NCBI RefSeq assembly: GCF_000149955.1
Contig: NC_030998.1
Span: 248,001 to 312,000 of the forward strand
Origin: Fusarium oxysporum f. sp. lycopersici 4287
Taxonomy: Eukaryota; Ascomycota; Sordariomycetes; Hypocreales; Nectriaceae
Direction: 5' to 3'
Length of the DNA stretch: 64,000 bases
The notes under the pieces were generated by a model, which did not search any database, had not been told where the DNA came from, and worked only from the letters and a program-made list of their open reading frames with translations. Numbering within the stretch: the first letter of the stretch is position 1; every line of letters begins with the position of its first letter. This document shows positions 1 through 64,000 of the stretch, in pieces. A program made the position numbers and the translations under genes.

Positions 1-3000
1 TCATAGTCCCAAGAGTCAAGCTATCCGCGATTGGCTTGGACAGTATGCGCGTGCTATCACGCAAGGCGTTCAAGAGCTGGTCATTTCTGAGCCGATGTGT
101 ACGATCAGTGATTTCCTTCTCGCTCAACTGACCAACGACGACCTCGACACGCTGTACCAGTACTGTCTCACGCCAGGTTCCATTTCCTGGGCGAATGTCG
201 AGAACGTTCTTCCATGTTCGCCCATTCAACAGGGTATTCTTCTCAGTCAATTGAGAGCTCCCTCCCGATACCGTCTCAAGCAGACTTGTCGCATTCTCCC
301 CGCCGATCCTTCATCACCCGTCGACATTGCGCGACTCGCAAATGCCTGGCGACAAGTCGTTGGACAACATTCCATCATGCGAACCATATTCACTGGCGCC
401 TTGTCGCACCACGATCGCTTCTACCAGGTCGTTCTCAAGGCGCTGGAAGCTGACATTCAGATCATTGAGCCATGTTCCAGCGATGAGGAAGTCCAGCGAT
501 TCATCAAGCACCACGCCTTACTCCATGATCCCGTCGGACGTCCTTCGCACCGCTTCCTCATCATCCCCACCGTCGATGGTCATGTTTTCGGCCATTTCGA
601 GATCAGCCATGCTCTGGTCGACGCTTCTTCCGTTCAACTCCTCGTGAACGACCTACTCGGAGCTTACGAGTCTGTCTCGCCCACCAAAACATCAATCTCT
701 CTGTCGCGCAACTCCGACTACGGCAGCTACGTCTCCTTCCTCGAGCAACACCGTCACTCCGAACAAGAAGATCTCCAGTACTGGAAAGATCTTCTCGAGA
801 CTGCAGAGCCATGCCATCTTCAACTCGGCCAACAACAGCACGACACCTCGGAGATGGAAACAGGCCACGCCGTCACAGCTCACATCCCCGATGTCTCTGT
901 CCTTCGTGACATGTGTCGCAACTACAACGTCACCGCTGCAAACGTTGCTCAATTAGCTTGGGCATTGGTGCTAGCTTCGCGCGTGGAGCTGAACCAGATT
1001 TGCTTCGGATACCTTTCCAGCGGCCGTGACATTCCAATCGATGGTGTTGAGAGGCTCGTTGGACCTATGATCAATATGATGATCTGCTATGTCCAATTGG
1101 ACTATAACTCCACCACTGTTGATGTCATCCGACAAATTCAGGATCGGTTCTTCAAAGGGTTTGATCACCAGCGTGCTTCGTTGGCGTCAATTCAGCATTC
1201 TCTCCAGGGAACACAGCAGCAGACACTCTTCAACACCACCGTTTCATACACCCGTGCACTAAACATGGACGGTGCCACAGAGAACAACTCTATTAAGCTT
1301 GAGCGCGCATCAGCCGATGAATCAACAGAGTATGACTTCAACCTAAGCATTCTCGAGAATGATCAGAGCCTCGACCTTGTTCTTCAATACATCCCCGGCG
1401 TCGCAAGCCACGAAGTCGCCCAGCGTCTGCTCAACCAGCTCAAGCATGTCATCCAGGTCCTCAGCCAACACACAACCTCCACCCTCGCTGATCTCGACCT
1501 CGTACCAACGGAGGAGAAACATGCTATCGTAGCTAAGAACAGAGACGCCCCAGCTCCCGTCGCTTCAACCATTCATGCTTTATTCCACGAGGTTTATGAG
1601 CGTCGACCAGATGAGATGGCCGTCTACGCATGGGATGGCGTCATGACTTTCCGAGAGTTGGAAGTCGCTGCTGGCAATCTCGCTGGCTATCTCATGGACC
1701 TTGGTGTTGGGCCGGAGATCATGGTTGGTATCTGCATGGATAAGTCAAGGTGGGCTGTTGTCGCGATGTTGGCTGTGCTCAAAGCAGGTGGTGTTGTGTT
1801 GCCGATGGGCGTGCAGCAGCCGTTACCCCGAGTGCAGACTATCATCACCGATACCAAGGCCCCAATCATCCTCGTCGATGACAAACAACTCGAGCGTCTT
1901 GCAGAAACAGGTCCTCGTCTCATCAAAGTCGACGCTGCGCTTCAAAACAACCTCAAGCCCAGCACAGCTGTCTGCTCTACCGCCACTACCGACAACGCTG
2001 CTTGGGTAGTCTACACCTCGGGAAGTACAGGAACGCCCAAGGGCGTCGTTCTGCAGCACTCAGCTCTATGCTCTAGCATCCGCTCACACGGCGATGCGTT
2101 CGGGGTACGAGATGGATCAAGAGTTCTTCAATTCGCGTCGCATACCTTTGACGTCACGATTCAAGAGGTGTTTACAACGCTCTGCCAGGGCGGATGTACT
2201 TGTATTCCCTCTGAAGACGAGCGCATCAATCACTTGCAGGCCTTCATCGCCAAAGCAGAGGTCAACTTCCTATCTCTCACCTCGACAGTCGCAGGCCTGT
2301 TGGACCCCGCGCAGCTCCCTCTCGTCAAAACAGTTATCCTCATGGGAGAGCCCGTCAAGCCAGCAGTCATGGACTTGTGGAAAGACCAAGCTATCGTGTT
2401 GGAGTCATACGCACCCTCAGAATGCAGCATTTACGCCACGGTTTCCCCAAGACCCATGAAGCACATCAGCCAAGTTCCTGTGCTGGGTATCCCACTCGCC
2501 AGCTGCTTCTGGGTCGTCGATCCAAAGGACTTTAACCGTCTTGTGCCCATCGGTGCGCCTGGCGAGTTACTCATCGAGGGACCACTATTAGCACGCGGCT
2601 ATCTCGGCGACGAGGTCAAGACAGCGAAATCCTTCCTGATTGATCCTGACTTCACCAAGCATCATGGCCTGCAGCCTGGAAGAAGGATGTACAGAACGGG
2701 CGATCTCGTCCGACAAAACAGCGACGGCTCGTATACAACGCTAGGACGCAGAGATACACAGATCAAGATCCGTGGTCAGCGTGTTGAATTTGGCGAGATC
2801 GAATACTGGGTTGTGCGTTCAGCACCCGAGCTCTCACAAGCTGCTGTTATGCTACTCGATAGTCCTGCCGGTCAATCTTCAGTGCTTGCCGTAGCGCTAG
2901 AAATTGCTGATGGTGGGGAAACCAGTGCTGTGGATAATAATCTACAGGGCTTGTCGCAGGCTGATTTGCTGGAGCCTACAACCGCCATGCGAGAGTCATT

Positions 3001-6000
3001 CGAGGAAGTTCGAGGACATCTCATTTCTGTACTGCCGCGATACATGGTCCCAGAGATATTCATTCCCATGTCGCGACTGCCTCTCAACTCTTCAGGAAAA
3101 CTTGACCGCCGAGCGATTGACTTGTTCTTGAAGGGGATGAAGCCAGAAGAGCTAGACATTTACCGTCCCAATGCAGCGGCCAAGGCAGATGTATCTACCG
3201 AGACTGAGCGACAACTCCAACAGCTTTGGGCTAGCGTTCTCGGGAGACCTGCCAATACTGTTGGAGCCAAGGACAGTTTCTTCCATCTCGGCGGCGACTC
3301 CATCACCGCGATGCGTCTCGTCGAAGCATCGCGCAGCACAAACATGCTCCTCCGCGTCGCCGATGTCTTTGAACACCCTCGTCTCTCCGAACTCGCTAGC
3401 ATTCTAGACTCTCGAACTGCTGAAGGACACGACCAATCATCGCTGGTGCCAATCCCAGCGCCATTCTCTCTCTGGCCCGAACACGGCGCCGAGAAACAAG
3501 TGGGTCTCCGTGCCGAGATTGCGGAGCGGTGCGGTGTCATGGCGGAGCAGATTGAAGATGTTTATCCTTGCACGCCACTTCAAGAGGGATTGCTTCTTAC
3601 GACTGTTCGGCAACCGACCGCTTATATCAGTCGAAGAATTTTCTCTTTGAGTGATGAGATCAATGTTTCGCGACTTCAGGCTACTTGGCAGAAGATGGCT
3701 GAGGCGGCGCTTGTTTTGCGAACCCGTATTCTATTGGGTCTCACCTCCGGCTCAGTGCAAGTCGTTGTGAATGAACCTCTTGAATGGCACACTGCGTCTT
3801 CGCTCGAAGAATACATCGACCACGACAGTGCATTGAGCATGAGCGAGGGCAAACCACTCATGCGTTTCGGTCTCGTGGAGTCTAACGGCGAACGTCTTCT
3901 CGTCTGGACAGCTCACCACAGCGTCTACGACGGCTGGAGCTTAACAATGATGTACCGCCAAGTATCCAACATGTACTGGCACGACGCGACACCAATCTCA
4001 GCACCATACACGCCATTCATCGCTTATCTCGGCCAAGCTGATGCGACCATAGCCGCGAGCTATTGGCGCGAGCAACTTCAGGGTAACCCCACTGCCTTCC
4101 CTGCTCTGCCCTCCATGCGATACCAGCCTCAGCCGCGACAGAAGCTTGTGCAGAGCCTTGACTTTGTTCGACAAGGAAAGTCTGAGGTTTCGTTGTCGAA
4201 TTTGTTGCGTGCGGCTTGGGCGCTTATGGTTGCGCAGTATTCTGGTAGCAATGATGTTGTTTTTGCGGCTACGCTTTCGGGGCGGAATGCGCCTGTGCAT
4301 GGCATTACTGAGATGCTGGCGCCGACTATCACTACTGTTCCTGTGAGGGTTTGCATCAATTCAGCTACCAACGCTCGCGAGTTCCTTCAGAATGTACAGC
4401 AACAGGCGACGGATATGATTCCTTTCGAGCACACAGGCCTCCAACGCATCGCGGAACTTGTCCCCGACGCAGCCGCTGCCCTTGACATGCAGCACCTCTT
4501 TGTCGTTCAGCCTGCTGCAGATAGCGACGATGCATCGGCCGAGTTCCCTGGTCTTGTACATCGACAGGACATGTCTGAGCAGTTCGATGACTATGCGCTC
4601 ACCGTGGAGTGCAGCATCGGATCAAAGGGCATCTCGATTGAAGCCCGATTCGACGGTGCAGTCATTTCAACAGCGCAGATGCAGCGCATGTTGCAGTCCT
4701 TCGCTCACATTGCCAGTCAATTGAAGCAAGCCGAGAGTGGTACCGACAGCACCCGCATCTCCGACATGGATACGCTGAGCCCTCAGGATATGGATCGCAT
4801 TCTCTCTATCAACAGCGGTCCCATCCCCAGCGTCGAGCGCTGTGTACACGACCTCATCCTCGACATGGTATCCCACCAACCCGACGCAACAGCCATAAGC
4901 GCATGGGACGGCACCCTCAGCTACAAACAACTCAAACAACTCTCAGGAAAACTCTCCGATCATCTCGTCAGTCTCGGCGTTCGTCACGGCACCAGTGTTG
5001 GCGTGTGCATGGATAAATCTCAATGGGCTGCTGTTTCAATGCTAGCCATCCTACGGGCTGGTGGTGTTGTCGTTCCACTGGGTGTACAGCTCCCTCTTGG
5101 TCGTATCAAGCTCATTGTAGATGATGCGAACGTCAGTATTGTACTGGCTGATCAAAAGCAGACTGAGCGGCTGGCTGGTTTGAACTTGGAGATGTTTACT
5201 GTTGATGAGTCGTTGCGCAAGAGGGTCGTTGTCAGTGACGTCGGTATCCCAGATCGATGGTACACTCGCGTCACTGAGATCAACGTCAATCAGCCAGCCT
5301 GGATTGTGTATACCTCTGGCAGTACAGGTACACCAAAGGGTGTGGTTCTTACTCATGCCGGTATCTCGTCTAGTCTGGACAGTCAGAAGAAGGTCTTTGG
5401 TCTCAGCAAAACTTCTCGAGTACTTCAATTCGCAGCACATACCTTTGATGCTGCTATCCAAGAGATCTTCACCACGCTGTCTGCTGGAGCATGTGTCTGC
5501 GTGCCGTCTGAGGATGAGAGGATGAGCGATCTGCAGCATTTCATCATTGAAAGGGCGGTCAACTTCCTGTCTATCACACCTACGGTCGCTGAGCTTCTTA
5601 CACCATCTCAGCTACCTAACATCAACACGGTGGTATTGCTCGGTGAACCTGTCAAGCCGTCAGTTCTTGACTTGTGGATGGATCATCATGCAGATATCCT
5701 CGGCGGTTACGGCCCAACCGAATGTTCCATCTACGCCATCGTGTCAGCAGCCCCATTTACAGACAGGAAGCAAGCTAACGTCCTCGGCTCTCCGCTGCCA
5801 AGCTGTCGTGTTTGGGTTGTCCATCCTGATGACCACAACAAACTTTGCCCGATTGGTGCCCCAGGAGAGCTTCTCATCGAAGGTCCCCAGGTTTCGCAGG
5901 GCTATCTGAACGATGCAGCCAAAACAGATGGCGCATTCATCACAGACCCTGGCTTTACAGCGCGTTACGGCTTGGGCAACGGACATCGCATGTACCGTAC

Positions 6001-7984
6001 AGGCGACTTGGTTCAACAGAACGACGATGGGACATACACCAATCTCGGTCGTCGGGATACGCAGGTCAAGATTCGCGGTCAGAGAATTGAGTTGGGAGAG
6101 ATTGAGTACTCAGTGGTACAATCATCGGAGGATATTAGATCAGCAGCGGCTGTGTTTGTAAACAGGGAGGATAGACCTACAATTGCAGTAGCGGTGGAAG
6201 TTGGAGAGGGACAAGTTGGAGATGGAGTGTTGGCTCCTTCGGAGACGCTACAGAAAGCGTGGGAGGAGATTCGCATCAGGCTCGCAGAGGTGGTGCCTCA
6301 GTACATGATCCCAGATTTCTTCATCCCTATAAATAAGTTGCCGGTGAACTCATCAGGCAAGCTTGATCGTCGGGCAATCACTGCGGTGTTGGAGGATATG
6401 GATGACAACAAATTGGAGGAGTATCGCCTTACGACAGGCGCCCGGTTGGTTCCAGTCACGACGGACATGGAGAAACAACTTCAGCAGCTCTGGAGTCAAG
6501 TGCTTCGACGACCCGCGGAGTCAGTCGGCGCAAGCGATAACTTCTTCCATCTCAACGGAGATTCACTTGCTGCTATTCAGCTCGTCGCAGCTGCAAGGGC
6601 AGTTGACATCAAGATGACTGTCGCTCAAATCTTCCAGAGCCCTGTCTTGAGAGACCTTGCTACACATCTCGAACAAGCTACGCACTCACATGAGACAAGA
6701 AGCCATCATATTGAAGGTGTCGACCAAGCAACACAAGCCGCGATCAAGGCTGCACTTCCTAGCCACTTCAACGTCGAGAAGGTCCTCGAAACAACCGAGT
6801 TCCAATCCCTTGTTCTCCACGAACATACACAAGGCCGATGGCTCATGCACGCCACAATCACATACAATCAAAAAGTCGACAAACAACGCGTCCACAGAGC
6901 GCTCCAAACCACCGTCGACAAAAACGAAGTCATCCGAACAGTCTTCACCCAGCACGACCGAAAATCCTACCAAGCCATCCTCAACAACTTCACCGTTCCC
7001 TTCCAAGAACACATCGCTCCCACGGGCCTATCCACCTTCTGCAAGTCCCTCGTACAAGAAGACCAGAAGAAACATCTTGAGCTTCACGAACCCCCCTTCA
7101 AGACATGGTTCGTGCAAGGCGAGCACAAGGATAGTCTTGTGGTTAGGATCTCCCACGCTCAGTATGACGGCATGTCGTTGCCGATTTTCTTCCAGCAGCT
7201 GCAGGTGTGGGGTGAGCCTGATGTTGAGGTTGAGGCTGAGGCGCCGCGACAGATGTCGTATTACATTGATGCGCTGAGGGCGATTGATACGAAGCCCGCG
7301 ATGAAGTTCTGGGGTGATTTGCTGCAGGGCTCGAGCATGGCTCGTCTGCCTGGTGCTTCGCAAACAAGCAAGGCTATGACAGGCTCTTATATCGTCAAGA
7401 CGGTACTGTCGCCAAAGGTTGAAGGGTCGGGACTCACGGTGTCATCGTACCTCAAGGCAGCTTGGGCAATGGTCCTCGCCAAGGCAACAGGGACATCCGA
7501 CGTTGTCTTTGCCCATCTCGTCTCCGGTCGTTCGCTACCAATCGACGACATCGAAAAGGTCAACGGTCCATGTGTCAACCTCATCCCCATCCGCGTCAAC
7601 ACCGCCCAGCCCCAGTCTACCATTCTTCAACAAGTCCACCAACAGCACATCTCAGCCTTGCCACACGAACATCTCGGCTGGGAGACCATCTTCCGCCAGT
7701 GCACAAACTGGAACACCCCAACAGATCAAATCCCTCGCTTCTCTTCTATTCTGCAATACCAGAATTTGCCCGAGGCTCAGAACAGCTTTGGCATGCATGG
7801 CGCTGAGTGCAGTGTTGACTACACTGTTGTACCGCCTAATGTTACGGATGTTTGGGTCACGGTTGAGCCCAAGGGTGGTGAGATGAGTATTGTGGCGGGA
7901 TACTCGGAGGAGGTTATCGCTTCAGAGGTGGTGGAGGGATTGATGGAGGATCTTTGTGAGGTTCTGAAGGGGATTGAGACTTGA
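1..7984 (+). CDS. Non-ribosomal peptide synthetase, 3' part (C-A-T-C-A-T-C)
   Basis: The frame is open from base 2, so the true start lies left of the window. Residues are counted from the first internal Met at 95. The first ~30 residues look like the tail of a preceding condensation/epimerisation domain. C1 begins near residue 36 (PCSPIQQGILLSQ), with SHALVDA near 170 in place of HHxxxDG. A1 spans ~490-1005: A3 motif YTSGSTGTPKG near 640, FDVTIQE near 683, a degenerate A5 (SYAPSEC) near 771, YRTGD and GKLDRR. T1 is LGGDS near 1065. C2 has an intact HHSVYDG near 1275. A2 spans ~1585-2095 with a canonical GGYGPTEC. T2 is LNGDS near 2152. The last C domain has SHAQYDG and nothing follows it, as in fungal terminal (cyclising) CT domains. 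The SHxxxDA type of C1 and the tail before it suggest an upstream E domain, hence a D-residue donor (inference). A1 and A2 resemble each other and probably arose by duplication. The product is not recognised. Confidence 0.95.
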   Translation, partial: HSPKSQAIRDWLGQYARAITQGVQELVISEPMCTISDFLLAQLTNDDLDTLYQYCLTPGSISWANVENVLPCSPIQQGILLSQLRAPSRYRLKQTCRILPADPSSPVDIARLANAWRQVVGQHSIMRTIFTGALSHHDRFYQVVLKALEADIQIIEPCSSDEEVQRFIKHHALLHDPVGRPSHRFLIIPTVDGHVFGHFEISHALVDASSVQLLVNDLLGAYESVSPTKTSISLSRNSDYGSYVSFLEQHRHSEQEDLQYWKDLLETAEPCHLQLGQQQHDTSEMETGHAVTAHIPDVSVLRDMCRNYNVTAANVAQLAWALVLASRVELNQICFGYLSSGRDIPIDGVERLVGPMINMMICYVQLDYNSTTVDVIRQIQDRFFKGFDHQRASLASIQHSLQGTQQQTLFNTTVSYTRALNMDGATENNSIKLERASADESTEYDFNLSILENDQSLDLVLQYIPGVASHEVAQRLLNQLKHVIQVLSQHTTSTLADLDLVPTEEKHAIVAKNRDAPAPVASTIHALFHEVYERRPDEMAVYAWDGVMTFRELEVAAGNLAGYLMDLGVGPEIMVGICMDKSRWAVVAMLAVLKAGGVVLPMGVQQPLPRVQTIITDTKAPIILVDDKQLERLAETGPRLIKVDAALQNNLKPSTAVCSTATTDNAAWVVYTSGSTGTPKGVVLQHSALCSSIRSHGDAFGVRDGSRVLQFASHTFDVTIQEVFTTLCQGGCTCIPSEDERINHLQAFIAKAEVNFLSLTSTVAGLLDPAQLPLVKTVILMGEPVKPAVMDLWKDQAIVLESYAPSECSIYATVSPRPMKHISQVPVLGIPLASCFWVVDPKDFNRLVPIGAPGELLIEGPLLARGYLGDEVKTAKSFLIDPDFTKHHGLQPGRRMYRTGDLVRQNSDGSYTTLGRRDTQIKIRGQRVEFGEIEYWVVRSAPELSQAAVMLLDSPAGQSSVLAVALEIADGGETSAVDNNLQGLSQADLLEPTTAMRESFEEVRGHLISVLPRYMVPEIFIPMSRLPLNSSGKLDRRAIDLFLKGMKPEELDIYRPNAAAKADVSTETERQLQQLWASVLGRPANTVGAKDSFFHLGGDSITAMRLVEASRSTNMLLRVADVFEHPRLSELASILDSRTAEGHDQSSLVPIPAPFSLWPEHGAEKQVGLRAEIAERCGVMAEQIEDVYPCTPLQEGLLLTTVRQPTAYISRRIFSLSDEINVSRLQATWQKMAEAALVLRTRILLGLTSGSVQVVVNEPLEWHTASSLEEYIDHDSALSMSEGKPLMRFGLVESNGERLLVWTAHHSVYDGWSLTMMYRQVSNMYWHDATPISAPYTPFIAYLGQADATIAASYWREQLQGNPTAFPALPSMRYQPQPRQKLVQSLDFVRQGKSEVSLSNLLRAAWALMVAQYSGSNDVVFAATLSGRNAPVHGITEMLAPTITTVPVRVCINSATNAREFLQNVQQQATDMIPFEHTGLQRIAELVPDAAAALDMQHLFVVQPAADSDDASAEFPGLVHRQDMSEQFDDYALTVECSIGSKGISIEARFDGAVISTAQMQRMLQSFAHIASQLKQAESGTDSTRISDMDTLSPQDMDRILSINSGPIPSVERCVHDLILDMVSHQPDATAISAWDGTLSYKQLKQLSGKLSDHLVSLGVRHGTSVGVCMDKSQWAAVSMLAILRAGGVVVPLGVQLPLGRIKLIVDDANVSIVLADQKQTERLAGLNLEMFTVDESLRKRVVVSDVGIPDRWYTRVTEINVNQPAWIVYTSGSTGTPKGVVLTHAGISSSLDSQKKVFGLSKTSRVLQFAAHTFDAAIQEIFTTLSAGACVCVPSEDERMSDLQHFIIERAVNFLSITPTVAELLTPSQLPNINTVVLLGEPVKPSVLDLWMDHHADILGGYGPTECSIYAIVSAAPFTDRKQANVLGSPLPSCRVWVVHPDDHNKLCPIGAPGELLIEGPQVSQGYLNDAAKTDGAFITDPGFTARYGLGNGHRMYRTGDLVQQNDDGTYTNLGRRDTQVKIRGQRIELGEIEYSVVQSSEDIRSAAAVFVNREDRPTIAVAVEVGEGQVGDGVLAPSETLQKAWEEIRIRLAEVVPQYMIPDFFIPINKLPVNSSGKLDRRAITAVLEDMDDNKLEEYRLTTGARLVPVTTDMEKQLQQLWSQVLRRPAESVGASDNFFHLNGDSLAAIQLVAAARAVDIKMTVAQIFQSPVLRDLATHLEQATHSHETRSHHIEGVDQATQAAIKAALPSHFNVEKVLETTEFQSLVLHEHTQGRWLMHATITYNQKVDKQRVHRALQTTVDKNEVIRTVFTQHDRKSYQAILNNFTVPFQEHIAPTGLSTFCKSLVQEDQKKHLELHEPPFKTWFVQGEHKDSLVVRISHAQYDGMSLPIFFQQLQVWGEPDVEVEAEAPRQMSYYIDALRAIDTKPAMKFWGDLLQGSSMARLPGASQTSKAMTGSYIVKTVLSPKVEGSGLTVSSYLKAAWAMVLAKATGTSDVVFAHLVSGRSLPIDDIEKVNGPCVNLIPIRVNTAQPQSTILQQVHQQHISALPHEHLGWETIFRQCTNWNTPTDQIPRFSSILQYQNLPEAQNSFGMHGAECSVDYTVVPPNVTDVWVTVEPKGGEMSIVAGYSEEVIASEVVEGLMEDLCEVLKGIET

Positions 7985-8424
7985 GATTGATAGCGCACGA
8001 CTTTCCTAATGTTAGTTCTTTTAAGAGTATTATTTACTGGAGTTTGGAGTTTGGAGTTGGGCTTGGTGCTATTTATTGTATTTACAGATCGAAATTGCCT
8101 GGGCTTTCATAGAAAATATCTCTCTTTCTTCTCTTTAATCATGGTCTTTAACCGTATTTATATCTCTATCATTGTCGGTACCTTGATGATCGCGCCTCAC
8201 AGCAGCCCTCTGCCCCGCAACCTTGAAGTGCCCAGCGCGTTACAAAGGGCGATCAATGCTGATCTCGCTGTACCTCGAGTCTGTATCTGGACATGGCGAT
8301 GAACTCATTGCGTCTGCGACTACAGCATTCGTCTGCATTGACAATTATGATAGCAATCACTAATCTATTGTTCTATGACTTATTCGACTTGCGAATGAAT
8401 CGATATGTTATGGAAGTAAATATG
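7985..8424. other. Intergenic region between convergent genes
   Basis: This holds the 3' flanks of the NRPS and of the convergent thioesterase-like gene. Short open frames here have no recognisable domain. Nothing else is seen. Confidence 0.6.
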
Positions 8425-9503
8425 CTATCCTGGGCTGAAACGTCCAATTGCTCCATCACTACCGCCATCAAAGCCATCATGGATCAAGTCAAGATGGTTT
8501 GGCTTGCTAATCAACTCAATTCCCCTACGACGTCGAGCCTCAACCTGTTTCCAATTCCATTCACCATCTTTGCCCATATAGGCACCCGGATCAAAAGGGT
8601 CAGATGTCCCCAGGTCCTGCTCCTCGATTGCCCATCCTCCAGGTCGGGTTGGCAACAGTCCAGCCTCCTCCAACACAGTCGATGGTGGCACCGTAAGACG
8701 TTTTAGCTTGAATACGTATTTACTCAGAGCAGTAGCATAGATCTTTTTGCTCAAATCGCCAGACTCCTTGAGGAGCAGCCTTGTCGCTGTTCTCGCAAAC
8801 CGTGGATCAAGCCACTCTGTCGGGAGAACTGTACCCTTCGGCACGAAATGCGTAACAATGTATAACCATTTTCGATCCCAAGCCAAGACGTAACTCCACA
8901 TCTCAACTTGTTTAAATGCTGTGATTTCACGTCGGAAGCAGGTTTCAACAGCACCAAGATTTATCCCAAGCCTTCCGCCCATTGGTGTACCAGTCTTTGG
9001 ATCAAGAACGATCCCAAGCTTGGTGTTATTGGATAGTCGATGAAAGCCATGTCGGAAAAGATATGCAATCAAATGCGCACGTCCAACGTCAAGATCGGCG
9101 AAATATGTCGAGTTGGACTTGTGAAGATAATAATCGACTTCGAGGAGAGGAGTGGAAGTCGTGGCGATGATAGGCTTGAAGAGCGCTTTGGGGCCTAACT
9201 GGGGTGATTTGCGAAGCACGGTATGGTACGAAACTGTGTACAGAACACGAAGCTGGCTGTCCCATTAGCGCATTTCAAACGAGAGAGAGAGAGAGACAAG
9301 AAACTTACTGTCCAGACAAATGGCATCGACTTGAAGTTTGATACGACGAATATGACAATCAACAAACCAAGTATTCGCGTGCCCGTAATGTGAAGCTGGA
9401 AGCGGTGTTTTGTGTCGTCCGTCTTGTCGAATCCAGCGACCAGAATCGCAAAGATCAGGACGCTGAGGCCTAGTGTTTTCAACTTGCCTAAACCGAGCGC
9501 CAT
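8425..9503 (-). CDS. THEM6-like (thioesterase-superfamily) membrane-anchored protein
   Basis: Two exons, 9309-9503 and 8425-9252, join in phase 0 to give about 340 aa. The start ATG at 9503 opens a hydrophobic N-terminus with two likely membrane segments (LGLSVLIFAILVAG and ILGLLIVIFVVSNF). The second exon carries a hot-dog-fold-like region with the YYLHKSNSTYFADLD and FLFRHGF-type pattern of the fungal 4HBT_2/THEM6 family. Proteins of this family are often found in fungal metabolite clusters, where their exact role is usually unknown. Here it lies tail to tail with the NRPS and next to the P450, so acyl-chain release or editing for the cluster is plausible but inferred. The intron contains a GA/CT microsatellite. 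Confidence 0.7.
9275..9298. repeat. GA-rich microsatellite in an intron
   Basis: A short run of GAGAGA repeats lies inside the intron of the thioesterase-like gene. No function is suggested. Confidence 0.8.
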
Positions 9504-10207
9504 GATGATTCTCTGCCGAGATTCAGCTTGACAGAAGCGATTGAGGCAAAAAGATGTGATACTGACGTTGAAAGTGACTGAACGGAAGAATATGTCTTAG
9601 TGCAGCGGCTTTCATGTTGTCTCGCAAACTCTGAGGATCAGCGGCACAATTGGGTTCCGGCTGCGGGGCATGCACTCACTATAAGTTGTGATTAGGACAC
9701 TGCAAGACCGGGAGGATCTGACGTCGGGATTGCAGGATCAGGATCACGGGGGATTGCGACGTGGTGTTGAACTTGCAAATCGGCACTAACAACTAACATA
9801 CCAATTTACAACATTCAATTCAGAGCGGCGTTCCGCTATCAGAGCAACGAAAAGGCAGGTTCACAGAAGGCATTCCAGCAAGACCACAAAGCTCATTTTA
9901 ATACTCTAGCTTAAAAGGCGAAACTAAAATTATTCGTTGCTCTTATGATAAATGCAGCGACTAACTTAGAATGCAGAATGAGTTAAGGATTCCACTGCAG
10001 AGCGTCCCTATATGACGAAGCCCGCTGAAGAACATGGCCTAAGCTCACTGTAACACCACAATGCAGTGGTTTGACCCCACTGAGGATGTCAACCTAATTC
10101 TATTCTCGTCACTGTAACTTGATCACTGTAATCAACATGATTGCAATTGCGACGACCTTCAATGTCCTTTCGCAGCATTGTTCGCCCTAATCTACCAATT
10201 TACTCTT
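9504..10207. other. Intergenic region upstream of the thioesterase-like gene
   Basis: This holds the promoter side of the thioesterase-like gene and the 3' flank of the P450. No ORF, RNA gene or repeat is recognisable. Confidence 0.6.
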
Positions 10208-11999
10208 CTAAACATTCGATAAACGCAAGTATATCATCTCCGGTCTATGCGCAACACCAGGGAACGGCTTAAAGCTCGACAGCGGCTTTGGCGTCTGCTC
10301 CAGATTAAAGTGCCAAACAATAAGCGCCATCATGATCTTGACCTCCAGCGCAGCCCATTTACGACCTATAACATTGATCAGTAATTGAATTACAGCGCAT
10401 CAGTGCAGGGAACTTACCAAAACAGGCCCTGGGACCAGCACCGAATGAATGTCGTGGTCCAGCAGAAGGATTGAACGTCAATCGACCCTCTTCATCTTTG
10501 ACGAGCCATCTCTCTGGGTCAAAGTCTCTCATGCCTTTGACGTCCCATTGTCCGATCTTGCCAGCTGTGCCCTTTGAACTTTCTGATCTCTTCTCCTCGT
10601 CAACAGTCAGTGGAGGCATGAAACTTCCAGGTCCATTGTTCAGCATCAAAATCTCTGTGTGCTTGGGGACCATATGACCCAGTATATTAACATCCTGCAT
10701 CGTCGTGCGGATGTTAGTCTGGGTAACTGAACCACATCGCGTAGACTCTTCAATCATAGCCTCGAAGTACGGAAGTCTCGCAGACATGATCTCGGAAACA
10801 GTTGGTGCGTCGCCTCTCTCAACAGCGGCACCGCATTGCTCTCTGAGTTCCTCGCGCACCTTCTTCTGAACATTCTGATGCGTAGTGAGGAACTTGAGGG
10901 TCCAGGCAGTGAGAGTGAAGATCTCGTTTCCAGCAAGCATGAAGCTGAAAAGCTCATCTTGGACGGTGCGACTCAACAACTCGGGCGTGCGGCCTTCTTT
11001 TCGTGCGCTGTCAATCTCTCGAGCGATGACAATATCGACGGCGCTCTTCATGTGTCGCTTCAGATTACCTTGATCTTCCCAGTTGAGATCAGTCTGATTG
11101 GAGAATTTGTTGATCGCTTTCTTGATCTCGTCTTGGATAACAGCTTCTTTGAGGCTTCGGGCGGCACGTAGAGATGGCATTAGGTTGTAGGCCAACCACA
11201 AATGCAGTCCGGGTACAAGTGATTGTACGCCGATGTTCATGGCGTCGTTGAGAGCGAGACCGGCTTTGAAGACGGGAGGATCAGGTGCGACGGGGAATTC
11301 GACTTCATGGTCCATATCACCCAGGTTGGTGAACTCGGGCAGTGTCTCGAGTAGCTCAGTCTGCGCGTTTGTTGAGCCAGAGTCAAAGCCAAAGGTAGCA
11401 GCCCAGATAATCTCAAAAGCCGCCTTGCGAATATCCGTCGAGACAGAAAACGGACGGCCCTTGGCCAATCGCTCTTTAACCCTCCAAAGATCAATCAGCT
11501 TCATAGTAGACTTCCACATCTGCGGCCCAGCGACACCGCCCAGAAATGCAGGCGACATGGTATCAGCCACCAACTTCCGATGGGCTTTCCACCGATCACC
11601 AGTCGGCATATGGAAGTGGAACTCCGGCACAAGCGGCATGAACAAACTCCTCAAGAATCTCGAACGATCAAACTCCTTCGGTGTTCTCCTCGACAAGATG
11701 TCAAAAGCCTCGCGATTATCTGCGACGATGACCCATGGTTTGCCGAGCGGGTGCACAAAGATCTGAAAGACGGGTTCGTTGAGTTCGACGGCGAGATTGG
11801 CGAGATAGCCAAACATTTCACCGTGCTTCTTCTTCCATTGTAAGAGTTCCCAGGCGTTGCCGAGGATCTTTTTGGCGTTGGCTTCGCGGTAGACGATGCC
11901 GGGGATGGGCTTGGGGAGGAGGGCGCGGCGGATGAGAAGAGTGGCTAGGACAAAGACGGCGACGACGATGCCGAGGGTTTGGGGTGATGGGGAGAACAT
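10208..11999 (-). CDS. Cytochrome P450 monooxygenase
   Basis: Exons 10418-11999 and 10208-10365 join in phase 1 (intron 10366-10417) to give about 579 aa. An N-terminal membrane anchor (LGIVVAVFVLATLLI) is followed by a proline-rich hinge. The K-helix ExxR is EESTR, and the heme-binding loop FGAGPRACFG holds the thiolate Cys, with the intron falling within the Gly codon after it. The I-helix reads AGNEIF, so the usual Thr after the acidic residue is Ile, which is uncommon. The enzyme should sit in the ER membrane and oxidise an intermediate or product of the NRPS pathway (inferred from position). It is divergently transcribed from the CoA ligase and probably shares a promoter region with it. 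The substrate cannot be predicted. Confidence 0.93.
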
Positions 12000-12430
12000 G
12001 ATGGCGGTATTTGGGTCGGAATTAGCGAGAATACCACTAAGAGTATTGGAATAGCAGGTAATAGTCTATATAAGCCGGTGAGGCCAATTGCGTGCAGCGC
12101 TTACGAGTTGCTGAGGCTCTGGCCCAGGATCAGAGGATTGCGGGATCGGGAGTGTCAATTCACATGCTATCAGCGATGCAGAAAAATGGCATGTTTATTA
12201 TCTCTTGACTGCCCGATCTTTGTGTACTTCTGCAGGAAGATGCAAGTAAGATAAAGTGCGGCGAAACGTTAATAATTAGTGTTGTTGAATTGGTTAATCC
12301 TCGACTCTGGTGGCTTGCTTATGATCCTTCAATCCTGTAATCCTCCGACCCCGCGATCCCCAAGCTCACCAGTGACATTCTGGTTACACAAGGTCGTCTA
12401 CATGGTACGATATTGTTATTATAATTGGAC
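12000..12430. promoter_or_regulatory. Divergent promoter region between P450 and CoA ligase
   Basis: About 430 bp separates the start codons of two outward-facing cluster genes. On the minus strand a TATA-like CTTATATAG lies at about 12065-12073, some 70 bp upstream of the P450 ATG. Shared control of the pair is likely but not shown by any recognised regulator site. Confidence 0.5.
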
Positions 12431-14658
12431 ATGGCTCTATTCGATGGAGCATCGTTCTTCGGTCTTCATCTGCTATCCGACTTCATCCACTGTCTCCGTC
12501 TATTTATCAGAGCACTCCGTTGGGTCAACATACCTGAAACGACTTTCTCCACTGTCGATACCGACACAGCGGATAACCCTGTATACCCTGAACCCTTGGT
12601 CAAGATGGTCTTCCAACCTCCCTCATGGGTCCCTGACATCACCACTCAGATTTCCCCCAGTGCAAATGTCGCTGAATGGGCACTCGAGAGCCGACGTGCC
12701 TCTGGTAGTGTTCGTTCACCTTTCATCTGCGCCTTGACGGGCAAGAAGTATACCCTCAAGGAAGTCAGAGAAAAGGTGAACGCTTTGGCGAAAGCCTTGT
12801 GCAATGAACTTGGATGGTCACCGAATCAGGGCACTGCTGAAGACAAGGTCATTGGCGTTTTGGCTGTCAATTCGGTACGTTGCTCAACACTCCAATGGGC
12901 TTATAATCCTGATCACTCTATAGCTTGACTTTCTCGTTGTTTGCTGGGCAATTCATCGCATCGGTGGTATTTGTCTACTTCTCCAGCCTACTACTTCACC
13001 CGTTGAGATTTCATCTCACATGACCAAAGCCAAATGCGACATCCTCATCACATGCGAAGAGCTATTACCCTCCTGCAAAGAAATCTTGAACCGTCTTCCC
13101 AAAACCCCTCGACGGATCTTCTCCATCAACACAAGCAACACTCAATTGCCCAACTTTGAGGGAGAGATCAAATGCCTACCTCAACTCTACCAGGAGGGCA
13201 GTGAGCTCCCTGAGCTTGAGCAGCTTCGGCCTAGGGATGCTCACACCACGGTTGCGTTCTACCTTACTACGAGTGGAACTTCAGGACCCCAGGTACAACA
13301 GGAATCCTCACCTGTATCAATGTGGCTAAGGCTAATACGATTAGAAACTCGCCATAATTACGCATGCTAACCTCATCGCCAATGCCACTCAAGCAGTCGT
13401 CTTTGAGAGCTCAGCTGGGTACAAACACCCTGATATCGGCCTCGGAGTACTGCCGCTTAACCACGGCTACGGTCTCGTCACTACCCACGCTATGTTTGTA
13501 AGAGGTGACTCGACTGTTCTTCATCCGAACTTTAACATGCAGTTGGTTCTCAAATCGATTCAAGAGCTTCGCATTTCGCGTCTTTATCTTGTAGGTTATT
13601 TGTTGCCTTATGAAGAAATGTTACTGATGGTGCAAGGTCCCTCCCGTCATTGCCGCGCTGGCAGCAAACCCAGTTCTCTTCGAGATCTTTGATCTCTCTT
13701 CGGTTCAAGATGTTGTCCTTGGCGCTGCGGCATGCAGTGATAGTGTGACCAAGAAGATGAAGTCTTTGATGCCTAGCTGGAGTCTCCTGGTCGGATACGG
13801 TAAGCCAACACCAACACCGGATCAGGTTCCCTCCCCCTGACTGACTTCTCTGCAATAGGTTTGACTGAATGTGTATCCATCGTGACGTTCAGCCGCGCGG
13901 CTGATATCATGCCCGGGTCGAGCGGTTGTCTGTTCCCGTCTAACCAGGGCCGTCTCATTGATCAGGAAGGAAAAGAGATCACCACATATGATACTGCTGG
14001 AGAGCTCTACCTCAAGTCAGCTGCCATGATCCCAGGATATCTTGGTGAAGATGATGCGATGAGGTCCAAGTTTACAGTTGATGGATGGTTGCCCACTGGC
14101 GATATTGGCTTCTTCAGAAGAAGCCCCCATGGCGATGACCATCTTTATCTGGTCGACCGACTCAAGGACATGATCAAGGTCAAGGTATGTTTCCTTCCGT
14201 CTTCCCATGCCTCATCACTGACAATTGCCTAGGGCCTACAAGTCAACCCCGCCGAGATCGAGGAGCTCCTCCGAGTACAGCCTGGTATTTCCGACGCCGC
14301 AGTCATTGGCGTTGTAGACGATGAAGCAGGTGAACGACCGCTTGCCTTTGTCGTACCAACCAAGCAGGATATGACTGCCCAAGAGAAGAAGGAGCTCATC
14401 TTGCAGTTAGACGAGAGTATCAAGGCCCAGCTTGATGAGACGCACTGGCTGCGTAAGCAGATCCGTTTCATCGAGGAGCTTCCCCGAGGTCAGAGTGGCA
14501 AGGTATTGAAGAAAGTTCTGAGAGAAAAGGCAAAGCAGAAGGATCAGGCACCTATGAATGGAGCCAATGGGGCAAAAGGCAGCCCCCCGGTGAAGAGCAT
14601 CAATGGAGCGAACGGAATTCACGCAAAAAGCGGGGCAAGCGAAGCAGCCCGAGTTTAA
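12431..14658 (+). CDS. AMP-dependent acyl/aryl-CoA ligase (4-coumarate:CoA ligase-like)
   Basis: Six exons (12431-12874, 12924-13292, 13345-13590, 13637-13799, 13859-14184, 14233-14658) join without frame conflict to about 657 aa. The ANL-superfamily landmarks are present: the P-loop TTSGTSGPQK (variant ending), VGYGLTECVS, the GELYLKS region, PTGDIGFF, the hinge VDRLKDMIKVKG and the C-terminal catalytic Lys region PRGQSGKVLKK. It should activate a carboxylic acid as acyl-AMP and then acyl-CoA. Next to an NRPS it could prime the synthetase with an acyl or cinnamoyl-type unit, which would fit the neighbouring PAL (inference). The N-terminal ~45 residues are a hydrophobic extension. The C-terminus ends in a Gly/Asn/Ala-rich tail beyond the catalytic domain. 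Confidence 0.9.
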
Positions 14659-14901
14659 GATGCGATTTTTATATATAAGTATTTAAGTTAGTTCCCAGCT
14701 CAAAATGTAATTATTTCAACTGTCACAGAAGTCCAGATCTTGTGTAAAATGCGGATAGACAATGAGATGCAGGTAATCCACTGCAGTGCACAGGCACCAG
14801 CAACGAAAAGGTATCTAGAACATGGACAGGCAAGACAAGTTAGGACCTGGGCTCTGAGCGACAGGAAAACCTCGGTAACTTTAGTATAACATGATGGGCT
14901 T

Positions 14902-17170
14902 TTAGACCAGTCGCACTTGGCACGTCCTGCTCCCTAGAGCCTCAACCAAATGGCCCCAGACCTGATCGTTAGTCAGCGCGGTATAGATGATCGAAACCCA
15001 AGACCCAATGGTTCTTTTCTCTCTCCCATTGGCCTTGCCGCTGGCTTTTCTACCCGGATGCTCGACTAGGCCTTGGTGGAAATGCACCCCTAGCTCTTCT
15101 CTCACAAAACAGTATAATCCCAGAGAAGCACGGCCCAGGAATTGCTTCGTAGGAGGCTTGACGAAGAACTCACTGCGTGTCTGGGTAAAGGTGGGATAGG
15201 CCAAATTCTCCAGATCTCTCTGGAGTGGCCGTGTTGATACAAAATGCATTTCATGCTCCTCGAGATGGTCCCGGAGGACTGGTATCGTTTCCTTGGACAG
15301 GATCTTGCATCTTTCTTGAAGATCGAAGCAAGCTGAAGCATTCCACGATTTGACGATATTCTCGTGAAGTCTCTCATAAATTCCTTCCGCTACCTGGTCG
15401 TCGAATCCATTGAGGAACGGCAGCACTTTTGAGACCAACTTGGTTCTGAGCGTTTTGAGATACGTCATGTGGAGCACTCGCAAGTCCAGGGCCTGACAAA
15501 CAGCAAAAAGATGCGCAGCGCACATCTGCGCGATGACATCAGCAGCTTAGATAGTATATCTTCCTGAAATCAGCGCTAGAGAGTTGATGTGTGCATTTCT
15601 GCGGACTGGACATGGGGCGTAACAGGGTTCACGAGATATCCAAGCTCTGACAGGTAAGCAGCCATGCTGATATCAATTACCTTCGTGGTAAACGACAAAC
15701 TGGGGTCATCGGTGACGACATTTGGAGGAAGGCCTCTGTTCAGGGTAGGGTTGATCAATTCGGAGGAGAGACTGAAGAGAAGTTTGCCGACCATCTGAAG
15801 CGCTAGGCGACTCTTTTCCATTCCGTTGGCAACGGAGCTGGAGATGAAGTTGGCGCCCGAGTAGACCTCACCGGATTTGATATCGATGATGGGGTTATCG
15901 GAAGCCGAGTTCAGTTCCACTGTGATCTGAGATAGTACAGAGCAGACATCCTCGACTTGAGGGCCGAGCCACCGTGGAGCGCCTCATAAGGCATATCTGT
16001 CCTGCGCAAGACCGGGCTTGAACTTTTCCTCCTCTTTGAGGCTTTGACAAAGTGAAGATCCCTTCAGGAAATGCAGTATAGTTGCAGAACATTCCACTTG
16101 CCCAGGGTGAGGGCAAACAGAAGAAATGAAGGGATGATAGTTCTCAGCCTTGCCGAGTAAGGCCTCGTATGACATGGCTGCAAGGCCTTGAGCTAGTAAC
16201 AAGATCTTGTTTGCCTCGTGTACTGCCAGGCACCCCAAGGCAGCTGAAGGGGCCGTACCATTGACCAGCCCGAGATCTTCCTTGGGACCAAGAGTAATTG
16301 GTTCCAATCCAGCGAGCTCAAGTGCCTTGTCAGCAGATAGAACGAAGGAGGTCGATGTGCGGACGCGAATGTCGGGGTTGCCCTCGAGCATACCGGCGAG
16401 ATATGATGGGGGAATCAAATCGCCAGATGCAGAGATTGAGCCGCGTAGAGGAACAATAGGTGTCATACCCTTTCTAAGTAGGAGAAGTAGGGCTTGAACA
16501 AGTTCCAGACACACGCCAGAGTGCCCCCGAAGGAGTGTGTTGCAGCGAATTAACATGGCAGCTCGAACACAAGTGACAGGTATACTGTTGAGTCCATTGC
16601 CATTCGAATCTTCGTCAGTCAAGATCCCTGCCTGGGTGAGTTGCAGCAGTACCGACTACAGAGCTGGAAGGTCTTTTGTACGAGTATCAGCGCTTCCGCC
16701 GAAGCCGTTATTGACACCTAACATCCATTCAGGCTACAGCATTGAGACACTGAGAGTTGGTGATCCACCGTATACAAAGTAGCCCTTGGTGAGATACTCT
16801 TTGAGCAATACAACACTTTTATTCATAACGTCTGCAATATTGTCTCAATATTGTCTCTCTTTGCGATGTAAGCATTGCAGTTATACCTAGTAGCGTTGTT
16901 AGGTTAATGTTCTGTAACACTAGGAGTCACTTACTTGGCAACTGCAATGACCGAAGCGACATCAAGGTCGGATCCATGTAGAAGAATGAAACCGCAGTCC
17001 TTAATACTTTGAACCTTCCTCCAGACGTCGCAGGTTTGATAAGCATGAGTAGGTGAATGATGTGAAGACTCAGAGGGTTTGGTGCTTCTACAGACATCAC
17101 GGTTTGGGTCGGAGACTGCAGCAACATGGCGACCACAGCCAGAAAGGTGATCAGTGTCTCGAAGCGGCAT
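14902..17170 (-). pseudogene. Phenylalanine ammonia-lyase-like gene, disrupted
   Basis: The pieces match the aromatic amino acid lyase (MIO enzyme) family in order. They are a DLDVASVIAVAK segment (~16951-17010), YFVYG joined across a ~51-bp intron to VNNGFGGSADTRT, the intact MIO tripeptide Ala-Ser-Gly in GSISASGDLIPPSYLAG, ELNSASDNPI, and a C-terminal exon with MCAAHLFAVCQALDLR. The frame is broken by TAG at complement 16656-16658, TGA at complement 15984-15986, a small deletion frameshift near 15585 and TAA at complement 15547-15549. At the first two sites the expected residues are Gln and Arg, each one C-to-T change from a stop. An intact copy would convert phenylalanine to cinnamate. The N-terminal boundary is uncertain; 17170 is an in-frame ATG. 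Four lesions make sequencing error an unlikely sole cause. Confidence 0.88.
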
Positions 17171-17506
17171 TCTTAGACGCTCGATGTTGAGTTCTGCACA
17201 ATAGTGTATTTGACAATTAAATATGTTCGCTGGAGCTGGTAACGATAAGCTCTTTAACCGGTCTACGTATGACAATCACTATATATCTAATTCGGTATCC
17301 GAATCCCGCATTGACACATTTGTCTCACATTTAGCTTCCGTACCACAGCTTTCTGCATGAACTGGAGTCTACTAGAGTTGATAAGCCCTCATGGAGACGT
17401 CGATAGAATTGTGACTCGTTATCTGCGATGGTTCCTGCAAACTATTCCCTCTTAGATATGACAAGCCTTATAATGATGTTTTGACTTCAGTTAGCTCAGT
17501 TGGAAG

Positions 17507-17590
17507 ATTAAAGTTCAGGGGGTTACCTTTTCAGTTATGTAAGCTCTATCAATAGAGGGATTACTTGTCTCGGCAAGTTGTGTAAAGCAT
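17507..17590 (+). repeat. Diverged direct repeat, copy 1
   Basis: The segments ATTAAAGTTCA (17507-17517) and GGGATTACTTGTCTCGGCAAG (near 17557-17577) recur in the same order in copy 2. Many of the differences are C/T or G/A transitions. Confidence 0.5.
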
Positions 17591-17726
17591 TGGTAGGCTA
17601 TGTTTGTATTGTATCAAGAAATGCTACCCGAGATAAAACAGATCTAAGCCAGTATCCCCCATCATCGCTGATCCCGAGCTCCCGGTTCTAGTTTCAACCA
17701 TAGTGATAGGATGAAGAACCGTTGGA

Positions 17727-17770
17727 ATTAAAGTTCATGGGATCACTTGTCCCAGTAAGTCGTATAACGC
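17727..17770 (+). repeat. Diverged direct repeat, copy 2
   Basis: This copy has ATTAAAGTTCATGGGATCAC followed by TTGTCCCAGTAAGTCGTATA. It is more compact than copy 1, which has about 30 bp of extra sequence between the two matching segments. Confidence 0.5.
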
Positions 17771-19002
17771 CATGTCAAACTATTTTATCTCTGTATTAAC
17801 AAACCCTAGCCGAGACCTTACCCAACCAATCCAAGTAGAAGTCAGCGGCCTTATTGTCCCTGTAGAGAAACTTTCAGTCAACAAGGAGGCGACCAGGGAC
17901 TTTAATGAGGCTAGACCTCTCCATCTTTGGCGCTTGTGCTGTCTAACGCGCGGTGAGTGAGCCAAGGCATGTTCATCGGCCTTCCCAGCAAGCCTGAAGA
18001 TAGTCCTGACAGGGAATAACTTCGTTGGCTTTGGTGTGCTTCTTGGGAAGATGTGTACCCATGTTCTCCATTACTGCTGAACTCATCTGTACACGTTTTG
18101 TGGTAAGAAGTAATGGAATAATAAATATCGTTCAGTTTACCTTTCTACCAGTAACTTACACTATCTTTGCGTGACCCCTTGCTCCAGGTCGGCAGAAGTT
18201 AACCGTAAGCACCAATCAGCGATCCGATGAGCCAAACCAATGAAACACCAACCAGCTGACCCCACGACTTATTTTCTTAGCCGATTTAAGTTAAATCGCC
18301 TCTGAATGAAACCTAGATAGTCCCTGGCCGTAGATAAATGCTTTACAAAGGGAGCAGACCTCGGTTATAGCTTATCTGGGGCTAAAACCACTGAGCTTGG
18401 ACCCCGCAGCCTCCCCCGCCTTATGGGAGAAGCCGAGGAATTAGTTAGATGAAGTGGTTTCTCGCTTCCAGGGACTCCAACGCGGGGCTTAGCGCCGCTG
18501 GCAATGTTCAGCCAGGGTGACAGATACAGAAAGGATTCTTATTTCGCTTGGTCAATTTCGGCTCTCCCACTACTATCACTATTACAGGATGTCAGATTAT
18601 GTTGCCCACTCCGTATTTTCGAGTACCTGTGTCAACATTAACAGACACCAAGCTTTCAATTTGCATCATCAGTTACATGTAATATAAACCTAGTTGGCTA
18701 CGCAAATCTTGCAATTGTAGAACACCAATAACTTATCATTCGAATCTCACGGTAGAGCAAGGAGATGTCATATTATTCAGTAGCTGCTCTACATTAAGCG
18801 TCGTCCTTGCGCAACGCCACGCGAATATCTCGTTTTCGGTACGAGATATGACTATGTGCTTTATTTATGCGCTAATGAATGGCTCCCTGTAACTGGCGCC
18901 ACGCCTTATTACCAAATAGCCGCGCGGTATACACCGTGCAGGGACAAGACCATTTAGACTGTATCATGAAATCTAACCGAAAGCTTATGAGTTATGACAA
19001 GC

Positions 19003-19244
19003 NNNNNNNNNNNNNNNNNNNNNNNNNNNNNNNNNNNNNNNNNNNNNNNNNNNNNNNNNNNNNNNNNNNNNNNNNNNNNNNNNNNNNNNNNNNNNNNNNN
19101 NNNNNNNNNNNNNNNNNNNNNNNNNNNNNNNNNNNNNNNNNNNNNNNNNNNNNNNNNNNNNNNNNNNNNNNNNNNNNNNNNNNNNNNNNNNNNNNNNNNN
19201 NNNNNNNNNNNNNNNNNNNNNNNNNNNNNNNNNNNNNNNNNNNN
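19003..19244. other. Assembly gap (run of N)
   Basis: About 242 undetermined bases. The true length and content are unknown. Any protein reading across it is meaningless. Confidence 1.
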
Positions 19245-19617
19245 TCAAAAAATCTCATTTATATGGAACAATCTCCTCTCCGCCTTCTCTCTCCCCCCGT
19301 TCTCACTCTCTCTTATCCCCCTTCGCCCGACCTCCGCCTCTTAGTCGGAAAAAGAGGAGGAAAAGAACCGTGAAGTAGATTCGTTCTGCAACTCGATCTT
19401 CATCTTTCATGCTTAACTCTCTTCCTAGGTCTGTGGACCATTATCAGCTGGGCGGTGGGGAATCTATGACTGGCATGATTCCTCGGTCTTTAACAACCCG
19501 CCCTTTCTATTTCTTTCCCGAATGGACCTTTGGCCATTTGAAATTCATTTCAAAGAGCGTCGGGGGTTAAAGACCTCCGCTCTTGGTCGTCACACAATGC
19601 TGCTATGATTTCATCCT
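19245..19617. other. Pyrimidine-rich flank between the gap and the ferric reductase remnant
   Basis: CT-rich sequence and short open frames. It does not encode the expected N-terminal helices of the ferric reductase that follows. Confidence 0.5.
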
Positions 19618-19635
19618 TCTTCCCAGGATCCAGCA

Positions 19636-20800
19636 ACCCATCTAGGCTTTATGAGACAAAAACAGTACTTCGGCATTCTTGCAGCCTTCACTATGTTTTC
19701 TACGGTGGCTGTTGCCTTGATGTTCCACCGCAGACGTTACGAACTATTTTATATTCTACACGTTCTTTTATTCATTGCATTGGTGGTTCTCATATGCCTT
19801 CATCATCCAGATATTACCCAAAAGGTCATGATCGTCATTTTTATAGCCGCGGGACTATGGATCCTTGATCGCCTGGTACGAGCGACTAGTCTACTCTACC
19901 ACGGCACCAACAACATCGCAACACTACAACCCCTTCCCAGTGGCGGTACAAGGGTCATTATGAAAAAGAGTCCTTCAGGTGCGAGGTCTGGGCAGCACGC
20001 ATATCTTTGGGTTCCAGGGGTTCGATGCTTTGAGACTCATCCATTTACCATTGTGAGCACGCAACCACTTGAATTTGTGATTGATGCGCATGATGGCTTT
20101 ACCCGCGCCTTGCATGAATACGCCGTCAAAAACCCGGGTGTTGCACTGAAAGCATCGGTTCATGGGCCTTATGGACATATGCCAGATCCTACTGCATACG
20201 ATAAGATCGTGATCTTCGCTGGCGGTAGTGGCGGTACCTTTGGATTTGGCATGGCACTTCAACTTCTACGAGATCTTGACGCCGCTGTCCACAGGGACAT
20301 CACTGTGGTTTGGGTCATAAGAAATCGGGGTATATCTCTCACTACTTCCTCAAATGGTACAACCGACTAACCAACACCTGCTTCTAGATCTTTTGGAATG
20401 GTTCTCTCCCTACCTTGAAAACATTGCTCATGTTCAAGGATTCAACATCTCTATCAACATTACCGGCAGAATGGAGCTCAGTGAAAAGGTCGCCAGTGAG
20501 CAGGCAGCCTCGACTTCCAAGCGGGCAGTTTCGGAAGATCGTGTGGAAATGGCTGATTCACCCGGTCAGTCCGATGCGTTTCAACAAGACCTTATTCTTG
20601 GGATTCCAGCTCACCACGGACGTCCTAACATTGACGAGATTGTCGCCCAGACTCTGGAGGGAATGTCTGCGAATTCACGAGTCTTGGTTTTGGGATGTGG
20701 ACCAGCTGGTTTATTGCAAGCCGTGAGGCAGTCAGCAACATCTCGAATGGTTCCAAACGGGGCTGGAATTTCATTTCAGTTTGAGCAGTTCGGATGGTAA
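19636..20800 (+). CDS. Ferric reductase-like transmembrane protein, 5'-truncated
   Basis: Exon pieces ~19636-20329 and 20388-20800 join cleanly. They encode the last membrane helices of a ferric reductase-like domain (AFTMFSTVAVALMF and a helix with LH and HHP), then the FAD-binding motif HPFTIVS, the NADPH-binding AGGSGGTFGFG and the conserved C-terminal VLGCGPAGL. An intact enzyme reduces extracellular ferric iron, passing electrons from cytosolic NADPH through FAD and two hemes. The N-terminal domain and early helices are not encoded upstream before or after the gap, so the copy is truncated or rearranged, or the missing exons lie in the undetermined bases. An acceptor-like CCCAG just before 19619 suggests at least one upstream exon existed. 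A link to the NRPS cluster is only positional. Confidence 0.75.
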
Positions 20801-22684
20801 GGATCCAGTAGATGTTGTTATTCTATAGTATAACATCTTTGAGGCTAGAGTAGGAACATTTACTGTATATGTACTTAAGATCGAATTACAATAACGTTAG
20901 CAACATATATAAGGCCTAGGACTAATGCTGTGAGCAAGCCCATAGTATCTTTCGGGACTCTGGCGAAGTGAGGCTGCATCTCTTGCATGCTCTCAGATCC
21001 CGACGGCTTCGACGATGAATTCGGGGGATTAGGTCCACTGCCGCCAAGGCTACAGTCATCAGGACCTCGCGAGATTTTAAGCCACGAGTTCTGGCCTCCA
21101 TGGAAGGAATCCACCTTCGCCGCCGATTCGCTCTAGTGATCGGCTTCTTGGGTGAACTCGGAGGTGAAGGGCTAGCTCGCGATGCCATGGTTGGTGCTCA
21201 GGCTTAAGTGAAACGAGGATCGTGAATTGAGTCCGCCGCATACTGGACTTTTTGCCATTTGTGCCAGACGTCGAGTAGAACGAGGCATCTTCCTGGTGCT
21301 CTTGGTGCATGGTTTATAAGTCCTCGACCTGATTGGTCAGATACCAATCCGCGATCTTCCTTCTGGGGCCATGTCCCGGCCACGGATTGATACGAATAGG
21401 TGGCTGTGATGACGTACGATTGAGGTGAAACTTCAGAAACGTTATACTTTGAATGAGTTGAAAGCTGAAGCAAGGCATTTTATATCGCGATTTGCTTCAA
21501 AAGAGGGGGAAAATACTAAGGTATAGGCTCTTGATGAACACAGGCTAGGGCCTTTATTTACCTCCTCTATTTACGCGCCTCTCTTCTCGCTCTTGCATCT
21601 TCCACACCCAGGACAGCACACACATAGCACCTGGATTCCGACCCAGCTTCCAATCTTCACTCACATCATCGATCTTTTCATGTTGGCCTATTCCCACCGC
21701 TCAGCTCGCCGCACTGGTGAAGAACGAGACGGGAAACGATCTGCTGCTCGAGGTCGCGAGATAAGTTCCATCTCTCATGATCTCAAGCTACAATGAGCTT
21801 CATTTACGTTGCGGGACATGCCAATGTCATAAGTTCTCATCCAGAATACAAAGCAAGCTCGCTGAGCGCAAAGATCCGCCACGGGTACCACAAAAGCTGC
21901 ATTTGACGCGCCGCACAGCGAACCATTTTCTTCGAATTAGGCGGAGCACAACTTCAACAATAGCAACTCCTTCTCCGCCAATGAAGCTTCAAGTAACGGA
22001 TATTGCGATGATAACGAGAAGACCACAAGGTCTCTTGCTCCGCGTTCCACCTCGACGCCGAAACCTACCACTTTGCAGTAAACGATCGCGAATCACCTTT
22101 ACGGTTCGATACCCGTCTCCCATGCCCCTACAACCAAACGAAGAAGGGCAAGGCTAAGCCCAAGAACAGCTTATAGGTCAGGGCCGAGAAGGATCTAGCC
22201 ATACCAAGGGGCTGTGATTCTCATCAAGCCGACAATGTTGATGGTGTATGATAAGCCGTTTCGCTCCGGAGTACTTTTTTGTTACTTCGCGTTTGAGAAA
22301 GTGGAATAGGAAATGTTGATGGCGTCTGGGCCGTAGTGCCGTCGGCGAACGGATATACAGGCATTGACAGAATGGTAAATAGTTATATTTTGAAGTCGGA
22401 TAAGTAAGGTGGTACTAAGATATATAGCTATACCTTTTATTTTTAATGGTTTGCCTATTAGGCTGGATGCCTGGATAAGGCGCTTGACGAGACCGCCACA
22501 GATCCTGAGCGGCCCGTGTTTGCCACTTCTGAGGCACGGTCTCTGTCAAAGAGGGTGGTATCGATATTTTGTGTTAGTGACATTATCAAGGCGCGCATAG
22601 CACAGTAGCGGTAACAGCCGACGCGGTCTGCACTATCCTGAATCCTTATCTTCGTACCTAGATAAAGGTACATTCACCAATCCC
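20801..22684. other. Gene-poor region, no confident gene
   Basis: Several short open frames of 60-130 codons occur on both strands (for example 21777-22157 on the plus strand). They are basic, low in complexity and match no family I recognise. The 20875-21310 minus-strand frames are listed separately. Confidence 0.4.
20875..21310 (-). CDS. Possible small tail-anchored protein
   Basis: A frame ending at 20875 encodes a Ser/Pro/Gly-rich stretch and then a single C-terminal hydrophobic segment (GLLTALVLGLIYVANVIVI), as in a tail-anchored protein. There is no ATG start before the hydrophobic segment except late Mets. A spliced first exon from ATG 21310 or 21186 would be needed. No homologue is recognised, and it may not be a gene. 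Confidence 0.2.
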
Positions 22685-24204
22685 TTAGATGATATCATGG
22701 TCACACGGCTTCCCTTCAAAACCAGTGACATCATGCAAATGCAACGAAGCCGTATCTCTAACCCTCTTGATAGACCCAACCGTCGTGTTCGACGGTGTTT
22801 TAGGAATAAGCTTAACACCATCAATAGCAAGCTTGCTCAAAACATGTGCAGCAGCCTTTGCATTGATGTGCAGGGTCTCAGGAACGGGGTTCGTGATGTT
22901 ATCGCAAGCTTGGTGATAGCAAGCATCCTGCTCAAGACCCGTTCCAGTGAAAAGACCACCAACTGGCTTCTTGATGACTTCCCGGAAGGGAACATAATCA
23001 GTTCCACCAGTCAGACCAACGGGTGTAACTTCGATCTTTTCCTTCTCAAAGAACTCTCTGAAGAGATCCTCAATAACTTCGGAGCCTGGAGGTCCACCAG
23101 GACCTACCTTCTCACCGGTTCCGTCGAAAACACCAAAGAAACCACGAGATACCATGTCGAAGTTGAGATAAGCCAAAAGGTCATCCACGTCAGTGGTCTT
23201 CAGGTTGTTCACATAGTAGCGAGATCCGACGAGACCGTTCTCCTCGGCGCCCCACCATCCAAAGCGGATTTTGAGCTTGGTGGAAAAGTGCTGCAGACCC
23301 TTTGCTGTCTCAAGGATGAGTGATGTTCCTGATCCATCGTCATTGATGCCAGGTCCTGCTTGGACTGAGTCGAGATGAGCGCCGAGCATAACGACATTCT
23401 CGCCGTCGCCGCCTTTGGTTTCGGCGAAGACGTTCTGGGTGACGCGCGTTTCGATGGTCTGGATGATCTTGACAAACACCTCGAGCTTCTCACCAGCATC
23501 GAGACGAGCCTTCAGTGCCTGTCCGGGGTCTTGGTCAATAAGACCAGTGGGGACGTACTCCTTTGGGTTAGGTGCAGACAGAGTACCAGCTGTAAGCTTA
23601 GCTTCATCTGAGTTATAAATAACAACGACTTGAGCACCAGCAGCTGCAGCAGGTTTAACCTTGCCTGCGAAAGTAGTACCATCAGGGCAAAGACCACGCT
23701 CGACGAGGACAACCTTCCCTTCAACATCGAGCCCTTCATAGTTTGCCGCATCGCATGCAGCTTCACCTTCAGGACCATGAACAAGCTCAGCTGTTACACC
23801 GTCCTCAGAAGTACTGGGGGTATAAGTCAAAGCGACTGTTCTGAACGTTTCATCATCGACAGTGACCTCGGCAGTGAGAGTTTGGGTGAAGTTGGCAGGA
23901 AAGTCTTGCTTCCATGTCTTGAAGCCCTTTAGCTTTGAGATTTCGTGGTAGATGAAGTCGACTGAGGCGGCGTATCCTGGAAGGCCGAAGGCACGGTTTC
24001 CTCCGTTGGCGTAGGCGATGTCATTGAGTTTCTTCAAGTTGTGCATCAACCTAGAAGTATTAGTGGACGAGGTCTTATGTGAGGTTGCATGGCATACCCC
24101 TTCTCGGTGATGAGCTTTTGAAGCTTCTTTGAGCTCACTGGAGGCTTGGTAGCCTCGGTCAAAGGCGAAAGAGCCAGAAGAGCAGCGGCTGTAGTCAACT
24201 TCAT
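22685..24204 (-). CDS. Secreted M28 aminopeptidase (leucine aminopeptidase 2-like)
   Basis: Exons 24098-24204 and 22685-24050 join to about 490 aa. The ATG at 24204 begins a clear signal peptide (MKLTTAAALLALSPLTEA). A PA domain (roughly residues 125-225, with LVERGLCPDG) is inserted before the zinc peptidase domain. Metal-site motifs are in the usual order: GAHLDSV, INDDGSG, WWGAEENGLVGS, GGTDYVPF and YHQACD. The enzyme should cleave N-terminal residues such as leucine from peptides outside the cell or in the vacuole. Length and layout fit fungal LAP2-type enzymes. A TATA box lies about 57 bp upstream of the start. Confidence 0.92.
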
Positions 24205-24875
24205 GGTGAATGGCTTCACGTCTCATTCAGAGGCAAGACTGGAGAGTAGAAAGCTTTCACCTTTTATACCCAGAAAATGTCCAGAATAAATACTCGACCC
24301 CTCATCAGTCAACACAAGTTCCTGCAATTCTTCAACAAACTTCCATCTTGCGTGATCTGCCCCGCTAATATCTCTATCACGGAGTAATCATCAACCTTTG
24401 GTAACTAGTCCGTGAAGATCAGCCTTGAATCGGGAAGGTCGGTAATTGACGATGCAACATGCCAAGACGACACTAAGAATATGCATAATACCAACTTCCC
24501 GATCTGTATACAGCCTTTATCTCGACCCCGCTGCTGGGTATTTTAAGTGCTTATCAAGAGATGATTTTCTTAATAAATAGCCTGATAGATGGGGCCAAGA
24601 GGTTCTTTTACAGAAGTGCCAAGGGGGATAGAATATTTGTAATGGCTTGTTGTTTCTTGGGGTGATGAGTAAGTGGCTGTGACACACGTACACGAGGGAC
24701 CTTTGTTTCTCTTGGCCAAGTGGAGATGATGTTTATGTAGCATCGAGGTACGTCAGTGGATCTTGGGATAGCGAAAACGACTTTCTCTCGTTTTGCTATT
24801 GCTTCGTAAGCAAAGTAACTACGTCAATCGAATGCATCTCTGTCGAATATTGAATAAGCACCGCCGGCTGACATT
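24205..24875. other. Intergenic region
   Basis: Promoter side of the aminopeptidase (TATA box listed) and 3' flank of the enoyl reductase-like gene. Nothing else is recognisable. Confidence 0.6.
24261..24268 (-). promoter_or_regulatory. TATA box of the M28 aminopeptidase gene
   Basis: On the minus strand the sequence reads TATAAAAG, 57 bp before the start codon at 24204. Confidence 0.5.
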
Positions 24876-26247
24876 CTAAGCGAAGCCTTCAAAGACAAGC
24901 TTTTCACCCGACACAGAGCCCTGGCGGTTTAAATCCATCGCCTTGTCGACTGTAGACGGACTGAGCTGTCCCATAAGACGGACCGGAGATGGCTTGAGAG
25001 TTCCGTTTCCGAGTAATGTCTCTAACTGACCATGAAAATCGGCACTGAGTTTGTGATCATTCATTTTCACCTATCAAGATGTTAGAATAACACCCTCAGG
25101 CAAATTGTTAGCGAATTCAGATGGCACTTACAGGCCAATGCGCCTTGCCTCGATAGCTATGCTCTGTAGGGAAAGCAGTAAAGACAAATACATCCGTGAC
25201 TTTAATATGAGACGGAACGTCTTGGGTGTTTGCCTTGCCTGGGCGAACGGTACATAGCACGCCTTCTGGTTGGCTTATCGATCTAGCCGCAGTCGCTGAG
25301 GAGGTTTCGTTGCCAACTGTATCAAAGACGTGCTGCAGGTTTGGCAGTGCTGATCGAATCTTGGATACAACCTCCTCATCGTTGTAGTCAAAGACATGAG
25401 TTGCGCCAGCTTGTTGCATCTTATCGAAGTTCTGAGGGCTGCAGGTTGTAGCGACTTCGATATTATGAAGCTTGGCGAGCTGAATAGCGAAGTAACCCAC
25501 GGTTGCTATCAGGCTGTTAGTATCTTTCTTTGCATCTATTAATGATCTGAATACATACTGTTGCCTCCCCAGATCAACAAGGAACTTTTGTTTCCTGTAT
25601 TGTTTGGATTGAGTGCAAGGCAGTCATCAGAGAAGAGAGCAAGCCATGCTGTATTAGCAGCCAATGGAACTGAAGAAGCCTCGGCTGGATTAATGTTTTC
25701 GGGTATCTTAAAGGACAGTCGCTCATCAGCGATTGTGTACATCCTGCAAGTTCTGATTAACTTCATCGAAGAATAAATGTCATGCAAAACTCACGAGTAG
25801 GCTCCTAGGCCCTTGATCTCTCCTGCAACACATGAGCTTCCCCTCTATTGACACGTGAAGGCCTTCTCGAACTCACCACCCCAAACAAAGCCAGCAATAT
25901 TGTCGCCAGGCTTCAATTTGGTCACAGTTGAATGGGCATCCACCACTTGACCGGCGAAGTCACAGCCCAGTACTGCGTCATCTCCGAAGGCGTTGACGTC
26001 AAGAGCAAGGCCTTCAACAAATCAGCGACACGAAGTTCGACGGTTGACGGCCGAACTTACGATCAGTTGGATTGAAGGCCGCGTATTCAACCTTTACGTA
26101 AACCTGATGCTCCTTTAGGGGAGGTAGAGTAACAATCCCTTGGGTGAGGCCTTTGCCTTTTTGGAGGATGGCAATTGACTCCATGGCTGATGTCGACTGA
26201 TTGATGTTGAGTTTAGTGAGATAGATTGGGTGTGAATTAGTGGACAT
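24876..26247 (-). CDS. Zinc-type alcohol dehydrogenase/enoyl reductase-like (MDR family)
   Basis: Six exons (26061-26247, 25877-26011, 25795-25822, 25559-25743, 25132-25505, 24876-25070) keep frame throughout and give about 367 aa. A GroES-like N-terminal half (YVKVEYAAFNPTDR, GCDFAGQVV, KPGDNIAGFVWGG) is followed by a Rossmann half (GYFAIQLAKLHNIEVATTC). This is the pattern of fungal MDR proteins related to trans-acting enoyl reductases and the toxD/zinc-binding alcohol dehydrogenase group. It should be an NADPH-dependent reductase of C=C or C=O bonds. Structural zinc Cys clusters are not seen. Translation may start at 26247 or at the Met at 26184, which fits the family better. Neighbouring acetyltransferase and aminotransferase genes hint at a role in small alcohol or acyl metabolism (inference). 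Confidence 0.85.
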
Positions 26248-26298
26248 GATCCATATATAAGTACGCTGAATTATTAATCTAGAGCTAGCAACCCCGCT

Positions 26299-26790
26299 TC
26301 AGAACTTCCATCCAGCGCCCATGACAGCATTATCAATATGCTCCCGTCGATACACGCACTTGAACTGTGCCTCACGTTAACAATGGAAAGGTCTTTCTGG
26401 AATCAGTGTACCTACAGGAATAAATTTGATCTTTTCTAGGTTCCATACTCCGCTTCGAGCATAAATGTCAGTCTTGAGAACAGACATGATGTCTGCTTCA
26501 GATTTGGCGCGGGCAATAATGGCGCTACCGTCAACTGTATTTCCAGCCAAAGTGCCCCCGCCCATTTGGAATAAACCAGAGTCGATATGCCGAAGCATAT
26601 CCTTAATATGTGTTCTAGAAAAGCATTTATATCTTAGACGATTGAAGCATAGCGGCATTGCTTACTCTCGCACTCTCATTCGCGTCTCTAATGAGCCTTC
26701 GATATCGGGAATAAGGACGATCCATTCCATCGCGGGTTCCAATCTCATTTCGTGCGCCATGCTGTCGTGATCTGAGCCACCACGCAGCAT
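26299..26790 (-). CDS. YCII-domain protein
   Basis: Three exons (26666-26790, 26416-26614, 26299-26364) join in frame to about 129 aa. The pattern EWIVLIPDIEGSLETRMRVR, then HIKDML and MGGGTLAG, ends with FKCVYRR. This is the YCII family, an alpha/beta barrel found in small putative enzymes related to muconolactone isomerases. No function is established for most fungal members. The start may be ATG 26790 or ATG 26760. The last intron is inferred from splice signals and because the spliced C-terminus fits the family better than the unspliced read-through. Confidence 0.75.
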
Positions 26791-27204
26791 TTGCATAATT
26801 TCGCTCTATTCATATAACTGCAGCGCCCTATGCCTTGAGTTATGCGCCTTGTCACCTGCGAACATCGGAGAGGACAGGTTGCGTCCAGGCTCACCCCCTC
26901 GACCAAACTGTTTTGCGCCAAGGCTTAGCGTGAGGCGTTCAATTTACGCCTGAAAATACGCCCTTCAGAGTCTCTCCACCTTCAGCCGTAGGTCTACGTT
27001 ATTTGCCCCACAACAACAACTAGCTTCCCGCAGGCAACGAGGACATCGCGAGACACGCTGGGCTTGCATGGCAATACGAAGGAAGTCACTTGGTTCAGGA
27101 GTGCGTATCGCCAGCTTCGCTATTGAGGTTGCATTGAGAGATTAGACTACGAAGTTAGATCAGATGATGGCATGACAAGACAAATTTAAGGACATTCTAA
27201 GTTA
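26791..27204. other. Intergenic region
   Basis: No gene, RNA or repeat recognised. Confidence 0.6.
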
Positions 27205-28626
27205 CTAAAAACTCTCAAGTCGTGTTTTTATCTCTTGAGCAACGTTTTCCACGACAGATTCTGCAACAACACCCCTTTGCCAAGTAATGCTGATAGTGAA
27301 ATCCCCTCCTCTGGTACTAACACAGTTGAATCCTAACGCGGGACCAGCAACAAAACCGCACTGCGTGAAGACCAGTCTGCCAAGCTTGATATCACTCCCT
27401 TCAGGGGGACATATACTCGAAACTGAACCAAGATTCGACAGCTCATACGTATATCGCCTTTGTGCACCGCCTTGGCTTTGACATTCCTGTAGGATATCTT
27501 GGACCTGGTTGAGTTTTGTAGCCATGCTTCCATGCGGAAACTCTTTGACCTTTGTCGCTACTTCGTTGGAGAAACGGCGCGCAAGGTCTATAATATGCTG
27601 CTCCTCGGTGCTAGAGCCGTGCTGGCAGTCTTTGAACTTTTGCAAATCTTCATAAGAGACGTAGCTGGTTAAATAAGAGATATGGTTCACGATTTCTGCG
27701 TCAGAGGCTCTAGTGTGTCGTCGCGCTGAGAAGGGTGTAACAGCTCGAAATCCAGGAACATCTTCTTTGATAGAACAGCCCATTGAAGTACATATGATAG
27801 CGTGGAGGAGCCCGGTGACTGTGACATTGGCCTGCTTGCACTTTTTAAGAAGGACAGAAAACGGTGCCGCTGGAACTGTCACTATACGAACACAAGATTC
27901 GTAATTGACCGTCGGTGTTGCGGATATGGGTCCCCCTCCCCAAACTGGCTCATCAGATTTGTCTGGGGTCGTGCAGGTAGTGCAGCTACACGAGAGGCAG
28001 TCCACTCGCTCTTCGATTGTGGGCGGAGGGTCCTGTAACTCGTTCAATTCCAGAGGCCACTGCGCAGGGACAGGTGTTTTGAGCTTGAGATTGTTCATGA
28101 GAGTGACATGGAAGGCAAGTCCACTTAATCCATCAGCTATAGCGTGGTGTGCAAAGAAGACGATGTCCATCTTTGAGGATGGGCTAGACTTGCAGTTGCC
28201 TGTATGCTTCACAACAACAGCCTTCCAGGCTGGCTTGTTTTGAAGCCAGAGCTCTGAATGACCATTTTCGAGTACTTTTGATAGAACATCATCAGTCATA
28301 TCCCCGGCCTTCCTATCGTTGCCGTTGACATGTTGGCTGTCAATGACCTCCAAAATGTCCTGGCGGTCGAATGTGCGGATCTGCCCGAACAGCGGAATAC
28401 CAGCTTCTTTCTCATCGGAAATGCCATATCGTAGACCGCCATGCTGTTGAATGGTGGCTTGCAGAGCATGCTCGAGTGCATTATCAAGTTCCTTCAACAA
28501 TGAGTCATTTGGGAGCGATATGTTATACGTTGCCGTTACACATGCTGAGCGGTATTGTCCCAAAGTATGCCGGGCCGAATAATATCGTCCCAAAACACCT
28601 AGAGTCACTTGAGCGTGCTTGGCCAT
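27205..28626 (-). CDS. Alcohol acetyltransferase-like protein (AATase family)
   Basis: A single exon of 473 aa from the first ATG at 28626. The N-terminus LGRYYSARHTLGQY and the catalytic HHAIADG near residue 160 identify the BAHD-like/AATase fold that transfers acetyl from acetyl-CoA to an alcohol. The C-terminal part (FTQCGFVAGPALGFNCVS and FTISITWQRG) fits the same family. Yeast members (ATF1/ATF2) make acetate esters such as isoamyl acetate and detoxify sterols. In Fusarium, related proteins acetylate secondary metabolites. The branched-chain aminotransferase immediately upstream makes a fusel-alcohol ester role attractive, but this is inference. Confidence 0.82.
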   Translation of the reverse strand: MAKHAQVTLGVLGRYYSARHTLGQYRSACVTATYNISLPNDSLLKELDNALEHALQATIQQHGGLRYGISDEKEAGIPLFGQIRTFDRQDILEVIDSQHVNGNDRKAGDMTDDVLSKVLENGHSELWLQNKPAWKAVVVKHTGNCKSSPSSKMDIVFFAHHAIADGLSGLAFHVTLMNNLKLKTPVPAQWPLELNELQDPPPTIEERVDCLSCSCTTCTTPDKSDEPVWGGGPISATPTVNYESCVRIVTVPAAPFSVLLKKCKQANVTVTGLLHAIICTSMGCSIKEDVPGFRAVTPFSARRHTRASDAEIVNHISYLTSYVSYEDLQKFKDCQHGSSTEEQHIIDLARRFSNEVATKVKEFPHGSMATKLNQVQDILQECQSQGGAQRRYTYELSNLGSVSSICPPEGSDIKLGRLVFTQCGFVAGPALGFNCVSTRGGDFTISITWQRGVVAESVVENVAQEIKTRLESF

Positions 28627-28873
28627 TCGTAGACGGTAGTTGTAGCTTGACTTCAATATGAGATGCAGAAGAAGAGCAGTGCGAGACTTTAAGGATCTAA
28701 GACCTTCCTAGCCCCACATCGTCTTGAGTTAGACGAGGGATTTTGCGGAACGGAGATAGTCTCCCCAATGGCGACCAAACGTTAAGTCTTTCGGTAGTAC
28801 GATAAACAACGGCACAAGCCCTATGCAATCTAAGTTATACACTCGCTCTAAACGTCATCTATTCTGTGGTTTT

Positions 28874-30174
28874 TTATTCAACAAAAACACCCCATTCATG
28901 ATCTTCAGCTCCGAACATAATATCCTTCAACCAGCTCTTTATCCGCGGGCCAAATGCACTGCCATCGTCTCGCTTCTGCGGCAAGTCGATGTTGACATCA
29001 CTAACCCGAATGGTCGATACGTTCTTGATGAAAAACTACGATGAATTAGTCAACTGCCTCTTAAGCTCGATTGGGATTACTCACAGCAGTGCCAGACACG
29101 AATGCCTCTTGAAGTAGACCATTTCTCCAGGCCTTCTCAATATCTTTAATCGTAAATTTCGCTTCTCTGACCTCGAGCTCCTCGGATAGTCGGCTTTCAA
29201 CCAGATCCAGAACAGACCTTCTGGTGACGCCATCGAGAATGACTCGATCCGTCAATGGAGCCGTTAGCAGAACCGGTTTCGAAGTCTTTTCGTCTCGGAC
29301 GACTGCGAAGAAATTACTGGCCCCAGCCTCAGTGACTTGTCCTTCCTCGCCCAACAACCACAACACCTGATCATAGCCAGCCTGTTGCGCATCGCAATGA
29401 GATGCAAAGCTAGGGCCATAATTCGCACCGACCTTGGCGTAGCCAAAACCACCAGGCCACGCTCTGATCGTGTCATTCTTCGACGTGATAAGACGTAGAT
29501 CCGATCTTGGCTCTACACCTGGAGGAACCTCGGTGGAGAAATCGGGCCAGCATACCATCGTGACCATCAAGGTGGCTTCTTTGGGGACTTGGACACCCAG
29601 TTGGCGCCCAGTTCCGATTAAAGCTGGTCTGATGTACCGAAAGCTGCCGGGCTCTGGCAGCCATCCTATTCACGTTTGTGAGCCAGGTTTCGCAGTGAAT
29701 AATTTGCAGATAGAAACACTAACTTTTCGCATCAACGCGAACCAAGGCTTTGATCAATTCGATGAGCTGTTCGGGATCAAAACCTGGTAGTGAGACTCTC
29801 TCTGCACTCATAACCAAGCGCTTTGCATTTCGATCCGGTCTGAAGAGTCTAACGCGATTATCATAACCGCGGTAAACCTTCATGCCCTCGAAGCACTGAG
29901 TGGCGTAGTGAAGGCAAGATGCAAGAGGCGAAATAGTCAAGTCGCCGAAGGCCTTGATAACCGGGTCTTCCCAGCCGTTCTGTACCGTCCAGCGGCAGGT
30001 GACCATGTGGTCTGTCGCGACATTCTGTTCCCACAACTCAGCGGATCCAGGCTTGGGGACATCTTTCAGCGCTGTTGTCAAGTCAAACTTGAGCTTGGAC
30101 GCATCCAGCTGTCCCTTCACGGAAACTGCAGAGCCATTTGTGCCGTTAAGACGAGTAGAGGTTTGTGCAGACAT
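28874..30174 (-). CDS. Branched-chain amino acid aminotransferase
   Basis: Exons 29724-30174, 29085-29665 and 28874-29035 join to about 397 aa. Fold-type IV PLP aminotransferase motifs are present: CFEGMKVYRG, LFRPDRNAKR, FRYIRPALIGTG, the PLP-lysine region GYAKVGANYGPS, VTEAGASNFF and DGVTRRSVLDL. It interconverts leucine, isoleucine and valine with their 2-oxo acids, using 2-oxoglutarate/glutamate. The N-terminus (MSAQTSTRLNGTNGSA) does not look like a strong mitochondrial presequence, so a cytosolic form is more likely. It is divergent from the C2H2 factor gene, with 282 bp between start codons. Confidence 0.92.
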
Positions 30175-30456
30175 GGTGAAAATGATGAGAATGCGTAAGA
30201 CATAGATACCTACTCCTTTCTGCCTACTGTGATGCGGATGATAAATACCCAATACAATGCACCCTATCTCGGTTGTTGGCATAACCCTTTCGTGTCCAGT
30301 AGCTCCCTTCACTTGCAGAAGTGGGTCATCTTGAAGGGCGTAAGCTAATTTTGCGCCCTGTGACAACGCCTGCGATAAACTCGGTTGCCACCTCCGATAT
30401 GCCGATCCCCTCCTCACGCCTTGACCCAAACTCTCGTTGTGCAAATTGAATTAGAC
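30175..30456. promoter_or_regulatory. Divergent promoter region of aminotransferase and C2H2 factor
   Basis: The 282 bp between the two start codons must hold both promoters. No specific operator was identified. Confidence 0.4.
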
Positions 30457-31809
30457 ATGAGCGCGTCAGGCTCGCCACGAGGCGATACGTTACTTGACGA
30501 GGACGACTGGCTCTCGTGGCTACACCATCATGACGAGGTCCTAGACAGTAATCCCCGGTTCAATAGCGGGACGGTGAATACAGAAGCCGATGTGACCGAC
30601 GACGGCCCGTCCCGGACAGGGTTGCACCACCTATCAATCGAAACTTTGGAATCCATAGATTGCACAGCTTCTGGGGATCTCCCATCCAGTGACACTTTGG
30701 CTGAAGATGTCTCATGGCTATCGTCTAGCGGATACTATGGTGCACCATCAGATTCCTCGGTGGGCTCTGTGGAATCACTGACTTCACCAATTGCATCGGC
30801 TTCTCGACTGAGACGAAGAAGGAGGCAGACACGCCAGAATATCAACACCACAAGAGAAAGGGAGACAACCAAGCGACGATACCAGTGCACCTTTTGCACG
30901 GATGCCTTCAAAACAAAGCATGACTGGCAAAGACATGAGACAACCATGCACTTGACTCTTGAGCAATGGAAGTCAGTCGAGTTCCAGCTATTTCTGGTCT
31001 GCAGATACTAATATAGATACAGATGCTCAAGATATGGCCTAACAATACAGCAACCAGATGGCAATTCGTACTGCATCTTCTGCAACTGTCCCAATCCCTC
31101 GACAGAACATCCAGAGCTTCATAACTACTCAGCCTGTGCTGCCCAACCAGAATCCGCACGACTATTCCACCGCAAGGATCACTTGCGGCAACATCTGCGA
31201 CTCTTCCATCAAGGCTGCAACTTCAACGACTCCATGAAAAGCTGGCTTTCGTCAATAGATGATGTGAGATCCAGATGCGGATTTTGTGATGCTCAACTGG
31301 GCACTTGGACCGAGAGACAGAAGCATCTTGCTTTACACTTTCGCGCAGGTGCAGACATGAGAGAATGGAAAGGTGACCGCGGTTTCGACCAACAGATTGA
31401 AGAACTCGTGGAGAACGATATGCCCGCCTTCTTGATTGGCGATCAGCGCCGAACCATGGAGCCATTCTCTGCCTCGCGGGTAGATCATCGTGTCGATACG
31501 TATGCTCTGAGCCCATTTAACACGAATGAAGCGAGCCCAGGGCAAAGCTTGAAAGAGTCAGAGGTTCCTCATTCTCACCAGGAAGTACAGAGGCTGTTGT
31601 TACAGTATGTATCTACTGAGATTTCGCAAGGCCATGTACCGTCAGATCGCCAGATTCAAAAAAAGATGAGTGAGATCATCTACGGGCCCGATAATTCGTG
31701 GGATTCTACCTGGGCTGATAACCCTCAGTGGATGGATATGTTTCGGAAGAAGGCTGGATTGATTAGTTTACCTCTGAGTGGAGGGAAGAATGCATTCATT
31801 GGGTTCTAG
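30457..31809 (+). CDS. C2H2 zinc-finger protein, putative transcription factor
   Basis: Exons 30457-30971 and 31023-31809 give about 433 aa. An acidic, Ser/Asp-rich N-terminal third is followed by a basic stretch (LRRRRRQTRQ). The zinc fingers are CTFCTDAFKTKHDWQRHETTMH, a Cys-rich IFCNCP region leading to FHRKDHLRQHLRLFH, and CGFCDAQLGTWTERQKHLALHF. This is a common fungal C2H2 architecture, probably nuclear. It lies between the aminotransferase (divergent) and the anaerobic ribonucleotide reductase gene (convergent), so local regulation of either is possible but unproven. Confidence 0.85.
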
Positions 31810-31886
31810 GTTGGACATTTCTACCATTCATCGACATTACTACTCATACAAGAACAAACTCTGATGAAAAAGATAAAGTATCCCAA

Positions 31887-34367
31887 TCACGCAACCTGGC
31901 TGACCAACTTATCAAACTCATCATCTGTATGCTCCTGAAACGTCCTAAACTTCTCATCCAACAAGGTCTCACCATTTCTAAACCTCTGCATCGTCAGCTT
32001 CTTCCCAGACAATCTCTTCGCCTCAAACAGATCCTCAACATCGACTAGCTCCGGCACAACCGTCGTGCGGAACTCATACGGCACTCCACTGTTCTTTATA
32101 AGGTCAATGCTAGCTTCAAGAAGCTTCGGCTTGACCTTGCGACCTGTAACGCGCTTGTAATTCTCCAAAGCACATTTGATGTCCATCGCAGCAAAGTCAA
32201 CGAGATTTTCGGAAAAGACTTGCTTGAGAATGTCGGGGGATGTGCCGTTTGAGTCGAGCTTGACGCTGATGCCTGCGGATTTGAGGATTCTGAGGAAGGG
32301 GAGGAGGCCTTTGTGGATTGTCGGTTCACCGCCTGAAACAACGAGTGACTTGTGAGACGTTGATGTAATGTGACGGAAGATGTCAACAATGGTAACATCG
32401 TCACACTCTCCCTGGACTAACGGGCCATTGTGACACCAAGGGCAGGCGAGGTTGCAGCGGGAGGTGAACATGATGGAAGCCTGCATCTTGCCTGGGTAGT
32501 CACTCAGAGTACTCTTGATGTAGCCAGCCACGGGGAGATCTTGAATCGCAGCGACTTGCTTCTCCAAGTCTTGAAGCTCATTGTCATCATTCACGCCCTC
32601 CAGCCCCGTCTCATACTTGTACACCTTTCGTTGGACAAACTCCTTCGACTTGCCCCGATTCCAATCCCTCGTGGGTCGGAAGTACCCGACGATACGTGAG
32701 TAAACGAGCGTCGAGTCCCCGCATGCTGTGCACTCTGGTTGCTCACCCGCTCTGTATCCGTGTGTCGGACAAATACTGAACGTTGGAGTTAGTGTGATGT
32801 ACGGAATGCGAAAGCGCGCAGTGAGAGTCTTGATCAAGTCTCTAGCCAACTTCCAACTCGGCAACTGTTCACCGAGAAAGGCATGAAAGACAGTACCACC
32901 AGTGTAAGAACACTGAAGTGCCTCCTGATGACCCATAGCCTCAAAGAGATCCTCCGTCGTGTCGACGGGGAGCATCGTGGAGTTAGTGTAGTAAGTAGGA
33001 ATCTCCTTATCAGGGAAGAGTTCCTTGTCTCGCTTGGCAAACTTGTAGCATGTGCTCTCTGCCGGACTAGCTTCGAGATTGTACAGGTTACCTGTTTCTC
33101 TCTGGAACTCTTGGAGTTGGTCTTTGATTAACTCAAGAACTTCAAGGGCAAAGTCTTTTCGCTCGCCGATACCTTGGCCGAGAAGATCCACGAGTGCTTC
33201 ATTCATCCCGTTGACTCCAATCGTGCTGAAGTGATTGGTCCAGTATGAACCCGTGCGATGCTTGGTAGCTGACAGGTAGTGAGCAGCATAGGGATAAAGC
33301 GTCGAATTCTCGTCCACAAGCTTCCGCTTAATCTCCAAAGAGTCCTTGGCCACTCTTAACGTGCTGGTCAACTCTGCCATGAACGTCTCCTTCGAACCAT
33401 TAGAACGGTATGCCAGATTGGGCAGATTAATCGTGACAACTCCAACGGAGCCAGTCAATGGACTTGCGCCATACTGGCCTCCAACTCTGCAGTGAAGTTT
33501 ACTGAGATCAAGCCTCAATCGACAACACATGGACCGAAAGTCCTCAGGATCGAGATCACTGTTGATGAAGTTGGCAAAGTATGGAACACCATACTTGGCC
33601 GTCATCTCCCAAATAGACTGCCACCGAGGAGATTCCCAATCAATCCCATCAGAAACGTTATAAGTCGGGATGGGGAAAGAAAAGATATTGCCGTTTCCAT
33701 CGCCTTGCATCATGACTTCAGCAAATGCCTTGTTGAGTAAATCCATCTCTTCCTGGAAGTCACTGTATACCCAATCGGTTCGTAACTCGCCGCCAATGAT
33801 AACGCATTGATCGCCCAATCGTTTCGGACAGATCAGATCGAGCGAGAGATTTGTGAATGGAGCTTGGAAACCGCTTCGGGTCGGGACGTTGAGGGAGTAA
33901 ACGAAACTTTGGACATATTTGAAGACATCGGTGTAAGACAGGTTATCGCTGCGGATGAATGGTGCAAGGTACGTGTCAAAGCTAGACAAGGCCTGAGCAC
34001 CAGCGAGTTCACCTTGTAGCGTAAACAGAAAATTGACGATCTGATTGAGCGCGGTGTTGAGATGTTTAGCAGGCCGGCATTGAATCTTATTCTCAACGCC
34101 ACCAAAACCTTGGAGGAGAATATCTTCAATGCTCCAGCCAGAGCAATACGCGCTTAGAAAGCCGAGATCATGGATGTGGAAGCGATTGTCGTGGTCATAT
34201 TGTCGGATTTCTTCGGTGTAGATCTTTTCGAGCCAGTATTGAGAGATGATTTGGTTGGAGACGTATTGCATGAGACCTTGGTGGGAGTAGGTTGAGTTGG
34301 CGTTTTCTGCGGTCTTCCATGTTCCTTTGGCGAGATACTCGTCTACAAGGCCAATGTTGGAAGACAT
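31887..34367 (-). CDS. Fused anaerobic (class III) ribonucleotide reductase and radical-SAM activase
   Basis: One intron-free frame of 826 aa from ATG 34367. Residues ~1-590 are an NrdD-like reductase: FHIHDLGFLSAYC, SMCCRLRLDL with active-site-type Cys, the GSVGVVTINLP core, the zinc site CPTHGY...CTACG near 535 and the glycyl-radical loop RIVGYFRPTRDWNRGKS near 562. The ATP-cone usual at the N-terminus of many NrdD proteins is absent. Residues ~615-826 are an NrdG-like radical SAM activase with GYIKSTLSDYPGK, the 4Fe-4S motif CNLACPWC near 640, VVSGGEPT and AMDIK. Class III enzymes reduce ribonucleoside triphosphates without oxygen, normally with a separate activase. All recognised key motifs are intact. 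The gene type is typical of anaerobic bacteria and archaea, so horizontal acquisition is likely (inference). Confidence 0.92.
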   Translation of the reverse strand: MSSNIGLVDEYLAKGTWKTAENANSTYSHQGLMQYVSNQIISQYWLEKIYTEEIRQYDHDNRFHIHDLGFLSAYCSGWSIEDILLQGFGGVENKIQCRPAKHLNTALNQIVNFLFTLQGELAGAQALSSFDTYLAPFIRSDNLSYTDVFKYVQSFVYSLNVPTRSGFQAPFTNLSLDLICPKRLGDQCVIIGGELRTDWVYSDFQEEMDLLNKAFAEVMMQGDGNGNIFSFPIPTYNVSDGIDWESPRWQSIWEMTAKYGVPYFANFINSDLDPEDFRSMCCRLRLDLSKLHCRVGGQYGASPLTGSVGVVTINLPNLAYRSNGSKETFMAELTSTLRVAKDSLEIKRKLVDENSTLYPYAAHYLSATKHRTGSYWTNHFSTIGVNGMNEALVDLLGQGIGERKDFALEVLELIKDQLQEFQRETGNLYNLEASPAESTCYKFAKRDKELFPDKEIPTYYTNSTMLPVDTTEDLFEAMGHQEALQCSYTGGTVFHAFLGEQLPSWKLARDLIKTLTARFRIPYITLTPTFSICPTHGYRAGEQPECTACGDSTLVYSRIVGYFRPTRDWNRGKSKEFVQRKVYKYETGLEGVNDDNELQDLEKQVAAIQDLPVAGYIKSTLSDYPGKMQASIMFTSRCNLACPWCHNGPLVQGECDDVTIVDIFRHITSTSHKSLVVSGGEPTIHKGLLPFLRILKSAGISVKLDSNGTSPDILKQVFSENLVDFAAMDIKCALENYKRVTGRKVKPKLLEASIDLIKNSGVPYEFRTTVVPELVDVEDLFEAKRLSGKKLTMQRFRNGETLLDEKFRTFQEHTDDEFDKLVSQVA

Positions 34368-35173
34368 GGTTGAAGTCTGGGATGTAATCGAGCAATTAGA
34401 GGTGCAGTTGGTGCATAAAACTGTATGCGATCTTGACGCGATATGCAAGATCGACCTGTAAACTGTTCTCGCGGTTCAATCATTATTTAATACTCTACAT
34501 TGTTTACATTCAACGCGTCTCTATATCGCGTCTTTGCCATCAAACCACCGTCATATCACCGAAGACTGGTGTGACTCTGACGAAACCTCAGAGAATGGCC
34601 ACACTTTTTGCCCCAAAAGCTCTGGCCATGTTTCCAGAAACACGGTCCTCACGCGTTGATTAGTAGAACAGGTCGAATGATGGTACCACGAGTCGAACGC
34701 GGTAACTCGTGACTTGGCGTGAAATGGGCCGACGCAACAGCCAATTGTGGTCCAATGAGTCAATGGCTGGAATTGGAGCTGCGTGACTTGGTTTTGAAGG
34801 GAGCGCGTTGACGCGTTGGCACTGCTTATCGTTATCGGATATCTCTTATCTTATCAGTCGATCAGGATCTTCACCTCTACCCTGAACAGTATGAAACTTG
34901 ACTGTATTTGGGACAGTTTAAGCCTCTCTTCCTATTTGTAAGAAGAATTTTAACATTAACGTTATGTAAAGCATGCAATTGCCGTAGTCTTACGGAAGTG
35001 TCATTACTGACTAATAGCGTCTGATATATCCGAGCCGTGTCGGTTATATCATGACTTCATCACCAGAACAACTCAGTTATTTAAAAAGATATCAAACCCG
35101 TTTGCTGTAACCAAATCGACACTCTCAGTTATACTCTAGACCCAAAGACAGACTCTAACAGTTATTGAACAAC
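34368..35173. other. Intergenic region upstream of the ribonucleotide reductase and hydrolase
   Basis: Divergent upstream region of about 0.8 kb holding both promoters. No ORF with a recognisable domain. Confidence 0.6.
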
Positions 35174-36007
35174 ATGTCATTTGTATCCACCACCAAGCGT
35201 ATCCAGCTCCAAGATGACGTTCACCTTCACGTCGAGCAATCATTTCCCCAGGTGCAATCTCAAGACTATCCAACCATTGTCTTTCTTCATTTCTGGGGAG
35301 GATCCTCCAGGACCTGGTCACCCGTCAATCACCTAATTGCACATACCTTTCCAACTGCCCGGATTGACTTTCGCGGATGGGGTAGCTCTACTGGTCCCGC
35401 AGACGAGACCGAATATTCCATTCTCAGACTTGCACAGGATGTCGAAAACGTCATCACGCGACTGAACCTTCAGAAATACATCATCGTCGGACACTCTATG
35501 GGCGCCAAGGTCGCTCAAGCCATCGCTGGACGAAATCTTGTTAACGGCCTTGCAGGTCTCGTCCTGCTCTGTCCAGCGCCGCCAACGCCTTTAATGCTGC
35601 CCAAGGAGATGCGAGATCAGCAAATCAGCGCCTACGATAACGCGCAGAACGCTGAGTTTGTTGTCCGGAATGTTCTTACCGCAAAGTCCTTGCCTGACGG
35701 TATCATCGAAAGAATCGTGGAGGATATGATAAAGGGCAGTCAATCTGCTACAGCGGCATGGCCACGATATGCCATGAATGAAAATATTCTGGAGCTGGCC
35801 AAGAAGATCTCGATACCAACGGTTGTTATTGCTGGAGGCAAGGATCAGGTCGAACCTGTGGCCCGTATCAAGGCAGAGGTCACTGGTAACATTCCCTTCG
35901 CCAAGTTCCTTGTCCTGGAAGAAGTTGGACATTTGGCCCTGCTAGAGGCGCCAGAGAAGGTTGCAGAGATCATAAGTGACTTTATATTAAGCAAATCTAG
36001 AATCTGA
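35174..36007 (+). CDS. Alpha/beta hydrolase
   Basis: Single exon, 277 aa from ATG 35174. The catalytic triad is visible: nucleophile in GHSMGAK (~residue 103), acid in AGGKDQVEP (~225) and base in VGHLALLE (~252). The oxyanion region HFWGGSSRTW lies near 40. There is no signal peptide, so it is probably cytosolic. The family includes esterases, lipases and C-C hydrolases, so the substrate is unknown. Confidence 0.9.
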   Translation: MSFVSTTKRIQLQDDVHLHVEQSFPQVQSQDYPTIVFLHFWGGSSRTWSPVNHLIAHTFPTARIDFRGWGSSTGPADETEYSILRLAQDVENVITRLNLQKYIIVGHSMGAKVAQAIAGRNLVNGLAGLVLLCPAPPTPLMLPKEMRDQQISAYDNAQNAEFVVRNVLTAKSLPDGIIERIVEDMIKGSQSATAAWPRYAMNENILELAKKISIPTVVIAGGKDQVEPVARIKAEVTGNIPFAKFLVLEEVGHLALLEAPEKVAEIISDFILSKSRI

Positions 36008-36608
36008 AGAACCGGGAACCTACGGATATCCCTCTCTGTTGTACTTAATTGACTAAGTTAAAGAAGAGCCGTTGGCCGCAGTTGTTGGTTGCAGATGATA
36101 TATACTTGAACAGTACCTTTCCAGGCCTGCCTTGAACCTTATTCACAGACGAAAGTTACAATAAAACACCTCGGATTGATAGAACATTTAACCCCCCGAT
36201 TTCGCAAAACACGAAGCCTAAGTTCTTGACAGTTATGCCCTGTGTTTATCTGATCTATGTAGCTCTTAAATAGGCGAGTCAAAGCCTTGGAACGGTTCGA
36301 GAGGCTGAGACTTGGAAGGGCCAACGCACAGATGTGATGACTGCCAACAAATTTGGGCGCAGCTGAAAAGACGACTGAGGGGTCCGATTGGCTGGCCGTG
36401 TGCTGTTGGACAATTAGCTCTATTTAGTGTGCAGATCTCAAGATCCCTTGCCTTAAATTGATGTTGATCATCTACAGTACACCTTGATGATAATCAATCC
36501 ACTGAGATTGTCCTTGAACCCCCGAGGTATAAGGTTCGAGCTTGCCCTGCGTGATATTTCCCAAAACATCTATCTCACGTCAATCTACACTTTCAAGAAC
36601 CTACAAAA
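36008..36608. other. Intergenic region
   Basis: 3' flank of the hydrolase and upstream region of the broken CipC-like gene. Nothing else is recognised. Confidence 0.5.
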
Positions 36609-37034
36609 TGTCTTTACTTCCTCCTCGCTCTTCCATAATACCCACCTAACCAATCTCACAGACGAAACTGCCCAATATGCGGCCTACAAGGAAGCTACCC
36701 AGCGTCCTCACGAAGTTGAGTGGACAAACCAAATCATCGGCGACGCTGCTGCCTATGCAGCACCCGAGGGTTATGAGCGGCACTGCGAGGATATGGGGAA
36801 GCACAACTCGGGCCTTCATAAAACGAAATCATTCCTGCTAATAGGTTAATAGGTGAGCCAGAGGATAAGAATTCTGCAAACACGCTTATTTATGGGTTTG
36901 TAAGCGCCTGGGTGTATCGAGAAATCGAGACTCGAGGGTTGGATTTTATTGATACCGGGGCTGCCAAGGAGATTTGTCGGAAAGCTGCGCAGACAGCTCT
37001 TGCTGAGAAGAATGGCTGGGAACTTGAGAACTGA
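36609..37034 (+). pseudogene. CipC-like gene broken by an 8-bp tandem duplication
   Basis: The frame from about 36661 encodes a CipC-type segment (TAQYAAYKEATQ, EVEWTNQIIGDAAAYAAPEGYE), and a second frame from 36855 to 37034 encodes the rest (FVSAWVYREIETRGLDFID, then KEICRKAAQTALAEKNGWE). Between them TAATAGGT occurs twice in tandem (36839-36846 and 36847-36854). The extra copy shifts the frame and creates stops immediately. Without it the two halves would be one continuous frame. The start is unclear: ATG 36609 is in another frame and would need a short first exon, as in the intact paralogue at 37707-38135. Confidence 0.7.
36839..36854 (+). repeat. 8-bp tandem duplication (TAATAGGT x2)
   Basis: Perfect tandem copy inside the CipC-like gene. 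Its length is not a multiple of three, so it shifts the frame. Confidence 0.9.
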
Positions 37035-37706
37035 AATCTGTCAGAGATTCAGTATAATTAAATATTGACCAGTATCTTTTTTTTGTCTCTATCCCGTGTT
37101 ATAATGAGCTGGATAGACTTCGATGTTCCGGCAGCCTGATGCGCGAAATAACACCATACAGCTTATAAGATTCAGTAGCACCCTAAGGCAAGTGTTAGGG
37201 GCTTACACTTTGCTCACTTGGCCAACAATGCTGCTTTGCAAGATATCAGATCCTTCCTTGTAGATATATCCAACCAGGCACCTAGGAAGAGGCTAGTTTA
37301 GAATATCTATCTACAGGGGACCCAATCTCGTTATTTGGTGCGGCGAGTTAGTCAGGGACCTTCCATCCGACTGATGGCACAATATCTCAATTGGTCGATA
37401 CCGTGTTGGTGTTATGTAGCATCGAGACTAGTAGTAGTTGAACGAGAGGGTGCTGGGCAAATCCAGTCCCACTATTGTACATGTGTTATATGACGTCAAA
37501 GGACTATGTATTAAATTATTATATATTCTAGTCAGTCTTAGTTGTGCAGCAAGCATGTAAATAGAGAAACTATAGATGCAGTTACTAATCCTAAAACAAA
37601 ACTAAGCATATATATCCCAAATCTCGCACGGCGACAGCGAACATTGGTCCATGTATAGTTCATCATTCATTATATTGATTTGCTAACAAGAAACTCTAGT
37701 ACAGAT
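37035..37706. other. Intergenic region between convergent CipC-like genes
   Basis: AT-rich, with no recognisable gene or RNA. Confidence 0.6.
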
Positions 37707-38135
37707 CTAGTACTGCTCCTCAAGCTCCCTGTGCGCCTTGCGTTCACCATGACGCTTAGCCTCCTCCCTATCGAAGAAGTCAAGACCCTTGGTCTCAAAC
37801 TCTCTGTCAACAAAAGCACCAACAGCTCCGGCAATGAACTCCTTGGCCTGTGCGTGGCTGTCGGGCTTGCCTGGTAAACTGTTAGTAACAAGTCTCAACG
37901 AGAAGGTGAGTTGAGCTTACCGTTTCTAGCTACATGCTCCTCGTATGCCTTGGCAGCTTCATAGGCAGCAGCACCGCCGATGATCTCGTGGGAGAGCTTG
38001 GCGTGATGCTCCCTGTTCTCAGAGTTTTGATTGTACTCGTTGAAGTTCTCAACGACCTCGGTGTTGTCTAACAAGTCGATTAGTAAGGATCTAAAAATCT
38101 ACTGCTCAGGAGAACTTACTATCGAACCAACCCAT
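37707..38135 (-). CDS. CipC-like antibiotic/stress-response protein
   Basis: Three exons: a 16-nt first exon (38120-38135, MGWFD), then 37921-38067 and 37707-37870. They keep frame and give about 108 aa. The family pattern is clear: HAKLSHEIIGGAAAYEAAKAYEEH, HAQAKEFIAGAVGAFVDREFE, KGLDFFDREEAKRHGE. CipC proteins are small fungal proteins first noted as induced by concanamycin and abundant under stress and in hyphae. Their biochemical role is unknown. A TATA box lies upstream, and a broken paralogue faces it across about 0.7 kb. Confidence 0.9.
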
Positions 38136-39149
38136 TGTGAGTAATGTATTTGATGTAGTGAATAAGTGATAAAAATGTAGGATGTTTGAATAAGGATTGA
38201 TGCACACAGAAAAGCTCAAACTTTATACCTTGAGGGGTCCAGGGGTCTTCTACCTAGACCACGACACTCTACTCTATTCTAAACTTGGAAACAAGCCGCA
38301 TTGCACAAGCTGCTTCTAGCAAGTTTCAAGCCATGACGGTGTGCGAGCCAGTAGTGGCTGATGTCAAGCTCATCGGATCTCACGGCTCATAACACAAGGG
38401 CCACTTCGGCAATCGATGCCGTGCAAGCTCGGATAAGCGGCGCGCTTGAACTCCACTGGAGGACGTAATCATCAATCAACGCAATTATGGGCTGTGAAAG
38501 ATGGGGGGTTTCAGCTGGCATTGACGAGGGAACTGGAGATGCCGTCTTTGCCGGGAGTTTGAGGGGATTGCCACAGCTTGCTAATACCTCGTGGGGATGG
38601 CGTGGCGGGGGATAGCTGTGAAGTCATGGAATTATCGCGGGTTTACGAGATTCTGCATCCCTGGAGAAGAGGGGAGATGCATAGGGAGACCAAAATGAGA
38701 TTAAAGTGAAGTCGTCGCGATTAAAATGAGCAGGTATAAAGGCATATTTGCTTGAGTCCTGTCTAGACATTTCTATCATCCCAGCTACGGTGTGCTGGTG
38801 CGTCTTGTTGTTCTGGTACCCCGAGTGGGCTGTGCCTCACCGTGACGCGGGGACCCTCTCCCCGTCCCGTTCATAACGTCCAAGCGCCAGCGCGCCCAAT
38901 GTCCCGGTACACATTGGTCGTCATACCTGGATAGAATGACGGTGAAGCAAGCTGGGTCTGGTCTCCACGGCGTCCAGCTTCAATCCAGCCAGCTCTGTCG
39001 ATCTGGGCCCTTAACGCCGCAATGCTTCGGCATGATCTAAAATCGTCCCGAGTGATCTAATTGGCGTCCGGCTGTATCCGCGCGGGGTCCTCCAAGCTCA
39101 GGGGCCTCCAATGAATTTGAGTTTCTTACTGCATCATCCTAAGACATCT
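38136..39149. other. Intergenic region
   Basis: About 1 kb: promoter of the CipC-like gene and 3' flank of the nuclease-like pseudogene. No further feature recognised. Confidence 0.6.
38221..38227 (-). promoter_or_regulatory. TATA box of the CipC-like gene
   Basis: The minus strand reads TATAAAG about 86 bp upstream of the ATG at 38135. Confidence 0.45.
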
Positions 39150-40683
39150 TCATCCAGCTGGTCCATCGCGTAATTGAGCAGCTGTAGCAGCTCTTTGCGT
39201 GACGCGTCGTAGCCATGGCCAGTATGTAGTACCAATCCATTGGCGCAGTAATTGTAAAGATGCGACGATTTGGTAGATACCGAATATGTCGCCCGTTGAA
39301 CCGAGTGAGGTTTCTGACCAGATCACCTAGAACAATTAGCACAGCTCCGACAATGACGAGGGGTAAACTTACGATTCGAAAATCTTGACGACTCGCTGCG
39401 ATAAAGTTCCACGTATTTCCCTGCACGATCAGGCCAGGCAAAAAGCCCAGGTCATCAACCGAGGGTGCCTTCTCCCCATCTTGAACGGGTACAGAAGCGC
39501 CAGCATCAAGAAGAAGTTGGAGAAGCGTCAAATGCGCCGTCAAAAACGTCGCGACTTGAAGATTGGCAGTGTCCAAGCCTTCGCCGGGACGATTAGTCTC
39601 GATGGGAATGGCGATTGGACTGCTCAATAGCGATAGATCGTCGGTTGGGTTTATTGACAGACCTGGAAGATGCGCGCGAACAGCATCGACGGTGCTGGCG
39701 ATGTTTGTATCGTTGGGATCGTGGTGGGGATCGAGATAGACGCAAAAGTCCATCTTTTTATCGGGTGCGAAGCGGATGCGGTAGTCGGGGACGATAGACG
39801 CAGATGAACTGATCGCGAGATTAGAAGAGCCTGCAGCATATGGTGAAGTGAACTTACCAAGATTTCACATTGACAAGACGTTGAAAAGAACCCTTTGATC
39901 GGTTCCGAAGCGCCAAGCAGAGCAAAGGGAAGTGAACTTCATGATTCCACGCCGCTTCAGACCTCCCCATCCGGAGACAATCGCCCGCGCATTCAAGAAT
40001 ATACACCACGTCCTCAGGACTCGGTGTAAGCCCCAATTCGTTGCGACGCGCAGAGCAGCAGAATTCTTTATCCTCGTAAATAGCAGCCATGTCAGGATGC
40101 AACGCCCTCGCAGCTGTTTCGTCCTGTATACTCTCCAGCCCGTTCTCCAAGAATACCTCTTCCACGGCTCAATTGGAGTAGTTTCGTTCGCATATCGACT
40201 AAACTTGGGGGAAGACCGGGACGGATCAGACATGGCCCGCGTTTCGACGCCGTGGGAGGATAGAGCCATGGCTGCTAATTGCTTTCGAGGCGATGAAGCA
40301 CCAGATCGACCGCTCGCTGAGGACATTGACGATGTATCGCTGAGGAGCTGGACACTACGTAAAGGCCTGTGCGTCTTTTCTTGTTCGCCTTCATCGTCGA
40401 ATTGTGCATCGTTTGGACTCGGGCTGGGCACTGCGCCTTTGGTAGTCTTTCGTTTCTTTTTGGTGCCATTTGCGCAGCTGCTTTGGAGGATGTTGGAGAG
40501 TTTGGAGGTGGTGTTGGGTGTTTAAACGTATTCGCAGGAGGTTGAGCTGGTTGAACTGTAGCTGCGCTGTCGCTTTCGATTCTTTGATTGTGTTGCTTTT
40601 GGTGGTTTCGCTTGGTCGATCTCGTGGGGAGGGTGTGCGGTATCGTCGACCTGGCGCAGCCACGAGAGGATGTCAACAGGCAT
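39150..40683 (-). pseudogene. PD-(D/E)XK nuclease-like protein, probably inactive
   Basis: The reading order matches a large Fusarium family with a C-terminal PD-(D/E)XK nuclease-like domain. It starts at ATG 40683 (MPVDILSWLRQVDD), then a low-complexity region with LLSDTSSMSSASGRSGASSP, EVFLENGLESIQDE, a segment ending at a normal intron, KKMDFCVYLDP, LPGLIVQG and FGIYQIVASLQLL to a stop at 39150. The frame is damaged by TAA at complement 40522-40524 and by a one-base shift near 40165-40180. The residue expected as the catalytic Lys of ExK is Asn (IETNRPGEG). The later introns still splice in frame. Family assignment rests on remembered sequence patterns. Function in the family is not established. 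Confidence 0.65.
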
Positions 40684-41205
40684 TTCTGAAGATTCATACG
40701 ATCATGGAGGAAGAGTGAAGCGCTGACTGCTTCTGCGTTGGCATTGTAATCTTCGTCGTCGATGTTGTAATGCTTGCATGCGTGGGGATCAATTGGGTGA
40801 CCCGAAATGGCAAGGTGCATGTTGACTAGACAGCAGCCACGTTTTGCACGGCCACAGCCACTAGCCACGGCTTACCCTGAAGCTGAACACCGAGATGCAG
40901 AAATGGTATTCAGCGCGAGTCTGTCGCCTGATCAAATTGATAGGTTGTAGAAAATGACTCATATAATACCGTGAAATGGTACGGACAAATGATTACTGCA
41001 GTTAGTTGCGGGTGGTTAGAGATGTCGTCGCTATTGGTGCGAATCGTAGTTGTCGCTTGCTGATGCGAAATACGACGAGCGCAAGAGCAACAACAGAGGG
41101 ATAGCATAAGGAATCACTCCTCAGAGTAACCTTATCTACGCCTCGGCCCATTGGAATGTCACACAGGGCCTAGTCATTATCCTGCAATTCAAGCATAAAA
41201 CAGCC
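40684..41205. other. Intergenic region
   Basis: Divergent upstream region of the nuclease-like pseudogene and the MGNASSK protein gene. Nothing specific recognised. Confidence 0.5.
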
Positions 41206-41871
41206 ATGGGTAACGCTTCATCGAAAGATTCAACGCTCACTCCCCATATCTCACAAGAGACAGCAGCCAAGGGCATCCCTCACAACCTCTCAGCCTCATT
41301 CACAAAGCGCGCATCGCTCACGCTTCAATGCATCTTGGCTGATCCAGCGTCTAAACGCGATTTTGCAATTCACGTCCCACCAAACGGGTCCTACGACGTC
41401 ATTATTTACGACGGTCCAGACGCAACAAGTCCCGTCCTCGCGGCCGCCAAAGGAAACCCAAAATGGAAGCATGACTTTCGCATTAATCTCCCTGGAATAT
41501 TAGAAGGCGACGATACGCGTGAGGAATTACTACGGTGTACAACTATAAATAAATTGAAGGAAGGATATTGGTTCGCCATGCAACTTGAGGGCCATCTGGA
41601 GCGATTTGAATGGCGTTTGACGCGTACGAAACAAGTTCAGGGACAAGAAGCATCAGGCTGGGGATGGAAATTGGTAAGAGTCGGATTGAAGATTGAGCCT
41701 CACGACGATGGAGAAGAAATCGTTGCTATTTTCAGAACTCACAAGTCGTTAGGACTGAAGAAGATTGGTGATTTGGCATTTACAGGAAGTGGAATCACTG
41801 CAGACTTCGGACGACAGTGGGAAATCATGGTGTTAACGACTTGGGCTTGCGTTTGGTCCCAGCATATCTAG
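41206..41871 (+). CDS. Conserved hypothetical protein with an N-myristoylation-type start
   Basis: Single exon, 221 aa. The N-terminus MGNASSK fits the N-myristoylation consensus (Gly2, Ser at position 6), suggesting membrane attachment in the cytosol. The body is beta-rich in pattern (LQCILADPASKRDFAIHV, GYWFAMQLEGHLERFEWRLTR, GWGWKLVRV) and somewhat recalls tubby/LURP-like folds, but I do not recognise a family with confidence. No membrane segment or signal peptide is seen. Confidence 0.7.
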   Translation: MGNASSKDSTLTPHISQETAAKGIPHNLSASFTKRASLTLQCILADPASKRDFAIHVPPNGSYDVIIYDGPDATSPVLAAAKGNPKWKHDFRINLPGILEGDDTREELLRCTTINKLKEGYWFAMQLEGHLERFEWRLTRTKQVQGQEASGWGWKLVRVGLKIEPHDDGEEIVAIFRTHKSLGLKKIGDLAFTGSGITADFGRQWEIMVLTTWACVWSQHI

Positions 41872-42246
41872 ACAATTATATGCAAATTATGCAAGTTATA
41901 CGACTATCGTGAGATTAGACGCGTAAAGTGATCTACGAAAGAATCGGGTACCTTACGATGGTTCCCACAACGCGTCGATCACAAAAAACCCCATGACGTC
42001 GTGACTTTTTCACACCTAAAATCTGCCACGTAAGCGCTCATACCGTCATAACGCCTCTCGTATATGAAAACTATCCTTTTCACAAGGCTAGAAGTCTCTC
42101 CAAAGTAAAACCCATTGCCATTAACCCGAACCGTCAATTGAGGCTGAGCTGGTTGTCGCCCCAACCGCCCAGCCCCCTAAAGTTTAGATCTACTGTAACA
42201 CTGCATGGAACCCTTGTCTCTTTCACTGCAACATTGAGGCCTCACT
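41872..42246. other. Intergenic region
   Basis: 3' flank of the preceding gene and promoter of the GH12-like gene. Confidence 0.5.
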
Positions 42247-43407
42247 ATGAAAGTCACGACGGTTGTAAGCTATGTGGTTTTCTTAGCGGAAGTTTTAGGG
42301 AAGGAAGAGGTAAAGAGAGTATGTGGGAATCAGCGGTTTGGTGAACTAAATGACTCACTCTCATGTACGTTCAATTTCACCTTGAGACTACGGAAGCATC
42401 GCTGATACTTGCAGATTACCCGAACGCATGGAACAAAAAGAGTCCCAAGAACGGATTTGTATGCCTCAAAGTCGACAACAGCACGCCTTCATTCTCCGCA
42501 ACGTGGAACTGGCCCAAGGACATCCAAGACGTACACTCCTTTCCCTACGTGCGCTTCAACAACCCGAATCTCCCCGTCCGTCTCAGCGATTTAGAATCAA
42601 TCCGCTTATCAACAGATTGGATCTACACACCGGGCAGTCCGTCAAAAATACCGGATGAATTTAGTAATGAGGTCTGGGCGAAGAATAAAGCAGAGTTGGA
42701 GGGGGAGGGCGTTCAGGCGAATGCGGCGTGGGATTTCTTTCTGGATGATGATAGGAATAGAACGCTGTATCCGCAGGTTGCGGCGGTGGAGTTTATGGTT
42801 TGGTTGGGGAGGGTGGGGGATCCGTGGTGGCTTGGACGGCAGAATGATAGTATCCTGTCGAATGTTACGCTAGGGGAGACAGAGTTGTAAGTCCACCACT
42901 CATCCTCTGGACTACGAATACTAACAATACAGTTCACTATTCTATGGCCGAAATTCAGGAGGAACGCACGTCTTTACAGCTGTGACGAAAGATAACAGCG
43001 ACGTATTGTCCTTTGACGAGGATTTCTACCCGTTATTTCAGTACATCCTCGAACAAGCCCATAAACAAATCGACGCAGATGATTTACCGAAAGATCCATG
43101 GCTAGGTATCATCGAGTTTGGAACAGAGACGTGGATGTCAAGGGGAAACGCTACATTCACAGCTGCGAATTTTGGGATGAGTTTGAAAGGGAACTTTACG
43201 AGTGAGAGGAATTCTACGAAGGGAGATGATAATAAGGACAAGGGTGATAAAGATAAAGGGGATGAGAAGGGAGGTGATAAAGGTAGTAGGGATAACTCGA
43301 CGGATTCTAAGGGTGATGAGGAGGATGATGCGGTGAGGTTGATGAGTCAATCGGTGTTGGGGTATGTCATTGCGGCGGCGTTGGTCATAAGCGTGGTTCT
43401 TTCTTGA
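42247..43407 (+). CDS. GPI-anchored GH12-like endoglucanase
   Basis: Exons 42247-42364, 42415-42886 and 42933-43407 give about 354 aa. The N-terminus (MKVTTVVSYVVFLAEVLG) is a moderate signal peptide. The body follows the glycoside hydrolase 12 layout: CGNQRFG, SATWNWP, the nucleophile region VEFMVWLGRVGD (Glu ~163), FSLFYGRNSGG and the acid/base region IEFGTETW (~260). Both catalytic glutamates appear retained. Beyond residue ~280 comes a charged Lys/Asp/Gly spacer and a C-terminal hydrophobic tail (SVLGYVIAAALVISVVLS) typical of GPI attachment, whereas most GH12 enzymes are secreted free. It should act on beta-glucan or xyloglucan at the cell surface. Confidence 0.75.
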
Positions 43408-43765
43408 GGATATTCATAGCAAGCGTGCATCAACAGCCATAAAGCGCTGTTTATATCATTATTAGGTGTTCCTCCAAGGATATCTCTTTGGTATCTACAG
43501 CCTACAGGGGAATCAAGTAGCAAATCGAAAAGCACAACCAAGACCTGAATTAACAACAAAGAAGAAACTCACGTAGCTAATTGAAACTCGGATTTATACG
43601 TCCAATCTATTAGAAGCATGTAGTCCCTATGGAGATTGGCTACAGGATTCGCATCCTTCCGGTTGGTGGGCCGACTACAAGGATCAGTCAACCTAATCTC
43701 AGACATCAACCCACCTTATTCCCTCATCTCACGATCTTCACTTCAATCACACAAACCCAATCACC
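43408..43765. other. Intergenic region
   Basis: 3' flank of the GH12-like gene and promoter of the membrane protein. Nothing else recognised. Confidence 0.5.
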
Positions 43766-44913
43766 ATGACACTACACACCTCAGCCCCCGAAAGCCGCCT
43801 CAGGCGTACCATCCACGCGCTTCCCTTCCTCCTCATCTCAGCTGTCATGTCCCGCGCCTTCGCAATGGCGAAGCCAATCGGTCCTATAATCGAAGAATCT
43901 GTCAAAACCTCCGTCTTTACAGCACAAGACGTGAACGTGCCTATCATCAAGAAATTTTATGGCGTACCTGTTCTAGATGATGTTTTCGCTGTTGTTACAG
44001 TTGCCTTTGCGCATTTGCAGTTCTTTACGAATGAGGAAGCGTATTGGCAGCTTTTGGTGTTCTTGACGGACTTTGTGGGGATGTATGCTGTTGTGATGAT
44101 CGAGGGATATAGACCGGGGAATACGTTTCCTGTTATCAAATAGTAAGTTACGTCCCAGAGCCTTATGCCTTTCCTAACATGACCAGCCCTGTTGTATTTC
44201 TGTTTCTGTCCCAGATGTTTGGCATAGGCTTTCTTGCACCAATCTTCTTCTTCTTGTTCTACATCTTCACGCCTGCTTACAAACTTACAACACCGAATCT
44301 GTATCGTCCTGGTGCAGCGCCTTGCATGGCCCTTTTGCCTACGGTTGTGCTGGGATATTATGTCACGCACTTTCCATCATTCTTTCACTCTTCTCTTGAG
44401 GCGAGGAATTGGTGGAATTGGATTTGGCAGCTGTTTCCTATCTGGGGGTTCATCATCATGCTTGTGCTATCGAAGATCAGTCCTCAGCCAAAAGAGCAGA
44501 CACCAAGGAAATGGAAGCAAGAGCTTAATGCCATTCGACTCACGATTGGGGTTATCAGTATCATAAGCACGATAACATGGTGGTATACCATTCTCAACAT
44601 GGACTCCAGCGTCTTCGAGGTCTTTATTCCTCAGCACTTTCTCAAAACGCCGCAAGAGCCAATCCTCGGACTCCGAACTGTCATTCAATTCGATTACATC
44701 TGCTGTTACTCAGCTGGCTTTCTGTGGTTGGCGTATCACTTCAAGGACCTTGAGAATGTTGGGGTCTGCAGTATTTCATGGATCCGAGCTGGCTGCGCTT
44801 CTGTTGTGCTGGGATGTTTACTTGGACCGGGAACTATGTTTCCTCTTATTTGGCTTTTGAGAGAGGAGTTATTGGTCGCGACACAGCCTGATGTGAAGAA
44901 ATCTGAGAATTAG
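43766..44913 (+). CDS. Polytopic membrane protein of unknown function
   Basis: Exons 43766-44142 and 44187-44913 give about 367 aa with around eight hydrophobic segments (for example ALPFLLISAVMSRAFAMA, FFFLFYIFTPAY, FIIMLVLSKI, ISIISTITWWYTIL). Similar proteins occur in fungal genomes, often near metabolite genes, but no activity is known to me. The Cys-rich segment FDYICCYSAGFLWLAYHFKD is distinctive. I do not assign a function. Confidence 0.7.
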
Positions 44914-45069
44914 ATGGCGGTCACTAGGTAGGCGATATTTTGGAACGCCAAGCATTTTGGAGTCCAGCCCGTAATCGGCGAGATTATTCACCCGACTAAA
45001 TAAACACCTTCATCAATCGCACATAATCTCATCTCACCTCAACCTCAATCTTATCATTTGCTGCCTAAC

Positions 45070-45603
45070 ATGCCGCGCCTTCGCTATAACGTTGCAGCAA
45101 GTCTCGACGGGTATATCGCATCACCAGATGGTTCAACAACCTGGATCATCGAGGATCCCACGATAGACTTCCCCGCGCTGTATGCCGAATTCGACTATTT
45201 CATCATGGGCCGCAAGACATACCAAGTCATGCAATCTTTCGGCGCTGACAATCCACTATCAAAGCGCCCCAAAGAATCAGTCATAGTAGCCAGTCGAACC
45301 ATGAACCAGCACCATTTTCCCGATGTTACAGTCATACAAGAAAACGTGCTTGATTACATCAGACGCCTGAAAACGAATGACGGGAAGGATATCTGGCTTA
45401 TGGGTGGTGGTCAGCTCGCAGCCCAGTGCCTAGAAGCTCAGCTAGTGGATACCGTCGAAATCGCCGTGATGCCCACGCTTCTTGGCACCGGAATAAACCT
45501 CATCTCGTCCATCCCGCAAAACATCAAACTCCACCTATCAAGCAGCACGAGCCTCGGCAGCGGGATCCTCATGACTCAATACAAAGTCGTACAAAACCAA
45601 TAA
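45070..45603 (+). CDS. RibD C-terminal/DHFR-fold reductase-like protein
   Basis: Single exon, 177 aa, from ATG 45070. The motifs NVAASLDGYIASPDG, DYFIMGRKTYQVM, IWLMGGGQLAAQCL and AVMPTLLGTG are those of the RibD C-terminal/dihydrofolate-reductase-like family (bacterial YyaP type), which bind NADPH. Stand-alone fungal members have unknown substrates. No intron and a family common in bacteria make transfer possible but not shown. Confidence 0.85.
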   Translation: MPRLRYNVAASLDGYIASPDGSTTWIIEDPTIDFPALYAEFDYFIMGRKTYQVMQSFGADNPLSKRPKESVIVASRTMNQHHFPDVTVIQENVLDYIRRLKTNDGKDIWLMGGGQLAAQCLEAQLVDTVEIAVMPTLLGTGINLISSIPQNIKLHLSSSTSLGSGILMTQYKVVQNQ

Positions 45604-45938
45604 TAAGCATAATCATCCTCCCGTATTGTTACCCTGCCGTACATACCGATTGGGATCTCCACAGCAGAATACGCCGTAGCCAATCAACACGTCGAAACTT
45701 ATTACCACAAAGGGATCACTCTTGGTGGCGAGACCCGCTGTGGCATTGACTCATAGCCACGCCGATTGGCTGTGTCGAATATGTGCGCCTCAAATGACCG
45801 CAGGCGACCTTGGCTTTTTCATGCTGCGTTGCACGTAGGGCTGAGGAATTGGGTATATAAGATTTGATCAGACGGTTTTCAATAGCTAAATAAAATTACA
45901 CCGTTTCTTTGTCACACTTACCTGCCCGGCTTGTGAAA
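45604..45938. other. Intergenic region
   Basis: Short promoter-bearing interval upstream of the ABC transporter gene. A TATA box is listed separately. Confidence 0.6.
45853..45860 (+). promoter_or_regulatory. TATA box of the ABC transporter gene
   Basis: GGGTATATAAG about 80 bp before the start codon at 45939. Confidence 0.55.
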
Positions 45939-48359
45939 ATGCCGTCAATTCTTCAGGTCTCGAATATCCTTCACTACAGCTGCTCTGCAGTAGCTGTAGT
46001 TTTCGTTTCCGTTGTTACTATCCTCAACGCTGCTCGTACCACTGGGAAAACAACCCCCCGGAATTATGATCGTGTTGCTATTGGGATTTTGATCCTGGGG
46101 TATTTGGCTGAAGGTATAGCGACGTTTGTGCAGGAGAGTCAGCAGAGTAAAGAGCCTGAGACGATACACCTTGTCGTGCTCCTATCGGTATGGGCGTTTA
46201 TCTGGAGTCAGCGAACTGCACAGCGGTTATTGGTTCTCGGAACATCGCTTATTACCCTTGCATTCGAGATTCCGTTGCAAATATTCTCCGCTATCAACGG
46301 CCAGAATGATATCTATCATATTGTGCAACTCGCCTCTCAAACATTCAGACTCCTACCTCTTCTTTTCCTCATGATCTACCATCTCTCAACCAGTGGCAGA
46401 TACTACACCCCCGATTCAGAAGCAGAGGAATCGCAGCCCTTCCTCCAATCAAACGGCCATGCAAACGGCAGAGCATGCCCAAGTTACGGTACTGAGACAT
46501 CGTCAGACACAGAGGTCGATGACGATGAGTACATCTCAGGCAGCGAATCAGACGAAGATGTAATCGACATCAAACGCCAACGCGCAAAGAAACTCAAGGA
46601 GAAGGGTGGCTGGCTAGGCTACCTCTCTGACTTTTCCATCTTCCTCCCCTTCTTGATCCCCAAGAAAGACCGCAAAGTCCAACTCTGCATTTTAATCTCC
46701 CTATTCTGTATCCTGGCTACTCGAGTCTTCAACATCCTGGTTCCTCGTCAACTAGGTATCGTGGCCGATCAACTCCTCGCCAAGCAAAATCCATTCCACG
46801 CTCTTTTCATCTGGCTTATCATGAGCCTTGCTTCTCACGACGTTGTCGTCGGACTTATTGAGTCACTGGCCAAAATCCCGATTAAGCAGTTCTCATACCG
46901 ATCTCTCACGAACGCAGCGTTTAACCACGTTCTATCGCTGCCTATGGAGTTTCACTCTGAGCGTGACTCGGCGGAGGTTATGAAGGCTATTGAACAGGGT
47001 GAAGCATTGACGAATGTCCTTGACATGCTTATCATCGAGATTCTCCCCACTGTCGTTGATTTGGCTATCGCTTTTGTATTTCTGTACTGGAAGTTCAATA
47101 GCTACGTGGCTTTGGCAATGGCCATTGGCTCAGTCCTCTTCGTCACGTTTGAAGTCAAAGCCACAGGATGGAACCTCGATAACCGACGAGAATCGACAAA
47201 GTCGAAGAGAGAAGAAGTTCGTGTGATGCACCAAGCTGTTCAGGGCTGGCAGACCGTTACATACTTCAATATGTTCAACTACGAGAAGTATCGCTTCGGA
47301 TCTGCTGTCAATAAGCAATTATCTGCTGGTCTGAACTACGAGAAGAGGGATGCCTATATCCAGGGGCTACTCAACGCTCTTATCCCATGCACGTTCTTCA
47401 CACTGGCGAGCCTTGTTATTTACGATGTCTGGCAGGGTGGATCATCGCCCGGTGATTTTGTCTTCTTCATTCAGTACTGGGAGTACTTGGTCTGGCCATT
47501 GAAGTTCTTGTCTCATAGTTACAGACAACTCATGTCAGACTTAGTTGATGCTGAGCGCCTGCTCTATCTGCTGCAGACAAAGCCCACTATCACTGACAAG
47601 GAGGGTGCTAAGGATCTGGAGAAGGTCGAGGGACGTGTTGCGTTCCATGATGTTTGTTTCTCTTATGATCCTCGGAAACCAACAGTCCAGGACTTGTCGC
47701 TGTCAGTTGAGCCTGGACAAACTGTTGCATTGGTTGGAGAGACAGGCGCTGGCAAGTCTTCCATCATGAAGCTTCTCCTTCGTTTCTACGATATTGATGA
47801 GGGATCTATAACCATTGATGGTTATGATATCCGGGATATCACTCTCAGCTCACTGAGAAATGCTCTCGGCGTAGTACCTCAAGATCCACTTCTCTTCAAC
47901 GCATCGATCCTTGAGAACATGCGCTACGCCCGACCTTCTGCGACAGACGAGGAGATCTACGCTGCTTGTCGCTCTGCAGCTATCCACGACAAAATTCTAA
48001 GCTTCGTCGATGGATATAACACAAAGGTTGGAGAGCAGGGTGTCAAGCTATCAGGAGGAGAGATTCAGAGACTAGCAATCGCTCGAGTGTTCCTCAAGAA
48101 TCCACCAATCTTGATTCTCGATGAGGCAACGAGTGCAGTTGACACGAATACGGAGTCAAGTATTCAGGGTGCTTTGGATGAGTTGAAACGTGCGAGGTCG
48201 ACATTCGTTATTGCGCATCGACTATCTACTATTGTCAGCGCGGACAAGATCTTGGTTATCCACAATGGACAGGTTGTTGAGTCAGGAACACACGCGGAAT
48301 TGATCTCAATAGACGGAAGGTACAAGGAGTTATGGAACAAACAGGTTGGAAACAAATAG
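45939..48359 (+). CDS. HMT1-type ABC half-transporter (heavy-metal tolerance family)
   Basis: Single exon, 806 aa from ATG 45939. An extra N-terminal membrane domain (about five helices, residues 5-155) is joined by an acidic Ser/Asp/Glu-rich linker (~165-235) to one six-helix ABC domain (~245-560) and one nucleotide-binding domain. Walker A is GETGAGKSS (~600), the signature is LSGGEIQRLAIARVF (~705) and Walker B is ILILDEATSAVD. This layout fits the ABCB/HMT1-ATM1 group, which in yeasts exports phytochelatin- or glutathione-bound cadmium into the vacuole. Vacuolar location is inferred. The neighbouring MFS pump is convergent. Confidence 0.92.
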   Translation: MPSILQVSNILHYSCSAVAVVFVSVVTILNAARTTGKTTPRNYDRVAIGILILGYLAEGIATFVQESQQSKEPETIHLVVLLSVWAFIWSQRTAQRLLVLGTSLITLAFEIPLQIFSAINGQNDIYHIVQLASQTFRLLPLLFLMIYHLSTSGRYYTPDSEAEESQPFLQSNGHANGRACPSYGTETSSDTEVDDDEYISGSESDEDVIDIKRQRAKKLKEKGGWLGYLSDFSIFLPFLIPKKDRKVQLCILISLFCILATRVFNILVPRQLGIVADQLLAKQNPFHALFIWLIMSLASHDVVVGLIESLAKIPIKQFSYRSLTNAAFNHVLSLPMEFHSERDSAEVMKAIEQGEALTNVLDMLIIEILPTVVDLAIAFVFLYWKFNSYVALAMAIGSVLFVTFEVKATGWNLDNRRESTKSKREEVRVMHQAVQGWQTVTYFNMFNYEKYRFGSAVNKQLSAGLNYEKRDAYIQGLLNALIPCTFFTLASLVIYDVWQGGSSPGDFVFFIQYWEYLVWPLKFLSHSYRQLMSDLVDAERLLYLLQTKPTITDKEGAKDLEKVEGRVAFHDVCFSYDPRKPTVQDLSLSVEPGQTVALVGETGAGKSSIMKLLLRFYDIDEGSITIDGYDIRDITLSSLRNALGVVPQDPLLFNASILENMRYARPSATDEEIYAACRSAAIHDKILSFVDGYNTKVGEQGVKLSGGEIQRLAIARVFLKNPPILILDEATSAVDTNTESSIQGALDELKRARSTFVIAHRLSTIVSADKILVIHNGQVVESGTHAELISIDGRYKELWNKQVGNK

Positions 48360-48477
48360 GAGCATAACATAGACGGGTACGGAGTTTAGTATATTATCTG
48401 GGTATTATTGCAATCTTAGACTATCTATAAATTTATTTTGTCAATCTCTCATATCTTCTCTAAGCAACGGTGCTTCT

Positions 48478-50234
48478 TTAGTCATACACCGAAGCCTTCG
48501 ACCACTTCGATCTAGCCCTGATTCTCTTACCGTAGATATAAAACACAAACGGAACAGGGATCAATAACGCTGCAAAACCACCGGTGATACTAGACCCAGG
48601 TCCAACGCCAATATTATGATACAATGGTCCAACCACCAACGGAAAAGCAGCTGCGAAACAAGATCGAAGAAACGTGTTAGCCGCAACAGCCGAAGCCGCG
48701 TACATAGTAAATGTATCGACCAGATAGTTCAGCGCAGCTTGGAAGATGGTAAAGAAGCCTGTTCCTAGTAAGACAAGACCAATGCAGGGAACGACCCAGT
48801 GAATGTCCTTCTCTGCAGTCCATCCGATGAGGAATTGACCACCGCTGAAGATTACAGAGCCGATCATCATGGGAGGAAGACGCTTTTCGGGAACAGCGCG
48901 GTTTCCAGCTGCGTGGTAGGCTTTGTTGTAGAGGAGCTGGTTGTAAACATTCGCTCCGCATCCAAGAATGGCTCCGAGGAGAATGCAGATGAATGGAAGG
49001 GAAGATACAAGAATGCCCCAACCTCTGATCTCTCTGAAGATAATGGGAATAGCGCCAAGCTGCATGTAGAGAATACCGTAGCAGAAACTGGCGTATAGAG
49101 CGACGAGGAAACAAATAGGTGTCATGAGGAGTTGAACAGGTCTGACTAAGAACTTTCGTGCGAGTTCTTGGATACTCACATCCCATTCTTCGAATTTTGC
49201 GTGAAGGGCCCAATTGCCTGTTTCGTGACGGAGACGTCGAGCCTTGTAGATAAGAAGTTTTGGTGGATAACTCTCATCCACAAAAATAACCGCCAACGTC
49301 AAAAAGATGATCTGAACGATGCCAGTAAGGTACTCAGTCCATCTCCACCCAAGACTCGGGTCCTGCACAACAGCAGCTGAAACAATAGGACCTAAGACAA
49401 AACTGTCAGCCAAGACAAACCTCGCGAACTATAAAAGTTGGACTTACCGAGAACGGGACCTCCAACAACAGCCATGGCATACCCCGCCATAGCAATCCCC
49501 CTCTCTGACGGCAGAAACAAATCCCCCAAAACACCACCCGTGTTTGTTACAGGTGCCGAAGCGAAGAACGCACAAAAGAACCTCGTGATCATCAATGTCT
49601 GAAAGTCTTTTGCGACTGCGCTTCCGAAACTGAAGCATATCGCTATAAACATTGGAATAAGCACCGCTTGTCGTCGTCCGTAGACTTCACTCAACGGCGC
49701 CCAGAGCAAAGGCCCTATTCCAAAGCCCACGAGGAAGAGTGTTGTGCCGAGAGTAGCGACTTGTGTTCCGACATGGAAATGCGCCGCTACTTGTGCCGTA
49801 CCAGATGAATACGATGAAGACGCCCAGGTCGCTGACATTGTAACTAACCCGTAAAGCATCGTTGTCAGGATCTTCTTCTTGTTAGGCCAGTTCATCGGTC
49901 TGTACGGATCATCAGGCCCGTCGAAATCAACGAGCTGATCCTCTGTAGTTTTGACATGCGCAAGAGGATGCGTAAACTGTGGGATAGGCCGTGATCGAAT
50001 CCTCGATAAAACAGATTCTCGCCGCGAAACAGTTCTCGTCATGCTCATTCCCGTGTTTGGCGCACGAATGCTCTGCCATTCTGTGTCGCCGAGGGAGTAC
50101 GTCCGCGAAATGTCGTCATTTTGATGGTTGTGGTGTGAAGAAGACGATATGGATGATTCTTCGTCGCTATGGGATGAAGTGTGAGATTCTCGACGATCGT
50201 TGTGATCTGAATGTGAAGTTTCGACTTTCTCCAT
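48478..50234 (-). CDS. MFS multidrug transporter, DHA1 family
   Basis: Exons 49448-50234 and 48478-49391 join in phase 1 to about 566 aa. A long Ser/His-rich cytosolic N-terminus (~90 residues) precedes twelve predicted helices. The family signatures are GIGPLLWAPLSEVYGRR (loop 2-3 motif A) and GVLGDLF. It closely follows the layout of fungal proton-drug antiporters (FLR1/TPO1-like) that expel azoles, polyamines or toxins at the plasma membrane. The substrate is unknown. Confidence 0.92.
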
Positions 50235-50883
50235 GATTAATCCATAAATTTACAAACTAGTTAAAACTGGTTTGGTTTGAAAAGACGGTGATGAAGAGGA
50301 ACATCGTGTATTTTTATCAGAAATGATCGGTGCGAAATTCGGCGACTAGTCCTAACGCCGAGCAATCGCAAAACTCAATTTCTCATGGCAAAATTCATCA
50401 GGTGGCAACGAATTTCGGTCAACAAGGTAAAGTGACCGTTCTAGTTACGTCATTACTTGTTTCCTGTTCGAGTTGTGTGGAGAATTTCTTCGCTGTTCCT
50501 GATATGGATAGCCGTTAGTGGATAAGTTGGCGCGGTGATGATTCCCGGAAATAATCTGTGAATAACCTCATCGGCACGGGAATGCCGATCGCGGCCCGAG
50601 ATGTCAGCAAAAGTTTCTCAGGGTTTTTATCAAGATGCGAAGACGCGATGGTATCTCCGAGCCGAGATGATTATCTCGCGAGATAATTGTAAGTGCTTAT
50701 TGTATTACGGAGACTATTCGGGGACTGTTGAAGGGGAGGTAAGAAAGCTTGGGACCTCTTTTCTAAGTGATGAACAGACTTCCGTAAGTTTAGCAAAACT
50801 CATCAAGACTTTAGACTTGTTGATCTTGGCACCCTGATTCCACGTCGGAAGATTTCTCGCTGTTTAAGGCTATTCTAAGATCT
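50235..50883. other. Intergenic region with repeat relic
   Basis: Promoter of the MFS gene and 3' flank of the dehydrogenase gene. Around 50731-50790 lies a degraded copy of a sequence found again at about 52793-52850 (listed as repeats). Confidence 0.5.
50731..50790 (+). repeat. Degraded direct repeat flanking the 6PGDH gene, copy 1
   Basis: The segment around GGGGAGGTAAGAAAGCTTGGG, with CTAAGTGATGAA following, aligns with copy 2 at about two thirds identity by eye. It has the same coding phase and a shared LSDE-type peptide pattern. Confidence 0.4.
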
Positions 50884-52499
50884 TCAAAGCCGCGACTTGT
50901 CGGATTCGCCTTTCGCTGGCTTCCATTCGAAGTGGTGTTTTCCTTTGCTTGGTTCACCTCTATGTTCCTCCTTCAGATCGAACTTGTGATTGCCAAAGTA
51001 ATCCAGTTCTGCTTCTGTCAATTGAGTGGGCAGATCCACAGAAGTTGAATATTTGTAGTATTCTAGACTTTGGCTCATGGCGGGGATGACCATGTCGGAC
51101 TCCAACGCTGTGATGATGCATCGCTTCATTGAAGGGAGAAGGCTAGTTAGTTGTTTTTCGAGTTGGCTGTTAGATAAGAGGTTGTTCTTGCTGGGCGATT
51201 CGCTGTAGACTTTGTGAAGAAGGTCCATGATACCTCCTGCTTGAATGATTGACCCGGCGCTCCAGACGTGTAGTAGGTCTTGGTAGTTGATGTGCCATTC
51301 GCGCTGCTGATCCATTTCACGAATGATCTGCAGACCCTGCGTGAAGCACAGCAATAGACAGAAGTATGTCGCCTTTCGGAGATCTTCGATAAACTCATCT
51401 CTCGAAGGGACTTTCATCGCTGAGGACTGCCGACGTCCAGAGGCCTCAGCATCAGCAGCGCGCTGATCCAATTCTGCAGAAGTACACCTGAACAAATGCG
51501 CACTGACAATATTCGCGGCAGGGACGTGAAGTCTCACCGCCTCTTCGCAAGACCATGTCCCCGTCCCTTCAGTGTTATCAACATCCTGCACCACCTTATC
51601 CTGAACCCTCCCCAGAACATATCGTCCCTCCTCATCCTTGATCCTGTTGATATCAACGGCGATATAGATCAGAAACGTATTATACAATTCTTTTGTTTGG
51701 TTCCACTGCTCAAAAACGCCAGCTGCTTCCTCATAGCTGAGCTGAAGACCCTTGGTGAGGATGTACCAAACTTCGGAGATAACTGACATCATGCCTTGTT
51801 CGATTCCGTTGTGGATCATCTTGACATAATGGCCTGAACCGCCTGGACCAATTGGGCAGGTACATGGTCTACCATCGTGATCTTTTGCTGCGACTCTCCT
51901 GAGAAGGGGCATGATGATTTCGAGGGCTTGGGGGTCGCCGCCTGGTGACATTGACGGACCAGCTCGTGCGCTCTGATAACCGCCTGAGACGCCACATCCG
52001 ACATAAAACATGCTATCTTTTGCAAGATCCGCTTGTCGTCGTTCCGTGTTGCCATAGAACTCGTTTGAACAATCGAGAATGATATCCCCCTTCGTCATAT
52101 ACGGCCGCAGAGCCTTGACACATTCATCGCCGGGATTTCCATGAGGAATACTGAAGATGATGATGCGTGGGTGGTTCTCGGAGTAGATCTCTTCGCAGAG
52201 TTGTTGATAGCTGTGTTGTCGAAAGACTCGAGTTTCTTCGTTGACGTCCTTGACCATTTTCTCAGCTGCTTTCATATTGTATTCACCTGAAATTGGTCAG
52301 GGCTTATAAGTTACGGTGAGCTATGTTACGTACTAATGTCGTAGTAGTAGACTTTGCAGCCTTTTTCGGCAAAGAGAAGGGACATCATGGAGCCCATGCT
52401 GCCCATTCCCACCATACCGATCTGCTCATAATACTATTAGCAAGAACTATGTGACCCAAAAGCCATCCAATTTACCTTTGCTATTTGTCTTTCTGACAT
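50884..52499 (-). CDS. 6-phosphogluconate dehydrogenase-like protein
   Basis: Three exons (52476-52499, 52334-52421, 50884-52286) give about 504 aa. The NADP-binding start IGMVGMGSMGSMM is followed by the substrate motif GCGVSGGYQSARAGPSMSPGG and the catalytic Lys/Asn region GHYVKMIHNGIEQG. The C-terminal part (YFGNHKFD) retains the Gly/His pattern of the family but ends in a charged extension. The enzyme oxidatively decarboxylates 6-phosphogluconate to ribulose 5-phosphate and yields NADPH. Differences at otherwise conserved positions suggest a divergent paralogue rather than the main housekeeping copy (inference). Confidence 0.9.
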
Positions 52500-52792
52500 G
52501 ATGAACCGTTGTGGCAAATCTTGCGCTCGTCGTGATAGCTGGAAAGCTTGTTGAAGGCCGCGGAAAAGGTTTACTATCACGTTGCGATGTAAACAAGAGA
52601 ACTTCTGAGGTGAGGCTCAAAAGATCAGGATAGTAATTTTTCTGCTTATCTGATATGGTATGTCGTCACCAGGATGTATCTCGGCGAAGACTCTTGGCGA
52701 CGAATAAGGGTTGTATCAATTTGACGTCAGAGTGAACAACGAATGTCATCGGATCGCTGAGCCAATTCCCCTGGCACTTTTTATGGAGATTC

Positions 52793-52850
52793 CCCTACAG
52801 GTTCTAGGGGAGGCAAGAAACCTTAGGACCTTGACCCTAAGCGATGAAAA
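52793..52850 (+). repeat. Degraded direct repeat flanking the 6PGDH gene, copy 2
   Basis: Counterpart of 50731-50790. It lies in an open frame reading ARNLRTLTLSDENMDL, a leucine-rich pattern. Confidence 0.4.
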
Positions 52851-53362
52851 TATGGATTTAAGTAACTTACCTAAGCTTAGGGGACTCTTTACTAACCTTA
52901 TTTTGGGGATACTGTCTAAAGTCCTATGTATTCTCGCTCCCCGAAGGGGGCCTGGAACATTAAGGAAGATCTACATAATTGTATTATTGGGTCCAACCTA
53001 TCAAGGGTAGATTAGGTCCATGCTCTCGAGGAGCAAGGTTACCTTAGACTTTAGTAACTGAATCGTAGAGTCAATTTATTTACTAAGCTTTTAAGCTTAT
53101 TTTAAAATTTCTCCAGTCCCTTGCCCATAATTAATCTCCAGGTTTATTTACATTCCTAAACCCTTTACAATTTGAAGGTTAAATGTTATAATTTAGAAAT
53201 AAGAGCCCCAAGGTTGGTGCTCGTGCTAAAGTGTACCATCCCATAAAAGCCGGCTGGATAAAACCTCTATATTCTCCGATTTGACTTTGCCCCTGTGGAA
53301 GTCTATGCAAAGAAGTGTGTCAAGCCATTGAAAAACTTATCCAGCAGAGTTATCCTCGGACT

Positions 53363-53370
53363 ATAAAAGA
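53363..53370 (+). promoter_or_regulatory. TATA box of the F-box-like gene
   Basis: TATAAAAG about 105 bp before the start codon at 53473. Confidence 0.5.
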
Positions 53371-53472
53371 CGCCCTTGTCTCGACCCATTGCTTCTAGTC
53401 TTCACTCTCCTCACCACCTCAACGATCGACTTCACGACGCAACCTTTTCGCCCAACCTCAGACATCACAACA

Positions 53473-54867
53473 ATGGATCCATTCTCTATACTCCCATCAC
53501 TCGTCCAGACTGAGATCTTTGTGCATCTCCAGTCTGATATCAGCGTCAAACAAGTAATCCAAGCATCTCCATCGATGCTTTGGCATTTCATTGCTTACAA
53601 GAAAAGTATCCTCCGCTGCATCATGTACGGCATCTTAAATGGAGACACCTCCGGCGACCTCCTTCGAGATGCCTTGGGAATCATCTACATCTCGGATAAA
53701 GCTTCTGCCAAAAGGTACCGGCAAACCGAGATGTGGAAAACCATGGAGCTGCCAGACACCTTGGATCTCGAGCAGCTTGAGGCACTATGGCACATAATCT
53801 CTCGTATGATCATCTTTATCGAAGATTACGTGTCAAAAGCAACAAGCGAATGTCCTCCACGAGCCTACCTTGGCATTATGGACCTCCTCAACGGTTCTGG
53901 AAGTTATTTCAAGGGGCAGAGATTAGATACCAATGCCGTCAGGTTCTCTAGTCTGACTAGTGCAGAGAGATATCGATTCTTACCCGCTTTCACGAGACAT
54001 GAGCTGATTTGTCGTATTTACTATCCTCTACCCCGGACCTCCACGGAGGCAGATGCGGTGAAGAGGCAGGTTGTCGAAATATCTGAAGGCACGGAATTGA
54101 TGACGCTGCTGTCTGTCCACCAATACTACCGAAATGTATGCGGAGCTTTGTTTGCACATTGCCATGACTGCTGGTTACCCCATCGATCTGGCCAACCCGA
54201 CCAACCATTATTGCCTTCCGAGACTAGGCAATCGACATTGGACTCCGCTACGCTGCCTAATACAACCGCTCCATCATCTTCTCGGCACGGATTAATATTC
54301 CCTGACAACATTTCCTTTGACGCGAAAGCATATGAGAGAGGTTTAGATGAACATGCAAACAATTTCCAGAGGAGGCTTCCTTGTCTCGGGCTAGACTAAC
54401 TTTGTCAAATCCTCTTGTTTATAAGCAAAGATCCAGCACGTATACCTATTCTTAGAATATGGCTGCGGACTTTGCGTTTACATTGCTTCTTTCCATGGCC
54501 TAGGCTATTCCCCGCGACCGTCGACAATAGGGATCTTGAAAATTACAATCGACTACAGTCAAGTCAGCGACAGCTCCAAGAGACGGAGAATAACCCCGAA
54601 GACGACGAAGTCATTACGTATTCAGCTAGAGACATCATTTATCTGCACGGTTCATGTTGTTTTAGTCTGCACGGAATCCAGCTTCGTACTTACCGACAAC
54701 GAGCCTGGGGTCTATTCGACGACGATAGGCTGTATCCAAAGCATGTTACCTACTTCCCGACTCTCAATGATATTCATCAAATGGAAAAAGCTTTTTTGAA
54801 AAGGGCGTGGCTTGATGCAGAGCTTGAAATCCGTCGAGGATGGTCTCAAACGTGGCAGGATTATTGA
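53473..54867 (+). pseudogene. F-box-like protein interrupted by one in-frame stop
   Basis: From ATG 53473 the frame starts with an F-box-like motif (FSILPSLVQTEIFVHLQS) and continues with features of a family seen in Fusarium: FIEDYVSKAT, FTRHELICRI and LFAHCHDCWLP. At 54397-54399 a TAA ends it. The same frame then stays open to 54867 with continuing family-like sequence (RIPILRIWLRTLRLHC, RTYRQRAWGLFDDDRLYP). This suggests one gene with a single nonsense codon. A splice alternative exists (branch-like CTAAC and acceptor near 54420), but no good GT donor was found. F-box proteins recruit substrates to SCF ubiquitin ligases. Function here is unknown. Confidence 0.6.
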
Positions 54868-55284
54868 TTTTTGAGAATGCCGGAACCTCCTGGCAAATGC
54901 TACGATGAAAGAGATGACGAGGTTGCGATTGATGGATATCTAGGGCCGTGTGGAAGGTTCTTTCGTGCTTGTTCCGAGAAGCTGCCAGATATCGGAGAAT
55001 GAGGAAACAGGTTTGCGTGGTAGAGCATTACTTAAATTTGTGCTGAAGACTTCAGAAGGTTGATATGGTCTCGTCATTTGCTTATGGTAATCGTTACTAG
55101 CATGTCGCCGGTGCCTTTCAACACCAGGGTTACACTGAAACGATGTACTAGAAAGGCTTTTATATACTTATTATATAAGAATTAAATACATCTTTAAACT
55201 GATCACTATGTAGACACGTGGTGCGAAAGTAGCGCGCTTGGTGTAGGCTAAGTTAGGTATCTCGCCGATGTGCAGTAACAAAAG
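54868..55284. other. Intergenic region
   Basis: 3' flanks of convergent genes. Nothing recognised. Confidence 0.6.
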
Positions 55285-57400
55285 TTAAGAGCTCTTCGCT
55301 GCCTTGATGATAACATCGCTAGCCTTCTCAGCAACAATGTACAATGGCAGCGCGATATAGAAACCAGGAATCTTAGGGAAAACACTAGCATCAACAACGC
55401 GCAGACCCTCAGTACCCCTAACCTTGAACTCAGAGTCCAACACAGCCATAGGATCATCATCAGCACCGATAGCAGCAGTGCACGAAGCGTGATGGCCCCA
55501 TGCCTCATCTTTGAGGAACTGTTTCGCCTTTTGCTCATTGTTTGTCTGGCTTCCGGGCCATACTTCAGGGAACTCGCCGTCAAGAGGGATCAAGTCGTCA
55601 AATGCCTTGCGAGCAAACTCGAAGCCTTCGTAGGTGGCTTGGAGATCCTTATCACCTTCTCCGTTTGCGTTGACGCCGGTGTCGAAGTAGTTGAAGTTGA
55701 TGATGGGCATGTCGCGTGGGTCAGTGGACTTCAAGGTGACAGTACCAGCGTTGTTACGGCTATGGGCCTTGAGGATGATCCAGGCCCAGTGCTCGGCATC
55801 GGCGAGTGAGTCAGCGGCATAGCCGGGGAAGTAGCCCTTGAACTTGGCTGGGGCGCCAGAGATGAGAAGATCAGGTTCATCCTCAGCGACAGAGGACTTG
55901 AGGACAACAGCGATGGCGATACCATTGGTCGCATACACGCCCTTGGTGATTGGACCCAGACCCTTCTTGTACTGCTCCAGACAAGGATCCGGCATCGTCT
56001 CAAGGAAAGTACACTTAGACGTGATGACAAAGTCGCTGTTAGTCTTGCCAATCACAGTATTCTCATACCGATCCTGCATGTTGGTTCCAACACCAGGAAG
56101 ATCAACCAGCACAGGAATCTTAAAAGAGTCAAGCTCCTTCTTGGGACCGATGCCACTGAGCTTGAGAAGCTGAGGAGTGTTGAAAGAACCAGCGGAGATG
56201 ATGACTTCGCGCTTGGCTTTGACGCTGCCGGTACCAGTGGGCTTGGCTGATCCAGAGCGAGGATCGGCGCGGTAGAGGCTTGCGCCTTGCATGTAGTTGA
56301 CACCGACGGCACGGGGCTTGGAACCGCTCTTGTCGAAGTTGATCTTGGTGACCTGCAGCTATGTAAGTACTGAGACGGGATATGTATTAGACGACTTACA
56401 AGAGTGTTGAGCTTGATGTCGAGATGGTACTTGCGAGAGCCATCCTTGTTGACAGCCTTGGCAGTGTTGAGGATAAAGTCTCGAGGGCCACCACGAACAG
56501 AGTCAGCCATCGACAGCGGAACCTGATAAAGTCCCGTCTTACTGGTTTGACCTGGTGCATTCAGATCACGAAGCAAGACCTGACCAAGGCCTGCAACAGT
56601 GTTCAATACGAAACCCAGAAGACCCTTACCCATGGCTGAAGCAGCGGAGATGATCAAAGACAGAAGCTTCTGGTCCTCAACTACCAAGGACAAGGAGGTC
56701 AGAGAAGTACCAAGCCAACCATTGAAGCCGTGGCCGATGATACTGCTGGGGAGGTACATGTTCTTCTCCAGCTTCTCAAAGTAAGACCGCATGTTATCAG
56801 GGTTCCAAGAATCATCACCAGTAAGACTAGCGATATAAGACCAGTCACTGTCATGAGCAGCGATAGTAATGAGGGCATTGTGACGGGTGCATCCACCAAG
56901 AGTACCAGCACGAGGATAAAGAACACCCAAAGGTTTCGCATCCTTAGGCGGGGTGAGTCCGACATAGTAGCTACCATCAGTCTTCTGGTAAACCATCTTG
57001 GAGTCCTTCTTCTGTTGCTCGGCGTCAGGGTAATGATTGACGAAGTAGTTCCAGCGTGTATCCTCGAACTCAGTGGACATGAGATGCAAGGCGGGAACCT
57101 TCTCAACCCAATCATCGCCAGAGTCGCCGCCAGCGTCGATGAGAAGAACTTTGAAGCCCGCGACGGCGAGATTGGCGGCGACAGGGCCGCCACCAGCGCC
57201 GGAACCGACAACTACATAGTCGTATTCAACGGCGGTATCGCGTTTGCCTATGAAAGGATTATGCGACTTGGGGGAAGGGCTCCATGGTACAGAACTGTCA
57301 ATGTGAGTGTGATGCAGTAATTGAGAGACTGGGAGACCTACAAGGCAGAGGCTGAATCAGCCAGAACAGAAATGCAAGTAATAACGAACGACAAACGCAT
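55285..57400 (-). CDS. Secreted GMC oxidoreductase
   Basis: Exons 57342-57400, 56400-57294 and 55285-56352 give about 673 aa. The short first exon starts a signal peptide (MRLSFVITCISVLADSASA). The FAD-binding dinucleotide fold YDYVVVGSGAGGGPVAANL lies near residue 60. GMC signatures GTLGGCTRHNA and AGSFNTPQLLKLSGIG follow, then GHHASCTA near 585 with the catalytic His. The usual second active-site H/N-P is replaced by IPGFYI, as in Mala s 12-like GMC proteins. The family oxidises alcohols and often makes hydrogen peroxide. The substrate is unknown. It could supply peroxide to the peroxidase at 61265 (inference). Confidence 0.9.
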
Positions 57401-58441
57401 ATTGGCTACTCAGCGCCAAGCACTTAGAAAACCCAAAAGATTGAATAGAATGAATGGACGGCTTTCTAGAGCATGAAACAAGAATTCCAAATGCCGTGCC
57501 TGCCAGGTAGATAATAAAGAGGAGAAATTGGTCCCTGTCGCCCAAAATACTACCAAACCCCGCCTGTAAAAACGATCGCCAGGAGGTATTCCAGGAACAG
57601 AACAAAGCATTCGGCCTTGCACATCCGGATGCAAACGTCTGTATGAAAGCGGAACTTGACTTCTGATCGATTCCGCTTATCAAGGACGGGCGAAGGATTC
57701 AGTGCGCATCGATGCAGTAGATTGACGGAAACCTTTTGGAGCCCGAGAAAAAGAAAGCCAATAGGCGAAGTAACTCAACGCGGAGACCTTGGGTTCGTAG
57801 CCCCTGGGCTAATGAGTTAACAAGGCGTAAGGTTGTACTCGCGCGTTACAGTAGTAATCGCGGTGGAGTTGGGCAGAAGGGGAAAGGGAACTTGAAATGC
57901 CGTCGTATTTGGTTTGTGACAGGGCAACGTTGCCAGTCTAGCATCGGCCAGGGTGCGGAGATTCCACCTGTTATCTTGACAAGTGAAACTGATGACACCA
58001 TTGTCTTGAAATGGGTAATGCAGTGCGGTATAAGTGAAATGAGAGGGTGCCAAAAATAACAGACTGTAGGTAACACATTCTCATAGACTTTGACGATCTG
58101 CCCGAGCCGTGAATGGCGATATTCGCAATCTAGAACATTTAATATCGCTCTTTCATTACAGCAGGGCTGACCGTTGAGCTAGACTACGGGGATCAAGCAT
58201 GCTGTCCCGTCTGTGCGACGGTGTCAGTTAGTGAAACGTTTCCCCGGACGATCATAGCTACAAACGTACAAGCCTCAACAATAACCTCTGCCCCAACAAC
58301 CCTTTTGGTTTAGACGTATGTCACTAGTGCATAACATAATCAACGACAGAAATCTCAGTTCTTCTAAAATTCTAAATAGCAGGCAGTGAGTGAGGCACTA
58401 ACTAACTTTTCCAGGTCCATCAAATGACACGATGATCGACA
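57401..58441. other. Intergenic region
   Basis: About 1 kb upstream of the GMC gene and downstream of the receptor gene. An open frame at 57736-58059 shows no recognisable domain. Confidence 0.5.
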
Positions 58442-60115
58442 TCATACAGGCTCAGACGGAACAGCCGGCCTCCTATCCGTCCACGCACTCTCCTCGTGGC
58501 CATGCTCCCTCCCCATGTGCGTGAGTTCAATTACCGAAGAATCATCATGGTGGCGCGAGTACCTTGTCGAGATCTCCGTCTCGATGGTGATCTGCGGCGT
58601 GTTGCCGCCCTTTCTGTCAGAGGTCGGTTGCTTCGACTCCGAGATGTTGGCGTAGCTGTTCTTGCTGCGGTTCGTGGAGGCAAAGACCTTGGGGAAGATT
58701 ATGCCGAAGAGCGCGCGGATGGCGGGCATGCAGGCGCAGATTATGCCCACGGGGACTTCGATTGTGCTCCAGTACCCGATTTCGACGTAGTCCTCTGTAT
58801 ACTGTTAGGGCGGAAAGTGGGAGGGGATTGTGGAGACGTACGAGTCACGTTGCTGGTGGTTGCGTAGCTTGCTAGAGATTGAAGGCGGACTGCACTGACA
58901 ATCGTGACACTAAAATGTTAGCGAAAGAAATGGCATTGGGAAGGGAAACCCACAAGATACCGACGCTAAACATGAGCATGAGCTGTATCTTCTTCTTCAG
59001 CGACATCGACAGTGCATAAAGCTCCTTCAACGGTATGACCATCGTTCCAACATCAAGAATGATGTTCAAAATCGCTGCAAACCAGCCCTGCAGGTTAATG
59101 TTGTTGCACTTGGCCTTGAACTCCTTGTCCCATGCCCGCCAAGCGCCCTCAATTGGTCTGCATTGGAAGATGGAAATGAGCTCAAACGTGATGAAGTATG
59201 CGACGTTCAGACCGATGAAGATCCAGCATGCCAGTCGGATATTCTTGCCAGGGAAGACTTTGAGATAGAAGAGGAGAATAGAGATCTTCGTGACGGGTAG
59301 GGCTCCAAGGTAGAGAAGCTCGTCCCAGTAGAATAGCTGATCTGGGGTCAGTAAGGTGAATGTGGTGGAGGGAGATGGGACTCACGTAAAGAAAATCGGT
59401 GATATCGTCGGGATGAACGTTCCATATATCTTTACCCAGTCCAACGCGTGAGACTGTCATCTGATTAGCAGCAAATCGAGGCAATCAACAAGTATGGACT
59501 TACTCTGCACAGACAATGCGTTGAGCGGTATCATGAGGGCCTATACGATGGTGAGCTGCTGCGTTGAAGAGGTAGGGCGCGATACAGATACATACCACGG
59601 CAAAGAGCATGACCCAATCGTCGGATCCCCATGTTTGCTTAACGACAAACACTCTGGCCATGACACGCAGACCAAAGCCGATGAGGCCGAGAACAAGAAA
59701 GACGATACCGATAACCCATACCAGCGTTGTGCGATCGCGAGATGGCGCGTTGCAAGTATGTTTGGAGTAACTTTGAACCACTAAACACTCAATCAGTAAC
59801 CCGTGGGACAGCGTGGGACAGCTGAGAACAAACTTACACAGACTCTCCCTCACCGTACAATTAGCAGCAACACATGCTGAGATCTTCTCATTAAGCTCAA
59901 CATTTGTGCAGATACACGTAACGTTCAGACCACAAGGCGACTTGATCGCTTCACTCTGAATACAGAGTGCCTACCCGACGAGTTAGCTATATATATCTCG
60001 ATAGCGGAAAAGCTTCACCAACACCACAAGTTGGAGGCTCTTCGGGCGCCGCGGCGGCCGATACACCAAGCTGAAATAAAGCCAGCACTAGTGCCAGCAA
60101 ACCAAGGACCTTCAT
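58442..60115 (-). CDS. Pth11-like receptor with a CFEM domain
   Basis: Multi-exon gene from ATG 60115. The signal peptide is MKVLGLLALVLALFQLGVSA. The CFEM region has eight-Cys-type spacing (TCGALCIQ, SPCGLNVTCICTN, ISACVAANC), and seven membrane segments follow (WVIGIVFLVLGLIGFGLR, WVMLFAVALMIPL, YLGALPVTKISILLFYLK, ACWIFIGLNVAYFITFELIS, AILNIILDVGTMVIPL, IQLMLMFSVGIL and more). The cytosolic tail is basic and Ser/Thr-rich. Pth11-type receptors sense host surfaces or nutrients and signal through G proteins. CFEM domains also bind heme or iron in some fungi. Internal exon boundaries are approximate. The first intron uses a GTTGGT donor. Confidence 0.85.
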
Positions 60116-61264
60116 GCCACCGGATAAAGAGACCATAAACGGTTTGGGCAGTTCACCTCGGGCGAAGAATGACAGAAAAAGAAGAGAGAAGAAACAGGTC
60201 GGAGATGCCGGGCGGATCGGTCCCTTTCAAATCAGCTTAAAACATCGACGTGCAGTAGAGGAAACGACATGTTAAAGAATGATGAGAAATGTTTCGGTAC
60301 AGGATATCCTGGTTTGGGGGAGATCAGCACCGAGCCAAAGAGCCGGTTCTGCTATCAGTGTTTGCCTGGATTATGTTGCCTCAACCGATGATACTCTACT
60401 CCATGAGCAGCTCGCAAGCTAGTCGGCAATCTCAACATACGACCCAGCGAATAGCTCAAGTTCGCTGGAACAATTCGCTAGCGAGAGAAAACTTGCCCGA
60501 GTTTTGCTTTTTCTGAGCAGGGGATGCTTGGTGATCAACAGAGCGATAATTTAGTCGGGGGTAGGGTATCCTTGCGTTGTCTAGAAGGTTGACCCTGGTG
60601 AGGTGGGAGTGACTGATTGAGCAAGTTCCACTGGTTCCTTTCCGCCGGGAAAATGCCCAGTTCGCTTGCGTGATTCCCAGCGATTTGGGTCATTCTGTCA
60701 AAATTGACCTGCATACTGTGCATGTCACGACAGCTCCCAGGCAATTTGCGCTGACTCGTACTTCGCACAGACTTGCATGGCACAGATTGAATTGCTTGAC
60801 CACTTTGCATAGACACAAATGTCATGCGTTATTTTAGCTTTCAACCACAAATCGGCACTTCACAAAAACTTATCCCCATTCATAAACCAGCGTCACATCG
60901 GGGAACTCAAACGAGAAAACGTGAAACAGCCAACGCCCTTTAGGCAAAAGTCTTGACTCAGCGGGGACTGCTTCCCCAATTCGACCCAAGTGGTGTTTCA
61001 AAACAATTACCGAAAGTGGCTGACTTTTCCACCTACCGGCATGCTTGTCCCGGTTCCGTGGTTTGCGGCTAAGGCGGTATGCAGCCTGTCAGGAGAGGGG
61101 AAGTAGATCTTAATCTTGACGGGCCGGAATATGATTGCGCAATAAGGGTAGATAGGGAAGAAGCTAACTAGCCAAACATATCGTATGTTTTTCCAATCCT
61201 CTCGGCATTTTTTACTTTCTTCACACTCTTTTTGCTACGCTCCTTTACAAGCTAGCTACTCATC
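60116..61264. other. Intergenic region between receptor and peroxidase genes
   Basis: About 1.15 kb divergent upstream region. No gene or RNA recognised. Confidence 0.6.
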
Positions 61265-62668
61265 ATGCAGTGGCATTACTTTCTTTCCTTTTTTCTCTGC
61301 CTTGGTGTGTATGGCTTTCCATCATACCTCGAAGGTCCTGTCGGAAAGGTCGTTTCTGCAAGACTCTCGGGGAAAGTGAACGATGCAGTTCGAAGTCACG
61401 ATAAGAGACTTTCGCTTGGTCTCGCGAGCAAGCCTATCAAGGTAACTGGGGAGCACGAATTCATTCCACCGAACTTTGAGAAGGGTGATCAACGAGGTCC
61501 TTGTCCTGGTCTCAATGCGCTGGCGAACCATGGATATATCAGCCGCAAGGGAGTTACAAGCCTCGTTGAGGTAGCGGGTGCTATCAATCAAGTCTATGGA
61601 ATGGGAGTAGACTTGGCTACCATCTTGGCGACAATGGGTACAGTCTTCGTTGGAAACCCTCTATCGCTCAACCCAGGCTTCTCCATCGGTAGCACAGCCA
61701 GTGGCGCACAGAATATTCTGGGTAACCTCATCGGACTCTTGGGAACACCACGAGGTCTCAATGGATCGCATAATATTATCGAAGGTGATTCATCCAACAC
61801 GCGAGATGACTTGTACGTCACTGGAGATGCGTCTACCATGGACATGAACCTGTTTCAGTCGCTCTACGACATGGCTTCTGAGGAGGGTACTTATGACTTT
61901 GACGCTTTTGCGAAACGAGCCAAGATCCGATTCCATGAGACTGTTGCTACCAATCCGAACTTTTACTATGGACCTTTTACGGGTATGATTGCGCGAAATG
62001 CGGGATATTTCTTTGCTTGCCGGTTGCTGTCGAACCATACTGTTGGAAGCACTGAGGATATCATGGGTAAGTAAGGTGCCTCGGAACTTACAATCAAATT
62101 TGCTGATGACAGATAGACCGTGAGACTCTAAAGAGTTTCTTCGCTGTTCACGAGAAGGACGGAAAGCTTGTGTATAAGCGAGGCTGGGAAAGAATTCCCG
62201 AGAACTGGTACCGCAGGTCAATCGACTATGGTCTCATCAGTCTTAACTTGGATCTTCTCAACCTGATTACCAAGTACCCTGAGCTCGGAAGGTTAGTCTT
62301 CAATACCGAAGCTGGAACCATGTGCTAACCAGTACAGCATCGGAGGCAACATGGGAAAAGTCAACAGCTACGCTGGCGTCGACGTAAGCAACGTCACTGG
62401 CGGAGTTCTCAATCTCACCAAGCTTCTCGAGGGCAACAACCTGCTTTGCTTCGTCTTTGAGATTGTCAAGACGGTTGCGCCAAATTCTCTTTCGACCATC
62501 TTTTCTATCATCGCAACTCCTCTAGAACTCATCACCGATGCTCTTGGATCTACACTCTTGAACCTCGCTTGCCCGGCCTTCAAGGACTTGACTGTTGGTG
62601 GACAAAACTTTGAGGATGGAATCAAGGATAAGTTCCCTGGTGCCAGCCTGGGTTCCTCTGTTATCTAA
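61265..62668 (+). CDS. Secreted heme-thiolate peroxidase (chloroperoxidase/UPO family)
   Basis: Exons 61265-62066, 62117-62291 and 62338-62668 give about 435 aa. The signal peptide is MQWHYFLSFFLCLGVYG. The proximal heme ligand lies in PCPGLNALANHGY (~79). The magnesium/acid-base motif is EGDSSNTRDD (~173), the EGD-plus-Arg form seen in long UPOs rather than the EHD form. Downstream RFHETVATNPNF and GKVNSYAG also fit the family. Such enzymes use hydrogen peroxide to oxygenate or halogenate organic substrates outside the cell. Substrate range cannot be read from sequence. The transcription factor gene is convergent with its 3' end. Confidence 0.9.
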
Positions 62669-62724
62669 TCTCTAATCATCAGACACCTCGCCCATTGAGC
62701 ACTATATACTTTCGCAGATACCTC

Positions 62725-64000
62725 TTACATAATACTATTAAAAAGGTTCATCACATCTACACCATACAATGGATCATTTCCACTGTCCCATAGGCTTTCT
62801 ATCGGTGCATATATAGGATCCATCAGCGACGTAGAGTTTAGTACGGTAGCCTGGGCCATCTCAAACTGCAACCGTTAGATCCAGAAGGAGGGTGTTGAGA
62901 TATTGACTTACCTCTTGCTCGAGACTGTGGCTCGCTCCAGAAGTATAAGATTCACCCACTGAGGTATCATGGTTTACAGAGGGAATCATGTTTTGGGCCT
63001 CCTTTAGTGAGTCCTGGTTGTCGCACTGATTGATGTATTCGCGCGCGATATATGTAAACTCGCTGATAAGCGAGCCAGGCAACGTTCCTCCACTCGCAAA
63101 CTCAATGCGACTGAAATGTCCCCCGGCGATATTGGGTAGGGCGAGGTTGCTTCTTGTGTCTGGGGACTTGGGGTTGCTGATGACGTGGTCAAAAAGAACA
63201 AAGAGGGCGCACAATGGGATAGCTGCAATGATCCTGAAAATTGGTTAGTATCTAGGGTGGTTATGCATGTCAGTAGACTGACCAGAGTGGTGTTGAGGGC
63301 TCGACGTCAACATATGTAACAATCTCAAGTACGGATCGAGAAACTTCGATGAGCTGATCACTATGACTTATCTTGCCTAATGCGTTGCCTTGGTAGCTGT
63401 CAATCTGCAGCCTGCTCCGGAGCAAGATCAGTTTAAGGCTGTAGTAGAGATAGTTGATCCAAATCCCAACTGTACCGTGCATAGGCCTACGGAGCAAATT
63501 GAACTGCGACGGATATCCCGGGCGAAATTCTTCTGCTATAGATGCTCTCCACTGTTCAAGATCTTCAAGAAGTTGATCAATCGTCACCAGAAAGTACTGC
63601 GATCCTCTATGGCAGAGCCCGGGACAGAACAGGGTATTCATCGCTCGTGACAAAAGACGGCTCTGCTGGGCGAGTATGTGCGCCCAGTTTAGGGCTCCGA
63701 GATGAGACTCGGGTATGTAAGGCATATGCACAATGATATTGGCGTCGATGATAGCCTGTGAAAGTGAGTTGGAGGACCAGGAGCATCATGAGATAACCTA
63801 CCGAAGGGCGGCCAAAGTGGAAGCTCATTATCTTCTCTATCACGTAAACGACCCAGAATACCCTGTAGAACGCCTTTGAGTAGGGGCTTTTACAAAGGGA
63901 AGGTGCTAGATCTTGAGCCATACGAGCCATCTCCGTCATGATCCTATGCTCGATGGATATACACGTTACTCCTAAACAATAGACAGCAACTGTTGTTATT
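62725..64000 (-). CDS. Fungal-specific transcription factor, C-terminal part
   Basis: The gene runs off the right edge, so its DNA-binding start is not visible. Exons read leftwards: one beginning near 63980, then AIIDANIIVHMPYIPES after an intron following FHFGRPS, then a segment from IIAAIPLCALFVLFDH, and a last exon FEMAQATVLNS to the stop at 62725. The GRPS-A motif and helical pattern are those of the middle homology domain of Zn2Cys6 regulators. Control of the adjacent peroxidase is possible but only positional. Confidence 0.8.

Follow-up and report, generated by a model that had tools for sequence, protein, structure and literature searches.

A fused class III ribonucleotide reductase and activase (NrdDG) in Fusarium oxysporum, with its relatives and possible origin

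Introduction

Within a window of 64,000 nucleotides from contig NC_030998.1 of Fusarium oxysporum f. sp. lycopersici 4287, one long frame resembles an anaerobic ribonucleotide reductase (RNR) joined to its own activating enzyme. What is this gene, how did its two halves come together and what could it do in a fungus? The answer matters for whether a class III RNR lets a eukaryote replicate its DNA without oxygen, and a one-chain enzyme would be well suited to studies of the encounter between a glycyl-radical enzyme and its activase. We conclude that the gene is very probably a eukaryotic NrdDG, i.e. an oxygen-sensitive class III RNR of bacterial origin that is fused to its activase and has been retained in Fusarium as well as in other fungi and certain protists; its activity, mode of activation, reductant and use are what we infer for it.

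Results

One intact frame encodes a reductase and its activase

The gene is a single intron-free frame, for which the preliminary description gave the exact coordinates and no strand; it lies on the minus strand. The 826 codons run from ATG to TGA without an internal stop, and the plus strand of the same interval (31887-34367) carries many stops. When the surrounding 6 kb was shuffled 200 times by mononucleotide, no stop-free run exceeded 231 codons, so a frame of 826 codons is not due to chance. The gene is divided as follows.

31887..34367, minus strand: fused nrdD-nrdG gene, single exon, 826 aa, ATG at 34367 and TGA at 31889-31887
32610..34367, minus strand: NrdD-like half, residues 1-586, with the class III RNR catalytic barrel and the C-terminal glycyl-radical domain
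32544..32609, minus strand: inter-domain linker, residues 587-608, with pLDDT below 50 at residues 586-594 of the predicted structure
31890..32543, minus strand: NrdG2-like radical-SAM activase half, residues 609-826

The fusion of an NrdD-like reductase with an NrdG-like activase, as first read from the letters of this fungal genome, is borne out by Pfam and NCBIfam matches for both halves. The Pfam NRDD match covers residues 21-583 with 590.9 bits (cut-off 26.2) and spans the whole catalytic barrel, which identifies the first half as NrdD, and the Radical_SAM match covers residues 633-776 with 57.1 bits (cut-off 29.5). Among NCBIfam profiles, PRK08270 scores 845.9 bits, matched from profile position 103 onward with the first ~100 positions missing, and NrdG2 (TIGR02495) scores 144 bits over residues 613-785 (cut-off 131.15). 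With this profile above its cut-off and a radical SAM CxxxCxxC motif, the second half is an NrdG-type activase. The predicted structure supports the folds of both halves, and that of the NrdD half matches Thermotoga maritima NrdD.

The preliminary description also held that the ATP-cone is missing. Pfam indeed finds no such domain in the 826-aa protein, which is thus not of the ATP-cone-regulated type, and an exon-by-exon search of the genome found no hidden upstream ATP-cone exon. The sole ATP-cone match found in the genome adjoins the large subunit of the class I RNR on another contig. One NRDD locus was found in the Fusarium genome.

Catalytic residues are conserved across fused proteins

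The protein has the marks of a class III NrdD, namely the glycyl-radical loop, the active-site cysteines and putative metal-binding residues beside the glycyl loop. The CCR motif with an extra cysteine, which marks the thioredoxin-dependent NrdD2/NrdDh along with an active-site Glu, is present as MCCR. The sites are the following.

34143..34145, minus strand: Cys75, which aligns with T. maritima NrdD Cys125; Tyr74 aligns with Tyr124
33519..33530, minus strand: MCCR finger-loop motif, residues 280-283, probable thiyl-radical cysteine region (motif described in the consulted part of PMC4493059)
32721..32771, minus strand: C533-x2-H536 ... C546-x2-C549, probable zinc site
32685..32687, minus strand: Gly561 in SRIVGYFRP, predicted glycyl-radical residue, which aligns with the T. 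maritima RIVGY loop
32433..32456, minus strand: CxxxCxxC, residues 638-645 (C638/C642/C645), read directly and presumed to be the [4Fe-4S] ligands
32325..32333, minus strand: GGE, residues 679-681, read directly and taken by us to be the SAM-binding motif

One position of the putative metal site is a histidine (H536), not a cysteine. The glycyl-radical loop and the Cys, zinc and CxxxCxxC motifs, reported earlier as intact, are so when the residues are read directly. In an alignment of 18 fused proteins, C75, M280-C281-C282-R283, C533/H536/C546/C549, G561, C638/C642/C645 and GGE 679-681 are invariant; the 17 other proteins share 49-86% identity with that of Fusarium. All 66 fused proteins that we kept (see below) have the CxxxCxxC motif, and all 66 have either MCC or MC with an intein-like insert after it. 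Strict patterns recover the YC region in 61 of them, the glycyl loop in 64 and the metal site in 63. In the fused metagenome proteins P0065-P0068, P0070 and P0071 the intein-like insert separates the neighbouring cysteines of the finger loop and hence sits at the catalytic site; the Pfam intein score of P0067 is below the cut-off, and a scan of viral contigs with these insert-bearing proteins found no relative.

The fusion is already known from fungi and oomycetes

Whether such fusions had been described in other fungi was left in doubt by the preliminary description. They were published in 2010: the part of Lundin et al. (PMC3019208) that we consulted names NrdDG in Fusarium oxysporum, Gibberella moniliformis, G. 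zeae, Nectria haematococca, Schizosaccharomyces japonicus and Phytophthora. According to that part, a single open reading frame encodes both proteins in each of its eukaryotes, with S. japonicus as the exception in having the fused gene and a single nrdD. It infers that eukaryotic NrdDG came from bacteria by transfer and proposes a transfer between fungi and oomycetes. As that paper covers the same fusion, F. oxysporum included, fused NrdDG in Fusarium and other fungi is already known. The earlier reading stands as to the fusion, the motifs, the missing ATP-cone and the presence of a class I enzyme, but the fusion is not new. The single frame of NrdD followed by NrdG, the bacterial origin and the one eukaryotic group are common to the 2010 account and the Fusarium gene, with no difference of substance. 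Relative to that account, the Phytophthora row falls outside the named fungi in the present tree and more fungal lineages were found. The small additions are Brettanomyces, Ascosphaera, more Sordariomycetes, a tree built for the activase half by itself and the arrangement of the two genes in operons.

The bacterial PRK08270-type NrdD with a separate NrdG2 (TIGR02495) has the same two families in the same gene order, and MCCR in all 80 loci examined, as in the fungal protein. It differs in being two genes and in a Met-started N-terminal extension of at least 70 aa in 67 of the 80 NrdD frames. An ATP-cone is listed for 46 of the 49 non-fused database matches P0073-P0121, but not for three, and the fungal protein is without one. 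NrdDh (NrdD2) of T. maritima and Neisseria bacilliformis resembles the fungal NrdD half in its YC and CCR motifs and in fold, yet it has SCCR and a separate activase, whereas the fungal protein has MCCR and a fused one. In the consulted part of the T. maritima NrdD paper (PMC4493059), SCCR is special to the subclass NrdDh, and MCCR is found in NrdDh4. A eukaryotic NrdD-NrdG fusion is also reported for Trepomonas PC1 (PMC4967989, in part), as is an NRDD domain for anaerobic gut fungi (PMC6712302, in part). The metagenome protein P0122 likewise has NrdG2 and NrdD in one chain, but in the reverse order, NrdG-ATP-cone-NrdD; in another, P0124, NrdG2 is fused to an adenylate-kinase-like domain. The open-licence literature searched yielded no tests of activity, within-chain activation or expression of eukaryotic NrdDG; there, Fusarium or F. 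oxysporum combined with the enzyme's full name returned nothing, which does not prove absence.

Both halves of the fused proteins group together

The protein database holds fused homologues that match both halves along their length. Seventy proteins have both halves, and 66 were kept after P0028, P0053, P0122 and P0127 were left out as partial or in reverse order. The nearest fused relatives are from Fusarium, at 96, 93, 89 and 88% identity, the closest whole protein being that of F. proliferatum (96%); the nearest activase half is from F. oxysporum f. sp. vasinfectum (98%), and the best bacterial NrdD among 120 listed matches reaches 54-56%. Named sources include Fusarium, Clonostachys, Neonectria, Ilyonectria, Apiospora, Grosmannia, Phaeoacremonium, Ascosphaera, Xylogone, Cirrosporium, Brettanomyces, Phytophthora and one Pleurotus record. 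The last, P0023 from a basidiomycete, is nested among Sordariomycetes in the joint tree and may reflect transfer or contamination. Incomplete gene models were found in F. xylarioides (P0028, 671 aa), Colletotrichum (P0058, without the glycyl loop) and F. oxysporum f. sp. vasinfectum (P0125, the activase half alone), which may be due to misannotation or decay.

Separate trees of the two halves, suggested in the preliminary description, bring the fused rows together in both. The NrdD tree has 97 rows (42 fused, 3 stand-alone eukaryote-like NrdD, 39 loci of 160 and 13 database NrdD) and the NrdG tree 98 (42 fused, 3 activase-only eukaryotic models, 38 loci and 15 database proteins), the 42 fused rows being 40 plus 2 of the 6, out of 66, with the intein-like insert. 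All 45 fused or eukaryote-like rows of the NrdD tree lie on one side of a single branch (SH-aLRT 99), as do all 45 fused or activase-only eukaryotic rows of the NrdG tree (SH-aLRT 99). Support is below 80 at 36 of the 94 inner branches of the former and 40 of the 95 of the latter, and both have long branches. With NrdD followed by NrdG in one frame and an NrdD half that groups apart from bacteria, the Fusarium protein falls within eukaryotic NrdDG. Since the fused rows fall on one side of one branch in both trees, a single fusion event would be enough for the pattern, being sufficient and not shown to be necessary by the trees.

The joint tree has 72 rows and leaves out P0122, P0058, P0059, L033, L039, L074, L085 and L104, as well as rows missing a half. 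The fused group receives 100/100, and 16 named fungal rows and 7 unnamed rows form a clade at 100/100 with the Phytophthora row outside. A recent transfer from one of these named fungi to oomycetes is thus not favoured, and the joint tree may be compatible with an old transfer between fungi and oomycetes in either direction. We also considered separate NrdD and NrdG as the norm in close relatives and rejected it: P0125 and P0126 are activase-only models, P0057 is the stand-alone NrdD of S. japonicus, and none shows that the Fusarium pair is normally separate. The NrdD tree nests P0057 within proteins from Pezizomycotina (support 88), which suggests a later transfer from filamentous fungi.

Same-frame neighbours in prokaryotes offer a possible route to the fusion

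The prokaryotic set consists of the best 80 of at least 591 confirmed loci, one genome per species, in a ranking that favours nrdD and nrdG in one frame. Within the fetched stretch an nrdG frame is on the same strand in 75 of the 80, and it is adjacent (from a 300-base overlap to 400 bases apart) in 71. The two genes share one reading frame with exactly one stop between them in 20/80 loci, which is not a bacterial frequency because of this ranking, and with two stops in one locus. The genes are separate in the bacteria examined, in line with the preliminary description: no true NrdD-NrdG fusion appeared among these best 80 of at least 591 loci, also when the search was repeated with a larger set of NrdG queries and a permissive cut-off. 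The one apparent fusion, in Anaeromyxobacter terrae (L046:5100-5330), proved to be a frame artefact, in which the open frame leaves that of nrdD shortly ahead of the glycyl loop and continues into the overlapping nrdG, because the gene is broken or the sequence contains an error.

Among the best 80 of 141 viral loci, nrdG is on the same strand in 17, adjacent in 12 and fused in none; a second, overlapping viral scan gave no fused frame in 76 loci, and neither did the two phage records covering at least 80% of the query. Plasmid records with a match number 110, of which 26 cover at least 80% of the query, and the 10 listed plasmid rows annotate the activating protein as a separate feature. In an nrdD-nrdG operon with the two genes in one frame and a single stop between them, losing that stop codon would suffice to produce the fused gene, apart from the missing ATP-cone.

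Discussion

Could the gene be a stray from bacteria? The protein is of a bacterial family, with bacterial NrdD at the identity given above, and its third-position GC of 0.58 is somewhat higher than in four neighbouring frames (0.47-0.53), as bacterial contamination or a chimeric contig might produce. However, the locus is embedded in a contig of 1.75 Mb, one of the 71 that make up a 61.2 Mb genome, and five of the seven neighbouring frames scanned gave a family match that exceeds the cut-off (M28 peptidase, alcohol acetyltransferase, aminotransferase IV, zinc dehydrogenase and alpha/beta hydrolase), families of fungal type by our reading. The overall GC (0.493) is also that of the neighbours (0.48-0.50). 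On contig size, neighbours and the Fusarium sequences as nearest proteins, contamination, which the preliminary description had named as a way for its reading to fail, is rejected as having a negligible chance. It is also quite improbable that the gene is decaying or repurposed, its frame persisting while the enzyme no longer works as an RNR. Such a fate would fit a class I RNR that covers normal growth, and the partial models in relatives, but the whole frame is intact, the catalytic residues are invariant even in proteins at 49% identity and the cluster cysteines of the activase are kept throughout the 66.

A fusion made in a prokaryotic or viral donor, which then reached eukaryotes already fused, is rather unlikely, though it has points in its favour. 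The deepest fused branches (P0061, P0064, P0065/P0067 and P0069) are metagenome proteins assigned to neither eukaryotes nor prokaryotes, and P0122 is fused, in the reverse order. Against this, NrdD followed by NrdG in one chain was absent from the best 80 prokaryotic loci (of at least 591), the best 80 viral loci (of 141), the 76 loci of the overlapping viral scan and the two long phage matches.

Taking the gene as a eukaryotic NrdDG, we propose that under anoxia its C-terminal domain would use S-adenosylmethionine and a [4Fe-4S] cluster in the reduced state to put a radical on Gly561, either in the same chain or in the partner chain of a dimer. The radical would then move from Gly561 to the finger-loop cysteine (MCCR), and NTPs would be converted to dNTPs. 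NrdDG would thereby provide dNTPs under conditions in which the class I enzyme, which depends on oxygen, cannot work. The same genome has matches to the large and small subunits of class I RNR, in agreement with the expectation that the host also has this class; the small-subunit match crosses a stop, probably an intron. Self-activation and replication under anoxia are plausible.

A role in anoxic growth fits what parts of two papers report. F. oxysporum gains energy by denitrification and ammonia fermentation under limited or absent oxygen (PMC2817877, in part), and S. japonicus gained a squalene-hopene cyclase by transfer, which is linked to sterol-free anaerobic growth (PMC8520639, in part). 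The latter paper connects hopene cyclase in S. japonicus with deoxynucleotide synthesis and growth in the absence of oxygen, citing Lundin 2010, although its text says 'Class-I'. The Fusarium genome contains an oxidosqualene-cyclase-like gene and a squalene-hopene-cyclase-like gene. The latter (L006:1303-3537; contig C14 around 1265091) is in two frames and has a DTDDT motif; both frames match TIGR01507 best, with 250 and 236 bits to a partial profile, each below the whole-protein cut-off. We tentatively offer a possible, if doubtful, scenario in which a one-time loss of a stop codon in a bacterial nrdD-nrdG operon created a self-activating one-chain anaerobic reductase that was then both inherited and transferred among distant eukaryotes. 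In facultatively anaerobic fungi like Fusarium it would work with squalene-hopene cyclase and remove two needs for oxygen, dNTPs and sterols, as proposed for S. japonicus.

As to the reductant, we predict with modest confidence that fungal NrdDG uses a redoxin of the thioredoxin or glutaredoxin type, not formate, because of the MCCR/YC pattern and the phage-like relatives with a C-terminal redoxin domain. The Neisseria NrdDh enzyme uses thioredoxin (PMC4493059, consulted part), and no pyruvate formate-lyase-type Gly_radical match, a potential source of formate, was found in the Fusarium genome. A redoxin tail is present in 0/80 bacterial NrdD, so the reductant stays a prediction. In the first viral scan, 14 of 80 viral NrdD frames, of the MCCR type, have a CxxC-containing C-terminal tail (L122, L125-L130, L135-L139, L143 and L146). 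Some long viral NrdD frames that seemed to run into an activase were rejected as fusions, their tails being redoxin domains. All nine tailed viral NrdD scanned have a glutaredoxin/thioredoxin domain above the Pfam cut-off at the C-terminus, so that in phages an NrdD of the MCCR type seems to come with a reductant built in.
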